A stretch of 64,000 nucleotides of DNA from Microbispora amethystogenes. GTDB taxonomy: Bacteria; Actinomycetota; Actinomycetes; Streptosporangiales; Streptosporangiaceae. This document shows positions 1-64,000 of the stretch, in pieces. The first letter of the stretch is position 1; each line of letters begins with the position of its first letter. Under the pieces are notes generated by a model. It was not told the DNA's origin. It searched no databases and saw only the letters and a list, made by a program, of their open reading frames with translations. The stretch lies in assembly GCF_016863015.1 (NCBI RefSeq), contig NZ_BOOB01000014.1, positions 248,001 through 312,000 on the forward strand. The letters run 5' to 3'. A program made the translations under genes and the position numbers.

Positions 1-208
1 GTTTCGACCCCAGGTCGGCCAGTGCGCGCCCGGCCGCCAGCTCGTCGCCGATCTCCGGCACCGGCCTGTCGGCCGGGTTGCGGCGGGCCCGGCCCACGCT
101 CTCGTGCCGCCGCCCGGAGGGCGTGTAGAGCACGGCGGTCGCCGTGGTGACGTCGTCCTTGTCGTCCTCGTTCACGAATATCTCGACGGTCCAGCGCTTC
201 GATTCCAT
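1..208 (-). CDS. DUF1876 (Rv1738-like) small stress protein, partial at window edge
   Basis: The reading frame starts at an ATG (206-208) with a GGGAGGTGG ribosome site just upstream and runs off the left edge, so the last residues are missing. The N-terminus reads MESKRWTVEIFVNEDD, followed by a segment around GRARRNPADRPVPEIGDELA. This matches the DUF1876 family of about 80-90 aa proteins, which includes Mycobacterium tuberculosis Rv1738, a dormancy-induced protein with a fold like ribosome hibernation factors. That ribosome-related role is family knowledge and not shown here. It diverges from a universal stress protein gene, and a 16-bp palindrome at 242-257 lies between the two. Confidence 0.85.
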   Translation of the reverse strand, partial: MESKRWTVEIFVNEDDKDDVTTATAVLYTPSGRRHESVGRARRNPADRPVPEIGDELAAGRALADLGSK

Positions 209-241
209 GCGGACCACCTCCCAGGAGTCCAGCATCCCTCC

Positions 242-257
242 GGGCCCGTACGGCCCC
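242..257. promoter_or_regulatory. 16-bp palindrome of DevR/OsdR-box type between divergent stress genes
   Basis: The site reads GGGCCCGTACGGCCCC: GGG, one base, the palindrome CCGTACGG, one base, CCC. It lies between the DUF1876 gene and the universal stress protein gene. The spacing resembles the GGGnCC-centre-GGnCCC boxes bound by DevR/DosR-type response regulators of actinobacteria. Binding is inferred from pattern and from the nature of the flanking genes. Confidence 0.45.
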
Positions 258-347
258 GGCACCCACCCCGTCGTGAGGACCGACGCGGTCTGAAGCGCCG
301 CCCCGGCGGTGGCCCCCACCGAGGAGGCGGCCAAGGAAGGAGCGCCC

Positions 348-1202
348 ATGCCCGGTCAGATCGTCGTCGGCACCGACGGCTCGCCCGCCGCGACGGCCGC
401 CGTGCGCTGGGCGGCGGACGACGCCGCCCGCCGCGGCTGCCCGCTCCGCCTCGTCTCGGTCGTGGACCACTGGGCGTACGGGATAGCGAAGTTCCCCACC
501 TCGGGCGGCGATCCGCTGACCCGGCACGCCGAGCGGGCGCTCGCCGCCGCCGAGGCCGTGGTGCGCGAACACCGGCCGGACGTGCCGATCAGCGCGGAGA
601 TCGTCGAAGGCATCCCCGCCCGCACGCTGCGGGACAAGGGGAATGAGGCCACCGAGATCGTCCTGGGCAGCAGAGGGCTCGGAGGCTTCGCCGGCATCGT
701 CGTCGGGTCGGTCAGCTCCCACGTCGCCGGGCAGGCGCCCTGCCCGGTCGTCGTCGTACGGCCGGGCTGGTCCGGAGGCCGCGGCGAGATCGTCGTGGGG
801 GTGGACGACTCGCCCGAATGCGATCCGGCCCTGGCGTACGCCTTCGAGCAGGCGCGGCTGCACGGCTGCGGCCTGCGGGCGGTGCACGCGTGGCGGCTTC
901 CGGCCCACCCGCTCGCCCCCGAGATCACCTACGACGTGGAGGAGGTGCGCGAGGCCCGCAGGCGCGTGGCGGAGGAGAAACTGGCGGGCCCGCGCCGGGG
1001 GTATCCGGACGTGGCGGTGCACGAGGAGAGCGTCTACGGCCACCCCGTCGACGCGCTCATCCAGGCGTCACGCACCGCCGACCTGCTCGTGGTCGGCTCG
1101 CGCGGCCGGGGCGCGCTGGGGTCGGCGATGCTCGGCTCGGTCAGCCGGGGCGTCCTGCACCACGCCGGGTGTCCCGTCGCCGTCGTACGGCCGCCGTGCT
1201 GA
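348..1202 (+). CDS. universal stress protein with two UspA domains
   Basis: The 284-aa protein carries two UspA domains in tandem. The first starts IVVGTDGSPAATAAVRWA (residues about 4-140). The second starts IVVGVDDSPECDPALAYA (about 148-284). Each ends with the ATP-binding pattern seen in this family, GSRGLGGFAGIVVGSVS and GSRGRGALGSAMLGSVS. An ATG at 348 behind AAGGAAGG fits the domain start better than the upstream in-frame GTG at 309. Tandem Usp proteins bind ATP and are induced under hypoxia or starvation in actinobacteria (family knowledge). It is divergent from the DUF1876 gene and convergent with the Hsp20 gene. Confidence 0.93.
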   Translation: MPGQIVVGTDGSPAATAAVRWAADDAARRGCPLRLVSVVDHWAYGIAKFPTSGGDPLTRHAERALAAAEAVVREHRPDVPISAEIVEGIPARTLRDKGNEATEIVLGSRGLGGFAGIVVGSVSSHVAGQAPCPVVVVRPGWSGGRGEIVVGVDDSPECDPALAYAFEQARLHGCGLRAVHAWRLPAHPLAPEITYDVEEVREARRRVAEEKLAGPRRGYPDVAVHEESVYGHPVDALIQASRTADLLVVGSRGRGALGSAMLGSVSRGVLHHAGCPVAVVRPPC

Positions 1203-1289
1203 GCCGTGTTCCTCGCCGTGCGTGTCCCGCGCCCCGTGTCCCACGCCTCGCGTTCCGCGTTCCGGCCGAGGGTGACAACCAAGGGCGAC

Positions 1290-1311
1290 GGCCCGCCCAG
1301 CCGGGCGGGCC
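1290..1311. terminator. stem-loop between convergent usp and hsp20 genes
   Basis: Perfect 9-bp GC stem GGCCCGCCC / GGGCGGGCC with a 4-nt loop in the gap between two convergent genes. There is no U-tract, as is usual for actinobacterial terminators. It probably serves both directions. Confidence 0.55.
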
Positions 1312-1358
1312 GCCGGTGGCGCCCTCGACAGCGGGCCTGGCACGCCCGGACGGGTCGG

Positions 1359-1793
1359 TCAGACTTCCCGCTGGCCCTCCGGCCGCTCGATCGGGATGCG
1401 CCTGCGCTCCTCCCGCTCCTCGGCGAGCCGTACGCTCACCTCAAGGATGCCCTTGTCATAGGTGGCCTTCACGTCGTTCTCATCCACGTTCGGGGGCAGC
1501 ACGATGGACCGGGTGAAGGTCCCGTACCGGAACTCGGTCCGGTGCCCCTGCCGCTCCTCGTGGCGCCTTTCGGCGTGGATGGTCAGGACTCCGCTCGACA
1601 CACTGATCTCGACGTCCTTCTCCGGGTCGATGCCGGGCAATTCAGCCCGCAGCACGTACCGGCCGTCCCTGACGTAGTCCTCCAGTCGCATCTGCTGGCC
1701 GGCCATCGGCCTCATCGCGGCCAGCGGCGCCTCCAGCAGGTCGAACAGGTCGGGCACGAGGCCCCGGGACTCCCGCCGCATCGGAACGCTCAT
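1359..1793 (-). CDS. Hsp20/alpha-crystallin small heat-shock protein
   Basis: 144 aa. The alpha-crystallin domain spans about residues 38-135. It begins MRLEDYVRDGRYVLRAELPG and contains the family's beta strands (DVEISVSSGVLTI, YGTFTRSIVLPPNVD, and the terminal DKGILEVSV). ATP-independent holdase chaperone of the cytoplasm that binds unfolding proteins (family knowledge). The start is the ATG at 1791-1793, preceded by GGAGGTGAC. A longer reading frame upstream overlaps the divergent cupin gene and lacks a ribosome site. No CIRCE or HAIR element was seen in the 174-bp gap. With the DUF1876 and Usp genes it forms a stress-protein group like that of mycobacterial dormancy regulons. Confidence 0.93.
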   Translation of the reverse strand: MSVPMRRESRGLVPDLFDLLEAPLAAMRPMAGQQMRLEDYVRDGRYVLRAELPGIDPEKDVEISVSSGVLTIHAERRHEERQGHRTEFRYGTFTRSIVLPPNVDENDVKATYDKGILEVSVRLAEEREERRRIPIERPEGQREV

Positions 1794-1967
1794 GGCTGTC
1801 ACCTCCGTCCGGCAGAACTCATCAAGAAAGACGTACCCCGGCATGAATCGGACAAATCGCCATGGCTGGGGTGATGCCGCCTGATGCAGGATGGTGATCG
1901 TGATACCGGAAGGGCTGAGGCACGGCTTCGGCAGGGCGCGACCGGCTCGCGGCGAAGGGAGTGCGTG

Positions 1968-2366
1968 ATGAGGTTCGTACGCGAAGGCGACATGAAGGCC
2001 ACCCGGCCGGGACCGGACAGGTTCACCGACGGCGTGTGGGAGGCGGAGGCGCTGGAGACGGTGCGGCCGGACGGCCTGAGCGCCCAGCGTTTCTCCTACG
2101 CCCCGCGGGCCCGCTCGGGCTGGCACACCCACGACGGGGAGCAGGCGCTGCACGTGCTGTCGGGACGCGGGGTGGTGGTGCGCTGGGGCGAGACCGAGGG
2201 CACGCCCATCGGACCGGGCGACTGGGTCCACGTGCAGCCGGGCGAGAAGCACTGGCACGGCGCCGCCGCCGACGACACGCTGGTGCACATCGCCGTCACC
2301 GCGAGCGGCAAGACCCACTGGCACGGCCCGGTGACCGACGAGGAGTACCACGCCGGCCTGGGCTGA
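1968..2366 (+). CDS. small single-domain cupin protein
   Basis: 132 aa. The beta-barrel motifs of the cupin fold are visible: GWHTHDGEQALHVLSGRG (motif 1, metal-binding His/His/Glu) and GDWVHVQPGEKHWHG (motif 2, His). The protein probably binds one divalent metal, but no substrate can be named. The ATG at 1968 has GGCGAAGGGA about 8 nt upstream. It is convergent with the P-loop kinase-like gene (13-bp gap) and divergent from the Hsp20 gene, so it may share that promoter region. Confidence 0.85.
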   Translation: MRFVREGDMKATRPGPDRFTDGVWEAEALETVRPDGLSAQRFSYAPRARSGWHTHDGEQALHVLSGRGVVVRWGETEGTPIGPGDWVHVQPGEKHWHGAAADDTLVHIAVTASGKTHWHGPVTDEEYHAGLG

Positions 2367-2379
2367 TCAGCGGCCGGCC

Positions 2380-2994
2380 TCAGCGGGCGCCTCCTGGGTC
2401 GGTGACGATGACGAGGCCGGCCCGGGAGCGCACGTCGTGGCGGGCGTAGTACCGCTCCTCCTGCTCGGCCCAGCGCCGCCAGTGGGGCGCGTACGTCTCG
2501 CCGTCGCGGGCGAGCGCCCGCGCCCGGCGGACCTGCTCGCCGGCCTCCAGCCACACCAGCCCGGTGAGGTACGGCCGGGCCTCGCGGGCGCCGCAGCCCA
2601 CGCCTTCGATCACGAGGGTGTCCGGCTCGGCGATCTCGTGCCATTCCGCGTACTCGCCACGTGCCCAGTCGTAGCGGCGCCAGCGTGCCGGGCGGCCGAG
2701 GACGAGCGGCCGCAGCACCCACTCCAGCAGGGCGTCCACCCCGGCCTGCAGGCCGTCCCAGCCGTCGTACAGGTCGTCCATGCGGACGACCGGCGCGGTG
2801 AGCGCCGCGGCAACGGCGACGGCCAGCGTCGACTTGCCCGCGCCCGAGCGTCCCTCGACGGCCAGGACGCGGGTGCCGCCCGCGCGGGCGGGCCGCGCGC
2901 GCAACCAGCGCGCGACGGCGGCGGCGTCCGGCGTCACGCGCGCCGGGCTCGACGGAGCCGCCGCGTACGGCCGGCGCCCCCTCCCCTCATCCAC
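2380..2994 (-). CDS. uridine-kinase-like P-loop NTPase
   Basis: About 204 aa from a GTG at 2994; the next in-frame GTG near 2940 is a possible alternative. Walker A is GRSGAGKST at about residues 48-56, followed by VVRMDDLYDGW, the acid-bearing segment typical of the uridine kinase/phosphoribulokinase superfamily. A VIEGVGCG strand follows. Homologues are annotated uridine kinase or (d)NMP kinase, but the true substrate is unknown. The start overlaps the stop of the TetR gene by 8 bp in the same direction, so the two are probably co-transcribed. Confidence 0.7.
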   Translation of the reverse strand: MDEGRGRRPYAAAPSSPARVTPDAAAVARWLRARPARAGGTRVLAVEGRSGAGKSTLAVAVAAALTAPVVRMDDLYDGWDGLQAGVDALLEWVLRPLVLGRPARWRRYDWARGEYAEWHEIAEPDTLVIEGVGCGAREARPYLTGLVWLEAGEQVRRARALARDGETYAPHWRRWAEQEERYYARHDVRSRAGLVIVTDPGGAR

Positions 2995-3556
2995 GGAGGG
3001 GGCTGACCCCCGCGACGGCCAGGCCGAGCAGCCGGTCCGCCTCGGCGGCGGCGTCCGGACGGTGTTCCGTGGCCAGGGCGATGCCGGTGATCAGGGTGAG
3101 CAGGTCGGCGACGGTCACGCCGGGTGCCAGCGCGCCGTCGTCCGCGGCGCGGCGCACCAGTGGCTCACCCGCCTCGGTGAGCTGCGCCGAGCAGCAGTAC
3201 TCGTGCGCCGCGTCGCCGTCGAGCGTGGGGTCGAGGGTCAGCGCCGTGGCCAGCCCCCGGATGGTCGCGGCGTCCGCGACGATGGCGCTGAGCCATTCCA
3301 GCAACGCGGCGCGGGTGTCGGACCTGCCGGTCAGCTCGCGGGCGTGGGCGCACAGGGTCTCCACCCGTTCGCGGAAGACCGCCTCCAGCAGTGCGCGGCG
3401 GCTGGGGAAGTGACGGCGCAGCGTGGCGGAGCCGACCCCCGCGGTCCGGGCGATCTGCTCCAGGGAGGCCTCGGGGCCGTGGGCGGCGATCTCCTCCTTG
3501 GCCACGGCGAGAAGGAGGCCGTAGTTGCGCCGGGCGTCCGCACGCTGGACGGGCAT
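2987..3556 (-). CDS. TetR-family repressor
   Basis: 189 aa. The N-terminal helix-turn-helix (about residues 14-60) is seen in SLEQIARTAGVGSATLRRHF, with the classic TetR lead-in ARRNYGLLLAVAKEEIAAHG. The C-terminal half is a ligand-binding helical bundle, similar to TetR proteins that repress divergent NmrA or SDR oxidoreductase genes. The ATG at 3554-3556 has GAGGTGA upstream. It diverges from the NmrA-like gene over a 104-bp gap holding two near-identical palindromes, so auto-repression and control of the oxidoreductase gene are likely (inference). Confidence 0.88.
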   Translation of the reverse strand: MPVQRADARRNYGLLLAVAKEEIAAHGPEASLEQIARTAGVGSATLRRHFPSRRALLEAVFRERVETLCAHARELTGRSDTRAALLEWLSAIVADAATIRGLATALTLDPTLDGDAAHEYCCSAQLTEAGEPLVRRAADDGALAPGVTVADLLTLITGIALATEHRPDAAAEADRLLGLAVAGVSPLRG

Positions 3557-3575
3557 CGCGTCACCTCGTGGTTGC

Positions 3576-3598
3576 TAAGTGGCGGGGTCCGCCGTATC
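3576..3598. promoter_or_regulatory. upstream copy of TetR operator (imperfect palindrome)
   Basis: Aligned to the site at 3610-3632 it matches at 18 of 23 positions, sharing the core GGCGGGG.CCGCCGT. It begins exactly 34 bp upstream of the second site. It lies immediately before the TetR start codon and is probably a second operator of the same repressor. Confidence 0.6.
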
Positions 3599-3609
3599 TT
3601 ACCGAAAGA

Positions 3610-3632
3610 TAAACGGCGGGGCCCGCCGTTTA
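3610..3632. promoter_or_regulatory. perfect 23-bp palindromic operator
   Basis: Arms TAAACGGCGGG and CCCGCCGTTTA flank a single central G. It lies 28 bp upstream of the NmrA-like gene and 53 bp upstream of the TetR start. Length and position are typical of TetR operators. Confidence 0.7.
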
Positions 3633-3660
3633 GCTGACATCCACCTGTAGGAGGGGACTC

Positions 3661-4587
3661 ATGTCCACCGAATCCGCACCCGTCCTGGTCACCGGCGCCA
3701 CCGGACGGCAGGGCGGCGCCACCGCCCGCGCCCTGCTCGCGAACGGCGTTCCCGTCCGGGCGCTGGTCCGCGACCCCTCGACTGCCCGGGCGAGGGCGGT
3801 CGAGGCGCTCGGCGCCGAACTGGTGACCGGCGACCTGAACGACCGCGACTCCGTGGTCAGGGCCGCGCGGGGAGCCCGGGCCGTCTTCTCGGTGCAGATG
3901 CCCCCGATCAAGGGAGACGCCTACGACTTCGAGGGCGAGGTGGCCCAGGCCGTCAACCTGGTGGAGGGCGCTCTGGCCGCGGGCGTGCCGCAGTTCGTGC
4001 ACACATCAGTCACGGGCGCGGGACGTCACACCGAGGCCCCCGGCTGGGCCGAAGGCCGCTGGGCGTCGATAGAGCCCGCCCTCACCGCCAAGGCCGAGGC
4101 CCAGGACCGGGTACGGAAGGCGGGCTTCCCGCGCTGGACGATCATCAAGCCGGGATTCTTCATGGAGAACTTCCTGCCGTCGACGGCCTACCTGCTTCCC
4201 CGCGGGGTCGAAGGGGGAATCGTGACCGTGCTGAGGCCCGCCACCCGGCTCTCCCTCGTCGCGGCCGGCGACATCGGCGCGGCGGCCGCCGCGGCCTTCG
4301 CCGCGCCGGACCGGTTCCACGAGGTCGAGCTGGAACTGGCCAGTGACTATCTCTCGATGGCGGAGATCGCCGGGGTCCTCTCCCGCGCTCTGGGCAGGGA
4401 GCTGGCCGCGCCCGACATGACCATGGAGGAGGCGATCGCCGCCGGAATGCCGGGAGCGGGCGTCACCTCACACGAGTACCTCAACGCGGTCGGTCAGCAC
4501 GCCCGCCCGGAGTACGCGCGGGCCTTCGGCATCCCGCTCACGACCTTCGAGGAATGGGCGCGCGAAAACTTCCGGGCCGCGGCCTGA
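3661..4587 (+). CDS. NmrA-like NAD(P)-binding oxidoreductase
   Basis: 308 aa. The Rossmann dinucleotide site is at the N-terminus, VTGATGRQGGATARALL (residues about 9-25). The body follows the NmrA/HSCARG pattern: VRALVRDPS for cofactor phosphate contact, GDLNDRDSVVRAARGA, and a C-terminal substrate region. There is no SDR YxxxK catalytic pair in the standard place. Relatives are NAD(P)H:quinone reductases or redox sensors. The ribosome site TAGGAGGGGA precedes the ATG at 3661. It lies under the tandem palindromes next to its divergent TetR regulator, suggesting induction by a quinone-like or electrophilic ligand (inference). Confidence 0.85.
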   Translation: MSTESAPVLVTGATGRQGGATARALLANGVPVRALVRDPSTARARAVEALGAELVTGDLNDRDSVVRAARGARAVFSVQMPPIKGDAYDFEGEVAQAVNLVEGALAAGVPQFVHTSVTGAGRHTEAPGWAEGRWASIEPALTAKAEAQDRVRKAGFPRWTIIKPGFFMENFLPSTAYLLPRGVEGGIVTVLRPATRLSLVAAGDIGAAAAAAFAAPDRFHEVELELASDYLSMAEIAGVLSRALGRELAAPDMTMEEAIAAGMPGAGVTSHEYLNAVGQHARPEYARAFGIPLTTFEEWARENFRAAA

Positions 4588-4809
4588 CTCTTCGCGGGGA
4601 CACCGAGACTTGCCGAGGGGGTGGCGTACGCGGGTGGGCCCGGTTCGGGCATGGAGCGGCCACGGGTCGGACAAGGGGCGGACCAGGGCGGACCCGGGTC
4701 GCGGAGATGGCGAATGGCGAGGGCACGGTGTGGACGCGGTGTGGACACGGGGCGGCCCGGAGGGGCCGTCCGGTCCCTCCGGGCCGCTCGCGGAGCTCCC
4801 GGCCGAGTG
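4588..4809. other. GC-rich non-coding gap
   Basis: 222 bp between convergent genes. Short irregular direct repeats (GTGTGGAC, GGGCGGACC) are present, but there is no supported gene or clear terminator. Confidence 0.5.
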
Positions 4810-5100
4810 CTAGACGCCTGCGCGGGTGGGGCGGCGGATGTCGCTGCTCTGCTCCTGCCACTCGGGGGTCTCGCGCCCCTTCTCCTCGGACATCTCCTCA
4901 AGTTGCAGGGCGATGCCCATCGCGAAGAAGGTCGGGGCCCACTCGCCGACGAACAGCGCCCAGCGGTCCGCGCGTTCGATGCCCGCCTGCTCGTATTTGT
5001 TCGAGAGGATCCAGGAGGCGATCGACATGCCGATCGACCCGAACGCCGCGCCGTACATCATGTTGGAGCGGAGCCCTATCTTGTGGAGCGTCTTGATCAT
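4810..5100 (-). CDS. small two-helix membrane protein, unknown function
   Basis: 96 aa. Two hydrophobic stretches are visible: about residues 13-32 (NMMYGAAFGSIGMSIASWIL) and about 46-66 (RWALFVGEWAPTFFAMGIAL). A charged C-terminal tail (EEMSEEKGRETPEWQEQ) follows. The ATG at 5098-5100 has an AAGGGGGA ribosome site. I do not recognise a named family. The gene is divergent from polyphosphate glucokinase. Confidence 0.75.
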   Translation of the reverse strand: MIKTLHKIGLRSNMMYGAAFGSIGMSIASWILSNKYEQAGIERADRWALFVGEWAPTFFAMGIALQLEEMSEEKGRETPEWQEQSSDIRRPTRAGV

Positions 5101-5251
5101 GGTGTCCCCCTTGTGGTGATTTGCCCCTCTTTGTGGGCTACCCGGCCTCTTCTGACGTAACCCGCCGCACCCGTGACGGCGTGCGATACTCGCGACCGCG
5201 CATGAGGAGAGGCCGACGGGGTAGCCGTGGAGCCGGACCGGGAGGGAAGTC

Positions 5252-5987
<736 letters not shown>

Positions 5988-5989
<2 letters not shown>

Positions 5990-6308
5990 GTCGGCCTGGC
6001 CGGGGTCAGCCCGCCCTGGGTCGGCCTGGCCGGGGTCGGCCTGGCCGGGGTCGGCCTGCCCTGAGTCGGCCTGGCCGGGGTCGGCCTGGCCGGGGTCGGC
6101 CTGCCCTGAGTCGGCCTGCCCTGAGTCGGCCTGCCCTGGGTCGGCCTGCCCTGGGTCGGCCTGCTCTGTGCCTGCCCTCCGCTGAGTCGGCCCGCGCTGC
6201 GCCTCCGCTGAGTTTGCCTGCGCTGAGTTGGCTGTCCTGGGCTCGCCTGCGCTCGGTCGGCCTGAGTTGGGTCGCCAGCACTGAGTTGCCTGCACTGAGT
6301 TGGCGGCT
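5988..6308. repeat. intergenic 15-bp tandem repeat tract (VNTR-like)
   Basis: About twenty head-to-tail copies of a 15-bp unit, GGTCGGCCTGGCCGG or its variant GAGTCGGCCTGCCCT, start within the last codons of ppgK. Units decay towards the right end (6180-6308). There are no unique spacers, so this is not a CRISPR array. No gene is supported in it. Confidence 0.85.
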
Positions 6309-6402
6309 CTGCGCCCCCCAGCCCCGTGCACGCTTACCCCGAGCGATAGATCTCCCTTATTCCTACCTGGACAGCGGGTATTCTTGCTGTCATGATTGAC
6401 TC

Positions 6403-6474
6403 ATGAGCTTCTCGGGTGGGTTGACCCAGCGCCGGCACATCGACCTGCTGCGCGTCTGCGCCGCCGCTTGTTGA
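6403..6474 (+). CDS. cysteine-ended leader peptide upstream of regulator gene
   Basis: A 23-codon reading frame encodes MSFSGGLTQRRHIDLLRVCA followed by AAC and TGA. The RRHIDLLRVC-x-A-x-C ending matches the actinobacterial family annotated as putative leader peptides, usually upstream of sulfur or redox genes and thought to sense cysteine supply. The stop at 6472-6474 is followed after 6 nt by a strong hairpin (6481-6497). The peptide ends 100 bp before the winged-helix gene in the same direction. This layout suggests translation-coupled attenuation by Cys-tRNA level (inference). Confidence 0.75.
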   Translation: MSFSGGLTQRRHIDLLRVCAAAC

Positions 6475-6480
6475 CCGCCT

Positions 6481-6497
6481 GCCGGCGAATCGCCGGC
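6481..6497 (+). promoter_or_regulatory. hairpin after leader peptide, possible attenuator
   Basis: The perfect inverted repeat GCCGGCGA / TCGCCGGC with one central base starts 6 nt after the leader stop codon. A ribosome stalled at the two Cys codons would sit close enough to affect folding. No alternative antiterminator stem was worked out. Confidence 0.5.
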
Positions 6498-6574
6498 GAG
6501 TGTGTCACCACCATTCCGTAAGACAGGCGTTCCGTACGCGACAGGCCCTTACGTGACAGGCGAGGAGAAGCGAC

Positions 6575-7279
6575 ATGTCCCAGAATGTGATCGAATCCGG
6601 CGTACAGGGCTACGAGCACGGCCATGAGCCCCCCGACCCCGGGCAGGGCTCCGTGCTCGGTGTGCTTCCCGTGCCGGGCACCGGAGCCGCGCTGATGATC
6701 GTGGGCTATCTCGTGCCCGCCGACAGCTCCCTGGACGTACCGGCCCGGACGCCCCGTCCGGCCGCCGAGGAGAGCGCCGCCGTGGAGAGCGACACGATGA
6801 GCAGGACGGCCCGGGCGGCCGTCGAGTTCGCCGGGGCCGCCATCGCGGGCGGGCCGCTGTCCACCGCGTCCTCCACCGCGTCCTCCATCGCGGGCGGGCC
6901 GCCGTCCGCCGGCTCCTCCGAGGCGCCGGCCACGCGGGAGCGGCCATCCGGACCGGCGTGGCACGAGTTCTCCGCCGCGTCCCCCGCGGAGGGGGAACTG
7001 GTCCTGGACCGCACCGCGCGGGTGGCCCGCAGCGGTGGCGAGGAGATCGAGCTCACCTACCGGGAGTTCGAGCTCCTCGACTACCTCACCTCGGCGCCGG
7101 GCCGGGTCTACAACCGCCGCCAGCTCATGGCGGCCGTCTGGGACCGGTACGACGAGGAGGGCGGGCGCACGGTCGACGTGCACGTGCTGCGGCTGCGCCG
7201 CAAGCTCGGCAGGCACGCGGGCCGGATCGTCACCGTCCGGAACGTGGGATACAAGTACCAACCCCCGCGCCGCCACTGA
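6575..7279 (+). CDS. orphan OmpR/PhoB-type winged-helix DNA-binding protein
   Basis: 234 aa. The C-terminal part (about 140-234) is a Trans_reg_C winged helix: ELVLDRTARVARSGGEEIEL, LTYREFELLDYL, GRVYNRRQLMAAVW, then the recognition helix region RTVDVHVLRLRRKLG and the wing VRNVGYKY. The N-terminal 130 residues are low-complexity (Ala/Ser/Pro/Gly) with no receiver-domain acids, so there is no phosphorylation site. The start ATG at 6575 is preceded by GAGGAGAAG. The gene follows the cysteine leader peptide and may respond to sulfur status (inference). There is no kinase partner nearby. Confidence 0.83.
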   Translation: MSQNVIESGVQGYEHGHEPPDPGQGSVLGVLPVPGTGAALMIVGYLVPADSSLDVPARTPRPAAEESAAVESDTMSRTARAAVEFAGAAIAGGPLSTASSTASSIAGGPPSAGSSEAPATRERPSGPAWHEFSAASPAEGELVLDRTARVARSGGEEIELTYREFELLDYLTSAPGRVYNRRQLMAAVWDRYDEEGGRTVDVHVLRLRRKLGRHAGRIVTVRNVGYKYQPPRRH

Positions 7280-7293
7280 AGTTCACCACCGAA

Positions 7294-7530
7294 GTCGCCA
7301 CCGGGCCGCCGTCTGGGCCTGGGGCCGCCATCTGAGGTCGCCGTCTGGGGTCATCACCGAAGTCGCCGCTGGGGTCGCCGTCTGAGGCCGCTGTCCGAGG
7401 CGTCCTTCTAGGGCGTCCGTCCGAGGCCTCCGTCTGTTTGGGGCCGCCGTCTGGGGTCGCTGTCTGTGGTCGCTGTCCGGGGCCGCTGTCCGAGGCTCCG
7501 TCTGGGGCGTCTGCCATCGGTGCCGTGATG
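7294..7530. repeat. second intergenic 15-bp repeat tract
   Basis: The 429-bp gap between the winged-helix gene and hrpA is filled largely by degenerate copies of a roughly 15-bp unit, GGTCGCCGTCTGGGG and relatives such as GGCCGCTGTCCGAGG. No promoter, RNA or small gene could be supported. The unit length equals that of the tract at 5988-6308 but the sequence differs. Confidence 0.7.
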
Positions 7531-7711
7531 ACCGGGCATGGGCCCTGACCGGCCCGTGAGCCCACTGCGGGCCCACTGCGGGCCTGCCGTGGCCGGCCGT
7601 GGCGGGGGTGCCCGGCCGGCCCTCGGCGGCCTCCTCTGGCGGGCCCCCCGCCGCGCGGATCGAAAACGGCTGGCAGATCGGCCGGGGGCGTTGCCTATCC
7701 TTGAGCCTGGA

Positions 7712-11776
<4,065 letters not shown>

Positions 11777-11810
11777 CCCCAGCCACCCCGGCGGGCTTCA
11801 GCGGCCGCTT

Positions 11811-13343
11811 TCAGCGGCCCAGCGCGGCGCCGATGAGGGCGCGGGGGTCGGCCGCTCCGGCGAGCATGCCCGACGGGAGCAGGTCGATCAGGTGGGCGTG
11901 CCCGAAGTCCGTGCCGTACGCGGTCGTCTCGACCGGATGGCCGCGCTCGCGCAGGCCGTCCGCCCACGGCGCCCCCTCCTCGACCTCGACCCCCTGATCG
12001 GACCGCCAGGTGTCGAAGCCGGTGTCGCCGCCGTTCAGCCGCCACCGGGGGGAGCCGACGGCCTCCGCCGGCGTCTGCCCGTGCAGGAGGAGCCGGGTGA
12101 CGACCTGCAGCAGGATCTGTGGCTGGGCGTCCCCGCCCATCGTGCCGAGGACCGCGCGCAGGGTCCCGTCCGGCCGGGTGACCAGCGCCGGGCACAGGGT
12201 GTGGGGTGGCCGGCGGCCCGGGCCGTACTCCGCGGGATGACCGGGCGTGAGCGAGAAGCCGATGCCGCGGTTGTGCAGGTTGATGCCGGTGTTCGGCTCG
12301 AAGAGCAGGCTGCCGAATCCCGACGCGTTCGACTGGATCAGCGAGACGCCCATGCCGTCACCGTCCACCGCGCACAGGTACGTCGTGTCGCCGGACGCGG
12401 CGGGGGCGGCGGGCAGCGGGGAGCGGCGCCCGGGATCCACCAGGGCCCGCCGGGCGGCCGCCGTCTCCAGGGGCGCGACGGCCGTCTCGTGCAGCACGCC
12501 GAGGCGGTCGTGCCCGGCCGCCCTGGCCGACTCCACCAGCAGGTGTGCCCAGCCCGGGTCCGCGGGATCGGCGGGCGGGCCGAGCCCGGCGAGGATCTCC
12601 AGCGCGAGCAGCAGCAGGTAGCCCTGCGAGTTCGGCGGCGTCGTCCAGACGCGGTGCCCGAACACCTCGATCTCCAGCGGCTCCACCCAGTCGGCGTTCG
12701 GCCGGGCCAGGTCGTCGGCGGTGTACTCACCGCCGCCCAGCGCCAGCAGCCCCTCGCCGAACTCGCCCTGGTAGAACGCGGCCCGGCCGCCTTCGGCGAG
12801 CGCGGCGAGCGCCCTGGCTACCCCCGGGCGGCGGACCACGTCTCCGGTGCGCCGTACGGCCGCGAAGTCGCCGGCTCCGGCGAGCGTACCGACGAAGTCG
12901 GCCGTCGGCCCCAGCAGCGGCGAGGCGGGAAAGCCGCCGGTCGCGTGGCGGATCGCCGGGGCCAGCAGGTCGGCGAGCGGCAGGCGGGCGTACCGCTCGT
13001 GCAGCGCCAGCCATCCGTCCGCGCAGCCCGGCACCGGGACCGACCGGACGTCGAACAGGTGCGGCATGCGGGCACGGCCCTCCGCCCGCAGCCGGGCGGG
13101 GTCCGCGCCCGATCCCGCCCGTCCGGACGCGTTGAGCGCGGACACGGCGCCGTCGTGGACGAGCGCGAACAGGTCGCCGCCGAGGCCGCACATGTGCGGG
13201 GCGGTGACCGCCAGCACGGCGGCCGCGGCGAGGGCGGCGTCCGCCGCGTTGCCGCCCCGGTCGAGCATCGCGACACCCGCCGCGGAGGCCAGGTGGTCGG
13301 CCGTGCACACCATGCCGTTCAGGGCGTACCGCGTCTCGCTCAC
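11811..13343 (-). CDS. gamma-glutamyltransferase-family protein
   Basis: About 510 aa from the GTG at 13343 (start uncertain, weak ribosome site). The N-terminal half has the Ggt pattern: MVCTADHLASAAGVAMLDRGGNAADAALA, then APHMCGLGGDLFALV and LNASGRAG. The autoprocessing threonine that starts the small subunit is seen in SGDTTYLCAVDGDGMGVSLIQS. GTMGGDAQPQILLQVV near the C-terminus is also typical. No signal peptide is evident. Family members cleave glutathione or act as cephalosporin or other acylases; the real substrate is unknown. It is divergent from the HAD gene over about 60 bp. Confidence 0.85.
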   Translation of the reverse strand: MSETRYALNGMVCTADHLASAAGVAMLDRGGNAADAALAAAAVLAVTAPHMCGLGGDLFALVHDGAVSALNASGRAGSGADPARLRAEGRARMPHLFDVRSVPVPGCADGWLALHERYARLPLADLLAPAIRHATGGFPASPLLGPTADFVGTLAGAGDFAAVRRTGDVVRRPGVARALAALAEGGRAAFYQGEFGEGLLALGGGEYTADDLARPNADWVEPLEIEVFGHRVWTTPPNSQGYLLLLALEILAGLGPPADPADPGWAHLLVESARAAGHDRLGVLHETAVAPLETAAARRALVDPGRRSPLPAAPAASGDTTYLCAVDGDGMGVSLIQSNASGFGSLLFEPNTGINLHNRGIGFSLTPGHPAEYGPGRRPPHTLCPALVTRPDGTLRAVLGTMGGDAQPQILLQVVTRLLLHGQTPAEAVGSPRWRLNGGDTGFDTWRSDQGVEVEEGAPWADGLRERGHPVETTAYGTDFGHAHLIDLLPSGMLAGAADPRALIGAALGR

Positions 13344-13404
13344 GACCGGTGATCGTACGGCACGCCGTAGAGTGGCTGCCGTCAATCAGGACGTAAGGGA
13401 TGGG

Positions 13405-14064
13405 ATGGTCATGGTCCGGGCGCTCGTGTTCGACGTGGGGGAGACGCTCATCGACGAGACCCGGATCTGGTCGCGGTGGGCCGACCGGCTGGGCGTGCCG
13501 CGCCTGACCTTCATGGGCGTCCTCGGCGGCATGGCGGCCCTCGACCGAAGCCACCGGGAGGCGTTCGAGCTGGTCAGGCCGGGGATCGACGTCGAGGCCG
13601 AGATCGAGTCGTGGCGGCGCGAGGACCCGGCCGGGCTGCGCGAGAACTTCGACGCCGACGACCTGTACCCCGACGTCCGGCCCGGCCTCTCGGCGCTGCG
13701 CGCGGCGGGGTACGACCTGGTCGTCGCGGGCAACCAGCCGCCCCAGGCCTACGACGCGCTGGTCGCGATGGACCTGCCGGTCGACGGGGTCCACACCTCC
13801 GCCGCCTGGAACGTGGAGAAGCCCGACCCCGCGTTCTTCGCCAAGGTCGCGGCCGTGTGCGGGCACGAGCCGGGGGAGATCCTCTACGTGGGCGACCGCC
13901 TCGACAACGACGTCCTCCCGGCCGCGGCGGCGGGGATGCGAACCGCCCTGCTGCGCCGGGGCCCCTGGGGCCATCTGCACGCCGCCCGCCCCGAAGCCGC
14001 CCGCGCCGACCTGGTCGTCGACGGACTCACCGACCTCGCTCACCTGGTCCCCACGCTCACCTGA
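13405..14064 (+). CDS. HAD-superfamily hydrolase
   Basis: 219 aa. Motif I is VFDVGETLIDE (nucleophile Asp at about 10). The cap region follows. Motif II is VVAGNQP, where the usual Ser/Thr is replaced by Asn. Motif III is NVEKPDPAFF with the Lys, and motif IV is ILYVGDRLDNDVLPA. It is probably a small-molecule phosphatase of the YjjG/DUF-like HAD type. The starts at 13405 and 13411 are both possible behind AAGGGATGG. It is divergent from the Ggt-like gene. Substrate unknown. Confidence 0.87.
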   Translation: MVMVRALVFDVGETLIDETRIWSRWADRLGVPRLTFMGVLGGMAALDRSHREAFELVRPGIDVEAEIESWRREDPAGLRENFDADDLYPDVRPGLSALRAAGYDLVVAGNQPPQAYDALVAMDLPVDGVHTSAAWNVEKPDPAFFAKVAAVCGHEPGEILYVGDRLDNDVLPAAAAGMRTALLRRGPWGHLHAARPEAARADLVVDGLTDLAHLVPTLT

Positions 14065-14183
14065 CCTCTTGCACCGCTCAGGTCGACCGAGTGCACGTGA
14101 CCTTTCCCGCCCGCCGGTGACGTCCCTGGCGGGGATCGTCACAGAAAGCGACCAAAGGACCTGTCGGGCACAGTGAGTAGTAC

Positions 14184-14195
14184 TACGATCACGCT
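14184..14195 (+). promoter_or_regulatory. candidate -10 box for leaderless HEPN/NTPase operon
   Basis: TACGAT at 14184-14189 sits 6 nt before the GTG at 14196, the usual distance for an actinobacterial promoter whose transcript begins at the start codon. There is no ribosome site in front of that GTG. Confidence 0.45.
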
Positions 14196-14606
14196 GTGTC
14201 TGTGGACGTCGGCAGGAGCCAGCTACGCGGGAGCTTCTCTCTCCAGAGAGAAGCCGCGCTGTCGATGCCGGACAACGCGCCGGCGGCTCTTCTCACCTTC
14301 TATGGCGCGGAATGCGGCATGAAAGCCGCCATTCTGGACCGCCTCGGTCTGCGGTCCACCACGCAGCTCCCCGAGCACCTGAGAAACCACGATCTGCACC
14401 GGTTGGCCAAGGAACTGAGACTCCCTCCTTCCCTGTGCAGGCGGATGCGGCCCTGCGCGAGCCAGAACACACCTGGACAGGTGGCATTCGGCGATCTGCA
14501 CCAGGCGTGGCGATACGGCCACCCCCTGCGGAAGGACCAGCAGCAGGAGGCGCTGACCGTGCTGCGTGAGCTGCTGGACTGGTGTCGGCGAGAATTGAGG
14601 ACATGA
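14196..14606 (+). CDS. HEPN-like small helical protein, first gene of two-gene module
   Basis: 136 aa, all-helical by composition. The segment LLTFYGAECGMKAAILDRLG (residues 32-51) followed by NHDLHRLAKELRLP (64-77) and WRYGHPL (105-111) matches the pattern of HEPN-fold proteins: an E/C-x-x-K helix, an HDL helix cap, and a late RY. The canonical RNase motif RxxxxH is not clearly present, so nuclease activity is uncertain. The GTG start lacks a ribosome site but has a -10 at leaderless spacing. ATGs further in (14265) are alternatives. Its TGA overlaps the next gene's ATG (ATGA), implying fixed stoichiometry. Base composition is lower in G+C than flanking genes. Confidence 0.65.
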   Translation: MSVDVGRSQLRGSFSLQREAALSMPDNAPAALLTFYGAECGMKAAILDRLGLRSTTQLPEHLRNHDLHRLAKELRLPPSLCRRMRPCASQNTPGQVAFGDLHQAWRYGHPLRKDQQQEALTVLRELLDWCRRELRT

Positions 14607-17326
14607 TCGTGCCCGATGAGACATCGGTCCCGGAGCGTCTCTACACCTGGGTTGACGTCGACGCGCATCTCGCGAATCTGGCTGTTCGCGATCAGTGGCC
14701 CCACTGGCTGCACGAGTGCGACGCGTTCTGGGACGGAGTGGAGCTGACCGTCAGTCCCAGCGCATCGCGTGAAGAGGCGCTCTCCTGGCTGGGGGAGAAG
14801 TTCGGCGTGGGCTCGATCGTGCGCGACGAGGAGGTCGCCGCACTCCGGCTCGACGACGTCCCAGGGCGGTTGTCCAACCGGCTGCTTCCGATCATGGTCC
14901 GGCATCGGGAGCCCGACCCGCCAAGGCGAGAGCCGCGATGGCGGGAGCGTCGGATCGTCCGTTCCCTCGGCCGGCCGCTGCCTCCACCTGGTGGTCCCTT
15001 TCAGGGCGACGTGCGGATCGCCGCTCTGCACTCCTTCAAGGGCGGAGTGGGGCGCACGCTGCACGGAGTCGCCCTCGCCGAGGCCATCGCCCAGCGTGGT
15101 GAGCGAGTGCTCCTGGTCGACGCCGATCTGGAGGCGCCCGGGATCACCTGGATGTTCACCGCTCATGGTCGTCGCGTGGACTTCGCCTACGAAGACTTCC
15201 TGTCGCTACTGCACGCGTCGGAGGACGGGCGGCCCGACGACGCGGTGACGCTCGGGTCGGCCTATCTGCCGAATCAGACGATCGACAATGTGATCGTCAT
15301 GCCGACCAGGCGCACGCCGCAGGACATCGCCCCGCCGCGCATCCAGCCCACCGACCTGCTGACCCCCGAACGGTCGATCTACTACCTGACGGAGTCCCTG
15401 GGTCAACTCGCTCATCATCTTGAGGCGCGGGCGGTTCTGATCGACCTGCGCGCCGGCGGCAGTGAGCTGTCGGCCCCGGTGCTCCTCGACCCCCGGGTGC
15501 AGAGAATCTTCGTCACCACAGTCAGCAACCAAGCACTGACCGGTACTGCCCGCACCATCCAGGAACTCGGCAGGAGGGCCCCCTCACGCGCCGAGGATCC
15601 CGCGAGCGCGGCGGTCATCACCCAGTTCCATCCGCAGGGCCACGGCGAACTCGCCGTAGAGGCCGCGGCGATGCTGCGTGACGTGATCTCCAAGACGCTC
15701 GAGCCGGGCAGCCTGGAGAGCGAGGACCGGGTGGTCGATGGGGACGTCACACTGGAACCGATACTGAGCGTGTTCCAGGATGGTCTCCTGGCGCTTCCCT
15801 CGTCGTGGGAGGCCGTCGTTGATCTGGTGCGTCGGCAGCGGCTCCACCACACCATGGCCCCACTCGCGGACGAACTGAGCAGATCGGAAGAGCCCGCGTT
15901 CATGCCTCAGGCGCCACCTGTGTCGCCTTTTGGCCCGGATGAGCATCTGGCGGCGCTCCGGGGACGGCTCGGAGACTTCGCCCGGCGGCTCGCGTACGCC
16001 GAGACCGCTGACGACACGGCGTTCCTGCCGACGGAGTCACTCCGGAACCTTTTGACCTCCCACCGGACCGAGCCGCCCCTGTGCGTGGTGGCGGGTGCCA
16101 AGGGGTCCGGCAAGACGTTCACCCAGATCCAGATGTGCTTCCGGCGGACCTGGCGCGACTACGCAGCCGACGTCGGCGTTCCGGGGGTCTCGCTGCAGGC
16201 CTTGCTGGCTCCCGTTCTCATATCCAAGAATCTGAAGGACGACGCTTATCAGCGAATAAGGGCGATTCAGTGCGACGCCTGCATCTCCTCGGCGGCGGAG
16301 CCGGCGAGTCAACTGGAACTGCGCGATCTGATCGATCGGGCGTTGCGTTCGCAGCTCTCCGACTCGGATTGGCGGCGAATCTGGCTCACGTGTATGGCTC
16401 GAGCCGTGGGCATCGATGCCGAGCCCGCCGACGTGGAGCGGAAACTGGCCGACTTCGCCCACGGCGACTCGCGGATCTTTCTCATCGACGGGCTCGAGGA
16501 CCTGCTGCAGGATTTCGCTCGAAGTGAGGCGCAGCGGCAGGCGCTTCGGGTGCTCATGGTCGACTGCCTCGACTGGCTGCGCAGCTTGAGGGGCCGGCCA
16601 CTCGGTCTGGTCATCTTCGTGCGCCGGGATCTCGTCCAGGCGGCGGTACGGCAGAACTACAACCAATTTCTCGCCCGATACAGCGAGTACGAGCTCAAAT
16701 GGAATCCTGCGGAGGCGCTGCGGCTCGCCCTGTGGACAGCCCATCGCTCCGGAAGCCTCCCTCGCCTGTCGTCCGAAGAGGTGGCCAAGGCGACGGACAA
16801 GGATCTGAGCAGGCGGCTCATACCTGTCTGGGGCGAGAAAATGGGATCGCCCCGCTCCCGGGAGGCGAGGTCGGACGGCTGGTTCCTCGCTGCGCTCTCC
16901 GACTTCACCGGGCAGATTCAGGCGCGTGACATCGTCATCTTCATCGCGGAGTCCGCGGACATCTCCGAGGATGACAGCCGGTGGTCGGATCGGCTGCTGA
17001 CGCCATCCGCCATGCGGAACGCGCTGGTCAGATGCAGCCGGGAGAAGATCGCAGCGATCGGGGCGGAGAGTCCGCAGGTCGGAGAGCTCCTCAATCGGCT
17101 GGACGGCCTGAGCGCGGAGAAGAAGAAGATCCCTTTCAGTCCCGAGATCGTCGGCCTCTCGGGCGAGGATCTCGATCTCCTGGCCGCCAACGGAGTCGTC
17201 TTCCGAGAGGAGGACCAGTACTGGATCCCCGAGATCTTCCGTCACGGTCTGTCGTTCAAGGCAGCGGGCCGTCCGAAGATCCTGGCCATCGCCAACCTCG
17301 TCCGGCAGCGCAACAATCTCGACTGA
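14603..17326 (+). CDS. dual P-loop protein: ParA/MinD-like domain (KGGVGRT) plus KAP/STAND-like NTPase
   Basis: 907 aa from the ATG that overlaps the previous stop; a GTG 21 bp earlier is the alternative. After about 130 N-terminal residues comes a SIMIBI ATPase domain. It has SFKGGVGRTLHGVALAEAIA (KGGVGRT at 146-152) with Arg where the catalytic Lys normally is, then LLVDADLEAPGIT and AVLIDLRAGGSEL. A second P-loop, GAKGSGKTF (498-506), starts a different NTPase domain with Walker B FLIDGLEDLL (about 625-634), resembling KAP or STAND ATPases. The C-terminal 250 residues may bind the target. There is no membrane segment. Homologues are annotated KGGVGR-motif variant AAA ATPase. Pairing with a HEPN protein and low G+C suggest a mobile conflict or defence module (inference). 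Confidence 0.8.
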   Translation: MIVPDETSVPERLYTWVDVDAHLANLAVRDQWPHWLHECDAFWDGVELTVSPSASREEALSWLGEKFGVGSIVRDEEVAALRLDDVPGRLSNRLLPIMVRHREPDPPRREPRWRERRIVRSLGRPLPPPGGPFQGDVRIAALHSFKGGVGRTLHGVALAEAIAQRGERVLLVDADLEAPGITWMFTAHGRRVDFAYEDFLSLLHASEDGRPDDAVTLGSAYLPNQTIDNVIVMPTRRTPQDIAPPRIQPTDLLTPERSIYYLTESLGQLAHHLEARAVLIDLRAGGSELSAPVLLDPRVQRIFVTTVSNQALTGTARTIQELGRRAPSRAEDPASAAVITQFHPQGHGELAVEAAAMLRDVISKTLEPGSLESEDRVVDGDVTLEPILSVFQDGLLALPSSWEAVVDLVRRQRLHHTMAPLADELSRSEEPAFMPQAPPVSPFGPDEHLAALRGRLGDFARRLAYAETADDTAFLPTESLRNLLTSHRTEPPLCVVAGAKGSGKTFTQIQMCFRRTWRDYAADVGVPGVSLQALLAPVLISKNLKDDAYQRIRAIQCDACISSAAEPASQLELRDLIDRALRSQLSDSDWRRIWLTCMARAVGIDAEPADVERKLADFAHGDSRIFLIDGLEDLLQDFARSEAQRQALRVLMVDCLDWLRSLRGRPLGLVIFVRRDLVQAAVRQNYNQFLARYSEYELKWNPAEALRLALWTAHRSGSLPRLSSEEVAKATDKDLSRRLIPVWGEKMGSPRSREARSDGWFLAALSDFTGQIQARDIVIFIAESADISEDDSRWSDRLLTPSAMRNALVRCSREKIAAIGAESPQVGELLNRLDGLSAEKKKIPFSPEIVGLSGEDLDLLAANGVVFREEDQYWIPEIFRHGLSFKAAGRPKILAIANLVRQRNNLD

Positions 17327-17362
17327 CGCGGTCCTTACCGGCCGTCCGGAGTCAGGGTCTGT

Positions 17363-17818
17363 TCATTGTGGTCGAAGCCGGCGGGAGAGCAGGTCGTTCA
17401 GGGCGCCGGTCTCCCGGGCGAGCCGGTCGAGCGACGCCAGGAACTCCTCCGGGGCGTCGAGGAGGCCGAGCATCCCGGCGGACATCTCGGCGCGGGCGGC
17501 ACGGCCCGCCTCGATCGCGGCCCGGCCGTACGGCGTGAGTTCGATCATCCGCGCCCGCTGGTCGCCGGGATCGGTCCGGCGCGCGACGTAGCCGACGCGT
17601 TCCATCTCGGCCGCCACCTTTGACGCGCCCTGGGGGGTCATGCCGAGCAGCCCGGCCAGGTCGGAGACCCGTACGGGCCCCTGGAGCAGGTGCTGGAACA
17701 CGTATCCGTGCACCGTGCGCACCCGGTCGTGCCCGGCCGCGGCCATCCGGGCGCGCACCTCGGCGTCGCAGGCCGCGGTGAGGGCGGTGAACAGCAGGGT
17801 CAGGTCACTTGACACCAC
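17363..17818 (-). CDS. MarR-family transcriptional regulator
   Basis: 151 aa. The winged helix is at about residues 35-100: HGYVFQHLLQGPVRVSDLAGLLG, MTPQGASKVAAEMERVGYV, and the wing RRTDPGDQRARMIELT. Dimerisation helices flank it. The start is a GTG at 17816-17818 with TGAGGAT upstream. It is divergent from a serine hydrolase gene with two palindromes between them. It probably regulates itself and that hydrolase (inference); no ligand can be read from sequence. Confidence 0.9.
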   Translation of the reverse strand: MVSSDLTLLFTALTAACDAEVRARMAAAGHDRVRTVHGYVFQHLLQGPVRVSDLAGLLGMTPQGASKVAAEMERVGYVARRTDPGDQRARMIELTPYGRAAIEAGRAARAEMSAGMLGLLDAPEEFLASLDRLARETGALNDLLSRRLRPQ

Positions 17819-17838
17819 GGGACGATCCTCAAATACTC

Positions 17839-17863
17839 AACCTAGGTTTCGCAACCATGGTTG
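17839..17863. promoter_or_regulatory. paired palindromes, likely MarR operator
   Basis: Two adjacent perfect palindromes, AACCTAGGTT (17839-17848) and CAACCATGGTTG (17852-17863), are 13-14 bp centre to centre. They share AACC...GGTT half-sites. They lie between the MarR start and the hydrolase start. Confidence 0.6.
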
Positions 17864-17878
17864 ATAATTGGAGCTGTG

Positions 17879-19006
17879 ATGTGGTGTGATCCGGCGTTCC
17901 GGCCCGTCGCCGAGGCGTTCCGGAAGGTGTGCGAGGGGCGGCCGGGCGGAGCCGCCGTCGCCGTCTACGCGGGCGGGCGCCTGGTGGTGGACCTCTGGCA
18001 CGGCACGGCCGACCGGGACGGCCACCGTGCCTGGGAGCGCGACACGGTCGTGAACGTGTTCTCCGCGTCCAAGGGCGTGCTCGCGACGCTCGCGCACCTG
18101 TACGCCCAGCGCGGGCTGCTCGACCTCGACGCCCCGGTGGCCCGCTACTGGCCGGGCTTCGCCACCCCGACCACCGTCGCCGACCTGCTGGCGCACCGGT
18201 CGGGGCTGCCCGCCGTCCGCCGCACTCTGCCGCCGGGCTCGCTGTTCGACTGGAACGCCATGACCGGCGCGCTCGCCGCGGAGACCCCGTGGTGGTCGCC
18301 CGGCGAGCGGCACGGATACCACGCGGTGACCTTCGGCTGGCTCGTCGGAGAGGTGCTGCGCCGGATCGGGGGACGGCCGGTGCGTGATCTGGTCCGCGAC
18401 GAGTTGCGCGTGCCCGGCCTGTCGATCGGCTTGCCCGCCGCCCAGGCGGGCAGAGCGGCCTACCTGGCGCCCCCGGAGGAGGCCGGGCAGGGTGGGCAGG
18501 AGGGCGGGCAGGACGCCGCAGCGCCGGCGCTGGCGTCGGCCATGGCCGATCCCGGCTCGATCACCATGAAGGCCTTCTGCAACCCGCCGGAGCAGCTCAC
18601 GCCCGGCCTGGTCAACACCGCGCGCTGGCGCTCCGCCGAGATACCCGCGTCCAACGGACATGCGCACGCACGGGCCCTGGCCACCCTGTACGGCCGGCTC
18701 GTGGTGGGCGAGATCCTGAGCGCGGACGTGCTCGGCCGGGCCGTCGAGCCGCGCAGCGAGGGGCGCGACGAGGTGCTGCTCGCCGATACCAGGTTCGCCC
18801 TCGGCTACATGCTGCCCTGCGAGATCCGGCCGTTCGCGCCGGACCCGCGCGCCTTCGGCCACAGCGGATCCGGCGGGGCGCTGGCCTTCGCCGACCCGGA
18901 GGCGGGCGTTGCCCTGGCCTACACGCCCAGCCACCTCATCACGAGCCCTGCCGGACCCGACCCGCGGTGGGAGCCCCTCGTCGCGGCCCTGTACGCCTGC
19001 CTGTGA
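17879..19006 (+). CDS. class C beta-lactamase-like serine hydrolase/esterase
   Basis: About 375 aa from ATG 17879 (GGAG 5 nt upstream; GTG 17876 also possible). The catalytic SxxK is in VFSASKGVLATLAH (about residue 60). The second motif Tyr lies near GYHAVTFGWLVGEVL, and the KTG-equivalent is HSGSGGALAFADPEAG. No signal peptide is seen, so it is probably a cytoplasmic esterase of the EstB/LACTB type and not a true beta-lactamase. A Gly/Gln-rich insertion (EEAGQGGQEGGQDAAAP) lies around residue 200. It is divergent from its likely MarR regulator. Confidence 0.87.
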   Translation: MWCDPAFRPVAEAFRKVCEGRPGGAAVAVYAGGRLVVDLWHGTADRDGHRAWERDTVVNVFSASKGVLATLAHLYAQRGLLDLDAPVARYWPGFATPTTVADLLAHRSGLPAVRRTLPPGSLFDWNAMTGALAAETPWWSPGERHGYHAVTFGWLVGEVLRRIGGRPVRDLVRDELRVPGLSIGLPAAQAGRAAYLAPPEEAGQGGQEGGQDAAAPALASAMADPGSITMKAFCNPPEQLTPGLVNTARWRSAEIPASNGHAHARALATLYGRLVVGEILSADVLGRAVEPRSEGRDEVLLADTRFALGYMLPCEIRPFAPDPRAFGHSGSGGALAFADPEAGVALAYTPSHLITSPAGPDPRWEPLVAALYACL

Positions 19007-19183
19007 CCGGCCCCGGTACGCCCCCCCGCCCCTGGGCCGGCACGCGGGGCCGGGGAGCCCGGGCCGCCGGCCGGCACGTCAGGGACCGGCACCCCGCCCG
19101 AGCCATCGGTGCGCATCTGCTTCAGGCGAGGGCGAGAACGGCGAGGACCTCCGGGCCGGTCGGCGGCGGGGACACGGGAGGGC

Positions 19184-19753
19184 TCAGCCCTGCTGCTTCT
19201 TCTGCCTGATCGCGGCGACGAGCTCGTCCTTGGTCATTCCGGACGCGCCCTCGAGCTCCAGCTCCTTGGCCTGGTGCAGCAGCTCCTCCTTGGTGCGGGA
19301 GCGCGGCTTGATCGGCTTGGCCAGCACCTCGGCCTTCCGCCTGCTGAAGGCCTTGCCCGCCCGCACCCGCTCCTCCAGGGAGACGGCCTGCTCCAGGACG
19401 GGGAGGATGTCGTTCTCCTCCTCCTCGACGTGGTGGGTGACCGCCTTGACGAGCTCCTGAAGCAGGGTGTCGAACTCCGTGCTCTCCGGGTCGGCCTCCA
19501 GCAGTCGCGAGAGCATCTCCTCGGCCTCGTGGTGCTCCTCGGCCCCGTGGTGGACCTCTTCCTTCTCCTCCGGCCGCCGCCGGGCGAGCAGGGGATAGAC
19601 CACGTCCTCCTCGCCTTCGCTGTGGGCGATGAACTTCGCCGCCAGCTCCGCGAGCAGAGCCGGACGGTTCTCCGGCATCTTCTGGAGCCGCTCGAACAGC
19701 GACTCCACATCTCGGTGATCTTCTTTGATCAGGCCGATGACGTCGGTTGCCAT
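19184..19753 (-). CDS. hemerythrin HHE-domain protein with C-terminal SAP/Rho-N-like helix pair
   Basis: 189 aa. The four-helix bundle (about 1-130) carries the di-iron ligands: KEDHRDVESLFERL, FIAHSEGEEDVVYPLL, EEHHEAEEMLSRLL, and THHVEEEENDILPVLE. The C-terminal 35 residues (KEELLHQAKELELEGASGMT then KDELVAAIR) look like a Rho-N or SAP-type helix-extended-loop motif that could bind nucleic acid. HHE proteins bind O2, NO or iron and serve oxidative or nitrosative stress responses (family knowledge). The start ATG at 19751-19753 has GGGAGGAAA upstream. It is a lone gene. Confidence 0.88.
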   Translation of the reverse strand: MATDVIGLIKEDHRDVESLFERLQKMPENRPALLAELAAKFIAHSEGEEDVVYPLLARRRPEEKEEVHHGAEEHHEAEEMLSRLLEADPESTEFDTLLQELVKAVTHHVEEEENDILPVLEQAVSLEERVRAGKAFSRRKAEVLAKPIKPRSRTKEELLHQAKELELEGASGMTKDELVAAIRQKKQQG

Positions 19754-19929
19754 GGGTTTCCTCCCGTGCGTGGACGCCCTCGCGACTACCCCGCGTCCCG
19801 CCGCTCACACCGGTCACGGCCGGTAGGAGCACCCGCTTGTCGCAACCTTCGCCGGCGCTCCGCTCACGGCCGTGGGCGAATCGGCCCGAAATCGGCTCAC
19901 ACCGGAAAGGCGGCGAGTAGTGTCGCGCC

Positions 19930-20370
19930 GTGGACAACGGCGACCGCGACGATGCCGGGAGTTCGGCGGCCGGCAGACGCCGCGCCACCCTCATTCTGGT
20001 CCTGTTCGGCCTCTTCATCATGGGGATGAGCGCCCGAGGGATAACCTCGGCCTACCAGGCGGCCCACGGCGGCGGGGTGGCCGGCACCCTCACCCTCGCC
20101 TCCCGCACCTGCGGCAAGGCAGGGTGCCGCTACACCGGCTCCTTCGTCTCGGACGACGGACGCACCCGCGTGACGACGGTGGAGACGGACGACCTCGAAA
20201 GCGATCCGCGGATCGGAGACCGCGTGAAGGCGCGCTACGCCGGCGGCAGGGCCTACGCCCCGGAGGACTCCCACGCGTGGCAGGACGCAGCCGTCTTCGT
20301 CCTCGCCGGCGCGGCCATCGTCGTGTACGCCCTGTGGAGGCATTTCACCCACAGGCGGCGTCCCACCTGA
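19930..20370 (+). CDS. DUF3592-like two-TM membrane protein
   Basis: 146 aa from a GTG at 19930. One transmembrane helix lies at about 20-38 (TLILVLFGLFIMGMSARGIT) and one near the C-terminus (AAVFVLAGAAIVVYALW). An extracytoplasmic stretch sits between them, with CGKAGCRYTGSF and IGDRVKARYAGGRAY. The G-D-x-V-x-x-x-Y pattern before the last helix resembles DUF3592. Two cysteines five residues apart could pair. Function unknown. It is convergent with the Ser/Thr kinase gene. Confidence 0.65.
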   Translation: MDNGDRDDAGSSAAGRRRATLILVLFGLFIMGMSARGITSAYQAAHGGGVAGTLTLASRTCGKAGCRYTGSFVSDDGRTRVTTVETDDLESDPRIGDRVKARYAGGRAYAPEDSHAWQDAAVFVLAGAAIVVYALWRHFTHRRRPT

Positions 20371-20437
20371 CGCCGATCAAGTACGGGCGGCCCGGCCGCA
20401 GACGCTGACGGGCCACCGTCGCCACGACGACCTTTCA

Positions 20438-22171
20438 TCAGGTGGATGGATACTGGTTTTTCCTGGTGAGGTCGCCGGTGTAGGTGAACAGCTTGGCGTC
20501 GTCGCTGTGGCGGTAGGCGAGGGCGTCGCCCTTCCGGGTGAGCACCACGTCGCCCGGCACACATCCGGCCACCTCCTCCAGGCGGAAGGTGAGCGCGGGA
20601 CCGGAGCTCCCTGTGAGCCCTCCCGTCAGCCGCAGCGTGCCCTCGCAGGAGTTCGCCGGCTCCTTCCACCTGCCCGTCTTCTCGCCCCGCCGCAGTTCGA
20701 TCTCGATGTCGTACTCGCCCATCAGCGGGGTGTCGGGCGCGATGTGACCTTGCCACTTGCCCGCGAACGCGGCCGGAATGCCGGCCACTGTCGTGGTCGT
20801 GGCAGGGGGAGTGGGCGGCGTGGAGCCGCCTCCGGGCGAGGCGGTCGTCTCCGCGCCGGTCGTCTCCGCGCCGGTCGTCTCCGCGCCGGTCGTCTGAGTG
20901 CCGGTCGGCTCCGTGCCGGTGGGGTACGTGCCGGTGGGGTACGTGCCGGTGGGGTACGTGCCGGTGGGGTACGCGCCGGTCGTGCCGCTCGTCGGCGCCG
21001 GGCTTGTGGACGTGGCCGGGGAGGTGCCGTCAGGCGCGGCGGCGAGGCGCGGGACCAGCAGGGCCGCACTGATCCCGAGCGCCGCCACGACCGTGCCCGC
21101 CCCGGCCAGGAGGCGGGCGCGCGAGCCCTCGCGGGCCGCGCCGCCGGGAGACGTGACCGCCGCTCCAGGCCCCGCCACTCCGGGCCCTGTCGCTCCGGTC
21201 CCCGCCACTCCGGGCCCCGCTGCTCCGGGCCCCGTCACCCCGGTCCCCGCTGCTCCGGGCCCTGTCGGTCCGGGGTCCGGCGCGCCGTCCGGCGGGCGCG
21301 GGAGCGTCCCGTACGGGTCGCCGCCGGCGGCCGGGGCGGCTCCGCCGCTCACGGCGGCACCCGCGCGCATCGGGTCGGGCGCGCCGCCGACCAGTGTGAG
21401 CAGCAGGTCGCGGGCGGACGGCCGGGGCGCCGGATCCTTCGCCAGGCACCGTTCGACCAGCGCCCGCAGCGACGGCGGCAACGGCGTCAGGTCGGGGGAG
21501 GCCGTCATGATCCGGTGCAGCACGGCGGCGACGTTGTCGGCGCCGAAGGCCGCGCGGCCGGTGGCGGCGAAGACGATCGTGGCTCCCCACGCGAAAACGT
21601 CGGACGCGGGCGTGGCCGCCTGCCCGGCGATCTGCTCGGGCGCCAGGTAGGCCAGGGTGCCCACCGGCCCCCCCGTGATCGTCTGGCTCTCGCCCTGGCG
21701 GGCGATGCCGAAGTCGACCACCCGCGGGCCGTCCGGCCCCAGCAGCACGTTGCCCGGCTTGAAGTCGCGGTGCACGATCCCCGCGGCGTGGATCGCCGCG
21801 AGCGCGGTCGCCGTGCCCACCGCGAGCCGGTCGAGGTCGCCGCCGCGCAGCGGGCCCGAGGCGGCCACCCGCTGCTGGAGCGAGGGGCCGTCGACGAACT
21901 CGCTCACGATGTACGGCCGGCTCCCCTCGACGACCGCCGTGATCACCTTGGCCGTGCAGAAGGGGGCGACGCCGCGCATGGCGTCGAGCTCGCGGGCCAG
22001 CCGCTCGCGCACCGTGGGGTCGAGCCCGGTCTTGAGCACCTTGACCGCGACCCGCTCGCCGTCCGGCCCGTGACCGAGGTAGACGACGCCCTGGCCGCCC
22101 TCGCCGAGCCGGCCGCCGAGGCGGAACCCGCCGAGCGTGCGCGGGTCTTCTGGCTCAAGGGGGGCAAGCAT
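20438..22171 (-). CDS. membrane Ser/Thr protein kinase (PknB type) with repeat linker
   Basis: 577 aa from the ATG at 22169-22171 (no ribosome site, possibly leaderless). The kinase domain spans 15-270: GEGGQGVVYLG loop, VAVK lysine 44, HRDFKPGN catalytic loop (D136), DFG (153-155), and APEQ. A TM helix near 365-385 (LLAGAGTVVAALGISAALLV) leads outside. There a linker with about nine 5-aa repeats of the TGTYP / TGAET type precedes a C-terminal domain of about 110 residues (AGKWQGHIAPDTPLMGEYDI onwards) that looks like a small lipocalin-type barrel sensor. Repeats encoding TGPGAAGPGVAG also precede the TM. It probably reads an envelope signal (inference). Confidence 0.9.
   Translation of the reverse strand: MLAPLEPEDPRTLGGFRLGGRLGEGGQGVVYLGHGPDGERVAVKVLKTGLDPTVRERLARELDAMRGVAPFCTAKVITAVVEGSRPYIVSEFVDGPSLQQRVAASGPLRGGDLDRLAVGTATALAAIHAAGIVHRDFKPGNVLLGPDGPRVVDFGIARQGESQTITGGPVGTLAYLAPEQIAGQAATPASDVFAWGATIVFAATGRAAFGADNVAAVLHRIMTASPDLTPLPPSLRALVERCLAKDPAPRPSARDLLLTLVGGAPDPMRAGAAVSGGAAPAAGGDPYGTLPRPPDGAPDPGPTGPGAAGTGVTGPGAAGPGVAGTGATGPGVAGPGAAVTSPGGAAREGSRARLLAGAGTVVAALGISAALLVPRLAAAPDGTSPATSTSPAPTSGTTGAYPTGTYPTGTYPTGTYPTGTEPTGTQTTGAETTGAETTGAETTASPGGGSTPPTPPATTTTVAGIPAAFAGKWQGHIAPDTPLMGEYDIEIELRRGEKTGRWKEPANSCEGTLRLTGGLTGSSGPALTFRLEEVAGCVPGDVVLTRKGDALAYRHSDDAKLFTYTGDLTRKNQYPST
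20845..20990. repeat. 15-bp in-frame tandem repeats inside kinase gene
   Basis: Five near-perfect copies of GTGCCGGTGGGGTAC / GTACGTGCCGGTGGG and several variants (CCGGTCGTCTCCGCG) encode a 5-aa repeat in the extracytoplasmic linker. Copy number changes would keep the frame. Confidence 0.85.
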
Positions 22172-22205
22172 GGTCAAACCGTAGCGACCCCTGGGCCGGT
22201 CCGGG

Positions 22206-23522
22206 TCACAGTGCGCTGAGGTTCACCGTGTAGGCGAGCTTGCGTCGGCCGGCGTCGCTCAGGTGCAGGTGGTCGCCCGAGTCGTACGACGCGGCGAGCT
22301 GCTCGGGGAACTCGGCGTCGCGCACGGCCTTGTCGAAGTCGAGGACGCCGTCGAACTCCTTGCTCGTGCGGATCCACTGGTTGAGCCGCAGCCTGACGTC
22401 CTCGCGTTCCGGCGTCCAGGTGCCGAACCCGTAGAACGGGGTGAGCGTGGCGCCCACCACCTTGATCTTGCGGGCGTGCGCGAGGCGGATCAGCCGCTTG
22501 TAGCCGTACGCGAGGGGTTTGATCGAGGTGTACTCGCCCCGGGAGATGTCGTTGATGCCCATGAACACGACGACGGTCCGTACGCCGGGCTGGGTGAGCG
22601 CGTCGCGGTAGAACCGGCTGAGACCGCTCGGGCCGACGCCGGAGTGCAGCAGCCGGTTCCCGGAGATGCCGGCGTTGAGCACCGCCATCCTTCGCGACGG
22701 CGAGACCCGGGTCATGCGCTGCCGCAGGTAGTCGGTCCAGCGGCGGTTGGCGTCGGTGTTCTGGCCCGCGCCGTCGGTGATCGAGTCGCCGAAGGCGACG
22801 ACCGAGCCCGCCTTCGACGTGGTCTCGACCGCGATGCGGTCCAGGAAGTACCACTGCGTGCTGGTGTAGGTGAAGCCGTCGGCGGTCTCCTCCGCCGCGT
22901 GGTCGCCGGGGTCGGACAGGAACGTCGTGGCGTAGGCGCGCTCGTGCCCGGTGATTCCGCTGACCGTGCCCGGCAGATAGAGGCTGACGACCAGGGCGGA
23001 GCCGGCGACGATCCGGCCCGGGATCGGATCGCTCCAGACCGCCCGCCCGGCCGGCACCCGCACCGACTTCCGGCCGCCGAAGGTGACCTGCCGGTTGGTG
23101 CCGGTGAGGATCTCCGCGCCGTACGCCTGGACGCCCACGTGGACGTCGGCGAAGGTCACCGGTGCCGTCCCGAACACGTTGGACAGGCGCAGGCGCGTTC
23201 CGCCGCCGCCGGCGCTCACGCGCACGACCATCCGCACGGTCTGCCCGCCGAGAGCCGCCACCACGCGGTCGGTCGAGGTGGTCCAGGCGCCCACCAGGCG
23301 CGGCCGGACGGGCGTGTCTCCCTTCCGCCGCGAGGCCGCGGCCGAGGCTGACGACGAGGCCGACGACGAAGCCGACGACGGGGCCGCCGCGCGTGACGCG
23401 GCCGCAGCGTTCGCCGTCGCCGGAGACTCCGCGTGGACCGGTGCCGTGGGGAGCGCGGTGGTCGCGCCGGTCACGGCGAGGGCAAGAGCGGCCATGGTCA
23501 ACCGGTGAGCCGGCCGTGCCAT
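22206..23522 (-). CDS. secreted SGNH/GDSL-family hydrolase
   Basis: 438 aa. It has a Sec signal peptide (residues 1-31, MARPAHRLTMAALALAVTGA onward, cleavage near VHA-ES). A low-complexity Ala/Ser stretch follows. The SGNH blocks are FGDSITDG with the nucleophile Ser (about 246), then NAGISGN, MGINDISRG (about 321-330) and the terminal GDHLHLSDAG carrying Asp/His. The roughly 170-residue N-terminal domain before block I is common in actinobacterial secreted lipase/esterase or rhamnogalacturonan-acetylesterase-like proteins. GGAGGACCCGG precedes the ATG. Substrate unknown. Confidence 0.9.
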   Translation of the reverse strand: MARPAHRLTMAALALAVTGATTALPTAPVHAESPATANAAAASRAAAPSSASSSASSSASAAASRRKGDTPVRPRLVGAWTTSTDRVVAALGGQTVRMVVRVSAGGGGTRLRLSNVFGTAPVTFADVHVGVQAYGAEILTGTNRQVTFGGRKSVRVPAGRAVWSDPIPGRIVAGSALVVSLYLPGTVSGITGHERAYATTFLSDPGDHAAEETADGFTYTSTQWYFLDRIAVETTSKAGSVVAFGDSITDGAGQNTDANRRWTDYLRQRMTRVSPSRRMAVLNAGISGNRLLHSGVGPSGLSRFYRDALTQPGVRTVVVFMGINDISRGEYTSIKPLAYGYKRLIRLAHARKIKVVGATLTPFYGFGTWTPEREDVRLRLNQWIRTSKEFDGVLDFDKAVRDAEFPEQLAASYDSGDHLHLSDAGRRKLAYTVNLSAL

Positions 23523-23759
23523 CCGGGTCCTCCAAGTGGGTCGGGCTGCCTGGGCGGGTCGACGGCGGCGGGACGATCAGCCCGCCGGAACCGTTGATCG
23601 TAGAGCATGCGCGCCGCCCTACATTACGGCTCTTTGCCGAAGTCCGGGGGAGAACTTGACGGGTACGAGTGATCTTCGGCGCCGTCCCGGTCGCCGAGGG
23701 GGTTTCGGACCTTCACTCTGCCCACATTCTTCCGTCACAGAGGGGCGGATAGGCTCGGA

Positions 23760-24560
23760 ATGATGAATGCACACAAGCGTTGGATCCTTCTCGAAGGCGC
23801 GGCGAACGTACGGGACCTCGGCGGGCTCCCCACCGAGGACGGCGGGACCACGGCGCCGGGCCGGATCCTGCGGGCCGACAACCTGCAGGGCCTCACCACC
23901 CGTGACGTCGCGGTGCTCGTGGGCGACATCAAGCTGCGGCACGTCGTCGACCTGCGGTCGGGCACGGAGGTGCGCCTGGAGGGGCCCGGCCCCCTGACCC
24001 GCCTGCCCGAGGTCGCCGTACACCACCACAGCCTGTTCGCGGAGGGCGGGCGGTTCACCGACGTCGAGGCCGACACCATCGACGACAGGGCGCTGCCGTG
24101 GCAGGACGAGCGGAGCGAGGAGGACCTCGCCGAACTGCGGGTGACCGGCTACTACTACGGCTACCTGCGCGACCGGCCCGACTCGGTGGTGGCCGCGCTG
24201 CGGGTGCTCGCCCGCGACGACGGCGCGGCCGTGGTGCACTGCGCGGCGGGCAAGGACCGCACCGGGGTGGTCTGCGCGCTGGCCCTGGCCGTCGCCGGGG
24301 CCACCCGGGAGGCGATCATCGGCGACTACGTCGCGACCGGGGAGCGGCTGGAGGGCATCCTCGCCCGCCTGCGGGCCAGCCCCACCTACCGCGCCGACCT
24401 CGACGGAAAACCGGTCGACAGCCACCTGCCGCGGCCCGAGTACATGGCCCAGCTCCTGTCCACCCTGGACGACCGGTTCGGCGGCCCTCTCGGCTGGCTG
24501 CACGCCCACGGCTGGACCGGCGCCGACACCGAGGGGTTGTACGGCCGCCTCCGCGGCTGA
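23760..24560 (+). CDS. tyrosine/serine protein phosphatase (PTP superfamily)
   Basis: 266 aa. The signature loop HCAAGKDRTG (HCx5R) is at residues 160-169 with catalytic Cys161. The N-terminal NVRDLGGLPTEDGGTTAPGR and LRADNLQGLT, with later VVDLRSGTE, are typical of MptpB/Tyr_phosphatase3 proteins. It may dephosphorylate proteins or phosphoinositides (family knowledge). The starts at 23760 and 23763 are adjacent ATGs with a weak ribosome site. It is divergent from the GDSL hydrolase and convergent with the Gfo/Idh gene. Confidence 0.9.
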   Translation: MMNAHKRWILLEGAANVRDLGGLPTEDGGTTAPGRILRADNLQGLTTRDVAVLVGDIKLRHVVDLRSGTEVRLEGPGPLTRLPEVAVHHHSLFAEGGRFTDVEADTIDDRALPWQDERSEEDLAELRVTGYYYGYLRDRPDSVVAALRVLARDDGAAVVHCAAGKDRTGVVCALALAVAGATREAIIGDYVATGERLEGILARLRASPTYRADLDGKPVDSHLPRPEYMAQLLSTLDDRFGGPLGWLHAHGWTGADTEGLYGRLRG

Positions 24561-24593
24561 CCCGGCCGGGACCGGAGTCGTGGGCCGGCGGGC

Positions 24594-25835
24594 TCACTCC
24601 CCGAGGCGGTCACCGTGCGCGGGGACGGGCACCACCTGGCCGAGGGACGCGGAGAGCCGGGCCGCCTCGAGAACGGCGATCGTCTCGACGGCCTCCTCCG
24701 CCGGCACCGGCGGCGGCGCGCCGTCGCGCAGGCAGGCCACGACGCCCTCGTAGAACCGCTGGTAGGCGCCCGCCTCCGTGCGGACCGGGCGCACGTCGCC
24801 CTCGACCCCGAGGGTGCCCCAGCGCCCGGGCGGCTCCGTGCCCCAACTGCCGCGCGGCTCCCTGCCTCCGAGGTCGCGTGGCTCCGTGCCCCCGGGGTCG
24901 CGTGGCTCTGTGCCCCCGGGGTCGCGTGGCTCTGTGCCCCCGGGGTCGCGTGGCTCTGTACCCCAATCGTCGCGACGCTCCGTGCCACGGCCGAAGTCGG
25001 CGGGACCCGGGCGCTCACCCGCGCGCAGGCGTTCCTCCTGCGGGTCGAGGCCCCACTTCACGTAGGCGGCGCGGGAGCCGAGCACCCGCAGCCTCGGGCC
25101 GGGCTGCCCGGCCACCGCGCTCATCCACAGATGCGACCGGGTCCCGCTCCGGTGGGTCAGCGCGACGAACGCGTCGTCGTCGTTGCGGATCCCGGCCCGT
25201 CTGACGTCGGTCTCCGCGTACACGTGGGCGACCGGGCCGAACAACGTCAGGGCCTGGTCGACCAGATGGCTGCCGAGGTCGAAGAGCGTGCCGCCGACGT
25301 CCTCGGGGCCGCCCGCCTCGCGCCAGCCGCCCTTGGGCTCCGGCCGCCACCGCTCGAACCGCGACTCGAAGCGGCGGATCTCGCCCAGTTCGGGCAGCAG
25401 GCGGCGCAGCGTGAGGAAGTCGCCGTCCCAGCGTCTGTTCTGGAAGACCGTCAGCATGATGCCGCGGTCACGGGCCAGCCGTACGAGGTCGCGGGCCTCG
25501 TCGGCGGTGCCGGCCAGCGGCTTGTCGACGACCACGGGGAGACCGGCCTTGAGCGCCTCGGTCGCCAGCGGGACGTGCGTGCGGTTCGGCGTCGCGATCA
25601 CCACGAGGTCGCAGGCGTCCCACAGGTCCTCCGCCGACGCGACGACCTCGGCTCCGGGGTGCTCAGCGCGTACCCGCGCCGCCCTGCCGGGGTCGCGGGT
25701 GACGACGGCGGACAGGCGCAGCCCGGGGGTGGCGGCGATCAGCGGCGCGTGGAAGAAGGCCCCGGCCGGGCCGAAGCCCGCGAGCCCGACCCGGATGTCG
25801 GCGGCGCCGGACGAGGGAGTGAGCGGCGAAGGCAT
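24594..25835 (-). CDS. Gfo/Idh/MocA-family oxidoreductase with in-frame repeat insertion
   Basis: 413 aa. It has the Rossmann motif GLAGFGPAGAFFHAPLI (about 18-34), the EKP-type catalytic motif VVDKPLAGT (about 112), and the second domain with FDLGSHLVDQALTLFG. Near residues 290-335 the sequence departs from the family into tandem RDPGGTEP units, encoded by three perfect 24-bp repeats plus decayed copies. The insertion sits in a late loop and leaves motifs intact. The ATG at 25833-25835 starts 16 bp after the PAC2 gene's stop, suggesting co-transcription. Probably NAD(P)-dependent and acting on a sugar or polyol. Confidence 0.87.
   Translation of the reverse strand: MPSPLTPSSGAADIRVGLAGFGPAGAFFHAPLIAATPGLRLSAVVTRDPGRAARVRAEHPGAEVVASAEDLWDACDLVVIATPNRTHVPLATEALKAGLPVVVDKPLAGTADEARDLVRLARDRGIMLTVFQNRRWDGDFLTLRRLLPELGEIRRFESRFERWRPEPKGGWREAGGPEDVGGTLFDLGSHLVDQALTLFGPVAHVYAETDVRRAGIRNDDDAFVALTHRSGTRSHLWMSAVAGQPGPRLRVLGSRAAYVKWGLDPQEERLRAGERPGPADFGRGTERRDDWGTEPRDPGGTEPRDPGGTEPRDPGGTEPRDLGGREPRGSWGTEPPGRWGTLGVEGDVRPVRTEAGAYQRFYEGVVACLRDGAPPPVPAEEAVETIAVLEAARLSASLGQVVPVPAHGDRLGE
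24830..24966. repeat. 24-bp in-frame tandem repeats inside Gfo/Idh gene
   Basis: GGCTCTGTGCCCCCGGGGTC plus GCGT is repeated three times perfectly, with degraded copies on both sides. On the coding strand it gives an 8-aa unit, GGTEPRDP. Confidence 0.88.
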
Positions 25836-25851
25836 GAGCGGTGGCCCGGTT

Positions 25852-26757
25852 CTAACCGTCGTGGTCGTCGCGTTCGGCGAGGAACGCCTCGAACTGGGCG
25901 GCGAGCTCCTCACCCGTGGGCATGGGCGTGTCCTCCGCGAGGAGGCTCTCCCGCGTGGCGCCCGACTGGAACGCGTCGTACTGCTGCTCCAGGCCGTGGA
26001 TCGCGCCCGCGAGCTCGTCGGAGGCCGCGATCTGCTCCTCGATCTCGGCGGTGGTCTTCTCGGCCGCGTCCCGGAGGGCCTCCGTGGGGAACACCAGCCC
26101 GGTGCCGCGGGTGATCGCCTCCAGCGCCGTGACGGCGGCCTGCGGATACTCCGCCTGGGCGAGGTAGTGCGGCACGTGGATCGCGTAGCCGAGGGCGTCG
26201 TGTCCCTTGGCCCCGAGACGCAGCTCGATGAGCCCGGCGAGACTGCCCGGCACCCGGACCTTCCCGAACGGGCTGTTCTGCCCGTTGACGAGCTCGGGGC
26301 GGCTGGCGTGGGACGTCAGCCCGAGCGGCCGGGTGTGCGGGACGCCCATCGGGATGCCGTGCACGGTCACCAGCGTACGGACGCCGAGCCTGGTCACCAG
26401 CATGCCGACGGCCTCGGTGACCAGCTCCCACTCCCGGTCGGGCTCGGGCCCGCTCATGATGAGGAACGGGGTGCCGGTGACGTCACGGGTCAGGTAGACG
26501 GCCAGTTCCGGAGTCTCGTAGTCGGTCCAGCGGTCGGTGTCGAAGGTCATCACCGGCCGGCGGGACCGGTAGTCGAGCAGCCGGTCGACGTCGAACGTCG
26601 CGATTACCCGGTGCTCCAGCTCGGCGAGGAGGTGCCCCAGGGCCAGCCGCCCCGTCGCGCCGGCGTCGACGAACCCCTCGAAGTGGTAGATCAGCACCGG
26701 ATCGGTCAGCTCGGGAAGGTCCCCGTCGAGCCGATAGAGATCCGTGGGGTCGGACAC
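25852..26757 (-). CDS. PAC2-family protein (proteasome-assembly-chaperone-like)
   Basis: 301 aa from a GTG at 26755-26757, with AAGG upstream. The PAC2 domain covers nearly the whole protein. It has VLIYHFEGFVDAGATGRLAL at the N-terminus, the GIPMGVPHTRPLGLTSHAS middle segment and HVPHYLAQAEYPQAAVTALE, as in actinobacterial PAC2 proteins (M. tuberculosis Rv2125 type). These resemble eukaryotic proteasome assembly chaperones but their job in bacteria is not settled. It is the first gene of a probable two-gene unit with the Gfo/Idh oxidoreductase. Confidence 0.88.
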   Translation of the reverse strand: MSDPTDLYRLDGDLPELTDPVLIYHFEGFVDAGATGRLALGHLLAELEHRVIATFDVDRLLDYRSRRPVMTFDTDRWTDYETPELAVYLTRDVTGTPFLIMSGPEPDREWELVTEAVGMLVTRLGVRTLVTVHGIPMGVPHTRPLGLTSHASRPELVNGQNSPFGKVRVPGSLAGLIELRLGAKGHDALGYAIHVPHYLAQAEYPQAAVTALEAITRGTGLVFPTEALRDAAEKTTAEIEEQIAASDELAGAIHGLEQQYDAFQSGATRESLLAEDTPMPTGEELAAQFEAFLAERDDHDG

Positions 26758-27010
26758 GTGTCCCAGCCTTTCTCACGAAGCCTTTACCTACTGAACCTAC
26801 GGGGTGCCCGGTCGATTCCGCGGCGGTTGCGGCGACCTTATCGGTGGACGGTGTCCAACAGGCACCCCGGACCCGGAGCAGGACCGGCCGCGCGCCGGGC
26901 GCACCGGCCCAGTGGGAACGGTGTGAACCGGCCGCGCCGAATCGCTGCCCGATGTGTCCGTAATCAGGGCAAGGGTGGCCCGTGTTCACCGGCGGGATCA
27001 TCCTTGTCGG

Positions 27011-27979
27011 ATGGCTACTGCGAAAGCGGATTCCCTCAGTGGGCACCCCCTCCGCATCCCCCCGCTCGCCTGCCCCTTCCCCCGTGCGGTGAACCCCCAC
27101 GTGGACGCGGTGGACCGGGACACGCTGGCCTGGCTGGCCGCCTCCGGCATGATCGCCGGCGACCAGCTCGAGCGTTTCCGGCTCGCCCGGTACGGATGGC
27201 TCGGCGCCCGCACCTACCCGTACGCCTCACGGGAGCTGTGCCAGCTCGTCACCGACTGGTGCGTGTGGCTCTTCGCGTTCGACGACGCCTACTGCGAGTC
27301 GGACCGGCGGGCGGCCGAGATCGCCCGGGCCCTGCCCCAGCTCTACACCGTCGTGGAGGAAGCCGAAGGAGGTGATGTGGTCGAGAACGTCTTCGCCCGG
27401 GCGCTGCTCGGCATCAGGGCCCGTATCGCCGCCCACGCCACCCCCGACCAGCTCGACCGATGGCGCACGACGACCAAGGACTACCTGTTCGCCCAGGTGT
27501 GGGAGGCCGCCAACCGGGAGGACGACGTGCTTCCCACCATCGACGACTATGTCTTCATGCGCCGCAGGACCGGCGCGATGCTCACCGTCTTCGCGCTGAT
27601 CGACGTGGCCGCCGGGGAGCGCCTCACGGTGGACGAGTGGCTCCACCCCGCCGTCCACGAGATGACCGGGCACGCCAACGACGTGGTCGTCTGGGACAAC
27701 GACCTCATCTCCTACGCCAAGGAGCGGGGACAGGCGAACATCCGCAACAACCTCGTCAGCGTGCTGGCCGGGCACACCGGCTGCGGCGTCCAGGAGGCGA
27801 TGGACCGGATCGGCGTCATGCGCGACGAGGCGGTCGCCGCCATGGTGGCGCTGACCCCCGCCACCGAGGCGCTCGGCTCGCCCGCGGTCGACGCGTACGT
27901 GCGGGGCCTGAAGTTCTGGGTCAGCGGCAGCGTGGACTACTCGCTGACCAGCTCCCGGTACTCCGGCGCCTGGCAGTGA
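27011..27979 (+). CDS. class I sesquiterpene-type terpene synthase
   Basis: 322 aa, the usual single-domain size. The metal-binding acidic motif is FDDAYCE (DDxxxE form, residues 91-96). The NSE triad is NDLISYAKE (230-238), and the diphosphate-sensing Arg lies in MRRRTG (about 184-188). The C-terminal RY pair is in SSRYSGAW. Together these show an active Mg2+-dependent cyclase, most likely of farnesyl diphosphate; the product cannot be predicted. The ATG at 27011 has no strong ribosome site. There is no P450, prenyltransferase or methyltransferase beside it, so it is a stand-alone terpene gene. Confidence 0.92.
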   Translation: MATAKADSLSGHPLRIPPLACPFPRAVNPHVDAVDRDTLAWLAASGMIAGDQLERFRLARYGWLGARTYPYASRELCQLVTDWCVWLFAFDDAYCESDRRAAEIARALPQLYTVVEEAEGGDVVENVFARALLGIRARIAAHATPDQLDRWRTTTKDYLFAQVWEAANREDDVLPTIDDYVFMRRRTGAMLTVFALIDVAAGERLTVDEWLHPAVHEMTGHANDVVVWDNDLISYAKERGQANIRNNLVSVLAGHTGCGVQEAMDRIGVMRDEAVAAMVALTPATEALGSPAVDAYVRGLKFWVSGSVDYSLTSSRYSGAWQ

Positions 27980-28000
27980 CCCCAACTCCAACCGGCCCGG

Positions 28001-28399
28001 TCAGTCCCCGGGGAGGTCGTCGAGATCGTCGAGGTCGTCCAGCGCGTACTCGACGAGGTCGCCCAGGCTGAACCGGGCCCCGGCGGCGTACGCCTCGTCG
28101 TAGGCGGTGTCGCCGACCAGCTTCTTGCACTCCTTGACGCACTGCTCGTGCTCGGTCGTGAAGAACGGCGACCCGAACTGCGGCAGCCCGAACGTCCGCC
28201 AGTTGGCCTGGGCCGCCCCGAGGAGGGTCGCCGTCCTTTCCGGCTCACCGGCCTCCAGGCCCAGCCGGGCGAGGTTGTCCACGCACAGGACGATGCCGAG
28301 CACGTCGTGGAAGCGCCGCTTGATGCGCAGCGCCTCCTTGCACGCCACCAGGGCCTCGTCCCGCCGCCCGGTCTCCCGGTGGACGAGGGAGGTGACGTA
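28001..28399 (-). pseudogene. C-terminal remnant of AfsR-like NTPase/TPR protein beyond amber codon
   Basis: About 132 codons in the same frame as the gene at 28400-30118, separated from it only by TAG (28400-28402). The text continues without break: ...LWLRSYA, stop, YVTSLVHRETGRRDEALVACK and further TPR-like helices (RIKRRFHDVLG, LLGAAQANWRTFG), ending DDLDDLDDLPGD. It is therefore part of the same original protein. One base change (for example TTG or TGG to TAG) would explain the break. A restart within it (ATG at 28346-28348) is possible but has no ribosome site. Confidence 0.8.
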
Positions 28400-30118
28400 C
28401 TAGGCGTAGGAGCGCAGCCACAGCTCACCACGCTCCTGGCACACCTGGAGGCAGTCGGCCAGCAGCGTCTCCGCCTCCTCGAACTCGCCCTGCGCGAGCA
28501 GCACCATGGACAGCTCGACGATCGCCGGGAGCAGGCCCGGATTCAGCTCGCGGCCGCCCCGGTGGAACTCGATCGCGACGCCGAGCAGCGCCGTCGCCTT
28601 CTTCGCGTCGCCCTGCAGCATGGCGGCGGTGCCCTGCATCTTCGTCGCGAGCAGCACGGCGCCCGAGTCGCCCACCCGCACCGCGTCGGTGCTGCACCGC
28701 TCGGCCGCGGCGAGCGCGCCGGCCATGTCGCCCTGGGCGCTGCGGATGTAGGCCAGGACCCAGAGCGCCTTGCAGCGTTCCCTGCTCGGCGTCGGGCTCG
28801 CCGTGAGGGCGCGCTCCAGGTAGACCACACCCTCGCGGGCGAAGCCGCAGGCCACCCAGAGGAACCACAGGGCCGACAGCAGTTCCAGGCCGACGCGTTC
28901 CTCTCCCGGCGTCGACAGGCAGTAGTCGAGGGCGACCCGGATGTTGTCGTGCTCCTGGCGCATCCGGCTGAACCAGTGCACCTGGCGGGGGCCCGACCAG
29001 GAGTGCTCGCTGAGCTCGGCGAGCCGGAGATAGTAGTCGCGGTGGCGCCGCCGGAGGTCCTGCGTCTCACGGAGCTTGTCGAGCCACTCGCCGCCGTACT
29101 GCCGCAGCGTGTCGATCAGCCGGTACCGCTGCCCGGCCGGGGTGGCGAAACTCAGCAGGACCGACTTGTCGACCAGGCCGGTGATCACGTCGAGGATCCG
29201 GCCGGCGGGCAGGGCGTCGCCGGCGCAGACCTGCCGGGCCGCCTCCAGGTCGAAGTCGCCGGCGAACACCGACAGCCGGGCCCACAGCAGCCGCTCGGCG
29301 GGCTCGCACAGCTCGTGGCTCCACCCGATCGCCGCGCGCAGCGTCTGGTGCCGCGGCAGCGCCGTACGGCTGGCCCCCGCGAGCAGGCTGAACCGGTCGG
29401 CGAGCAGGGCGAGGATCTGCTCGACCGACAACGTGCGCAGGCGTACGGCGGCCAGTTCGATCGCCAGCGGGATGCCGTCGAGGCGGCGGCACAGCTCGGC
29501 GACGGCCGCGACGTTGTCCTCGTCCACCGCGAAGTCGGGCACCACGGCGGAGGCCCGCGTGCCGAACAGCTCGACCGCCTCGTTGGTGAAGGGGTTCTCC
29601 GACGGGCCCTCGCCGGGCACCGAGAGCGGCGGCACGGCCACCGTGTGCTCTCCGGCCGCGTTCAGCGAACGACGGCTGGTCGCGAGGATCCGCAGATGCG
29701 GCGCCGTGCCGAGCAGGTCCTCCGTGAGCTGGGCGCACGCGTCGACCAGATGCTCGCAGGTGTCCAGGATGAGCAGGATCTCCCGCTCGGCCAGCCATTC
29801 GGCGAGCGTGTCCGACCCCTCGCGCGGCGACTGGTCCGCGATGCCGAGCGCGGCCGTGATCGTGTGGTAGACCATCGCCGGGTCCTGCAGGCGGGCCAGG
29901 TCGACGTACCAGACGCCGTCCCTGAACCGCCGCCGCACCTGATGCGCCAGACGCAGCGCGATGCGGGACTTGCCGACTCCGCCGATACCCGTGACGGTGA
30001 TGAGCCGGGACTCCTGCAACCTCTGCCTGAGCGACGCGAGCAGTCGTGTCCGCCCGACGAAGCTGGTGTGCTCCACGGGCAGGTTGCCCTCCTGCCGCCA
30101 TCCTGCTGGCGCTGCCAT
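28400..30118 (-). CDS. AfsR/LuxR-type STAND NTPase with TPR region, truncated by in-frame TAG
   Basis: 572 codons before the TAG. An NB-ARC-like domain comes first: FVGRTRLLASL, then P-loop GIGGVGKSR (44-52), Walker B LLILDTCEHLVDA, RILATSRRSL, GLPLAIELAA-like DGIPLAIELAAVR, and the winged-helix part SLFAGDF-like LSVFAGDFDLEAA. Tetratricopeptide-like helices follow and run on after the stop codon in the downstream remnant. The DNA-binding domain of AfsR/SARP proteins is absent, so this is the ATPase-only form. The ATG at 30116-30118 has GTGAGGC upstream. Truncation removes about 19% of the protein; it may be inactive, or the TAG may be read through or be a sequencing error. Confidence 0.78.
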   Translation of the reverse strand: MAAPAGWRQEGNLPVEHTSFVGRTRLLASLRQRLQESRLITVTGIGGVGKSRIALRLAHQVRRRFRDGVWYVDLARLQDPAMVYHTITAALGIADQSPREGSDTLAEWLAEREILLILDTCEHLVDACAQLTEDLLGTAPHLRILATSRRSLNAAGEHTVAVPPLSVPGEGPSENPFTNEAVELFGTRASAVVPDFAVDEDNVAAVAELCRRLDGIPLAIELAAVRLRTLSVEQILALLADRFSLLAGASRTALPRHQTLRAAIGWSHELCEPAERLLWARLSVFAGDFDLEAARQVCAGDALPAGRILDVITGLVDKSVLLSFATPAGQRYRLIDTLRQYGGEWLDKLRETQDLRRRHRDYYLRLAELSEHSWSGPRQVHWFSRMRQEHDNIRVALDYCLSTPGEERVGLELLSALWFLWVACGFAREGVVYLERALTASPTPSRERCKALWVLAYIRSAQGDMAGALAAAERCSTDAVRVGDSGAVLLATKMQGTAAMLQGDAKKATALLGVAIEFHRGGRELNPGLLPAIVELSMVLLAQGEFEEAETLLADCLQVCQERGELWLRSYA

Positions 30119-30313
30119 GCCGCCTCACGGGGGGATTTGTCCGGCGTGCTCCCTGCTCCCGCATCGTACCCGCGCCGCCGTCGGCTGTCCGGTCGTACGG
30201 GCGTGAGACCGGTACGCCCGCGAGGCTGTTGTTTCTGCCCTCACCGGAAGGAGTCCCAGGGCGGCGCGATCGGCGTTTCCACGGCCGCCGCCGGAGCCGA
30301 TAACATTGGGATC

Positions 30314-30481
30314 GTGAGTGTGCGGCATCCGGATGACATGCGTCCGGTGGACCTCTTCGACGAGGGACTGCCGGTGCTGCCAGACCAGACGAGCGACGAC
30401 ACCGACCTCGGATGGGGCGAGTGGCGCTCCGACTCCGACGTCTCCCACCTGATCGAGGAGCGCCCGCCCCACTGGGACTAG
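30314..30481 (+). CDS. small acidic conserved-type protein, unknown function
   Basis: 55 aa from a GTG at 30314, rich in Asp/Glu and Trp (DLGWGEWRSDSDVSHLIEER then PPHWD). TAACAT at 30301-30306 sits 7 nt before the GTG, matching a leaderless promoter. Its stop overlaps the convergent ATPase gene's stop by 4 bp. It resembles short acidic proteins found beside anti-sigma-type ATPases in actinomycetes, but I cannot name a family. Confidence 0.6.
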   Translation: MSVRHPDDMRPVDLFDEGLPVLPDQTSDDTDLGWGEWRSDSDVSHLIEERPPHWD

Positions 30482-31032
30482 GGATACACCGGGAGCTCGA
30501 ACCAGACGGCCTTGCCCCTGCGGGTGGGGCGCACGCCCCAGGCGCGGGACAGCGTGTCGACGATCAGCAGTCCCCGCCCGCCCTCGGCGTCGCACGGTGC
30601 TGCTTGGTTCCAGGGTGCTGTTTGGTTCCAGGGTGCTGTTTGGTTACCCGGTGCCGTCTGGTCGTGAGGTGATGCGCCGCGCGTCAGGACCGGGACGCGG
30701 GCCTCGTCCTCGACCTCGCAGCGCAGGGTGTCGTCCGGCAGCAGCAGGAGGGTGAGGAGGGGTGCTCCCCGCCCGTGCCGCATGGCGTTGGCGACCAGTT
30801 CGCTGACGAGGAGTTCGGCCACCTCCATGACATCCCGGTCTCCATCGGCGCACCAGTCGCCCAGTGCGGCGCGGACGAACCGGCGTGCGAGGCACGTGGA
30901 CGACGCGTCGGCCGGCAGGGCCCAGCAGGAGCGGTGGACCGGCGGCACGTCGGCGTCCGCCGTGACCGGGGGTCGCCCGTGCGGCATGTCGTCGTCGGGC
31001 CGCCTGCTCAACGGGACGAGCGAGCACATCAT
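30478..31032 (-). CDS. anti-sigma-factor-type GHKL ATPase (RsbW/SpoIIAB-like)
   Basis: 184 aa. The HATPase_c_2 domain has an N-box VSELVANAMRHGRGAPL (about 72-88), a G1-like DEARVPVL, and a G2-like GGRGLLIVDTLSRAWGV, ending with GKAVWFELPV. Between the boxes a 6-aa repeat (NQTAPW) is inserted, encoded by 18-bp repeats at 30597-30655. Such lone ATPases bind sigma factors or anti-anti-sigma proteins in streptomycetes. The start is ATG 31030-31032 or the adjacent ATG. It lies 13 bp after the DUF5999 gene, probably in one operon. Confidence 0.85.
   Translation of the reverse strand: MMCSLVPLSRRPDDDMPHGRPPVTADADVPPVHRSCWALPADASSTCLARRFVRAALGDWCADGDRDVMEVAELLVSELVANAMRHGRGAPLLTLLLLPDDTLRCEVEDEARVPVLTRGASPHDQTAPGNQTAPWNQTAPWNQAAPCDAEGGRGLLIVDTLSRAWGVRPTRRGKAVWFELPVYP
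30597..30655. repeat. 18-bp in-frame tandem repeats in anti-sigma-type ATPase gene
   Basis: GGTGCTGTTTGGTTCCAG occurs in about three to four copies with few changes, encoding NQTAPW units in a loop of the ATPase domain. Confidence 0.82.
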
Positions 31033-31045
31033 GACGTCCCCGCCT

Positions 31046-31252
31046 TCACGCGGCCGGCGCGCAGCGGGCCCGGTGCGCGGGACGGCTCCGGCCGTCGGGC
31101 AGCAGTTCGCCGGTGTCCTCGAACACCACGACGCCGTTGCAGAGCAGGCCCCACCCCTGCTCGGGATGGAACGCCACCAGCCGGGCCGCGTCGTGATCGT
31201 GCGCGTCCGCGGGCGGACACGGCGGAGTGTGCGGGCACGTGTCCGGGCACAT
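31046..31252 (-). CDS. DUF5999 family small Cys-containing protein
   Basis: 68 aa from ATG 31250-31252, with GAGGTGA 5 nt upstream. An in-frame GTG at 31261 is less likely. CPDTCPHTPPCPPADAHDHD followed by HPEQGWGLLCNGVVVFEDTG and ELLPDG matches the streptomycete DUF5999 family. Conserved cysteines suggest metal binding, but function is unknown. It lies directly upstream of the anti-sigma-type ATPase gene in the same direction. Confidence 0.85.
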   Translation of the reverse strand: MCPDTCPHTPPCPPADAHDHDAARLVAFHPEQGWGLLCNGVVVFEDTGELLPDGRSRPAHRARCAPAA

Positions 31253-31541
31253 GCGGGTCACCTCGATCCTTCACATACGGAGGAGGGCTCGCGGGGAGCA
31301 GGGCCCGGCCTGATGGACCCGTCGGCCCGAGTCTCGTGACGGTCGGTCAGCATCGCCGCCTTCTTCCTGTCCCGGGTGACCTCGCCGGCTTCGCGCGTCG
31401 CCCGCTCACCCTTCCCACGATCGCGCGCGGAGGGCCCGGCGTCTGCGCGGGCAGCCCCCATATCGCGGGAGTGTTCCCCGGCACGCCGGGATGCCCGCTA
31501 CCTGCAATGACGCGCGTGGGGCCGGATGGCAGTCTGGTGGT

Positions 31542-31913
31542 GTGCCCGTGCGGTGTCTGATCGTCGACGACAGCGATCACTTCAAGGAGGCCGCCCGCCT
31601 GGTGCTGGAGGCGGACGGCATCGCCGTCGTGGGCGTCGCGTCGACCACGGCCGAGGCTCTGCGAAGCCTGCGGGAGCTCCGGCCGGATCTCGTGCTGGTC
31701 GACATCGATCTGGGCGAGGAGAACGGTTTCGACCTGGTGCCGCGGCTGCGCGCGGAGACGGGGGAGTGCCCGCCCCGGATCATCCTGATCTCCACGTACG
31801 ACGAGCAGGACTACGCCGAGATGATCGCGTCCAGCCCGGCTCTCGCCTTCCTGTCCAAGCCGAGCCTGTCGGGCCGGGCCATCGACGAGATCCTGCGCAG
31901 AGCGGACGCCTGA
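31542..31913 (+). CDS. stand-alone response-regulator receiver domain
   Basis: 123 aa from a GTG at 31542. It has a complete CheY-like receiver: CLIVDDSDHF acid pair, phospho-acceptor Asp54 in LVLVDIDLGEENG, Thr/Ser in IILISTYD, and Lys in AFLSKPSLSG. No output domain follows; the next gene is convergent. It may act by protein contact with the nearby kinase at 32793 (inference). The 289-bp gap upstream (31253-31541) shows no supported gene. Confidence 0.85.
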   Translation: MPVRCLIVDDSDHFKEAARLVLEADGIAVVGVASTTAEALRSLRELRPDLVLVDIDLGEENGFDLVPRLRAETGECPPRIILISTYDEQDYAEMIASSPALAFLSKPSLSGRAIDEILRRADA

Positions 31914-31995
31914 ACCGGCCGTTCCGGTCCCGGTCGAGCCGAGGTGGGCGCGGCCGGGAAGCGGTCGTGCTCGTCCGGGCGCACGCCGTACGGCG

Positions 31996-32655
31996 TCAGC
32001 GGGCGTCGAGGAAGGCGAGCACCGCGAGAACCCGGCGGTGGTCGTCCTCGGCCTCCGGCAGCCGCATCCTCGACATGATGCTGCGCACGTGCTTCTCGAC
32101 GGTGCCCTCGGTGATCCACAGTTTGTGCGCGATCCCCGCGTTCGAGCGGCCCTCCGCCATCAGGGCGAGCACCTCGCGCTCACGCTGGGTGAGCTCCTCC
32201 AGCGGATCGTGCCGGCGGCGGGCGTTGATCAGCTCCGCGACGAGGCTGGGATCGACGACCGAGCCGCCGTGGACGATGCGTTCGAGCGTCTCGACGAAGT
32301 CGGAGACCGCGGTCACCCGGCTCTTGAGCAGGTAGCCGACCCGGTGGCCCGCCGCGAGCAGCTCCATCGCCTGGTCGACCTCGACGTGCGCGGACAGCAG
32401 CAGGATGCCCACGTCGGGGAGCTCCGCGCGGATGACCTTGGCCGCCTCGACGCCCTCCGTGGTGTGTCCCGGGGGCATCCGGATGTCGATGACGGCGAGG
32501 TCGGGGTGGTGCTCCCGGACGAGGGCGAGCAGCTCGGACGCGTTCCCCGCCTGGCCGGCGACCTCGAACCCCGCCCGCTCCAGCAGGCTCGCGAGCCCCT
32601 CCCGAAGCAGGACGTCGTCGTCCGCCAGCACCACCCGCCTCGGAGTCTCGTCCAC
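31996..32655 (-). CDS. NarL/LuxR-family response regulator
   Basis: 219 aa from a GTG at 32653-32655. The receiver has ADDD (11-14), phospho-acceptor Asp57 in LAVIDIRMP, LLLSAH, and YLLKSRV. The LuxR HTH is at about 153-219: LTQREREVLALMAEGRSNAG, IAHKLWITEGTVEKHVRSIM. It is divergent from the histidine kinase at 32793 over 137 bp, which is its likely partner. NarL-type regulator with a GAF kinase is the arrangement of DevRS/OsdRK-like systems, but this kinase lacks visible haem ligands. Confidence 0.92.
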   Translation of the reverse strand: MDETPRRVVLADDDVLLREGLASLLERAGFEVAGQAGNASELLALVREHHPDLAVIDIRMPPGHTTEGVEAAKVIRAELPDVGILLLSAHVEVDQAMELLAAGHRVGYLLKSRVTAVSDFVETLERIVHGGSVVDPSLVAELINARRRHDPLEELTQREREVLALMAEGRSNAGIAHKLWITEGTVEKHVRSIMSRMRLPEAEDDHRRVLAVLAFLDAR

Positions 32656-32792
32656 CGTTCCGCCGCCTTCCGCGTGCGCCCGCCACCGGATCGAGGGCCG
32701 TGCCTCGATCGCGCCGCGGCGATCGGGGGCGGTCGTGCCGTGGTCGTACGAGCCGCGTCGACGTGGTGCGAACAGCCGCGTAACGTGGGCTT

Positions 32793-34658
32793 ATGCGCGC
32801 GCGAGTGCTGTCGTCGCTGCTACGCGTGACGCGCCCGCCCTTCCTGGCGGGCGTCATCGTCGCCGTCGCATGCGTGACGGCGGAGACTTTTCTGACCTTC
32901 CTGCTGGAGCGGATGGCCCCCCCGAACGCCCTGGACGTAGTCTATCTGCCCGGCGTTCTCGTGGTCTCCTACCTGTGGGGGCTGCCGCTCGGCGTGCTGA
33001 CCGCGCTGGCCAGCGGCTTCGTCTACGACTTCTACCTGATCCTGCCCCGCTACGAGGTCACCGTCTTCAGCAGCTGGTCGTGGATGCCGCTGCTGATCTT
33101 CCTGGTCGTCGGGCTGCTGGTCAGCGCCGCCGCCGCGCTGATGCGGGCACTGTTGATCGAGGCGGAGGAACGCCGCGGCGAGGCCGATCTTGAGGCCGCC
33201 ACGGCCCGTCTCCTCCTGCGCGCCGAGCACCTGCGCGCCGCGCTGCCGGTCGTGGCCCGTCGTCTGGCGCAGGGCCTCGGCCTGCCGTTCCTGGCCGTGG
33301 AGCTCGGAGCGGCCGGCGTGGAGGATCCCGGCAAGGTCACCCTGCCGCTGAGCGACGACGACGTGCGGCTCGGCACACTCGTCGCGCCCGCGGACCTGCC
33401 GGCGGCGACGATGCGCCGCCTCCGGGAGCGCGTGGTGCCCTCACTGGAGGCGGTGCTCGCGGCGGCGTGTGACCGTGAGGCCATCGGGAACGCCCTGGCC
33501 GCGAGCCGGGACGAGCTCGCCAGGGTCGCCGACGAGCAGGCCGCCCTGCGCCGGGTCGCGACGCTGGTCGCGCGTGGCGTCCGCCCGGCGGAGATCTTCG
33601 GCGCCGTCGCCCGCGAGATGGGCCTGATCGTGAACGCGGACCACACGGCGGTCGAACGATACGAGCCCGACCGGACGGTCGCCCTGATGAGCTTCTGGAG
33701 CGCCTCGGACGGCGGCCCCGCGCCGCCGGTCGGCTCGCACCGGCCGCTCCGGGAGGACGGCCTGTCCGCCCTCGTCGTGCGTACGGGACAGCCGGCCAGG
33801 ATGGCCGCGACCGAGGGGACGGCCGAGGGCGCGGCGGGAGAGCTGGACACCTGGGTCGGGGACGAGAAGGTCGTGTCCGCGATCGCCAGCCCGATCGTCG
33901 TCGAGGCCCGACTGTGGGGCGTGGTGATCGCCTTCTTCCGCGGCCTGGAGCCGCAGCCGGAGGACGTCGAGGAACGCATCCGCGACTTCACCGAACTCGT
34001 CGCCACCGCGATCTCCAACGCCCAGGCCCGCGACGAACTCGCCGCCTCACGCGCCCGCGTGGTCGCCGCCTCGGACGAGACCCGGCACCGCATCGAACGC
34101 GACCTGCACGACGGGGCCCAGCAGCGCCTCGTCTCCCTGGGGCTGCAACTGCGGATGGCGGAGAGCGCCGTGCCGCCCGAACTGCCGAAGCTCAAAGAAC
34201 AGCTGTCCCACATGGCCGAGGGCCTGACGCTGGTGCTGGAGGACCTGCGGGAGCTGTCCCGCGGCATCCACCCCGCGATCCTGTCCAAGGGCGGCCTCGC
34301 ACCGGCCCTGAAGATGCTCGCCCGCAGATCGCCGGTCCCCGTCGATCTGCGGGTGCGGGTCGACGGGCGTCTTCCCGAACGGGTCGAGGTGGCGGTCTAC
34401 TACCTCGTCTCCGAGTCGCTGACGAACGTCGCCAAGCACGCGCACGCCTCGCTGGTGTGCGTCGACGTCGACGCGGTGGGCGACGCCGCGCGGGTCGCGA
34501 TCCGCGACGACGGGAAGGGCGGCGCCGACCCGCGCGGGGGTTCCGGTCTCATCGGCCTCCTCGACCGCGTCCAGGCCCTCGGCGGCACGATCGAGGTCAC
34601 CAGCCCGGCCGGCCGCGGCACCACGCTGACGGCCGTCATCCCGGTCGGCGGCGGCTGA
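32793..34658 (+). CDS. DUF4118-GAF sensor histidine kinase (HisKA_3)
   Basis: 621 aa. N-terminal membrane part has about four helices (20-125, including LAGVIVAVACVTAETFLTFL and LLIFLVVGLLVSAAAALMR), of the KdpD/DUF4118 type. A coiled linker and a GAF domain (about 265-425) follow. The HisKA_3 H-box is RIERDLHDGAQQRLVSLGLQ with His439, and the HATPase N-box is VSESLTNVAKHAHA, then DDGKGGADPRGGSGLIGLLD. The regulator gene is divergent. The ATG at 32793 has a weak ribosome site. The signal is unknown. Confidence 0.92.
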   Translation: MRARVLSSLLRVTRPPFLAGVIVAVACVTAETFLTFLLERMAPPNALDVVYLPGVLVVSYLWGLPLGVLTALASGFVYDFYLILPRYEVTVFSSWSWMPLLIFLVVGLLVSAAAALMRALLIEAEERRGEADLEAATARLLLRAEHLRAALPVVARRLAQGLGLPFLAVELGAAGVEDPGKVTLPLSDDDVRLGTLVAPADLPAATMRRLRERVVPSLEAVLAAACDREAIGNALAASRDELARVADEQAALRRVATLVARGVRPAEIFGAVAREMGLIVNADHTAVERYEPDRTVALMSFWSASDGGPAPPVGSHRPLREDGLSALVVRTGQPARMAATEGTAEGAAGELDTWVGDEKVVSAIASPIVVEARLWGVVIAFFRGLEPQPEDVEERIRDFTELVATAISNAQARDELAASRARVVAASDETRHRIERDLHDGAQQRLVSLGLQLRMAESAVPPELPKLKEQLSHMAEGLTLVLEDLRELSRGIHPAILSKGGLAPALKMLARRSPVPVDLRVRVDGRLPERVEVAVYYLVSESLTNVAKHAHASLVCVDVDAVGDAARVAIRDDGKGGADPRGGSGLIGLLDRVQALGGTIEVTSPAGRGTTLTAVIPVGGG

Positions 34659-34700
34659 CATCTGGCGCGCGAGGGAAGCGCATCGGCCCCCCAGCCCAGG

Positions 34701-34720
34701 CCCCGCTCCGCCAGGCGGGG
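34701..34720. terminator. stem-loop between convergent kinase and ABC permease genes
   Basis: CCCCGC and GCGGGG arms around an 8-nt loop in the 75-bp intergenic gap. No U-tract. Confidence 0.45.
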
Positions 34721-34733
34721 AGACGCGGCCGGG

Positions 34734-35720
34734 TCAGGAGACGACGTCCCGGCGCCGGAAGCGGCGGAAGGCGAGGGCGATGATGACCGCCGAGTAGGTC
34801 ACCGAGATCGCCACGCCCTTCACCATGCCGCCGTAGTCGGGCTCCGGAGCGAGCGCGTCGAGCCATGCGGCGTTCCAGAACGTGGGCAGGAACTCGCGCA
34901 ACGAGCCCAGCGCCTCGACGGCCTGGAGGATGCTGCTGACGATCACCAGGCCGACCGCGCCGCCGACCGCGCCGAGCGGCGAGTCGGTGGTCACCGACAG
35001 CAGGAAGGCCACCGAGGCGACCACCAGCTGGCTGACCAGGGCGTATCCGATGACGACGGCGAACTTCGGCAGCACGTCGGCGGCGGGGATCACCTCGCCC
35101 GTTCCCGGCACGGTGATGTCGTTCCACCCGAAGGCGAGCGTGCCGGCGAGCAGGGCCATCAGCGGGAGCACGGTCACCGCGGCGGCCGAGTACGCCAGCG
35201 CCACCACCAGCTTCTGGCGCAGCAGCCGGTCGCGGGGGACCGGGGCGGCCAGCAGGTAGCGCAGTGACGACCAGCTCGCCTCGCTCGCCACCGTGTCGCC
35301 GCAGAACAGCGCCACGGCGACGACCAGCAGGAAGCTGGCCGACACCGACAGGGCGAACACCGCGAAGTTGAGCCCGCCCGCCGTGGCGAGATCCGACAGC
35401 CGAAGGTTGCCCTGGCCCCGCCCGGCCGGGCCGAACTGGAACGCCACCACGAGCACCCAGGGCAGGGCGAGCAGCACGCCGAACATCGCCATCGTCCGGC
35501 GGCGGCGCAACTGCCGGACGAACTCCACCCGCAGCGGCAGCGTGCGCCCCGGCGCGTATCCGGGCGCGTGCCCTGCCGCTCGTCCGGCCGCTCGTCCGGG
35601 CGTGTGGCCTTGCGCGTCCTTCCCGGGTGCGTCCGGCCCGTCGTGCCGCGCGGGTACGGCCCGCCCGGCGGCGGGGACTTCTCCGGTCAGGTCCGGGGCC
35701 GGTCGTTCCGCCGGGCTCAT
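34734..35720 (-). CDS. ABC-2 type transporter permease
   Basis: 328 aa. The N-terminal 60 residues are low complexity with GRAAGRAAGHAPGYAPG repeats. About six membrane helices follow, starting at MAMFGVLLALPWVLVVAFQF and ending at VKGVAISVTYSAVIIALAF. A cytosolic RYLLAAPVPRDRLLRQK segment lies after helix 2, as in ABC-2 drug or antibiotic exporters. Its ATG overlaps the stop of the ATPase/hydrolase fusion gene (ATGA), so the two products should assemble together. Substrate unknown. Confidence 0.88.
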   Translation of the reverse strand: MSPAERPAPDLTGEVPAAGRAVPARHDGPDAPGKDAQGHTPGRAAGRAAGHAPGYAPGRTLPLRVEFVRQLRRRRTMAMFGVLLALPWVLVVAFQFGPAGRGQGNLRLSDLATAGGLNFAVFALSVSASFLLVVAVALFCGDTVASEASWSSLRYLLAAPVPRDRLLRQKLVVALAYSAAAVTVLPLMALLAGTLAFGWNDITVPGTGEVIPAADVLPKFAVVIGYALVSQLVVASVAFLLSVTTDSPLGAVGGAVGLVIVSSILQAVEALGSLREFLPTFWNAAWLDALAPEPDYGGMVKGVAISVTYSAVIIALAFRRFRRRDVVS

Positions 35721-38428
35721 CGGCGCTCTCCGATCAGGTCGAGGAACACGTCCTCCAGGCGCGGGCCGGCGCCGTTGACGGTGGTGGCGGCGCCGAGCAG
35801 GTCGCCGACCGGCCCGGCCGACACCAGCCGCCCGCGGTGCATGACGACCACGTGGGTGCAGGTCTGCTCGACCTCCGCGAGCAGGTGGCTGGAGACGATG
35901 ACCGTGCGCCCCTCTTCGGCGTACGCCTTCAGCACCCGGCGCATCTCGGCGATCTGCGGCGGGTCGAGGCCGTTCGTCGGCTCGTCGAGCACGAGCAGGT
36001 CGGGGAGGCCGAGCATGGCCTGCGCGATGGCCAGGCGCTGCCGCATGCCCTGCGAGTAGGTGCGCACCGCGCGGTCCAGGGCCGCGCCGAGCCCGGCGAT
36101 CTCCAGTGCCTCCTCCAGGTGCGCGTCCTGGGGCGGCCGGCCGGTGGCCCGCCAGTACAGCTTCAGGTTGGCCCGCCCGGACAGGTGCGGCAGGAACCCG
36201 GGCCCCTCGACGAACGACCCCAGCCGCGACAGCACGGGAGCCCCCGGCGCCACCCGGGTGCCGAAGATCCGGATCTCACCCTCGTCGGGATGGATGAGAC
36301 CCATCAGCATGCGCATGGTGGTCGTCTTGCCCGCGCCGTTCGGCCCGAGCAAGCCGAGCACCTGCCCCTTCTCGACCCGGAACGACAGGCCGTCGACCGC
36401 CTTCTCGCCGTTGCGGTAGCGCTTGACCAGTCCGCTGATCGCGAGGGGCACCTCGGCCGGCCCGATGTCCGCCGCCGGCTCGCCGGGAGCCTCCGGGTCG
36501 CGCCTCGCGGTGCGCCCGGTCAGCAGGAGCACCGCCGCGATCACGATCGCCGCGAGCGGCAGGGCCCACGTCCACCAGGCGGGACCCGTGGCGGGCGTCC
36601 TCAGCGCCGCGAACCCGGGGACCTCCAGCGCCGGGGACTCCAGCGCGATCCGGTACACGGCGGGAGCGGCGGGCGTCGCGTAGCCGAGGTCGGTGGTCGA
36701 CACCACCACCCGCATCCGGTGCCCGGCGTCGAAGCGCCTGTCGACCGCCGGGAGGGCCACCGTGACCGGCGTGCCCGCCTCGCTCGCGGTCACCCGCAGC
36801 GGTGCGACGAGGCCGGACGGCAGCACCGGGAGCGACCCTCCGGAGACATCGTAGAGCTTGGCGAACAGCGTGGCCTCGCCCGTGCCGTAGACCCTGATCC
36901 GGACGGCCGGGCTGCCGGTGACCTGGGTGGGCCGGGCCAGCGGGGCGGACTCGAAGACCGCCGCCTGGCCGGGCATGTCCAGCGCGACCGACACGCTGCC
37001 GCCACCGGCGGCGCCGCCGAGCAGCCCGCCGAGGCCGGGCACCGCCGAGATCGACGCCGGCGACCCGCCCGCGGGGTTGGCGACCGGTTGGGCCGCGCCG
37101 CGCAGAGCGATCGTCGTGCGTTCCCCGCCCGCCAGGCCGGGGTATCGGCCCGCGGTCGCGTGCAGGAGCACCGGACGGCGGGTGCCCGGGTCGCGCCCGC
37201 CGTCGCGGGTCACCGTGAACGCGGCCGAGGCCGCGCCGGCGGGGACGGCGGAGCCCGACTGCTTGAGATAGCGGTCGAACCAGCCGGCCGTCTGGTCGGA
37301 CAGCCAGTCCACCTCGCCGTCGCCGCCGTCGTGGCCGCCGTTGAACCAGGCCACCTCCACAGGGGCGCCGGTCGCGGCGATGGCGCGGGCGTTGGCGTCG
37401 GCGTGCGAGAGGGGGAACAGCGAGTCGCGCTGGCCCTGCACGAGCAGCGTCGGCACCTTGATCCGGCCGGGCACGGAGATCGGGCTCGACCGCCGGAGGA
37501 GATCGACCGCCTCCTTGGTGGCCCTGCCGTCCTCGGCCACCTTCTGGTACATCGCACAGATCTCCGGCAGGAACCGCCCGCACCGGACCAGCTCCGCCGC
37601 TCCGCCCCCCGGAGACGTGCCGCCTGGCCCGGTCCGCTCCGCGGACCCCTGGCCGCTCTGCGGGGCGGTCGCGTCCCCGGGCCTGGCGGTCGCCGCTCCG
37701 GCCGCCGGGGAGGGCACGCCGGAGGCTGCGCCCGCGAGGCCGGCCAGACCCCCGGCACCGGGGCCGCCGTCCGGGGCCAGCCGATCGGCGGCGGCGCTGA
37801 AGAAGATGCCGGCCCACATCTTCTTGAACACGCCGTTGGCCGGCCCGCCGCCCGAGGCGTCGGGGAAGAGCGCGTCGGCGAGGTCGTACCAGGTGATCTG
37901 GGGCACGATCGCGTCGACCCGGCTGTCGTAGGCCGCCGCCATCAGCGCGATCGCCCCGCCGTACGAGCCGCCGGCGATGCCGACGCGCGGGTCGCCGGGG
38001 GAGTCGAGACGCACCTCGGGCCGCGCGGCGAGCCAGTCGACCAGCCCCCGCACGTCCTTGACCTCGTAATCAGGGGAGTTGAGCGCGATCTGGCCCGTCG
38101 AGCGGCCGAACCCGCGGGCCGACCAGGTCAGCACGGCGTAACCCCGCCCGGCGAGCCGTTCCGCCTGCTCGCGCACGCTGTCCTTGCTGCCGCCGAAGCC
38201 GTGGGCGAGCAGCACGGCGGGGGCCCTGCCGCCGGAGGCGGGGGGATAGAAGGTGGCGTCGAGATCGACGCGCTGGTCGCCGGACGGTCCGTCGAGGACG
38301 GGGATGACCAGATCGCGCCCCTGGACCGCCGGGTCGGAGGGCCACAGGGCCCACGCCACCCCTCCGGCCACCAGGATGACCAGCGTGACCACGATCGCGA
38401 GGGCACGCCGCCCACCCGGAAACGTCAT
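35717..38428 (-). CDS. fusion: membrane-anchored serine hydrolase (CocE/S15-like) plus ABC ATPase
   Basis: 903 aa in one uninterrupted frame. Residues 9-28 form a signal-anchor. Residues 40-600 are an alpha/beta hydrolase of the X-Pro dipeptidyl-peptidase/CocE type: LLAHGFGGSKDSV, nucleophile elbow AGGSYGGAI with Ser155, LLVQGQRDSLFP, then NGGHDGGDGE, and a beta-rich C-terminal lid ending near ALESPAL. A second TM helix (about 605-625, WWTWALPLAAIVIAAVLLL) returns to the cytosol. An ABC ATPase follows: GPNGAGKTT (about 694), YSQGMRQRL signature, LLVLDEPTNGLD, and an H-loop SSH. The permease gene overlaps its stop. The hydrolase may process a peptide or ester substrate outside as it is exported (inference). 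Confidence 0.9.
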   Translation of the reverse strand: MTFPGGRRALAIVVTLVILVAGGVAWALWPSDPAVQGRDLVIPVLDGPSGDQRVDLDATFYPPASGGRAPAVLLAHGFGGSKDSVREQAERLAGRGYAVLTWSARGFGRSTGQIALNSPDYEVKDVRGLVDWLAARPEVRLDSPGDPRVGIAGGSYGGAIALMAAAYDSRVDAIVPQITWYDLADALFPDASGGGPANGVFKKMWAGIFFSAAADRLAPDGGPGAGGLAGLAGAASGVPSPAAGAATARPGDATAPQSGQGSAERTGPGGTSPGGGAAELVRCGRFLPEICAMYQKVAEDGRATKEAVDLLRRSSPISVPGRIKVPTLLVQGQRDSLFPLSHADANARAIAATGAPVEVAWFNGGHDGGDGEVDWLSDQTAGWFDRYLKQSGSAVPAGAASAAFTVTRDGGRDPGTRRPVLLHATAGRYPGLAGGERTTIALRGAAQPVANPAGGSPASISAVPGLGGLLGGAAGGGSVSVALDMPGQAAVFESAPLARPTQVTGSPAVRIRVYGTGEATLFAKLYDVSGGSLPVLPSGLVAPLRVTASEAGTPVTVALPAVDRRFDAGHRMRVVVSTTDLGYATPAAPAVYRIALESPALEVPGFAALRTPATGPAWWTWALPLAAIVIAAVLLLTGRTARRDPEAPGEPAADIGPAEVPLAISGLVKRYRNGEKAVDGLSFRVEKGQVLGLLGPNGAGKTTTMRMLMGLIHPDEGEIRIFGTRVAPGAPVLSRLGSFVEGPGFLPHLSGRANLKLYWRATGRPPQDAHLEEALEIAGLGAALDRAVRTYSQGMRQRLAIAQAMLGLPDLLVLDEPTNGLDPPQIAEMRRVLKAYAEEGRTVIVSSHLLAEVEQTCTHVVVMHRGRLVSAGPVGDLLGAATTVNGAGPRLEDVFLDLIGERR

Positions 38429-38542
38429 GTCGCGATGCTACTTGTTGCTCCTGAGAGCGGGCTGAGGAGCCCGCCGCGCCTGTGGACAACCGGTCCGCCG
38501 CACCGGGCCCGACATCCCTCGGCATGCGAATCGTGATGATGC

Positions 38543-38560
38543 ATCGGGGTAATCCCCGAT
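38543..38560. promoter_or_regulatory. 18-bp inverted repeat upstream of membrane-protein gene
   Basis: ATCGGGG-TAAT-CCCCGAT, perfect arms of 7 bp, 35 bp before the GTG at 38596. It could be an operator or an mRNA stem. If translation really begins at 38524 or earlier it would lie inside the coding region. Confidence 0.4.
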
Positions 38561-38595
38561 TGCGCCTGACCTTGGGGGGCGGCATCATTTCGCGC

Positions 38596-39801
38596 GTGAA
38601 CGGAACGCCGCTGAAGCAAGTCCCCACGCGCGTCGCCGAGTGGGCCCTTCCCTACTGGACCCGGGGGGAGGCGGGCAGGCAGACCCCGTCCGACCTGTTC
38701 CGGGTTCTCTACGCTGGCTGGCTCGCGGCGTTCGCCCTCAAGGTGCTCGGGTCGAGCTGGGACGTGTCGTGGCACTTCAAGTGGCTGCGCGACGACCTGG
38801 CCCCGCCGCACCTGCTCAACACCGTCGGCACGGCGATCGCCGTCGCGCTGACCATCGTGCACTGGTACACCGGCTACGGGGTGGACCGCGCGGCCTCCCG
38901 ACTGATCGTGTGGGGCACCGGCGTCTTCCTCATCGCCATCCCGCTCGACCTGATCAACCACAAGGTCAACGGCATCGACATCACCGCCTGGAGCCCCTCG
39001 CACGCGCTGCTGTACATCGGCACCGCGCTGATGCTCGCCGGAGTGATCCGCGGCTGGTACCTCGGCTCGGGGCGCTACGCGGAGATCACCCGCCGGCGGC
39101 GGACGCTGGTGCTGGGCGGGCTGTTCGCGTTCTTCCTGGAGAACGCGCACTTCCCCGAGCTGCAGCAGGAGTACGGCGTGCTGGAGCTGGCCTCCTGGGA
39201 CCGCGGCCAGCCGTACGCCGAGCCGACGCTGCTGAACTTCGCGGCCGAGCAGATGGGACAGGCCGTCGACCGGGCGATGGTGCTCAAGTTCTCGCTGCCG
39301 ATCCCCGACGTCGTCTACGCCGTGTACGCGGGAGTGGCCGGCGTCGCGATCCTGGTCTTCGCCCGGGTCATGACCGGCCGCCGTTTCACCGCCACCGCGA
39401 TCACCGCGGCCTACGTCGCCTACCGCTGCCTGATCTGGCCGATGCTCGTCGGCGGCGGGTTCCCGCCCTCGGCGATCCCGTTCTTCTTCCTGCTCGCCGG
39501 GATCGGCGTCGATTTGGCCTTCCTGGTGCCGATCCGTCTCCTGCGCCCGCTCGCGGGCGGGGTGCTCGCCATCGCCGGCGTGTACGGAGGCCTGATGGCG
39601 CAGGACCTCCTGCTGGAGGCTCCGCCGTACGCGCCGGAGGCCTGGCCGTACGCGCTCGCCGGACTGGTGGTCGTCTGGTACGCCGTCGAGTGGTTCGCCG
39701 GGCGCAAGGGGCTGACGGCGGCCGACGCGGAGGCCAGGGACGCCCAGGAGAGGGAGGCGGCGGCAGACTCCGGCTCGCCCGCCTCCGCCTCGCCGGTCTG
39801 A
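38596..39801 (+). CDS. polytopic membrane protein (about ten TM helices), unknown function
   Basis: About 401 aa if started at the GTG at 38596 (VNGTPLKQVPTR). In-frame starts at 38524 (ATG) and 38482 exist, but a perfect inverted repeat lies between them and 38596. Hydrophobic segments include FRVLYAGWLAAFALKVLG, TAIAVALTIVHWY, LIVWGTGVFLIAIPLDLINH, FFFLLAGIGVDLAFLVP and YALAGLVVVWYAVEWF. His/Trp/Asp residues at helix ends (WDVSWHFKW, SPSHALLYIG) might bind metal. The C-terminal tail is Ala/Glu-rich. It is convergent with the CopC/CopD genes (6-bp gap). I do not recognise a characterised family. Confidence 0.8.
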   Translation: MNGTPLKQVPTRVAEWALPYWTRGEAGRQTPSDLFRVLYAGWLAAFALKVLGSSWDVSWHFKWLRDDLAPPHLLNTVGTAIAVALTIVHWYTGYGVDRAASRLIVWGTGVFLIAIPLDLINHKVNGIDITAWSPSHALLYIGTALMLAGVIRGWYLGSGRYAEITRRRRTLVLGGLFAFFLENAHFPELQQEYGVLELASWDRGQPYAEPTLLNFAAEQMGQAVDRAMVLKFSLPIPDVVYAVYAGVAGVAILVFARVMTGRRFTATAITAAYVAYRCLIWPMLVGGGFPPSAIPFFFLLAGIGVDLAFLVPIRLLRPLAGGVLAIAGVYGGLMAQDLLLEAPPYAPEAWPYALAGLVVVWYAVEWFAGRKGLTAADAEARDAQEREAAADSGSPASASPV

Positions 39802-39807
39802 GAACGT

Positions 39808-40845
39808 TCAGGCGACGGGTGTGCGGGTCAGCGCCACCGCGACGCCGAACGCGAGGCCCATCACGGTCACTTCGAGGGCGGCCCAGGCGGCGAACGCCGC
39901 GGGCTCACGCCGGGTGATCGCCGGTAGCAGCCGCCAGCGGATGTTCGCCCCCAGCAGCGCGACCACGCCGGTGAGCACCGCTTTGGCGATCACCAGCCAG
40001 CCGTACCCGGTGGTCACGAGCGACCCGGGCAGGGTCTCGCCGGGCGAGAGCGCGAGCTCCACCAGGCCGTTGAAGAGCCCGGAGAGCCCCACCACCAGCA
40101 GGGCGTAGGTCGCCAGCCGGGAGAACCTGGGCAGCGTGGAGGCGAGCAGGTCGCGGTGGCGCGGGAGCAGCACGCCGAGCGCGACCAGGCCGCCCACCCA
40201 GGCGCACGCGCCGATGACGTGCAGCTCCATCGACACCATGCTGAGGTCGTGCCAGTACCAGTTCGACGCGTGCCCGGTCACCGGCAGGGGCAGCAGCCCG
40301 AACCCGGCGACGAGCACCCGCAGCTCGGCCGGCACCTTCTCGCCGAAGCGCACCGCGAGCATCCCCACGGCGGCGCTGGCCAGGGCGCACGACGCGCTCA
40401 CGATCATGCCCTGCCCCGAGCCGATGCCGTTCACGTACGCCGCGACGTCCGGCATCCCTCCCGGCATGACCTCGGCGGCGCCGAGCACGGCCGACAGCAG
40501 GGCCGCCGCGCACCAGACGAGGGAGAAGGCCACGGCCCAGTGCCGCGCCCTGGCGGCGACGGGCTCGGTCCTGTCCGGATCGTCGAAGCCGAGCAGCTTG
40601 GGGAGCAGGCTCAGGCCGAGGGTCGCGGTGGCGGCCAGGTCGAGGGCGAGCCGGACGACCGGCAGGCCGTACTCCACGACCGCGCCCGGCATCGGGATGC
40701 CCGGCGCCGCCTCCGTACGGGTGAGCCACGTCGCGGTCACGACGGCGAGGACGGCCGCCAGGGTCAGCCCCGCAGCAGGGATCCGGTTCCTGGCGGGCGT
40801 GGCGCGACGGTCCGACGCGGCGGGCCGCTCCGTGGTCGCGGTCAT
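39808..40845 (-). CDS. CopD-family copper-transport membrane protein
   Basis: 345 aa, about eight TM helices. It has the CopD-domain His-containing segments GHASNWYWHDLSMVSMELHV and IGACAWVGGLVALGVLLP, a LPRFSRLATYALLVVGLSGL helix, and GYGWLVIAKAVLTGVVALLG. The start ATG overlaps the CopC stop (ATGA), so the two are coupled. In this family CopC captures copper outside the membrane and CopD is needed for its import or handling. Confidence 0.88.
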   Translation of the reverse strand: MTATTERPAASDRRATPARNRIPAAGLTLAAVLAVVTATWLTRTEAAPGIPMPGAVVEYGLPVVRLALDLAATATLGLSLLPKLLGFDDPDRTEPVAARARHWAVAFSLVWCAAALLSAVLGAAEVMPGGMPDVAAYVNGIGSGQGMIVSASCALASAAVGMLAVRFGEKVPAELRVLVAGFGLLPLPVTGHASNWYWHDLSMVSMELHVIGACAWVGGLVALGVLLPRHRDLLASTLPRFSRLATYALLVVGLSGLFNGLVELALSPGETLPGSLVTTGYGWLVIAKAVLTGVVALLGANIRWRLLPAITRREPAAFAAWAALEVTVMGLAFGVAVALTRTPVA

Positions 40846-41741
40846 CCGGCCTCCCCGGCGGCGGAGTGGCCCGGCGTCGCGTTCGCCACGCGGCGGTCGT
40901 GCCGGAAGAGGACGAGGGTGCACAGCGCCAGCAGCGCCGCGGTGAAGATCAGCAGGCCCCAGACCCAGCCTCCGCCGCCCTGGCTACCCGCCGCCGAGGT
41001 AAGCCCGGTGCCGGGCTTCGGGTCCACCGTCTGCACGTCGACCACGTCGGTGTTCACGTAGCCGGTCGGCAGGGTGAACCGGATCGTGCCGGTGACCGGA
41101 TGCCCGTCGTTCGACACGATGCGGTAGCCGATGGCGTACGACCCGGCGGGGACGTTGAACGCCTTCCCCCAAGGGGCTGGTGGTCGCACCGCGATCGAGA
41201 CTTTCCCGCCCTCGACGGTGACGTCGCCGTCCTCGTAGTGCGCCCCGTCCGGCCCGGTGACGGCGATCCGGGCGAAGTCCCGGCGCACCGCCTGGTCGAA
41301 CGTGAGCGTGACGGTGTGGGGCAGGCTGTCGAGTGCGGCGCCGTCCTTGGGGTCGCTGGACACCAGCACGTTGTGCGCGCTCGCGGGCGTCGCGACCAGC
41401 GTGACAGCGACCAGGGCGAGCACAGGCGCAGCGAGCAGGGCGAGCACGGGCCGCGCGAGCAGGGCGAGCAGAGACGGCACGCGCAGGGCGAGCAGAGACG
41501 GCACGCGCAGGGCGAGCACCCGTGACAGGCGCCGGGCGAGCACCCGCGACACGCTCTGGGCGGGCGCGGGCGGCACGAGCCGCGCGGGCGTCCGTGGCAC
41601 AAGCCGGGCGGGCGCGGGCGGGGCGGTTCGTCCGGCCGTACGCCGGCCACCGCGCGGGGCCGGGGCGTCGTGGCACGTCCGGGCGCGTGCGACCTGGTCC
41701 ACCTGCCTTGCCTTCCTTTTGCCGGGCACCGACCCTGACAT
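40842..41741 (-). CDS. CopC-domain copper-binding protein with repeat-expanded signal sequence
   Basis: About 299 aa from ATG 41739-41741 (start uncertain). After a long Arg/Ala/Pro-rich N-terminus there is an unusually long hydrophobic stretch built from RVPSLLAL-type repeats, ending TLVATPASA-HNVLV, a normal signal-peptidase site. The mature CopC domain begins at that His: HNVLVSSDPKDGAALDSLP, the copper-binding N-terminal His. It continues to GTIRFTL. A C-terminal TM helix (VWGLLIFTAALLALCTLVLF) anchors it. Translationally coupled to copD. Confidence 0.83.
   Translation of the reverse strand: MSGSVPGKRKARQVDQVARARTCHDAPAPRGGRRTAGRTAPPAPARLVPRTPARLVPPAPAQSVSRVLARRLSRVLALRVPSLLALRVPSLLALLARPVLALLAAPVLALVAVTLVATPASAHNVLVSSDPKDGAALDSLPHTVTLTFDQAVRRDFARIAVTGPDGAHYEDGDVTVEGGKVSIAVRPPAPWGKAFNVPAGSYAIGYRIVSNDGHPVTGTIRFTLPTGYVNTDVVDVQTVDPKPGTGLTSAAGSQGGGGWVWGLLIFTAALLALCTLVLFRHDRRVANATPGHSAAGEAG
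41440..41520. repeat. 24-bp in-frame repeats within CopC signal-sequence region
   Basis: The unit GGGCGAGCAGAGACGGCACG plus CGCA occurs twice perfectly, flanked by shorter GGGCGAGCA copies. It encodes hydrophobic Leu/Ala/Val repeats that extend the signal sequence. Confidence 0.7.
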
Positions 41742-41879
41742 GGTCCCACTGATCGCGTGCCCCGGACGCCCCGGGCGGGGCGCGTACGGCTGGGACCGCC
41801 GGTTGAGCGCGCGCCGGGCGGAGGCCAGCATGGGGGGGCACGATCACCGGCCACCGTCACGACCGCGAGGAGAAGCCTC

Positions 41880-43127
41880 TTGACCCCCCAGCCCTCGTCA
41901 GGCGAATCCCAGCGCGACCCGGCCCGAGGAGGAGCGTCGACGCCGCGCTCGTCATGGGTGACGATCTTCGTCATCTACCTGGCCGGGGTCGCCGCGTCGA
42001 TGAGCCTCGGCAAGTTCTCCTCGGTGGGGCCGCAGATGACGGCCCAGCTCGGGCTGTCGTTGACGCAACTGGGCTGGGTGATCTCGGCGGTGGTCGCGCT
42101 CGGAGCCGTCGCCGGGCTGCCGGCCGGCTACCTGGTCCGCCGGTTCGGCGCGGCGAGGTCCCTGGTCGTCGCTCTCGTGCTGATGGTGGCGGCGAGCGCG
42201 CTGAGCGCGGCCGCCGGAGACTTCGCCTGGCTGCTGGCGTCCCGCGTCGCCGAGAGCGCGGGTTACCTGCTGGTCTCCATCACCTGCCCGGCGCTGATCC
42301 TCCGTCTCGCGCACGCGCGGGATCGAGGGGTCGCCCTGTCCATCTGGGCGACGTTCGTGCCGGTGGGCATCGGACTGAGCACCCTCGCGGGAGGCGCTGT
42401 CGGCGCCGCCCTCGGCTGGCGCGGCTGGGTCCTGCTGATCGCCGGCTCGACGCTGGTGATGACGTTGGTCGTCCGGGCACGGCTGCCGTGGACGTCCGCT
42501 CCCGAGACCGCGGCCGGGTCCGTGCCCGGCGCGCGGGCGCTGGCGTGGCCCGCGCTGCTCACCGTGGCCTTCTGCCTGATGGTCCTGGTGACCATTCCGG
42601 TGATCGTGCTGTTGCCGACGCTCCTGATCGAGCAGTACGAACGGTCGGCCACCGTCGCCGGTGCCCTGACCTCGGTGATCTCGCTGTTGGGGGTGCCGGG
42701 AGGGCTGGCCGCGGGGCTCCTGCTCCGCAGGGGGGTCCCGCTCGGGGTGCTCGCGGCGTCCGGACTGCTGGTCGTGCCGGCCGCCTGGCTCACCTACGCC
42801 GGTGGGGGGTCCCTCGCCGCCGCGGTGACGGGCGCGGGAGTGATCTCGCTGGAGAACGGGTTGCTCGGAGCCCTCGTCTTCGCCGCCCTCCCGCACGTGC
42901 TGGAGCGGCTCGACCACGCCGATGTGGGCAACGGCCTGGTGACCCAGATGGGCAGCCTGGGATCGCTGCTCGGTCCTCCGCTGTTCGGCCTCGTCGCCGG
43001 CGCCTCAGGGTACGGCGCCGCCGTGCCGGTCATCGTGGCGGGCATGGTGGCCTCGGTCGGGCTCCTGCTGCTGGTGGCCCGGCACGTGAGCGGACGGGCG
43101 CGACGGGTCACGCCGGACGCCGCCTGA
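41880..43127 (+). CDS. MFS transporter, cyanate/nitrate-transporter-like
   Basis: About 415 aa with twelve TM helices. The TTG at 41880 is favoured because AGGAGAAG lies 4 nt upstream and the first helix begins soon after (WVTIFVIYLAGVAASMSLG). The MFS loop motif is GYLVRRFGAARSL after helix 2. The LAGGAVGAALGWRGWVLLIA segment fits the CynX-like group. The central loop is short and there is no fused domain. Substrate unknown. It is divergent from copC and convergent with the alpha/beta hydrolase gene. Confidence 0.87.
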   Translation: MTPQPSSGESQRDPARGGASTPRSSWVTIFVIYLAGVAASMSLGKFSSVGPQMTAQLGLSLTQLGWVISAVVALGAVAGLPAGYLVRRFGAARSLVVALVLMVAASALSAAAGDFAWLLASRVAESAGYLLVSITCPALILRLAHARDRGVALSIWATFVPVGIGLSTLAGGAVGAALGWRGWVLLIAGSTLVMTLVVRARLPWTSAPETAAGSVPGARALAWPALLTVAFCLMVLVTIPVIVLLPTLLIEQYERSATVAGALTSVISLLGVPGGLAAGLLLRRGVPLGVLAASGLLVVPAAWLTYAGGGSLAAAVTGAGVISLENGLLGALVFAALPHVLERLDHADVGNGLVTQMGSLGSLLGPPLFGLVAGASGYGAAVPVIVAGMVASVGLLLLVARHVSGRARRVTPDAA

Positions 43128-43139
43128 GCCGCAAGCCCG

Positions 43140-45425
43140 TCAGGCCAGCAGCCAGCCGTACAGCCAGGCGACGAACGCCATGCCCGTCAGAGCGGGGACG
43201 ATCCTCGCGGCGCCGGCGGTGAGCCGGAACGCCTCGATCACCGACAGCACGGTGCAGACGACGGCCAGCAGGCCGAACCACGCAAGGGCCGGAGGCACTC
43301 CGATCGCCAGCACGACGGGATCGGCGACGGCCGACAGGCTGAGCGCCGACAGCGCGCCGAGCACGACTCCCGCGAGACCCGCGAGCGCGCTCAGCCCGCC
43401 GCCGCGGCGGCGCAAAAGGGAGACCAGCCCCATGAGCAGCTGTACGGCGGCCACGAGCAGGAACGCCGCGGGTATCACGAGCGGAACCGGCGACCGCAGC
43501 ATGCGGTAGACCGAGGAGGTGAGGAGCAGATCGCCCGGCCGCACCATCGCGTACGGCGCGGCACCGGGGTCGCACGGCCGGGTGGCCGACGCCGGATCGG
43601 CCAGGAACGCGGCGATCGTCCGGCGGCCGCACTCGCTCGACAGGAAGACCGCGTGCCCGACGCCGGCGAACTCGACGAACCGGGCGCCCGGCACCGCCGA
43701 CACCGCCTCACGGGCGGCCTCCGGCGGCGTGGTCGGGTCGTAGCGCCCCCCGAGAGCCAGGATCGGCACCCCGCTCGCGGCCGCCGCCCTGCCCTCGGAG
43801 GTCGTACTCCCGGCCGTCGTGTCCCTTGCCGCGGTGTCCCTTGTCGCTGTGTCCGCCGCAGGCGCGTTCCTGGTCGCAGTGTTCCCGGCCGCCGTGTTTC
43901 CGGCGGTCGTACGCCCGGCCGCTCTGCCTGCGGCGGTCGTGTTCCTGGCCGCCGTGTTCCCGGCAGTCGCGTTTCCGGCGGTCGTGCGCCCGGCCGCTCT
44001 GCCTGCGGCGGTCGTGTTCCCGGTCGCCGTGTTCCCGGTCGTCGCGCTTCCGACCGGCGCACTCCTGGCCGCCGCGCTGCCGGTCGCTCTGGCCTCGGTC
44101 GTCGTGCCCCGGGTGCCCGTGCCCCGCGTGTTCGCGTCCCTGACCGCGGAGCGCCCGGCGATGGTGGCGTCCGCGCCGACGGCGGTGACCGCCGGGTCCG
44201 GGGTCAGCGCGTCGGGCTCGGTGCGGGAGGCGGGGAGCCCCCAGGCGCCGCACACCGCGGCGTCGACGACCCCGGTGAACAGCCGCGGATGCGCGGAGCC
44301 GGGGAAGGAGTTGCCCGGCGTCTCGTCCTGGCACTGGACCGCGTAGTAGAGGCCCCACTCGTGCGAGGTGAGCCCGTCGCCGGCCTGGTCGACCAAGGGT
44401 TGCAGCAGCTCGGTGCGCCCCGCGGCCAGCCCGTCCACAAGGGCCGGCATGATCGGGATCACGTCCGTCTCGTGCAGGGCCTCCGCCAGGAGCGTGGCCA
44501 CGTCGTCCCCGTTGAGCCACACGGTCAGCCGCTTGCGGGTGAGCGGGTCGCGGGTGTCGTACGCGGCCGGGTGGGCGTTGAGCGCGGCCACCGCGGCGTC
44601 GAACCGGTTGGTGAGCCCCAGCTTGGCCATGGTGGCCATGAGCGAGCCGGGCGACTCGTCGTACCACCGGGCGCGCGGGGGAAGGAGGGAGTCGAGCACG
44701 ACCCCTCGGCTGCCCTGGGGGTCGAGCGCCGCGGCCCGCAGCATCGGCCGGGTCGAGTAGCTGACGCCGAACAGGTACCACCGCCGGTAGCCGAGCGCGG
44801 CCCGCAGGTCGACGACGTCGGCCGCGATCTCGGCGGTCCGGTAGCCGCGCAGGTCGATGTGCTCGCTCTCCAGCCGGGACTGGCAGGCCCCCGCCCGCCG
44901 GACGACCGCCGCCGTCTCGTCCGCGGTGGGGCCGGGCGTGCGCAGGGTGTCCACGATCCCCTCGACGATCTCCGGACAGCTCAGGCGTGGCTCGGAGTAG
45001 CGCCCGCCGCGCTGCTCCAGCACGACCACGTCACGGCCGGGAAGCATCTGCGTGAGCAGCCCGGTGAGCTGGAGCGAGGCGGAGCCGGGGCCGCCGCTCA
45101 TGTAGACGACCGGATCGGCGTCCTGCGGGCCCGCCTGCCCTGGCGTTTCCCCTCCGGCGCGGTGCACCGCGTACCCGACCTTGATCGTCCTGCTGTTGGG
45201 GACGTCACGCCGCTCGGGCACCAGAAGGTAGCCGCACGTCGTGCCGGCGGGAACCGTCACCGGGCAGGGCCGCTCCTCGACCGGCGCCGTCCGCGTCTTC
45301 CCGGACGCCGTGGCGGCCTCGGGCCGGCCGGACACCGGCGCCGCGACGGCCGCCGACCCGGCGCCTTCCATGAGCATGAGGGCCGCGACGAATGCCGCGA
45401 CGGCCGCTCCGCGCAAACTCCGCAA
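43140..45425 (-). CDS. secreted alpha/beta hydrolase (tripeptidyl-aminopeptidase-like) with repeat insertion and C-terminal TM domain
   Basis: 761 aa from a TTG at 45423-45425. A signal peptide (1-30) is followed by the SlpD/SlpE-type hydrolase: VVYMSGGPGSASLQLTG, VVLEQRGGRYSEP, nucleophile FGVSYSTRPM (Ser about 222). The C-terminal TAP-like part has LALGGRYDPTTPP with Asp and GVGHAVFLSSECG with His. Between these halves, at about residues 435-545, lies a run of 5-aa repeats of the TTAGN/TAAGN type. Four TM helices end the protein (from LVIPAAFLLVAAVQLLMGLV), anchoring it in the membrane. It probably cleaves peptides outside the cell (family inference). Confidence 0.87.
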   Translation of the reverse strand: MRSLRGAAVAAFVAALMLMEGAGSAAVAAPVSGRPEAATASGKTRTAPVEERPCPVTVPAGTTCGYLLVPERRDVPNSRTIKVGYAVHRAGGETPGQAGPQDADPVVYMSGGPGSASLQLTGLLTQMLPGRDVVVLEQRGGRYSEPRLSCPEIVEGIVDTLRTPGPTADETAAVVRRAGACQSRLESEHIDLRGYRTAEIAADVVDLRAALGYRRWYLFGVSYSTRPMLRAAALDPQGSRGVVLDSLLPPRARWYDESPGSLMATMAKLGLTNRFDAAVAALNAHPAAYDTRDPLTRKRLTVWLNGDDVATLLAEALHETDVIPIMPALVDGLAAGRTELLQPLVDQAGDGLTSHEWGLYYAVQCQDETPGNSFPGSAHPRLFTGVVDAAVCGAWGLPASRTEPDALTPDPAVTAVGADATIAGRSAVRDANTRGTGTRGTTTEARATGSAAARSAPVGSATTGNTATGNTTAAGRAAGRTTAGNATAGNTAARNTTAAGRAAGRTTAGNTAAGNTATRNAPAADTATRDTAARDTTAGSTTSEGRAAAASGVPILALGGRYDPTTPPEAAREAVSAVPGARFVEFAGVGHAVFLSSECGRRTIAAFLADPASATRPCDPGAAPYAMVRPGDLLLTSSVYRMLRSPVPLVIPAAFLLVAAVQLLMGLVSLLRRRGGGLSALAGLAGVVLGALSALSLSAVADPVVLAIGVPPALAWFGLLAVVCTVLSVIEAFRLTAGAARIVPALTGMAFVAWLYGWLLA
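43795..44125. repeat. 15-bp in-frame tandem repeats inside alpha/beta hydrolase gene
   Basis: About twenty degenerate copies of a 15-bp unit such as CCGTGTTCCCGGCCG, encoding Thr/Ala/Gly/Asn pentapeptides, split the hydrolase between the nucleophile domain and the Asp/His part. Confidence 0.85.
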
Positions 45426-45593
45426 CCGTCAGCCCCGTCCCGCGAACCCGGCGATATCGGCAGAAACCTTAGCGCGTCCCTTGGTCATCTCGCCCACATT
45501 CGCCACATGCGCCATCGGTTGGCCGATCAGCGCGGCGCTCACCGGCTCCCCTCCCGGGAAAGCGGATGACCGGGAGGCGGCCCGAGCGCGAGA

Positions 45594-46178
45594 ATGCGCC
45601 CCATGCCCCAGGCGACGTTGCGTACCGACCGGATCGAGCTTGTCCCGCTGTCCGACGACCACCTCGAAGACGAGATCGAGCTGGACGCCGACCCCGAGGT
45701 CATGCGATACCTCACGGGCCGTGCCCGCGACCGTGCGGAAGTCGAGATCCTCCATCGCCGGAGACTCGCCGCCGCGGAGCGCGTCGACGGGCTCGGCTTC
45801 TGGGCCGGTCTCGTCGACGGGCGGTTCGCCGGCTGGTGGATCCTGGAGCCCCCCACCCGCGCCGACCAGGGCCCGGTCGAAGGGCAGGCCGAACTCGGCT
45901 ACCGGCTCCTGCGCCGCCGCTGGCGTCAGGGGCTGGCCAGTGAGGGAGCCCGCGAACTCCTGCGGCACGCGTTCGAGGACCTGCGGCTGACCCGCGTCTT
46001 CGCCGAGACGATGGCGGTCAACACCGCCTCCCGCGCGACGATGCGCGCGATCGGCATGCGGCATGTCCGTACGTTCCACCCGGACTGGGAGGAACCGCTC
46101 CCCGGCAGTCATCTCGGCGAGGTCGAGTACGCGATCACCCGGGAACAGTGGTTTGCCTCCCGGGCGGCCGGAGCGTAG
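45594..46178 (+). CDS. GNAT acetyltransferase, RimJ/RimL type
   Basis: About 194 aa from ATG 45594; ATG 45603 is equally possible. N-terminal [20 protein letters not shown] is the usual Acetyltransf_3 entry. The acetyl-CoA pyrophosphate loop is [17 protein letters not shown], and the [20 protein letters not shown] segment is typical of RimJ/L proteins. It acetylates an amine of a protein or small molecule; substrate unknown. It is convergent with the LacI gene. Confidence 0.87.
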
Positions 46179-46203
46179 GGGCCCGGCCGATCGGTCGCGG
46201 TTC

Positions 46204-47214
46204 TCATCGCGGCCTGGCGGTGCTCTCCCTGATCACCAGGTCGGTGGACAGCTCGACCCTGCGGGCCTCGGTGTTCTCGCCGCGGCCCATGGCCAGCACC
46301 ATCCGCGCGGCGAGCGCCGCCATCTCCTCCAGAGGCTGGCGTACGGTGGTCAGCGGCGGCCACGCGGAACTGGACAGCGGCAGGTCGTCGAAGCCGACCA
46401 CGCTGAGGTCCTCCGGCACCCGCAGGCCGCGCTGGCGCGCGGCCTCGAACACGCCGAACGCCTGCATGTCGCTGCCCGCGAAGATGGCCGTCGGGGGAGT
46501 GTCCAGCGAGAGCAGCGAGTGGCCGTGGTCGTGACCCGAGTTGACCAGGAAGTCGCCGTACCGGATGAGCTCGGGGTCGATGGACACCCCCGCGGTCTCG
46601 AGCGCCGCCCGGTAGCCGTCGATCCTGGCCCGGCTGCAGAGCATGTCGGGCGGCCCGCCGATCATGCCGATCCGGGTGTGGCCGAGGTCGAGGAGGTGAC
46701 GCGTGGCCGCCAGGCCGCCGTGCCAGTTGGTCGCGCCGACCGACGCCACCCCCGGTGGCGGCTCGCCCTCGGGGTCGACGACGACGAACGGGATCGAACG
46801 AGCGCTGAGCTGGCCCTGCTGACGCACGGAGAGGCGTGAGCTGACGATGATGACGCCGTCGGTCCGCCGTGCCGCGATGCGCTCCAGCCAGTCGCGGCCG
46901 GGACCCGCGTGCGTGTGCAGCACCGAGATCACCACGCTCGCCGCCGCCTCGTGCGCGGCCTGCTCGGCCCCGCGCACCAGTTCCATGGCCCACGGGCTCT
47001 CGATCTCGGCGAACACCAGGTCGAGCAGACCGACGGGGCCGTCGCCCTGCCCGGTCCTGCGCTGGTAGCCGTGCTTCTGCAGGAGGCGCTCCACCCGCTG
47101 GCGGGTCTCCGGCGCCACCTCGGGGCGGCCGTTGATCACCTTGGACACGGTCGGAACGGAGACCCCGGCCTCCTCCGCTATCTGGGCGATGGTCACCCGC
47201 CTTTTCACTGGCAT
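46204..47214 (-). CDS. LacI-family transcriptional regulator
   Basis: 336 aa. The [23 protein letters not shown] (residues 7-26) with hinge [20 protein letters not shown] is followed by a periplasmic-binding-type sugar domain ([50 protein letters not shown]). The start ATG is at 47212-47214. It is divergent from a GH5 glycoside hydrolase gene. CGAAA-n-TTTCG palindromes lie in front of both, so it is the likely glycoside-responsive repressor of that enzyme. Confidence 0.92.
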
Positions 47215-47228
47215 GCTGCAGATCGTAG

Positions 47229-47241
47229 CCGAAACTTTCGG
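47229..47241. promoter_or_regulatory. LacI-type operator 1 (CCGAAA-C-TTTCGG)
   Basis: Perfect 6-bp arms around a central C, 15 bp upstream of the LacI start codon. CGAAA-n-TTTCG boxes are known in front of streptomycete xylan/glucan genes under LacI-type control. Confidence 0.65.
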
Positions 47242-47363
47242 GGGACCCGTACCGGATACCTCCTGATGGCGCGGATGTCGCAGGTGATCAAGGCCGCAAC
47301 GCTCTTGACGCTTAACGACCGTGTTACATATTCTCCGGTCCGCGAAAACATTCGGATATCAGC

Positions 47364-47374
47364 CGAAACCTTTC
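47364..47374. promoter_or_regulatory. LacI-type operator 2 (CGAAA-CC-TTTC)
   Basis: A second, slightly wider copy of the CGAAA/TTTC box, 75 bp before the GH5 start codon. A third partial copy, CGAAAACATTCG, lies at about 47343-47354. Confidence 0.5.
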
Positions 47375-47448
47375 AGGAGAGGGGCAGGGAGAGGCAGGAT
47401 CCGTCGCCCCTCCGGCCACGCCACTGGTTTCGCGGTTAAGGAGAATCG

Positions 47449-48825
47449 ATGACGCTGCTGCGCGTGTCCGGATCCCGGCTGGTAGACGAGATGGGCGACA
47501 CGGTCCGGCTCCGAGGGGTCGGCCTGGGCGGCTGGCTCAACATGGAGAACTTCATCACCGGCTACTCGGCCAACGAGGCCTCCATGCGCGCGGCGGTCCG
47601 CGAGGTGCTCGGCGAGGAACGCTGCGAGATGTTCTTCGACCGCTTCCTGACCTCGTTCTTCACCGAGGCCGACGCCGACCTCCTGCGCGACATGGGCGTC
47701 AACTGCGTACGGATCCCGGTGAACTACCGTCACTTCGAGTCGGACGACCGGCCGTTCGAGATCGTCGAGCGGGGATTCCGCCACCTCGACCGGGTCGTCA
47801 CGATGCTCGGCGAGCGCGGCGTCTACAGCGTCATCGACCTCCACGCGCTTCCCGGGGCGCAGAACCAGCACTGGCACTCCGACAACCCCACCCACGTCGC
47901 CTCATTCTGGCAGCATCGGCATTTCCAGGACCGGGCGGTCCACCTGTGGGAGGCGGTGGCCGACCACTACAAGGACAATCCGTGGGTGGCCGGCTACAAC
48001 CCGGTCAACGAGCCGGGCGACCCGAGCGGCCAGGTGGTCGGCCCCTTCTACGACCGGCTGGTCAAGGCGCTGCGCGCCGTCGACCCCGCCCACGTGCTGT
48101 TCCTGGACGGCAACACCTACTCGACCGACTTCTCGGTGTTCCGCGAGGTGTACGAGAACACGGTGTTCGTCTGCCACGACTACGCCCTGGCCGGCTTCGC
48201 CCACGGGGGGCCGTACCCCGGCTACACCCGGGGCGAGTGGTGCGACCGCGAGGAGCTGGAGCGCACCTTCGCCCGCCGCACCGCGTTCCAGCGCGAGACG
48301 GGCACCCCGATCTGGGTGGGCGAGTTCGGGCCCGTCTACACCGGCGACCCCTCCGTGGACGAGCAGCGTTACCGGATCCTGAGCGACCAGCTGGAGATCT
48401 TCGACGCCAACGAGGCCGGCTGGTCGATCTGGACCTACAAGGACGTCGGCCTGCAGGGCCTCGTCAGCGCCGGCGGGACGTACATGGAGCGGTTCGGGCC
48501 CTTCATTTCGAAGAAGAAGCGCCTCGGCGCCGACCGGTGGGGCTCCACGATGGAGGAGACGGCGAACGAGCTCGCGCCGCTGCACCGTCTGATCGACACC
48601 GAGTTCCCCTCCTGGAACCCCTATCCCTGGGGCGCCCGCTACCAGACCGACGACCTCATCCGGCACATCCTGATCGCGCAGGCACTGGTGCCCGAGTACG
48701 CCGAGCTGTTCCGCGGGCTGGACGACGGCGAACTGGTCGCGCTCGCCGACTCCTTCGCCCTGTCCAACTGCACCAGACGGGATCCGCTGATCCGGCTGCT
48801 GACCGCGAACCTGTCCGCGCGCTAG
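47449..48825 (+). CDS. GH5-family glycoside hydrolase, cytoplasmic
   Basis: 458 aa, start ATG 47449 behind AAGGAGAAT. The (beta/alpha)8 glycosidase motifs are: GVGLGGWLNMENFITGY, NCVRIPVNYRHF, acid/base Glu188 in GYNPVNEPGD, and nucleophile Glu292 in WVGEFGPVYTG. Both catalytic acids are present. There is no signal peptide or carbohydrate-binding module, so it acts inside the cell on imported oligosaccharides or glycosides, as exo-beta-1,3-glucosidase/beta-glucosidase-like GH5 enzymes do. No sugar transporter is adjacent. The divergent LacI regulator and CGAAA boxes imply substrate induction. Confidence 0.9.
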   Translation: MTLLRVSGSRLVDEMGDTVRLRGVGLGGWLNMENFITGYSANEASMRAAVREVLGEERCEMFFDRFLTSFFTEADADLLRDMGVNCVRIPVNYRHFESDDRPFEIVERGFRHLDRVVTMLGERGVYSVIDLHALPGAQNQHWHSDNPTHVASFWQHRHFQDRAVHLWEAVADHYKDNPWVAGYNPVNEPGDPSGQVVGPFYDRLVKALRAVDPAHVLFLDGNTYSTDFSVFREVYENTVFVCHDYALAGFAHGGPYPGYTRGEWCDREELERTFARRTAFQRETGTPIWVGEFGPVYTGDPSVDEQRYRILSDQLEIFDANEAGWSIWTYKDVGLQGLVSAGGTYMERFGPFISKKKRLGADRWGSTMEETANELAPLHRLIDTEFPSWNPYPWGARYQTDDLIRHILIAQALVPEYAELFRGLDDGELVALADSFALSNCTRRDPLIRLLTANLSAR

Positions 48826-48988
48826 GCGGATCGCCGCTTGGCGAACTCGGGAAGGGGCGCGTTCCGGAATTCCCGCCTCGGCACGGGCCGGCGAGATACA
48901 GTGCGGCGAGGCCACCTGTCTGTGACCTTCTTGAACGGCCCTTACTCGCCTACTGTCAAAGCGAGGGGATGGCGAACTGGGAGCCCGC

Positions 48989-50230
48989 GTGCCTGGAAGC
49001 TGCGACGTCGTGATCATCGGTGGTGGAGTGATCGGCTGTGCGATCGCGCACCGGCTCGCCGCGCGGGGCACGAAGGTCGCGGTCGTCGACTCGGGCCCGC
49101 GGCTCGGGCTCGGCGCCTCCGACGCCGCCATGGGCGGCATCCTGACCCAGACGGAGCCGTCCTGCCTCGGCCCGCTCAGCGTCGTCATCAAGCGCAGCCG
49201 GGATCTCTATCCCCGGTGGCTGGAGGAGGTCGGAACCGCCTCAGGCGTCAAGGTCCCGGTGCTGGAGGGCGGAGACATCCAGGTCGCCCTCGACGAGGCC
49301 GAGATGGAGCGCCTGGAGTCCGAGGTCCTGCCCGCGTGGAAGAACTCGCCGTTCCCGGTGGAGCGCCTGACCGCCGCCGACGCGAGAGGCCTGGAGCCCC
49401 TGCTGAGCGACCGGGTGGTCGGAGGGTTCCTGCTGCCGCAGGAGCTCGCGCTCGACCCCCGCGTGCTGATGGCCTCACTGGGCCGCGCGGTGCTGGGGCA
49501 CCCGGGGATCCAGGTGCACAGCCAGGCGCACGCCTCCGCCCTGCGCTCCACGCCGGGCGGCGTCGAGGTGGACCTGCACGACGGCCGCCGTCTCCACGCG
49601 GAGACGGCGGTGGTCGCCGCCGGCCACCTGAGCGGGGTTTTCCTGCCCCGTCTCCGTGAGCACCTGTTCCCGATCAAGGGGGTCGCGTTCGACCTGCGGC
49701 CTCCCGGCGCCACCACCTACCCCCTGAGCCACCACGTCTTCGCGGAGTTCACCGACGGCGAGCGGGACTACTTCCCCTACCTCGTGCCGCGGCACGACGG
49801 CCGGGTGGCCGTGGGGGTCACCTACGAGGAGAACGTCGGTGACGTGACGGTGACCGCCGAGGCGATCGAGGAGATCCGGCACGGCGTCGCCACCCTCATG
49901 CCGGAGGCGGCGACCTGGCCGGTCGGCAGGCGCTGGGCCGGCCTGCGGCCCGGCAGCGCCGACCACAGGCCCGTCCTCGGTCAGGTGGACGACCACGGCA
50001 GGATCGTCGCCGCCACCGGTCACAGCGGCCTCGGCGTCACCCTCGCCCCCGTCACGGCCGAGCTGGTGACGGCACTGGTGGCCGGGGAGGTGGGCGCGGC
50101 GGAGCGGGAACTGCTCGACGTGTGCCGCCCCGACCGTCCCTTCCCGCCCGCGCCGCCGGTGCCTACTCCTCCGGTGCCTACTCCTCCGGTGCCTACGCCG
50201 CCGGCGTCGCCGCCTGCCACAACTCGCTGA
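48989..50230 (+). CDS. FAD-dependent glycine/D-amino-acid oxidase family protein with PTPPV repeat tail
   Basis: 413 aa from a GTG at 48989 (GGGAG 5 nt upstream). The FAD-binding motif is VVIIGGGVIGCAIAHRLA (7-24). DAO-type blocks follow: GGILTQTEPS, ALDPRVLMASLGRAV, VVAAGHLSGVFL, and C-terminal GLRPGSADHRPVLGQV with GHSGLGVTLAPVTAEL. This resembles ThiO or other amino-acid oxidases; substrate not known. The last 25 residues are three VPTPP repeats from a 15-bp unit. The tail overlaps the end of the convergent operon by 38 bp, and the repeat supplies that operon's last stop codon. Confidence 0.87.
   Translation: MPGSCDVVIIGGGVIGCAIAHRLAARGTKVAVVDSGPRLGLGASDAAMGGILTQTEPSCLGPLSVVIKRSRDLYPRWLEEVGTASGVKVPVLEGGDIQVALDEAEMERLESEVLPAWKNSPFPVERLTAADARGLEPLLSDRVVGGFLLPQELALDPRVLMASLGRAVLGHPGIQVHSQAHASALRSTPGGVEVDLHDGRRLHAETAVVAAGHLSGVFLPRLREHLFPIKGVAFDLRPPGATTYPLSHHVFAEFTDGERDYFPYLVPRHDGRVAVGVTYEENVGDVTVTAEAIEEIRHGVATLMPEAATWPVGRRWAGLRPGSADHRPVLGQVDDHGRIVAATGHSGLGVTLAPVTAELVTALVAGEVGAAERELLDVCRPDRPFPPAPPVPTPPVPTPPVPTPPASPPATTR
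50157..50206. repeat. 15-bp tandem repeat at overlapping 3' ends of convergent genes
   Basis: CCGGTGCCTACTCCT is repeated about three times. On the plus strand it encodes VPTPP. On the minus strand the CTA at 50193-50195 is the TAG stop of the PLD-like gene. Confidence 0.75.
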
Positions 50231-51173
50231 ACCGCTCCCTGCGCTCCCGCACCCTCTCCTGGTCCCGTACGAGAACCGTGCTGTGGATCACCGGCGCGAT
50301 GTCGTCGCCGAGCTGGGGGGCGGGGTTGGACTCGTAGTAGACGACCCCGTCGAACAGGATGAAGTCCGACAGCGAGCCGCGCAGCAGGGGCGGCGCGTCG
50401 GTCAGCAGCAGCGTGCGAACCTCGATCCCGACCCCCGCCTGCCACTTCCACACCCTGCGGAACGCGTCGGAGTCGAGCCGTTCGGAACGATCCATGACGA
50501 ACACGCGGCGCACCCGCACCCCGCGCTGCACGAGATCGCGCTGGAGCTTGACGTAGCGCTGCCCGAGATCGGTGTGCCAGAAGCCGCCGGCGAACTCGAT
50601 GTCGCGGGCGTCCACGCTGGTCAGGCTGATCGCGTCCAGGCTGATCTGGGTGTTCTTGACGAGGGCGAGCAGCCAGTCGCGGTCCTCGCCCTCGTAGACG
50701 GCGTACCTGCCGTCGGTGAGCTCGCCGAGGAACTTCGCCATCCGGCTGATCTCGTGGTGCACCAGGCTCTTGACGAGGTCCGGCATGTCGTCGCGGATCT
50801 TGGTGGCGTTCTGCACCAGCTCGGCCACGCCCCTGGTGTGCAGTGACGACGTCTCCATCAGGCCGAAGAGCCTGCTCGCCTCGTTGATCCTGGTGAAGCT
50901 GTCGGCCACGAGGGCGTGGGTCTTCGAATGCTGTCTGCTCTGCTCCTTCCGTACGGTCTCCAGCTGGTCGTCCACGTCGACCAGGAACTGCACGACGAAG
51001 GCGACGCCACTGATGAACGTCGCGAGCAGCAGGCTCCACAGGTCCTCGTTCGGGCCGGGGATGAGCGCGTTGCTCACGAGATAGCTGACGCCGCCCACGA
51101 GCACGGTCACGAGCGCCTTGCGCACGATCCTCGGCACGAGCGTGGGCGGCGGCTCCGGTTCCGCTCCGGTCAC
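50193..51173 (-). CDS. membrane-anchored PLD-like protein, last gene of SCO252x-type operon
   Basis: 326 aa from GTG 51171-51173 (GGAGG 5 nt upstream); GTG 51179 overlaps the preceding stop as GTGA and is the alternative. Two TM helices near the N-terminus (ALVTVLVGGVSYLVSNALI; LWSLLLATFISGVAFVVQFL) are followed by a coiled region. The cytosolic domain has DRDWLLALVKNTQISLDAIS, VRVRRVFVMDRSERLD and SDFILFDGVVYYES. The fold resembles phospholipase-D-like sensors but the HKD catalytic motif is missing, so it may bind rather than cleave. It is the only membrane protein of the operon and may place the complex at the membrane (inference). Confidence 0.72.
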   Translation of the reverse strand: MTGAEPEPPPTLVPRIVRKALVTVLVGGVSYLVSNALIPGPNEDLWSLLLATFISGVAFVVQFLVDVDDQLETVRKEQSRQHSKTHALVADSFTRINEASRLFGLMETSSLHTRGVAELVQNATKIRDDMPDLVKSLVHHEISRMAKFLGELTDGRYAVYEGEDRDWLLALVKNTQISLDAISLTSVDARDIEFAGGFWHTDLGQRYVKLQRDLVQRGVRVRRVFVMDRSERLDSDAFRRVWKWQAGVGIEVRTLLLTDAPPLLRGSLSDFILFDGVVYYESNPAPQLGDDIAPVIHSTVLVRDQERVRERRERFSELWQAATPAA

Positions 51174-51175
51174 GG

Positions 51176-52111
51176 TCACCTCCCTCCGGTTTCGGCGTTC
51201 GCGCTGAGCAGGGCGAGGGTGTGCACCGCCACCTGGTCGCGGACACGGTCGACCAGCGACCGCCACTGGCGGCTGAATCCCGGCCGCCGCTCCAGGCTCT
51301 CCCAGAACGGCGTCAGCCGCTCCTCGACCCGGGCGGCGGGCATCCACAGGTGCAGCAGATGGTCGACGGCGGGCGACAGCCGGGCCGCCACCTCGGCCGC
51401 CGGGGTCGCGCCGACGCGCGCCCGCTCGACGACGACCAGCAGCGAGGTGAGCAGCCAGTCGTGCATCGCCAGGTCCTCGCAGAGGTCCACCACGGCGGGT
51501 GTGAAGGGGCCGGGATGCGTCAGCCGCAGCGAGCGCTCCTGCTCGGTGTGCAGGGTGAAGCCGATCGACGGCTCGCCGGTCTCCGCCACCCAGCGCAGGA
51601 TCGTCCGCGGCATCCTGAAGGGCGCCCGCCGGTTCAGCAGCGGGGACGTCTGGACGAGGTCGAGAAAGCGGCCGGTGATCGCCGTCAGATCGAGGCAGCC
51701 GTGGCCGCGCGGGGCGCCGTCGCCGGCGAACCCCTCGGCGATGTCGGCCGCCTTGGCCTTGCCCAGGACCTCGACGACGCCCGGCCGGGCCAGGTAGTGC
51801 GACCAGGACAGCCGCCGGTCGGTCTCCGAGCGCGCAACCCGGACGTACGACGAGCCCTGGGCCACCCGGCCCCCGGTCACCGCGCAGCGGGACACGACGG
51901 TGCCGACGCCCCTGATCCGCGAGCCGGAGGCGGCGGGCAACGCGCAGTCCACTCCGGTCAGCCGCTCGGGCGACAGCGCGTGGACGATGGGGCGGCGGGA
52001 CACCCGCACGGTCTCTCCGCTCATCAGCCCGAGCACCTGCCGGCACGCCGGCTCGGAGATCTCCCCGGAGTTCTGCAGCAGTCCGGTGTGGACCTCCCCG
52101 ATCACCAGCAT
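51176..52111 (-). CDS. SCO2521-family protein
   Basis: 311 aa, start ATG 52109-52111 behind GAGGAG, 8 bp after the preceding stop. It begins MLVIGEVHTGLLQNSGEISE and has a basic/hydrophobic middle (GSRIRGVGTVVSRCAVTGGR), then an all-helical C-terminal half (FTPAVVDLCEDLAMHDWLLT). No enzyme motif is visible. From memory it matches the uncharacterised streptomycete family named for S. coelicolor SCO2521, always found beside SCO2522-2524-type genes. Its function is not known. Start-stop overlap ties it to the PLD-like gene. Confidence 0.75.
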   Translation of the reverse strand: MLVIGEVHTGLLQNSGEISEPACRQVLGLMSGETVRVSRRPIVHALSPERLTGVDCALPAASGSRIRGVGTVVSRCAVTGGRVAQGSSYVRVARSETDRRLSWSHYLARPGVVEVLGKAKAADIAEGFAGDGAPRGHGCLDLTAITGRFLDLVQTSPLLNRRAPFRMPRTILRWVAETGEPSIGFTLHTEQERSLRLTHPGPFTPAVVDLCEDLAMHDWLLTSLLVVVERARVGATPAAEVAARLSPAVDHLLHLWMPAARVEERLTPFWESLERRPGFSRQWRSLVDRVRDQVAVHTLALLSANAETGGR

Positions 52112-52119
52112 CGGGCTCC

Positions 52120-53091
52120 TCAGGTGAAGACGTAGGAGACGCGGTCGACGAGCTCTTCTTCGAGCCGGACTCTTTCGCTCTCACTCCGGGCCGCGACCTG
52201 CCGCAGGACTTCGTCGTCCACCGCGACCTGGCTGAGGATCGTCCGTACGGCCAGCTCGACGGGCAGGAACCGGGGGGAGAGGACGGAAAGCGTGGTGTAC
52301 GCGCTGAACGGCGCGGCCTGGGGGTTGATCCGGACGACGGCGGGCAGCCGGTCCCAGTCGCCGGGCCAGGCTCCCTCCAGGGGCACCGGGGGCAGCGGCA
52401 CCCGGCCCTCGGCGCGCAGCAGGCCGAGCCGCAGGAGCTGCCAGACGGCGGCGAGGAAGGGGCACGACCAGGTGCGCCGGGCCCCCCTCTCGTCCCACAG
52501 CTCCACGTCCACGAAGATCGAGTGGCCGCGCTTGGCGTTCTGGGTGGGAGGCTCCCAGGGCCGGGCCTTCCCCATCGCCTGCAGCGGGGTGGTGAGGGGC
52601 GAGCGGGAGCCGTTGCACAGCCAGCCCGTCTCCTTCACCGGCGGGCGGGACCCGTCGGTGTCCGGCGGCGGATCGTCGACGAGGCGGTCCTCCACCAGCC
52701 GGGCCAGCTCCACGGCTCCGGACCGCCCGTCCTCGAACTGCGCGCACGCCGACTCTCGGGCCAGGTAGTCGATGGTCAGGTCGTGCTCGGCCGCCGCCTC
52801 CAGGATCATCGGGACCAGCTCGGCCGGCGTGCTGAACCGGCTGAAGTAGTCGTCGACGAGGAAGCAGGTGCTCACCCGGGCCCGGCCCCCGGGCACCCGC
52901 TCCCGCCACACGGAACGGATGGTGGCGAGCCACGGCGCGACCCTGCGGAACTGCTCGCGTAACCGGGCCGGGCCCGCCTCGAAGTCCTCCATGTAGAGGT
53001 GCCCGAGCTCGACGGACACGTGCGAGAGGGGGACGGAGGCGATCCTGCGCTCTGCCGCCACCTCGCCGAACGTCGCGTGCACCGGCGTCAC
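52120..53091 (-). CDS. SCO2522-family protein
   Basis: 323 aa from GTG 53089-53091, whose GTGA overlaps the stop of the variant P-loop gene; GGGAGGG precedes it. It has SHVSVELGHLYMEDFEAGPA near the N-terminus, then VSTCFLVDDYFSRFSTPAEL, and a polar middle with DPPPDTDGSRPPV. A cysteine/tryptophan segment (GWLCNGSRSPL) and WSCPFLAAVWQLLRLGLL follow. No known catalytic motif. The DDYF acid pair and the conserved Cys are candidate functional residues. It matches the uncharacterised SCO2522 family; function unknown. Confidence 0.75.
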   Translation of the reverse strand: MTPVHATFGEVAAERRIASVPLSHVSVELGHLYMEDFEAGPARLREQFRRVAPWLATIRSVWRERVPGGRARVSTCFLVDDYFSRFSTPAELVPMILEAAAEHDLTIDYLARESACAQFEDGRSGAVELARLVEDRLVDDPPPDTDGSRPPVKETGWLCNGSRSPLTTPLQAMGKARPWEPPTQNAKRGHSIFVDVELWDERGARRTWSCPFLAAVWQLLRLGLLRAEGRVPLPPVPLEGAWPGDWDRLPAVVRINPQAAPFSAYTTLSVLSPRFLPVELAVRTILSQVAVDDEVLRQVAARSESERVRLEEELVDRVSYVFT

Positions 53092-54002
53092 AGACCCTCC
53101 CACGCGTTGTCGTCGACGATCTTCTTGGCGAGATCGTCGAACGCGGCGGCGGTCTCGACGTTGGCGATCTTGCTGGCGAGCACGTCCTCGTCGGTGATGA
53201 GCTGCTCGCGCCACTGGAGCACCGGGTCCAGCGGCACCTTGCCCAGCATCGTCGTACGGCCGACGCCGTGCCGGCCCGCGAGCTCGCGCAGCTCGCTGTC
53301 GCAGGCGCTCAGCCAGGCCCGCTGCTCGTCGCGCAGGCCGACCAGCTCCGCCGCGTCGGGCTCCAGCACGGCCGTGCGCACGAAGCGGATGCGGTCGCGC
53401 AGGACCTCCGGGTCGTGCCCGAACCGGGTGCCGACGTCGAACAACCCGTCCGTGCCGGTGACGAGCCCGTCGGCCGCGATGATGTGCTGGCGCGTCCAGC
53501 GGTGGAAGACCAGCCAGCGGAAGGGGACCGCGGGCATCCGGACGGTCGCCGCCAGGACCAGCTCGGCGGTGAACGACCGGCCGGCGCTGACGTCGACCAT
53601 GCACAGGTCGAACTCCTCCTCCAGCCGTCCGAACAGCTGGACACACCGCCCGACGACCTCTTCGGTGAGCGCGGACAGCTCACCGCCGCCCTCGCTGCCC
53701 GGCAGCAGCATGAGCCGTCCCGCGCCCGGCGGGCGGGTGCGCAGCCCCTCGCGGTCGGACTCGGCCCACACGTCCACCCGCCGCGGCTGCGGGCAGTCGC
53801 CCCGCAGGTACTCGTGCAGGCCGTTCTCCCGCGTGCCGCGCGCCACCGCGCTGACGCTGAAGATCGCTCCGGCGGTGGGTGAGCCGAAGTCGAAGTCGAG
53901 GTAGCAGACGTCGTTGCCCTGCAGGGCGTGCCGGTAGGCGATGTTGGTGCCGGTGACCGAGCGCCCGGTCCCGCCCTTGTCCGAGATCGCGAAGACCAGC
54001 AC
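53088..54002 (-). CDS. SCO2523-family variant P-loop (ParA/MinD-like) protein
   Basis: 304 aa from GTG 54000-54002, which follows the previous gene's TGA with no gap. The SIMIBI fold starts at once: MLVFAISDKGGTGRSVTGTN. The P-loop KGGTGRS (9-15) has Arg14 where ParA/MinD proteins have Lys. Then come VCYLDFDFGSPTAGAIF (switch I/A' region) and LCMVDVSAGRSFTAELVLAA. It probably still binds nucleotide, but hydrolysis may differ. No DNA-binding or amphipathic membrane-targeting tail is obvious. Central member of the five-gene operon. Confidence 0.82.
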   Translation of the reverse strand: MLVFAISDKGGTGRSVTGTNIAYRHALQGNDVCYLDFDFGSPTAGAIFSVSAVARGTRENGLHEYLRGDCPQPRRVDVWAESDREGLRTRPPGAGRLMLLPGSEGGGELSALTEEVVGRCVQLFGRLEEEFDLCMVDVSAGRSFTAELVLAATVRMPAVPFRWLVFHRWTRQHIIAADGLVTGTDGLFDVGTRFGHDPEVLRDRIRFVRTAVLEPDAAELVGLRDEQRAWLSACDSELRELAGRHGVGRTTMLGKVPLDPVLQWREQLITDEDVLASKIANVETAAAFDDLAKKIVDDNAWEGL

Positions 54003-55838
54003 TCAGATCGCCTCCGACGCGCTGTCGCGGGCGGCGGCGAGCCGTTCGAGGTCGAGCAGCGCGTCGTTGATCAGCGCCTGGGCCGTCGCGGGCCGGTCGC
54101 TGATGATCGTCCTGGCCCGCTGGAGCGCGGACTGGATCGTGCGCAGCTTGGGCTGGATCGTCTGCCCGGCCACCAGCGGCCGGGTGACCATCTCCTGGTC
54201 GAGCAGGTGCTCGGCCTCCCCGAGCATCTGGTAGGCCAGCTCGACGAGCTGCGGGCTGCGAAGCGGCGGCTCCCCGCTGGCGAGGGCCGCGGCGACGAGG
54301 AACTCGGCGACGCGTTCGGAGAAGTACCAGGACGGCTCCTCGTCCCGCAGCTCGATGTCGGTGAAGACGTTGCCCGGCTGGTCCCACAGGCCGGCGGCCG
54401 GGCCGCCGGTGTGGCGGCGCAGCAGGATGTGCCGCCAGATCTGGTCGGCCAGTGTGAGCAGCCGCTCCCGCATGCGGGTGTTCTGGGCGATGCTGGCGGC
54501 CCAGATCGTCCGCTTCAGCAGCGTGATGGAGAAGTCGGACACCATCCACAGGAGGTGCGGGCCGAGCGCGTCGCTGCCGTGCAGGTTGACCGGAACACCG
54601 GGGGAGTGCATGAGCACCGGCGGGTCGCCCGGCACCGCCCTGCGGATGATCCTGGCGCGGATGGCCAGCTCCTCCAGCACCGCGCCGACCCGGTCGAGGT
54701 CGACCTCGGCCGACCGGTTGTTCACCAGGCTCTGCACCACCATGGCGGTGACGCCGAGGCTGTAGTAGTCCGACTCCTTCTCGTCGACCGTCCGCCAGGG
54801 GATGTCCTCCAGCGGCCAGGTGCCCCGCCCGTACGTCGCGATGGTGCGCCAGTAGAGCTGGGTGAGGTCCCAGCGGCGCTGAATGGCCTCGGCGAGCGTG
54901 ATCTGGTCGTCGTTGAGCAGGCTCAGGACTCTGGTACGCGGAGAGAACAGGTCGGCGATGCCGACGAGGGCGTTGACGGTGAAGTACAGGAACGGCGTGT
55001 CGGCGGCCACGCCCTCCGGCTGGGGGCCGATGTCGAGCGGCGTGACGACGGCGGGCGCGTCCTTCACGATGCCCCACGTCCAGCCGCACTCGAACAGCAG
55101 GTTCTCGTTCTCCAGGTCGACCTGGCTGCCCGAGCCGATCGTCAGGTCGCGCAGGCCCGCCCGCACCGGCCGCAGCTCGCGCCGCAGGTCGTCGAGCACC
55201 CGGCGGGTGGGCGCGCCGGTCTGGTTCACCGTGCGCAGCAGTGCGCGGCCCGCCGGGGAGGCGGGGTCGAAGGCGTTGACGGTGAAGCTGCGCAGCAGGC
55301 CCGCCATCGCGGCCGAGAGGCGTTTGCCGGCCAGGTGCTCCAGCTCGCGGATCTCGCTGCGAATGTCCTGGCGCCGCACGCTCTGGCGGAAGACCTTCAG
55401 GAAGCCGAGTGTGCCGAGCGTGAGCGTGACCGACATCGAGAACGAGTCGACCACGTCGAGCTGGAGCTGCTCCGGGGTGACCTTGGCGTCGTCCTCCTGG
55501 GTGCGGAAGTAGCTGCCGCCGGAGAAGATCGGGCGCCCGTCCTCGGCCGTGTATTTGCGCAGGTACTGGCCGATGACCTTGAGCAGCAGCTTGGGGATCT
55601 CCACGGAGTCGCCGAGCACGGTGAGCGCGGCCAGCACGTCGTCGCCGGTCTCGTTCGGCGTGTCCAGCCGGAAGCCCGGCAGCTCGGAGGCGGGGTACAT
55701 GAAACAGAGGAGCTGCTCGGCGTCGGAGATGGAGTTCGACCCGTCCCGGCCGCCCCACGCCCAGGCGCCGTTCCGGTAGGAGGCGCGGGCGGCCGCCTCC
55801 CACAGCTCCAGAAGCTGCTGTCGCGGCTGGAGTCTCAT
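54003..55838 (-). CDS. SCO2524-family protein, first gene of operon
   Basis: 611 aa, start ATG 55836-55838 with GAGAGGG upstream. It begins MRLQPRQQLLELWEAAARAS then WAWGGRDGSNSISDAEQLLC, and continues as a large, mainly helical protein with RPIFSGGSYF and NRSAEVDLDRVGAVLEELA. The helical repeat look and the early GRDGSNSISDAEQLL motif suggest a glycan/terpenoid-cyclase-like (alpha/alpha) toroid, but this is only a guess. It matches the uncharacterised SCO2524 family. No TM or signal peptide. It is the largest protein of the operon and probably its scaffold. Confidence 0.75.
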   Translation of the reverse strand: MRLQPRQQLLELWEAAARASYRNGAWAWGGRDGSNSISDAEQLLCFMYPASELPGFRLDTPNETGDDVLAALTVLGDSVEIPKLLLKVIGQYLRKYTAEDGRPIFSGGSYFRTQEDDAKVTPEQLQLDVVDSFSMSVTLTLGTLGFLKVFRQSVRRQDIRSEIRELEHLAGKRLSAAMAGLLRSFTVNAFDPASPAGRALLRTVNQTGAPTRRVLDDLRRELRPVRAGLRDLTIGSGSQVDLENENLLFECGWTWGIVKDAPAVVTPLDIGPQPEGVAADTPFLYFTVNALVGIADLFSPRTRVLSLLNDDQITLAEAIQRRWDLTQLYWRTIATYGRGTWPLEDIPWRTVDEKESDYYSLGVTAMVVQSLVNNRSAEVDLDRVGAVLEELAIRARIIRRAVPGDPPVLMHSPGVPVNLHGSDALGPHLLWMVSDFSITLLKRTIWAASIAQNTRMRERLLTLADQIWRHILLRRHTGGPAAGLWDQPGNVFTDIELRDEEPSWYFSERVAEFLVAAALASGEPPLRSPQLVELAYQMLGEAEHLLDQEMVTRPLVAGQTIQPKLRTIQSALQRARTIISDRPATAQALINDALLDLERLAAARDSASEAI

Positions 55839-56117
55839 ACGGGCCCTCTCTTGCGCTGCCTTCGCTTGCCTCGGGTCGCCTATAAGGGGCTGTTACCTGG
55901 GGGGCGGGCCGAGCACTGGTGTTCCCGCGGCCCACCTGGAAAGTTCCTTGCGAGGAGTTGGTGCGTACCGGCACATGGCTATCAATATTCTGTATATCAT
56001 TGAACTCGCACTTCGTCGCTAGAACCACCCGCGATAATTGGCATTCCAGCTGGGCTGCGGTGATTCCGGAGCCTACGGAAATCACTAAGAGGCGGGTCCT
56101 GAACCGAGAGATACCTA
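55839..56117. promoter_or_regulatory. AT-richer divergent promoter region
   Basis: 279 bp between the SCO252x-type operon and the hydroxyacid dehydrogenase gene. The stretch 55975-56120 is clearly lower in G+C than its surroundings (TATCAATATTCTGTATATCA lies here) and should hold both promoters. The imperfect palindrome GTGATTCCG...CGGAAATCAC lies at 56060-56085. Confidence 0.5.
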
Positions 56118-57227
56118 ATGGTCCACCCAGTGGCTGTCGGGGCCGAACCATTCGGCGATGCCGCGACGTCACGGGAGGGTGGCCTACAGGCGCCGGAGCG
56201 GGACGAAATGGTCCTCGTCACCGGCGCCGGTATTGACACGAAGCTGCTGGCGCCGCTGGAGGAGCGGCACAACCTGAAGGTGCTGCACCTGCCCGGCCCG
56301 CTGGACGAGGCAAGGCTCGGCGACCACCTGAGGCGGCACGTGCGCGCCTACCTTCACGGAGGCGAGGAGCGGGCGACCGGCGGCGTGCTGCGTAAGGCGG
56401 GGGCCCTGAAGGTGATCGCCTTCGTGGGGGTGGGCTACGAGAACTTCATCGACGTGCCGACGGCCGACGAGCTGAACATCGCCGTCACGAACACCCCGGG
56501 GGCGGCGACGGACGCGGTCGCGGCGTTCACCGTGGGCCAGATCATCAACGCCAACTGGCTGATCCCCCACCATCTGGGCCCGCCGGTCCCCGGCTGGAAG
56601 AATCCCGGCGAGATGCCGCACGAGCTGGGCGCCCGTCGCGTCGGCATCCTCGGAATGGGGGCGAACGGTCGGCGCATCGCCGAGATCCTGTGCGACGGCT
56701 TTCACGCGACCGTGACCTACCACAGCCGCACTCGGAGGGCGGATTTCGAGCGGAAACGGAAAGGCCGCCTCTGCTATCGGGGATCGGTGTCCGAGCTGGC
56801 CGAGGTGAGCGACATCCTCGTCGTCATGGTGCCGGAGACCGACGAGACCAGGTCGATGATCGACTCGTCGGTGATCGACCTGATGCCGCGGGGGTCGGTC
56901 ATCGTCAACACCGCGCGCCCGGCGATCGTCGATCCCTACGCCCTGTACGCCGGGCTGAGAGACGAGCGGGTACGCATGGCGGTCTTCGACGGCTTCTACG
57001 ATCCTGACTCTGACATCGGGTCGAAATTGCGCCGGGATTTCGGCGACCGTCTTCTCGTGACCGGGCACATCGCCTCCCATACCCAGGAGACGATGAACCG
57101 CATGATCACTCAAGCTGTCGCGTCCATTGATAATTACCTGACAAATGGGACAGATCAGTACGAGGTGGGCAACCGTCGTGATAAGTGCGGGGAGGCACCT
57201 CGGGTGACATGCGGACAGTCATCATAA
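56118..57227 (+). CDS. D-isomer-specific 2-hydroxyacid dehydrogenase
   Basis: 369 aa from ATG 56118; an in-frame ATG at 56208 (MVLVTGAGIDT) is an alternative that would fit family length better. The NAD-binding motif is GILGMGANGRRIAEILC (about 176). The catalytic Arg region is VIVNTARPAIVD and the His is in TGHIASHTQETMNRM. The usual Glu segment reads FDGFYDPD, so the Glu of the R/E/H triad may be replaced. It has GAATDAVAAFTVGQII as in phosphonate/formate dehydrogenase-like members. It is followed by a ThDP decarboxylase gene in the same direction, suggesting 2-oxoacid metabolism. Confidence 0.85.
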   Translation: MVHPVAVGAEPFGDAATSREGGLQAPERDEMVLVTGAGIDTKLLAPLEERHNLKVLHLPGPLDEARLGDHLRRHVRAYLHGGEERATGGVLRKAGALKVIAFVGVGYENFIDVPTADELNIAVTNTPGAATDAVAAFTVGQIINANWLIPHHLGPPVPGWKNPGEMPHELGARRVGILGMGANGRRIAEILCDGFHATVTYHSRTRRADFERKRKGRLCYRGSVSELAEVSDILVVMVPETDETRSMIDSSVIDLMPRGSVIVNTARPAIVDPYALYAGLRDERVRMAVFDGFYDPDSDIGSKLRRDFGDRLLVTGHIASHTQETMNRMITQAVASIDNYLTNGTDQYEVGNRRDKCGEAPRVTCGQSS

Positions 57228-57317
57228 TTCGCTGCCGGAAGAGCGTACACAGCGCGTAAGAGGGGAAGTCTTGGAGGCAAACCTCTCTGTAAACCCCTTC
57301 TCTCCCCGGGAAGTGAC

Positions 57318-58988
57318 GTGGCCACCGAGGACCCGATTCATTCCAAGGGGACGCCCGCCGAGATCACCGGTGCCCGTGCCCTGGTCGAGACGCTGACGGC
57401 GCACGGCATCAACACGATTTTCGGCATACCGGGCACCCACAACCTCGCGATCTACCAGGAACTCTCCCGCGCCGGCGTGCGATGCGTCACGCCGCGGCAC
57501 GAGCAGGGCGCGGGATACGCAGCCGACGGGTACGCCAGGGTCACCGGCGGGCCCGGGGTCGTCGTCACCACCACCGGTCCCGGTGTGGTCAACGCGGCCA
57601 CGGCGATCGGGCAGGCGTACTCCGACTCGTCCCCGATCCTGCTCGTCTCCCCGGGCGTCCCGACCGGCCATCCTCGCGACGGCCGCGGCTACCTGCACGA
57701 GAGCAGGGACCAGTCGGGGGCGATCGACGCCCTGTGCGACTGGAGCCACCGCGTGACGAGTGTGCGGGAGATCCCCGCCGCCGTCGCCCGCGCCTTCGGG
57801 CACTTCGCCGAGGGCCGCCCCCGGCCGGTCCACGTCGAGATCCCCGCCGACCTGCTCGACCTGGAAGCCCACGTCAAGATCGTCCCGCCGTACCGGGTCA
57901 CGCCCCGCGAGCCCGATCCACCGGCCCTGGACGAGGCGGCCAGGCTGCTGCGTGACGCGCGCCGCCCGGGTTTCGTGCTGGGCGGCGGCGCCCAGCGGCC
58001 GGGCGCCGCCGAGCCGCCGGTGGGCCGCCTGGCGATGCGCCTGGCGGAACGGCTCGGCGCGTGGGTCGTCACCACGGTCAACGGCAAGGGCGCGGTGCCG
58101 GAGAGCCATCCGCTGGCGCTCGGCGCCACGCTGCACCTCGCGGCCGTCCGCCGCTGGCTCGCCGAATGCGACATCGTGCTGGCCGTCGGCACCGAGCTGG
58201 GACCCGCCGACCTGTGGGAGGACCCCTTCGCCCTCACCGGCCGCCTCGTACGGATCGACATCGACCCCGGGCAGATGCACGGTGACCACGTCGCCGATGT
58301 GGCGATCGTCGCGGACGCCGAGCGCGCCATGCGCGGCCTGGCCGAGCGGCTCGGCGTGCGGCTCGATGGACGCCTTGGCGAGCGGGCCGGTGGGCAGGGG
58401 GACGCGACCGGCCCGGAGGGGGAGCCGGGCGTGGGCCACGAGACGGAGCTCCAGGACCTGGTCCGCAGATGGTCCGGCCAGCTCGCGGCGCTGCGCCGCG
58501 CCATGCCGCCGGAGACCGTCGTGGTGGGGGACAACTCCATGTTCGTCTACCACGGCGCGCTCGTCGGCATGCCGATGGACCCGCCCGGCCGGTTCCTGTT
58601 CCCCACCGGTTTCGGGACGCTGGGCTTCGCGCTGCCGGCCGCCATCGGGGCGAAGCTCGGCCGGCCCGACCGGCCGGTGGTGGCGCTGGCTGGCGACGGG
58701 GCGTTCCAGTTCACCCTGCAGGAGCTGGCCACGGCCGTGGAGCTGCGGCTGAGCCTGCCGATCGTGGTGTCCCTCAACGGCGGTTTCGGGGAGATCCGGG
58801 AGGAGATGCTCGCCCGCGGCATGACCCCGGTCGCCGTGGACCTGCACGCGCCGGACTTCCCCGCCCTCGCCGCCGCGTTCGGCGCGCGGGGCCTCGCCGT
58901 CAAGACGCCCGGCGAGCTGGAGGAGGCGGTCGCCGAGGCCCTGCACGCCCCCGTGCCCACGGTGATCGCCGTACCCGAGGGGGATTAG
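57318..58988 (+). CDS. thiamine-diphosphate-dependent 2-oxoacid decarboxylase / acetolactate-synthase-like enzyme
   Basis: 556 aa from a GTG at 57318. The PYR domain begins GARALVETLTAHGINTIFGI and has catalytic Glu62 in PRHEQGAGYAADGYARV. The middle domain has VLGGGAQRPGA. The PP domain has the metal/ThDP motif GDGAFQFTLQELATAVELRL ending at LNGGFGEI (about 459-490). It resembles benzoylformate decarboxylase and AruI-like 5-guanidino-2-oxopentanoate decarboxylases. No FAD-binding signature was confirmed. It lies 90 bp downstream of the hydroxyacid dehydrogenase gene. A short G-GAGG/CAAA/CCTC hairpin lies between them. Confidence 0.88.
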   Translation: MATEDPIHSKGTPAEITGARALVETLTAHGINTIFGIPGTHNLAIYQELSRAGVRCVTPRHEQGAGYAADGYARVTGGPGVVVTTTGPGVVNAATAIGQAYSDSSPILLVSPGVPTGHPRDGRGYLHESRDQSGAIDALCDWSHRVTSVREIPAAVARAFGHFAEGRPRPVHVEIPADLLDLEAHVKIVPPYRVTPREPDPPALDEAARLLRDARRPGFVLGGGAQRPGAAEPPVGRLAMRLAERLGAWVVTTVNGKGAVPESHPLALGATLHLAAVRRWLAECDIVLAVGTELGPADLWEDPFALTGRLVRIDIDPGQMHGDHVADVAIVADAERAMRGLAERLGVRLDGRLGERAGGQGDATGPEGEPGVGHETELQDLVRRWSGQLAALRRAMPPETVVVGDNSMFVYHGALVGMPMDPPGRFLFPTGFGTLGFALPAAIGAKLGRPDRPVVALAGDGAFQFTLQELATAVELRLSLPIVVSLNGGFGEIREEMLARGMTPVAVDLHAPDFPALAAAFGARGLAVKTPGELEEAVAEALHAPVPTVIAVPEGD

Positions 58989-59041
58989 CGCGACAGCGGA
59001 GCGGAAGGGAGCGAGGGCCCAGCCAAGCGGGCTTCGCGAGG

Positions 59042-59060
59042 GCCGGAGGTTCCTTCCGGC
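59042..59060. terminator. stem-loop after ThDP enzyme gene
   Basis: GCCGGA / TCCGGC arms with a 7-nt loop in the 152-bp gap between convergent genes. Confidence 0.45.
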
Positions 59061-59140
59061 GCAGTGACCGACCCGGCCAAGGTTCGTGGACAACCCACTA
59101 GCCGGGTGTGTGGCGTCCACGCACCCGGCCGTCCCGATCG

Positions 59141-60169
59141 TCACCTTCCCGGCTGGCCCGCGCCCCCGCTCGCGTCGCCGCCCCGACCGCGCGCACCGCC
59201 GTCCGTACCACGATCCGGACCTCCGTCCGCGCCTCCGTCCGGAGCGCGGCCGAGGCCGCCGGATCGCCGGCCGGGCCGCCGTTCGACGACGTAGCAGCCG
59301 TCGGCGAAGCCCGTCACCCGGCCGCCCTCCGCCATCAGGCCGCCGAGCACGTCGCGTACGGCGTGCCGCCACGCCGCGGCCGTCCCGGGGTCGTGGCGGC
59401 GTAGCGTCTCCATGTCCGCGGGCACGGCGACGAGCACCGCCGGGGCGTCCGTACGCAGCACCAGGGGCCGATCGTCCCGATCCGCCAGCGCGGCGCCCGC
59501 GCCGTCCGTGCTCGCCGGGCGGTACGGCACACCGGCGCAGGCCCGCGCCACCGCCGGAGCGCCGAGCCGCCAGACCGCGAGGAGCCGGTCGGACTCGTCC
59601 CCGGCGTTCAGGGCGTCGCCCATCGAGCCGTAGAAGTCGGGCAGGTACTCCTCCGGCCGTGCGGCGAGCTTGGCCAGGTTGAAATGGGCGTTGCGCCGGA
59701 CCAGCGGATCGAAGGTCCAGGTGATCCGGCTCAGCCCGTGCCGCAGGGCCCAGGCGCGCTGGTGCAGCTTGAGCGCGAATCCGGCGCCCGGCCGCACGGC
59801 GCCCGTCACGTGCGAGTGCAGCACCTCTCCCGCGGGCGCGGCGAGGAAGCCGACACACGCCCCGACGAGATCGGGTCCGTCGAACGCTCCCGCGACGTAT
59901 CCGCCCGCGTGCGACAGCGCCCGCATCAGCTCCGCGGTGACCGGCGGGTTCCACGGCTCGGGGTGCCAGATGCCGTCGAACAGCCGGACCACCCGGCCGA
60001 ACTCGTCGTTCGTGCTCAGCTCGGCGATGCGGAGGCCGCTGCGCGCCGCCACGGCCCGCGCCTGGCGGCCGGCGTCGGCGGCGCGCCCGCCGCGCGGCGG
60101 GCGCGGCCCTCCAATCTCGCTGCCGCGCGGCGTACGCGGCCCGCCGATCTCCCTGCCGCCCGCGTTCAC
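59141..60169 (-). CDS. GNAT-superfamily acetyltransferase-like protein
   Basis: About 342 aa from GTG 60167-60169, which overlaps the M20 gene's stop as GTGA; GGGGAG lies 5 nt upstream. The N-terminal 40 residues are GGPRTPRGSEIGGPRPPRGG-type repeats. The GNAT core follows (VAGAFDGPDLVGACVGFLAA, HSHVTGAVRPGAGFALKLHQ, ALRHGLSRITWTFDPLVRRN), matching the predicted acetyltransferase group with N-terminal GNAT and an extra domain. The C-terminal 45 residues are Gly/Asp/Arg repeats. Last gene of the M19-M20-GNAT operon. Confidence 0.8.
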   Translation of the reverse strand: MNAGGREIGGPRTPRGSEIGGPRPPRGGRAADAGRQARAVAARSGLRIAELSTNDEFGRVVRLFDGIWHPEPWNPPVTAELMRALSHAGGYVAGAFDGPDLVGACVGFLAAPAGEVLHSHVTGAVRPGAGFALKLHQRAWALRHGLSRITWTFDPLVRRNAHFNLAKLAARPEEYLPDFYGSMGDALNAGDESDRLLAVWRLGAPAVARACAGVPYRPASTDGAGAALADRDDRPLVLRTDAPAVLVAVPADMETLRRHDPGTAAAWRHAVRDVLGGLMAEGGRVTGFADGCYVVERRPGRRSGGLGRAPDGGADGGPDRGTDGGARGRGGDASGGAGQPGR

Positions 60170-61374
60170 GCGCACTCCCCGGCTTCCGGACGGCCGGTCC
60201 CCGCGAGGCCGGGAGGAGCGCCGGGGTCGCCGTCCACCGTGTCCCCGCCGCCCGGGGATCCGGCGGTCCCGCCGGCCAGGACGTACGCGGTGAGCGCGGC
60301 CACCAGGCGGGCCCGGACCGGCATCTCGGCGACCACGACGTGCTCTCCGGCGGCGTGCGCGCCGCCGCCGACCGCGCCCAGGCCGTCGAGCGTGGGGCAG
60401 CCGGCCCCGGCGGTGAAGTTGCCGTCAGAGCCGCCGCCGACCGTCACCCCGCGCAGCGGGGCCATGCCCAGCTCACGCGCGGTCCGTACGGCGACCTCGA
60501 ACAGCCCGGCGGAGGCGGCGGGGTCGAGAGGCGGGCGGTTCGGCCCGCCGCGCAGCTCAAGGCGTACGCCCGGGGTGCGGGGGGTGAGCGCGCGCATCAG
60601 CTCGTCCACCCGCCGCTGCGCGGCCTGGTCGGGCACCCGCACGTCGACCGCCACCCGGGCCCGCGCGGGCACGGTGTTGGTGCTCGTCCCGGCGGCCAGC
60701 ATGGTCGGGGTGACCGACGTGGCCCCCGCCCTGGACGACGACCCGACCTGGTCGCCGATCGCCGCGACGGCCAGCACCTGATGGGCCAGCTCCACGGCGG
60801 CGTTGGCGCCCCGCTCGGGTTCGAGCCCGGCGTGCGCGGCCCGGCCGTGCACGATCAGCTCGTACCGCGAGATGCCCTTGCGCGCGGTCTTGAGCGCGCC
60901 GCCGTCCGCGCTGGCCTCCAGCACGAACGCGGCGGCGCACCGCGCCGCGATCGACTCGATCAGCGGGCGGGAGGTCGGCGAGCCGAGCTCCTCGTCGCCG
61001 ACGACGAGCACGCTGAGGCCGTCGGGGGAGGGTAGCGAGGCCGCCGCGTGGAACAGCTGCACGAGCCCGGCCTTCATGTCGAAGACACCCGGCCCCCGCG
61101 CCACGCCGTCCGCGACCGACCAGGGGTGCTCGCGCAGCGTGCCGACGGGCCAGACGGTGTCGTGGTGGCCGAGCAGCAGCACCCGCGGGGCGCCGAACGA
61201 CCAGAGCAGGTGCGTCACCCCGCCGATCACCAGGATCTCCGGGTCCGCCCCGAGCAGCCTGCGGCCCTGCGCGGCCACGACCCGGGCGCTGCGCGCCACC
61301 GCCTCGTGGTCGCTGGAGTACGACTCGCAGAGCACGAGCTCTTCGAGGTCGGCCAGCATCGCGTCCAGGTTCAC
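60166..61374 (-). CDS. M20-family metallopeptidase (carboxypeptidase G2-like)
   Basis: 402 aa from GTG 61372-61374, overlapping the dipeptidase stop (GTGA). Metal ligands are visible: LLLGHHDTVWPVG (His, Asp), GPGVFDMKAG (bridging Asp), VVGDEELGSP (catalytic and metal Glu). A dimerisation domain follows, and the final His is in GGGAHAAGEHV. The family removes C-terminal Glu or deacylates amino acids. No signal peptide, so cytoplasmic. Coupled to an M19 dipeptidase and a GNAT enzyme, it is probably for breakdown or recycling of a peptide or acyl-amino acid. Confidence 0.9.
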   Translation of the reverse strand: MNLDAMLADLEELVLCESYSSDHEAVARSARVVAAQGRRLLGADPEILVIGGVTHLLWSFGAPRVLLLGHHDTVWPVGTLREHPWSVADGVARGPGVFDMKAGLVQLFHAAASLPSPDGLSVLVVGDEELGSPTSRPLIESIAARCAAAFVLEASADGGALKTARKGISRYELIVHGRAAHAGLEPERGANAAVELAHQVLAVAAIGDQVGSSSRAGATSVTPTMLAAGTSTNTVPARARVAVDVRVPDQAAQRRVDELMRALTPRTPGVRLELRGGPNRPPLDPAASAGLFEVAVRTARELGMAPLRGVTVGGGSDGNFTAGAGCPTLDGLGAVGGGAHAAGEHVVVAEMPVRARLVAALTAYVLAGGTAGSPGGGDTVDGDPGAPPGLAGTGRPEAGECA

Positions 61375-62450
61375 CGCGCGGGCTGTCCCTCTCCCGCCCC
61401 TTCGGGCGCCGGCCGGCCCAGCTCGGCCCGGAACAGGCGCATCACGTTCGCGCCCAGGATCTTCTGGATCTCCTCCTCCGAGAATCCCCGCTTGACCAGC
61501 CCGTCGGTCACCAGCGGAAGTCCGCGCGGCCCCTCCAGGCCGGGGATCGCCGCGCCGGCGTCGATCCCCGAATAAGCGAAGCCCTCGCAGCACGGCGGGG
61601 TGAGGTCCTCTGTGACCTCGCGCATGAAGTCGGGGCCGAGGCCCACGTGGTCGATCCCGGCGACGGAGGCGACGTGCTCGATGTGGTCCACCAGATGGTC
61701 GACGGTGGCCGAGCGGGCGTCCTCGGTGAGGAAGGCGGCCAGGAAGTTGACGCAGACCACGCCACCGCCCGCGGCGACGCCCCTGAGCTGCTCGTCGGTG
61801 AGGTTCCTGTGGTGGTCGCGCAGGGCGCGGGCCGAGGAGTGGGTCGCGATGACCGGCCGGGCCGCGATCTCCAGCACGTGCGCGACCCCCGTCGCGCCCA
61901 GGTGCGAGATGTCGAAGAGCATCCCGAGCCGTTCCATCTCACGCAGCGCCTGGACCCCGTGGCTGGTGAGCCGGGAGCCGGTGCCGTCCTGGCCGCTGCC
62001 GTCCGCGAGAGCCGTACGGCCCCAGTGGGCGATCGACGCGACGCGGACCCCGAGCCGGTGCAGGGTCGGGACCAGCTCCACGCTCTCGTCGATCCCGGGC
62101 ATGCTCTCCAGGGCGAGGACCAGGGCGATCCTGCCGAGGGCGAGGGCCTCGTCGATCTGCTGCCCGTCGTGGCACAGCGCGACCGCGTCCGGGTTGCCCT
62201 CGGCCAGCACGTGGGCACACTCGATCATGCGCAGGGTCTGGCGCAGCGCCCCCTCGGGGCGAAACCAGCTGTCCACGAACACCGGCAGCACCTGCACGTC
62301 GACCCCGCCCTCGACGAGCTGGGGCAGCCATCGGTCGCGGAAGAACGAGGACCAGATCTCCGGAGGTCTGGCGGAGACGGCCATCAGTAGGTCGTTGTGA
62401 GTGTCGGCGACCACGAGTCTGTCGTGCGGGCTCTGCTGACCATCGGGCAC
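61371..62450 (-). CDS. M19-family membrane-dipeptidase-type dipeptidase
   Basis: 359 aa from GTG 62448-62450 (AAGGA about 9 nt upstream). Zinc-site motifs: VVADTHNDLLMAV (H-x-D), ALESMPGID (bridging Glu), SIAHWGRT, FDISHLGATG and PVIATHSSARALRDHHRNLT, with GIDHVGLGPDF near the end. This is a full catalytic set for a renal-dipeptidase-like enzyme that cleaves dipeptides, including D-amino-acid ones. No signal peptide. First gene of a three-gene coupled operon. Confidence 0.92.
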   Translation of the reverse strand: MPDGQQSPHDRLVVADTHNDLLMAVSARPPEIWSSFFRDRWLPQLVEGGVDVQVLPVFVDSWFRPEGALRQTLRMIECAHVLAEGNPDAVALCHDGQQIDEALALGRIALVLALESMPGIDESVELVPTLHRLGVRVASIAHWGRTALADGSGQDGTGSRLTSHGVQALREMERLGMLFDISHLGATGVAHVLEIAARPVIATHSSARALRDHHRNLTDEQLRGVAAGGGVVCVNFLAAFLTEDARSATVDHLVDHIEHVASVAGIDHVGLGPDFMREVTEDLTPPCCEGFAYSGIDAGAAIPGLEGPRGLPLVTDGLVKRGFSEEEIQKILGANVMRLFRAELGRPAPEGAGEGQPAR

Positions 62451-62535
62451 GGCGGGGGTCCTTCCCTGTGTCGAGTCCTCGAATGGGACGTTACCTTTCC
62501 CGGGCCACCCCGCGGCCAGGCTGTAGTGTGCGCGG

Positions 62536-63390
62536 GTGGATTCGATCTCCTCCTGCGCCCTCGCCGAGGTCGTCGCGCGGCTGGACGCGTTGTACGACCC
62601 CTCCTGGGCCGAGTCGTGGGACGCGGTGGGCCTCGTCTGCGGCGACCCCGGGCAGCCCGTACGGAAGATCCTCTTCGCCGTCGACCCGGTCGCGGTCGTC
62701 GTCGACGAGGCCCTCGCCTGGGGGGCCGACCTCGTCGTCACCCACCACCCGCTCTATCTGCGCGGCACCACGAGCGTCGCCGCGACCACCTTCAAGGGCC
62801 GGGTCGTCCACCGGCTCATCCGGGGCGGCTCCGCGCTGTACGCCGCGCACACCAACGCCGACGTGGCCGACCCGGGCGTCTCCGACGCGCTCGCGCGGGC
62901 CGTCGGCCTCGCGGGCGACCTGCGGCCCCTCCAGCCCGCCGCGGACGACCCGCGCCGGGGGCTCGGCCGGATCGGGGACCTGCCCGCCCCTATGCCGCTG
63001 CGGGAGTTCGCCGCGCTGGCCGCCGCCGGACTGCCGCGTACGGCGGCTCCGCTCCGCGTCGCGGGCGACCCGGACCGCACGGTGCGGACCGTCGCCGTCT
63101 GCGGCGGCGCCGGAGACTCCCTCCTGGGCACGGCCCGGGCGGCGGGAGTGGACGTCTATCTCACGGCCGACCTCCGGCACCACCCGGCCGGCGAACACCT
63201 GGAGGCGGGCGGGCCCGCGCTCGTCGACGCCTCTCACTGGGCCACCGAATGGCCTTGGCTCGCCGACGCCGCCGAGCGTCTGACGTCAGTGTTGGCGGCA
63301 GGTGGCATTAGTGTTGAGGCGCGCGTCTCGGGCGCCGTCACCGACGCCTGGACGGCGACGACCACCGACTTGGACCCCCGAGCATCTTGA
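62536..63390 (+). CDS. Nif3-like dinuclear-metal-centre protein
   Basis: 284 aa from a GTG at 62536. Metal motifs are VTHHPLYLRG (about 76) and AAHTNADVADPG (about 98), with the C-terminal HWATEWPWL (about 235) supplying the last ligands in place of the common H-x-x-x-E. Homologues are annotated GTP cyclohydrolase I type 2, but their real role is unsettled. It is followed 10 bp later by a coiled-coil zinc-ribbon gene, the usual actinobacterial pair. Confidence 0.9.
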   Translation: MDSISSCALAEVVARLDALYDPSWAESWDAVGLVCGDPGQPVRKILFAVDPVAVVVDEALAWGADLVVTHHPLYLRGTTSVAATTFKGRVVHRLIRGGSALYAAHTNADVADPGVSDALARAVGLAGDLRPLQPAADDPRRGLGRIGDLPAPMPLREFAALAAAGLPRTAAPLRVAGDPDRTVRTVAVCGGAGDSLLGTARAAGVDVYLTADLRHHPAGEHLEAGGPALVDASHWATEWPWLADAAERLTSVLAAGGISVEARVSGAVTDAWTATTTDLDPRAS

Positions 63391-63400
63391 GGGATTTGGG

Positions 63401-64000
63401 ATGAAGGCCGCACCGGAAGCACAGAAGCGTCTGCTCGATCTCGCGGAGCTCGACACGAGTCTCGACCGGGTGCGGCACCGCCGCCGCACCCTGCCCGACC
63501 TGGCCGAGATCGACGAGCTGTCCAAGAGGCTCGCGCGGCTCGCCACCCAGGTCATCGCCGCCGAGACCGAGGCCGGCGACCTCGCCCGCGACCAGGCCAA
63601 GGCCGAGTCGGACGTCGACGCCGTACGCGTCCGGGTCGACCGCGACACCAAGCGCCTCGACTCCGGGCAGGTCTCCTCGCCCAAGGACCTGGCGAGCCTC
63701 CAGTCCGAGATCACCTCGCTGCGGCGCAGGCAGTCGGACCTGGAGGAGGTCGTGCTGGAGATCATGGAGCGCCGGGAGGCGGCGGACGCCCAGGTGGAGT
63801 CGCTCAGGTCCGAGCGTGACAAGGTCACCGGGACGCTGCGGGCCGCCGAGGAACGCCGCGACGCGGCCTTCGCCGAGATCGACAAGGAGGGCGGCGAGCT
63901 GACCGGCCGCCGGACTACGGTCTCCGCCGACATTCCCGCCGACCTGCTCGCCCTGTACGAGAAGCTGCGCGAGCAGAGCGGCGTCGGCGCGGCCATGCTG
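63401..64000 (+). CDS. coiled-coil zinc-ribbon protein (CT398-like), partial at right edge
   Basis: ATG 63401 behind GAGGGATTTGGG; 200 codons are visible and the frame runs off the window. Residues about 10-180 are a long charged coiled coil (LDLAELDTSLDRVRHRRRTL, VDAVRVRVDRDTKRLDSG, and SPKDLASLQSEITSLRRRQS). This is the N-terminal domain of the zf-RING_7/C4-type zinc-ribbon family, whose Cys4 ribbon would lie beyond the edge. It is in an operon with the Nif3-like gene. Confidence 0.88.
   Translation, partial: MKAAPEAQKRLLDLAELDTSLDRVRHRRRTLPDLAEIDELSKRLARLATQVIAAETEAGDLARDQAKAESDVDAVRVRVDRDTKRLDSGQVSSPKDLASLQSEITSLRRRQSDLEEVVLEIMERREAADAQVESLRSERDKVTGTLRAAEERRDAAFAEIDKEGGELTGRRTTVSADIPADLLALYEKLREQSGVGAAML

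Follow-up and report, generated by a model that had tools for sequence, protein, structure and literature searches.

A predicted HEPN-fold protein paired with a two-NTPase protein: a PDC-M28-like candidate defence accessory found near BREX-2/Pgl genes in some genomes

Two overlapping genes of Microbispora amethystogenes, which encode a small protein with a predicted HEPN fold (P1) and a large protein with two NTPase domains (P2), are by their sequences a relative of the predicted system kind PDC-M28 in which the B and C components are fused. They lie in a stretch of 64,000 nucleotides (the window; NZ_BOOB01000014.1, positions 248,001 to 312,000), and they constitute a module that is real, conserved and unevenly distributed. 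The explanation favored here, with moderate confidence, is that the pair serves as a PDC-M28-like defence accessory in which the NTPases switch a non-canonical HEPN partner. Defence is the likeliest role because related copies are placed in BREX-2 loci, because the pair resembles a kind listed in PADLOC and because of the parts from which it is built.

The genes are joined by an ATGA overlap into one operon (Table 1), and the coordinates, overlap and motif positions given in an earlier, sequence-only reading of the window were all found again. The start codon at the 4-nt overlap is kept in 19 of 20 homologous pairs; this count excludes locus L051 of genome G313, where P1 is missing and P2 is reduced to its first half, and the P1 rows of L047 and L048 start at non-start codons here and in the comparison with split A proteins given below. 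As had also been claimed, the codons of the pair are less GC-biased than those of its neighbors, with GC3 values of 0.787 for P1 and 0.816 for P2 against 0.921 +/- 0.047 in the 46 other script-called open reading frames (ORFs) of the window. Similarly, the GC3 of P2 falls below the local ORF median, which includes the module itself, in 17 of 19 loci. Low GC3 is found as well in the window ORFs at 50283-50846 (0.690) and 56118-57227 (0.846). The suggestion of a leaderless promoter gains support from conservation, since a TANNNT box lies 4-10 nt upstream of the P1 start in 21 of 23 homologues (L048, L073 and L074 being left out of the count), whereas 2000 mononucleotide shuffles gave 1.6 on average and never more than 7.

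Table 1. Coordinates in the window of the gene pair and its features.
Feature	Position	Strand	Remarks
-10-like TACGAT, leaderless-type promoter	14184..14189	+	6 nt upstream of P1 start
P1, 136-aa protein, predicted HEPN fold	14196..14606	+	GTG start; position of PDC-M28A
P2, 907-aa two-NTPase protein	14603..17326	+	ATG start; layout of PDC-M28B plus C
P2 aa 1-137, conserved N-terminal region	14603..15013	+	many residues invariant in 11 of 11
P2 aa 138-322, KGGVGR-variant ParA/MinD domain	15014..15568	+	NCBIfam NF047398
P2 Walker A GAKGSGKT, aa 498-505	16094..16117	+	GAKG[SA]GKT in 24 of 25 homologues
P2 aa 611-838, Sll1717/PDC-M28C-like	16433..17116	+	NF047389 49.2 bits; PDC-M28C E 8.5e-6
Extra segment holding the pair	14065..17362	.	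blastn against 7 same-genus sites

P2 begins with a region (residues 1-137) that matches no family in Pfam, PADLOC or NCBIfam. The domain that follows passes the cut-off of the AAA_KGGVGR model (NF047398; 155.7 vs 90 bits) and carries KGGVGRT at residues 146-152, with KGG[VT]GRT in all 25 homologues. Of the two different NTPase domains that had been read from the sequence, both are therefore present, but the first has arginine in place of the P-loop (Walker A) lysine in 25 of 25 homologues. MinD/ParA-like domains of some conflict systems are called inactive in the accessible part of PMC7159879. Of the 25 homologues, 24 keep an intact second P-loop; its Walker B motif, FLIDGLEDLL (residues 626-635), falls inside the Sll1717/PDC-M28C-like part. 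The single exception is locus L049 (genome G048), where Walker A and B of the second NTPase are both degenerate, yet the pair and pglW are retained. P2 falls short of the 75-bit cut-off of the ATPase_Sll1717 model (NF047389), as does the split M28C protein described below (56 bits), and the second NTPase is, as far as such profiles tell, a distant relative of the Sll1717 family. A Pfam match of P2 to nSTAND1 (E 0.02) is below the cut-off. These motif counts and the P2 tree cover 25 of 26 loci, as P2 of L071 is split over three frames; that locus is kept in the P1 counts of 26. In Microcystis phage Mic1, a gene annotated as ParA family (MN013189.1, 8156-8794) matches the region of the second P2 NTPase with 24.9% identity (E 3e-13). 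Against two same-genus homologues the dN/dS of P2 is 0.103 and 0.118, lower than that of every neighbor compared (0.192-0.480 and 0.212-0.272), and these ratios indicate strong purifying selection. The corresponding values for P1 are 0.220 and 0.283.

The evidence that P1 is a HEPN protein is structural. Its AlphaFold2 model (pLDDT 93.7) has the four-helix HEPN fold, and known HEPN domains make up 19 of the 24 structures that match it best, among them the HEPN-MNT-type structures 5yep, 7ae6 and 7bxo. The assignment also draws on a comparison with HEPN sequences that covered 23 of 30 loci, the others being too short or containing stops. The HEPN pattern suspected earlier is thus borne out by the structure prediction that had been named as the means of overturning it. 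By sequence, P1 finds nothing significant in Pfam, PADLOC, NCBIfam or PDB sequence searches, and no HEPN model is among the matches in Pfam (the 11 members of A1 and 10 further proteins) or in NCBIfam (P1). A match of P1 to DnaG_DnaB_bind (E 0.058) was judged to be due to chance. The absence of a HEPN model match does not undo the assignment, since HEPN families without the usual marks are listed in the accessible text of Anantharaman et al. (2013; PMC3710099).

The catalytic marks of P1 are a different matter. The R-X4-6-H motif that is conserved in HEPN RNase toxins is not conserved among the 26 P1 homologues: it starts from the expected arginine, that of WRY, in two and from R63 in 10, and it occurs somewhere in the sequence of 22, with no one common aligned position. 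Invariant residues of P1 are Y36, E39, K43, H65, H102, R106 and Y107. The pair had been read as a conflict or phage-defence module, of a kind that recurs in defence and toxin systems. The defence link holds through BREX-2 in some genomes; for a toxin, the lack of a conserved R-X4-6-H makes the case weaker. It is in this light that a chromosomal toxin-antitoxin pair, composed of a HEPN toxin and a ParA-like NTPase antitoxin, must be considered. A small first gene that overlaps the second would suit such a pair, and both fold types occur in one operon in the HEPN (MAE_18760)-ParA/Soj dyad, which has been proposed as a toxin-antitoxin system (PMC3710099, accessible text). MAE_18760 is listed there with the motif that only two P1 homologues carry at the WRY arginine, however, and a plain antitoxin needs neither a second NTPase nor an N-terminal region of the kind seen in P2. 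A toxin-antitoxin pair is thus an unlikely explanation.

The PADLOC matches of P2 to PDC-M28B (4.1e-14) and PDC-M28C (8.5e-6) are both partial, and the PDC-M28A models match neither P1 nor any of the 11 members of A1. Genome G357, one of 3 matches among 198 genomes of the phylum, carries a PDC-M28C match over the full length; there, PDC-M28A (3.4e-26), PDC-M28B and PDC-M28C matches follow one another as separate, overlapping genes. This A-B-C order is repeated in G613 and G568, and B is present in 3 of 394 genomes of the class. The similarity between P1 and the split A proteins is weak (hhalign probabilities of 4.4% and 8.0%); the E-C-x-x-K-A motif of P1 aligns with two of the three and R-Y with all three. 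P2 can be aligned to split B over no more than 55 columns and to split C over no more than 107. The split A protein of locus L111 touches DUF4559, presumably the CXorf38 group, below the cut-off (E 0.013). The claim that the architecture had not yet been described is not supported, as the unfused A-B-C layout is already in PADLOC as candidate PDC-M28. Among open-licence PMC papers, the search found no relevant paper on KGGVGR, PDC-M28 or Sll1717 and no experiment on the pair, which is also absent from the accessible parts of PMC12839542 and PMC7159879.

BREX-2/Pgl is a phage-resistance system of Streptomyces and its relatives, and both the fused and the split forms are found beside its genes. 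The split operon sits between pglW and pglX in two of the three genomes that have it, G357 and G613, with a PglZ match beyond the operon in each; PglX of G357 was identified by model and the other pglW and pglX flanks by tblastn. The fused pair of G224 stands before pglW in a locus that goes on to pglX, pglY, pglZ and brxD, and that of G315 is flanked by pglX and pglW, followed by pglY, pglZ and brxD. PglY is below its cut-off in both genomes, and in G315 the Pfam PglZ model finds no match, though the BREX-2 PglZ model does. In G048 the fused pair adjoins pglW near a contig start. Half of a P2 gene at L051 (8115-10469) adjoins a fragment of a PglW gene, with a PglX gene further on, and is a decayed copy related to the G315 arrangement. 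A nearby pglW in 3 of 25 fused loci compares with 0.067 expected (25 loci without L011, 8 kb per side and one pglW per 6-Mb genome), and if G048 and G224 are counted as one event, the chance of the remaining two is about 0.002. Because G315 stands apart from G224 and G048 in the P2 tree, the link to BREX-2 arose or was retained more than once; the independent events are nevertheless fewer than the loci, since the tree places G224 and G048 as sisters and G357 and G613 belong to the same genus. The proposed survey of homologues for defence-island neighbors is therefore positive for BREX-2 in some genomes, but 23 of 26 fused loci have no PglW match in the DNA examined around them, which is short for some. 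In the window itself, no Pgl model matches among the ten neighbors scanned (for a kinase, among the best 25 of 31 families), and tblastn finds no PglW or PglX match. Elsewhere in the same genome (G000:C57:57608-71344) there are a pglW match over the cut-off and a PglZ match, which probably represent, on the strength of these models, a BREX-2 locus of this strain. Another PglZ-domain match over the cut-off lies on the contig of the window, about 104 kb before it (G000:C14:144228-144452).

These associations raise the question of whether the pair is an accessory specific to BREX-2/Pgl, which would regulate or back up that system, with solitary copies serving a BREX-2 locus elsewhere in the genome. 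The neighborhoods of both forms fit this explanation, as do the matches on another contig of this strain and the occurrence of PglW matches in 10 of 19 carrier genomes, compared with 77 of 322 non-carriers (p 0.012 in a Fisher test, kinship ignored). Nine of the 19 carriers have no PglW match, however, the Fisher test takes no account of kinship, and in the 20 kb examined for the split copy of G568 neither PglW nor PglX is matched. An accessory specific to BREX-2/Pgl accordingly has a low probability. Neither P1 nor P2 matches a BREX model.

Near full-length P2 is found in 19 of 341 genomes of the family, and the pair in 3 of 15 genomes of the genus. Seven same-genus genomes have an empty site, with 4-211 bp between the HAD and MarR genes; five of the 15 have no close MarR match and are outside this comparison. 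P1 adjoins P2 in all 26 loci that have P1. In a search of 21 loci, 20 had P1 directly 5' of P2 and the other was the half-P2 copy of G313, while a P1 profile gave nine matches in 394 class genomes, three of them known and six new, all six with an adjacent P2. Neighbors mostly differ between genera, except for general families and the PglW/PglX genes, and the stable core synteny that had been named as a refuting result is not seen. Additionally, members of host family f1 are scattered over three parts of the P2 tree. The distribution is thus patchy, but recent arrival in this strain, or recent spread among the copies, is unsupported: all three copies in the genus sit at one site, with some neighbors in common, and the synonymous divergence of P2 (0.51 and 0.63) exceeds that of every neighbor compared (0.23-0.47 and 0.28-0.42), perhaps owing to its less biased codons. 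Loss in the other genomes of the genus is as likely as gain here. Plasmids gave no match, and phages one partial match covering 25% of the query. In a PADLOC scan (E 1e-15) of 87 of 94 neighbor ORFs from 15 loci (the other seven belong to L052, with six, and L055, with one; one ORF scanned is the PglW of G315), the best 25 of 61 families included PD-T4-6, mad6, MkoA, kinase and GlgB models, with at most three members each in an overall tally; in the window, one of ten neighbors matched, a kinase. The least probable explanation is that the pair serves large actinobacteria in signalling or regulation outside defence, for although the genes around many copies show no defence match and P2 is strongly constrained, the module is patchy, with empty sites and neighbors mostly unrelated across genera, and both its forms are placed with BREX-2.

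As a defence accessory, P1 and P2 would assemble into a single complex. Since its Walker A lysine is lost, the KGGVGR domain might bind nucleotide or dimerize without ATP turnover, and the C part of P2 would hydrolyze ATP as an infection-responsive switch, alone or with BREX-2. The element released or activated would be P1, either a non-canonical effector acting through its invariant residues or an adaptor, with the former slightly more likely. Against the defence reading stand the loci without a PglW match in the DNA examined, the missing conserved RNase motif, the weak likeness of P1 to split A and the low dN/dS of P2, which is atypical of an arms-race sensor. A bolder and rather doubtful proposal can be offered only tentatively: that P1 is a HEPN-fold protein whose active site has been remodelled in a non-canonical way, that a pseudo-ParA (Lys-to-Arg Walker A) and an active NTPase in tandem control it, and that the module is a mobile backup defence, which has entered BREX-2/Pgl loci repeatedly but can work by itself as well. 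What the analysis contributes is a predicted HEPN fold for the small protein of a PDC-M28-like candidate defence layout, and a tie of its fused and split forms alike to BREX-2/Pgl. If P1 is active without R-X4-6-H, the definition of a HEPN effector would widen; if it is inactive, the pair is an example of HEPN serving as a switch partner.

Among known systems, HEPN-MNT toxin-antitoxin pairs such as SO_3166-SO_3165 share the fold of the small protein, but P2 matches no nucleotidyltransferase model and the RNase motif is not conserved in P1. The MAE_18760-ParA/Soj dyad, as described in the accessible text of PMC3710099, likewise has a HEPN gene beside a ParA-like ATPase gene, and differs in that same motif and in the second, intact NTPase part of P2. 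BREX-2/Pgl shares loci with the pair in some genomes, but P1 and P2 match none of its models, and the DNA examined around 23 of 26 fused copies holds no PglW match. PDC-M28, a PADLOC-DB v2 candidate, has separate B and C genes, whereas both are in one ORF in P2, which the B and C models cover only in part, and its A component is not matched by P1; the pair nonetheless has a small A, a KGGVGR B and an Sll1717-like C, in the same order and in one operon.
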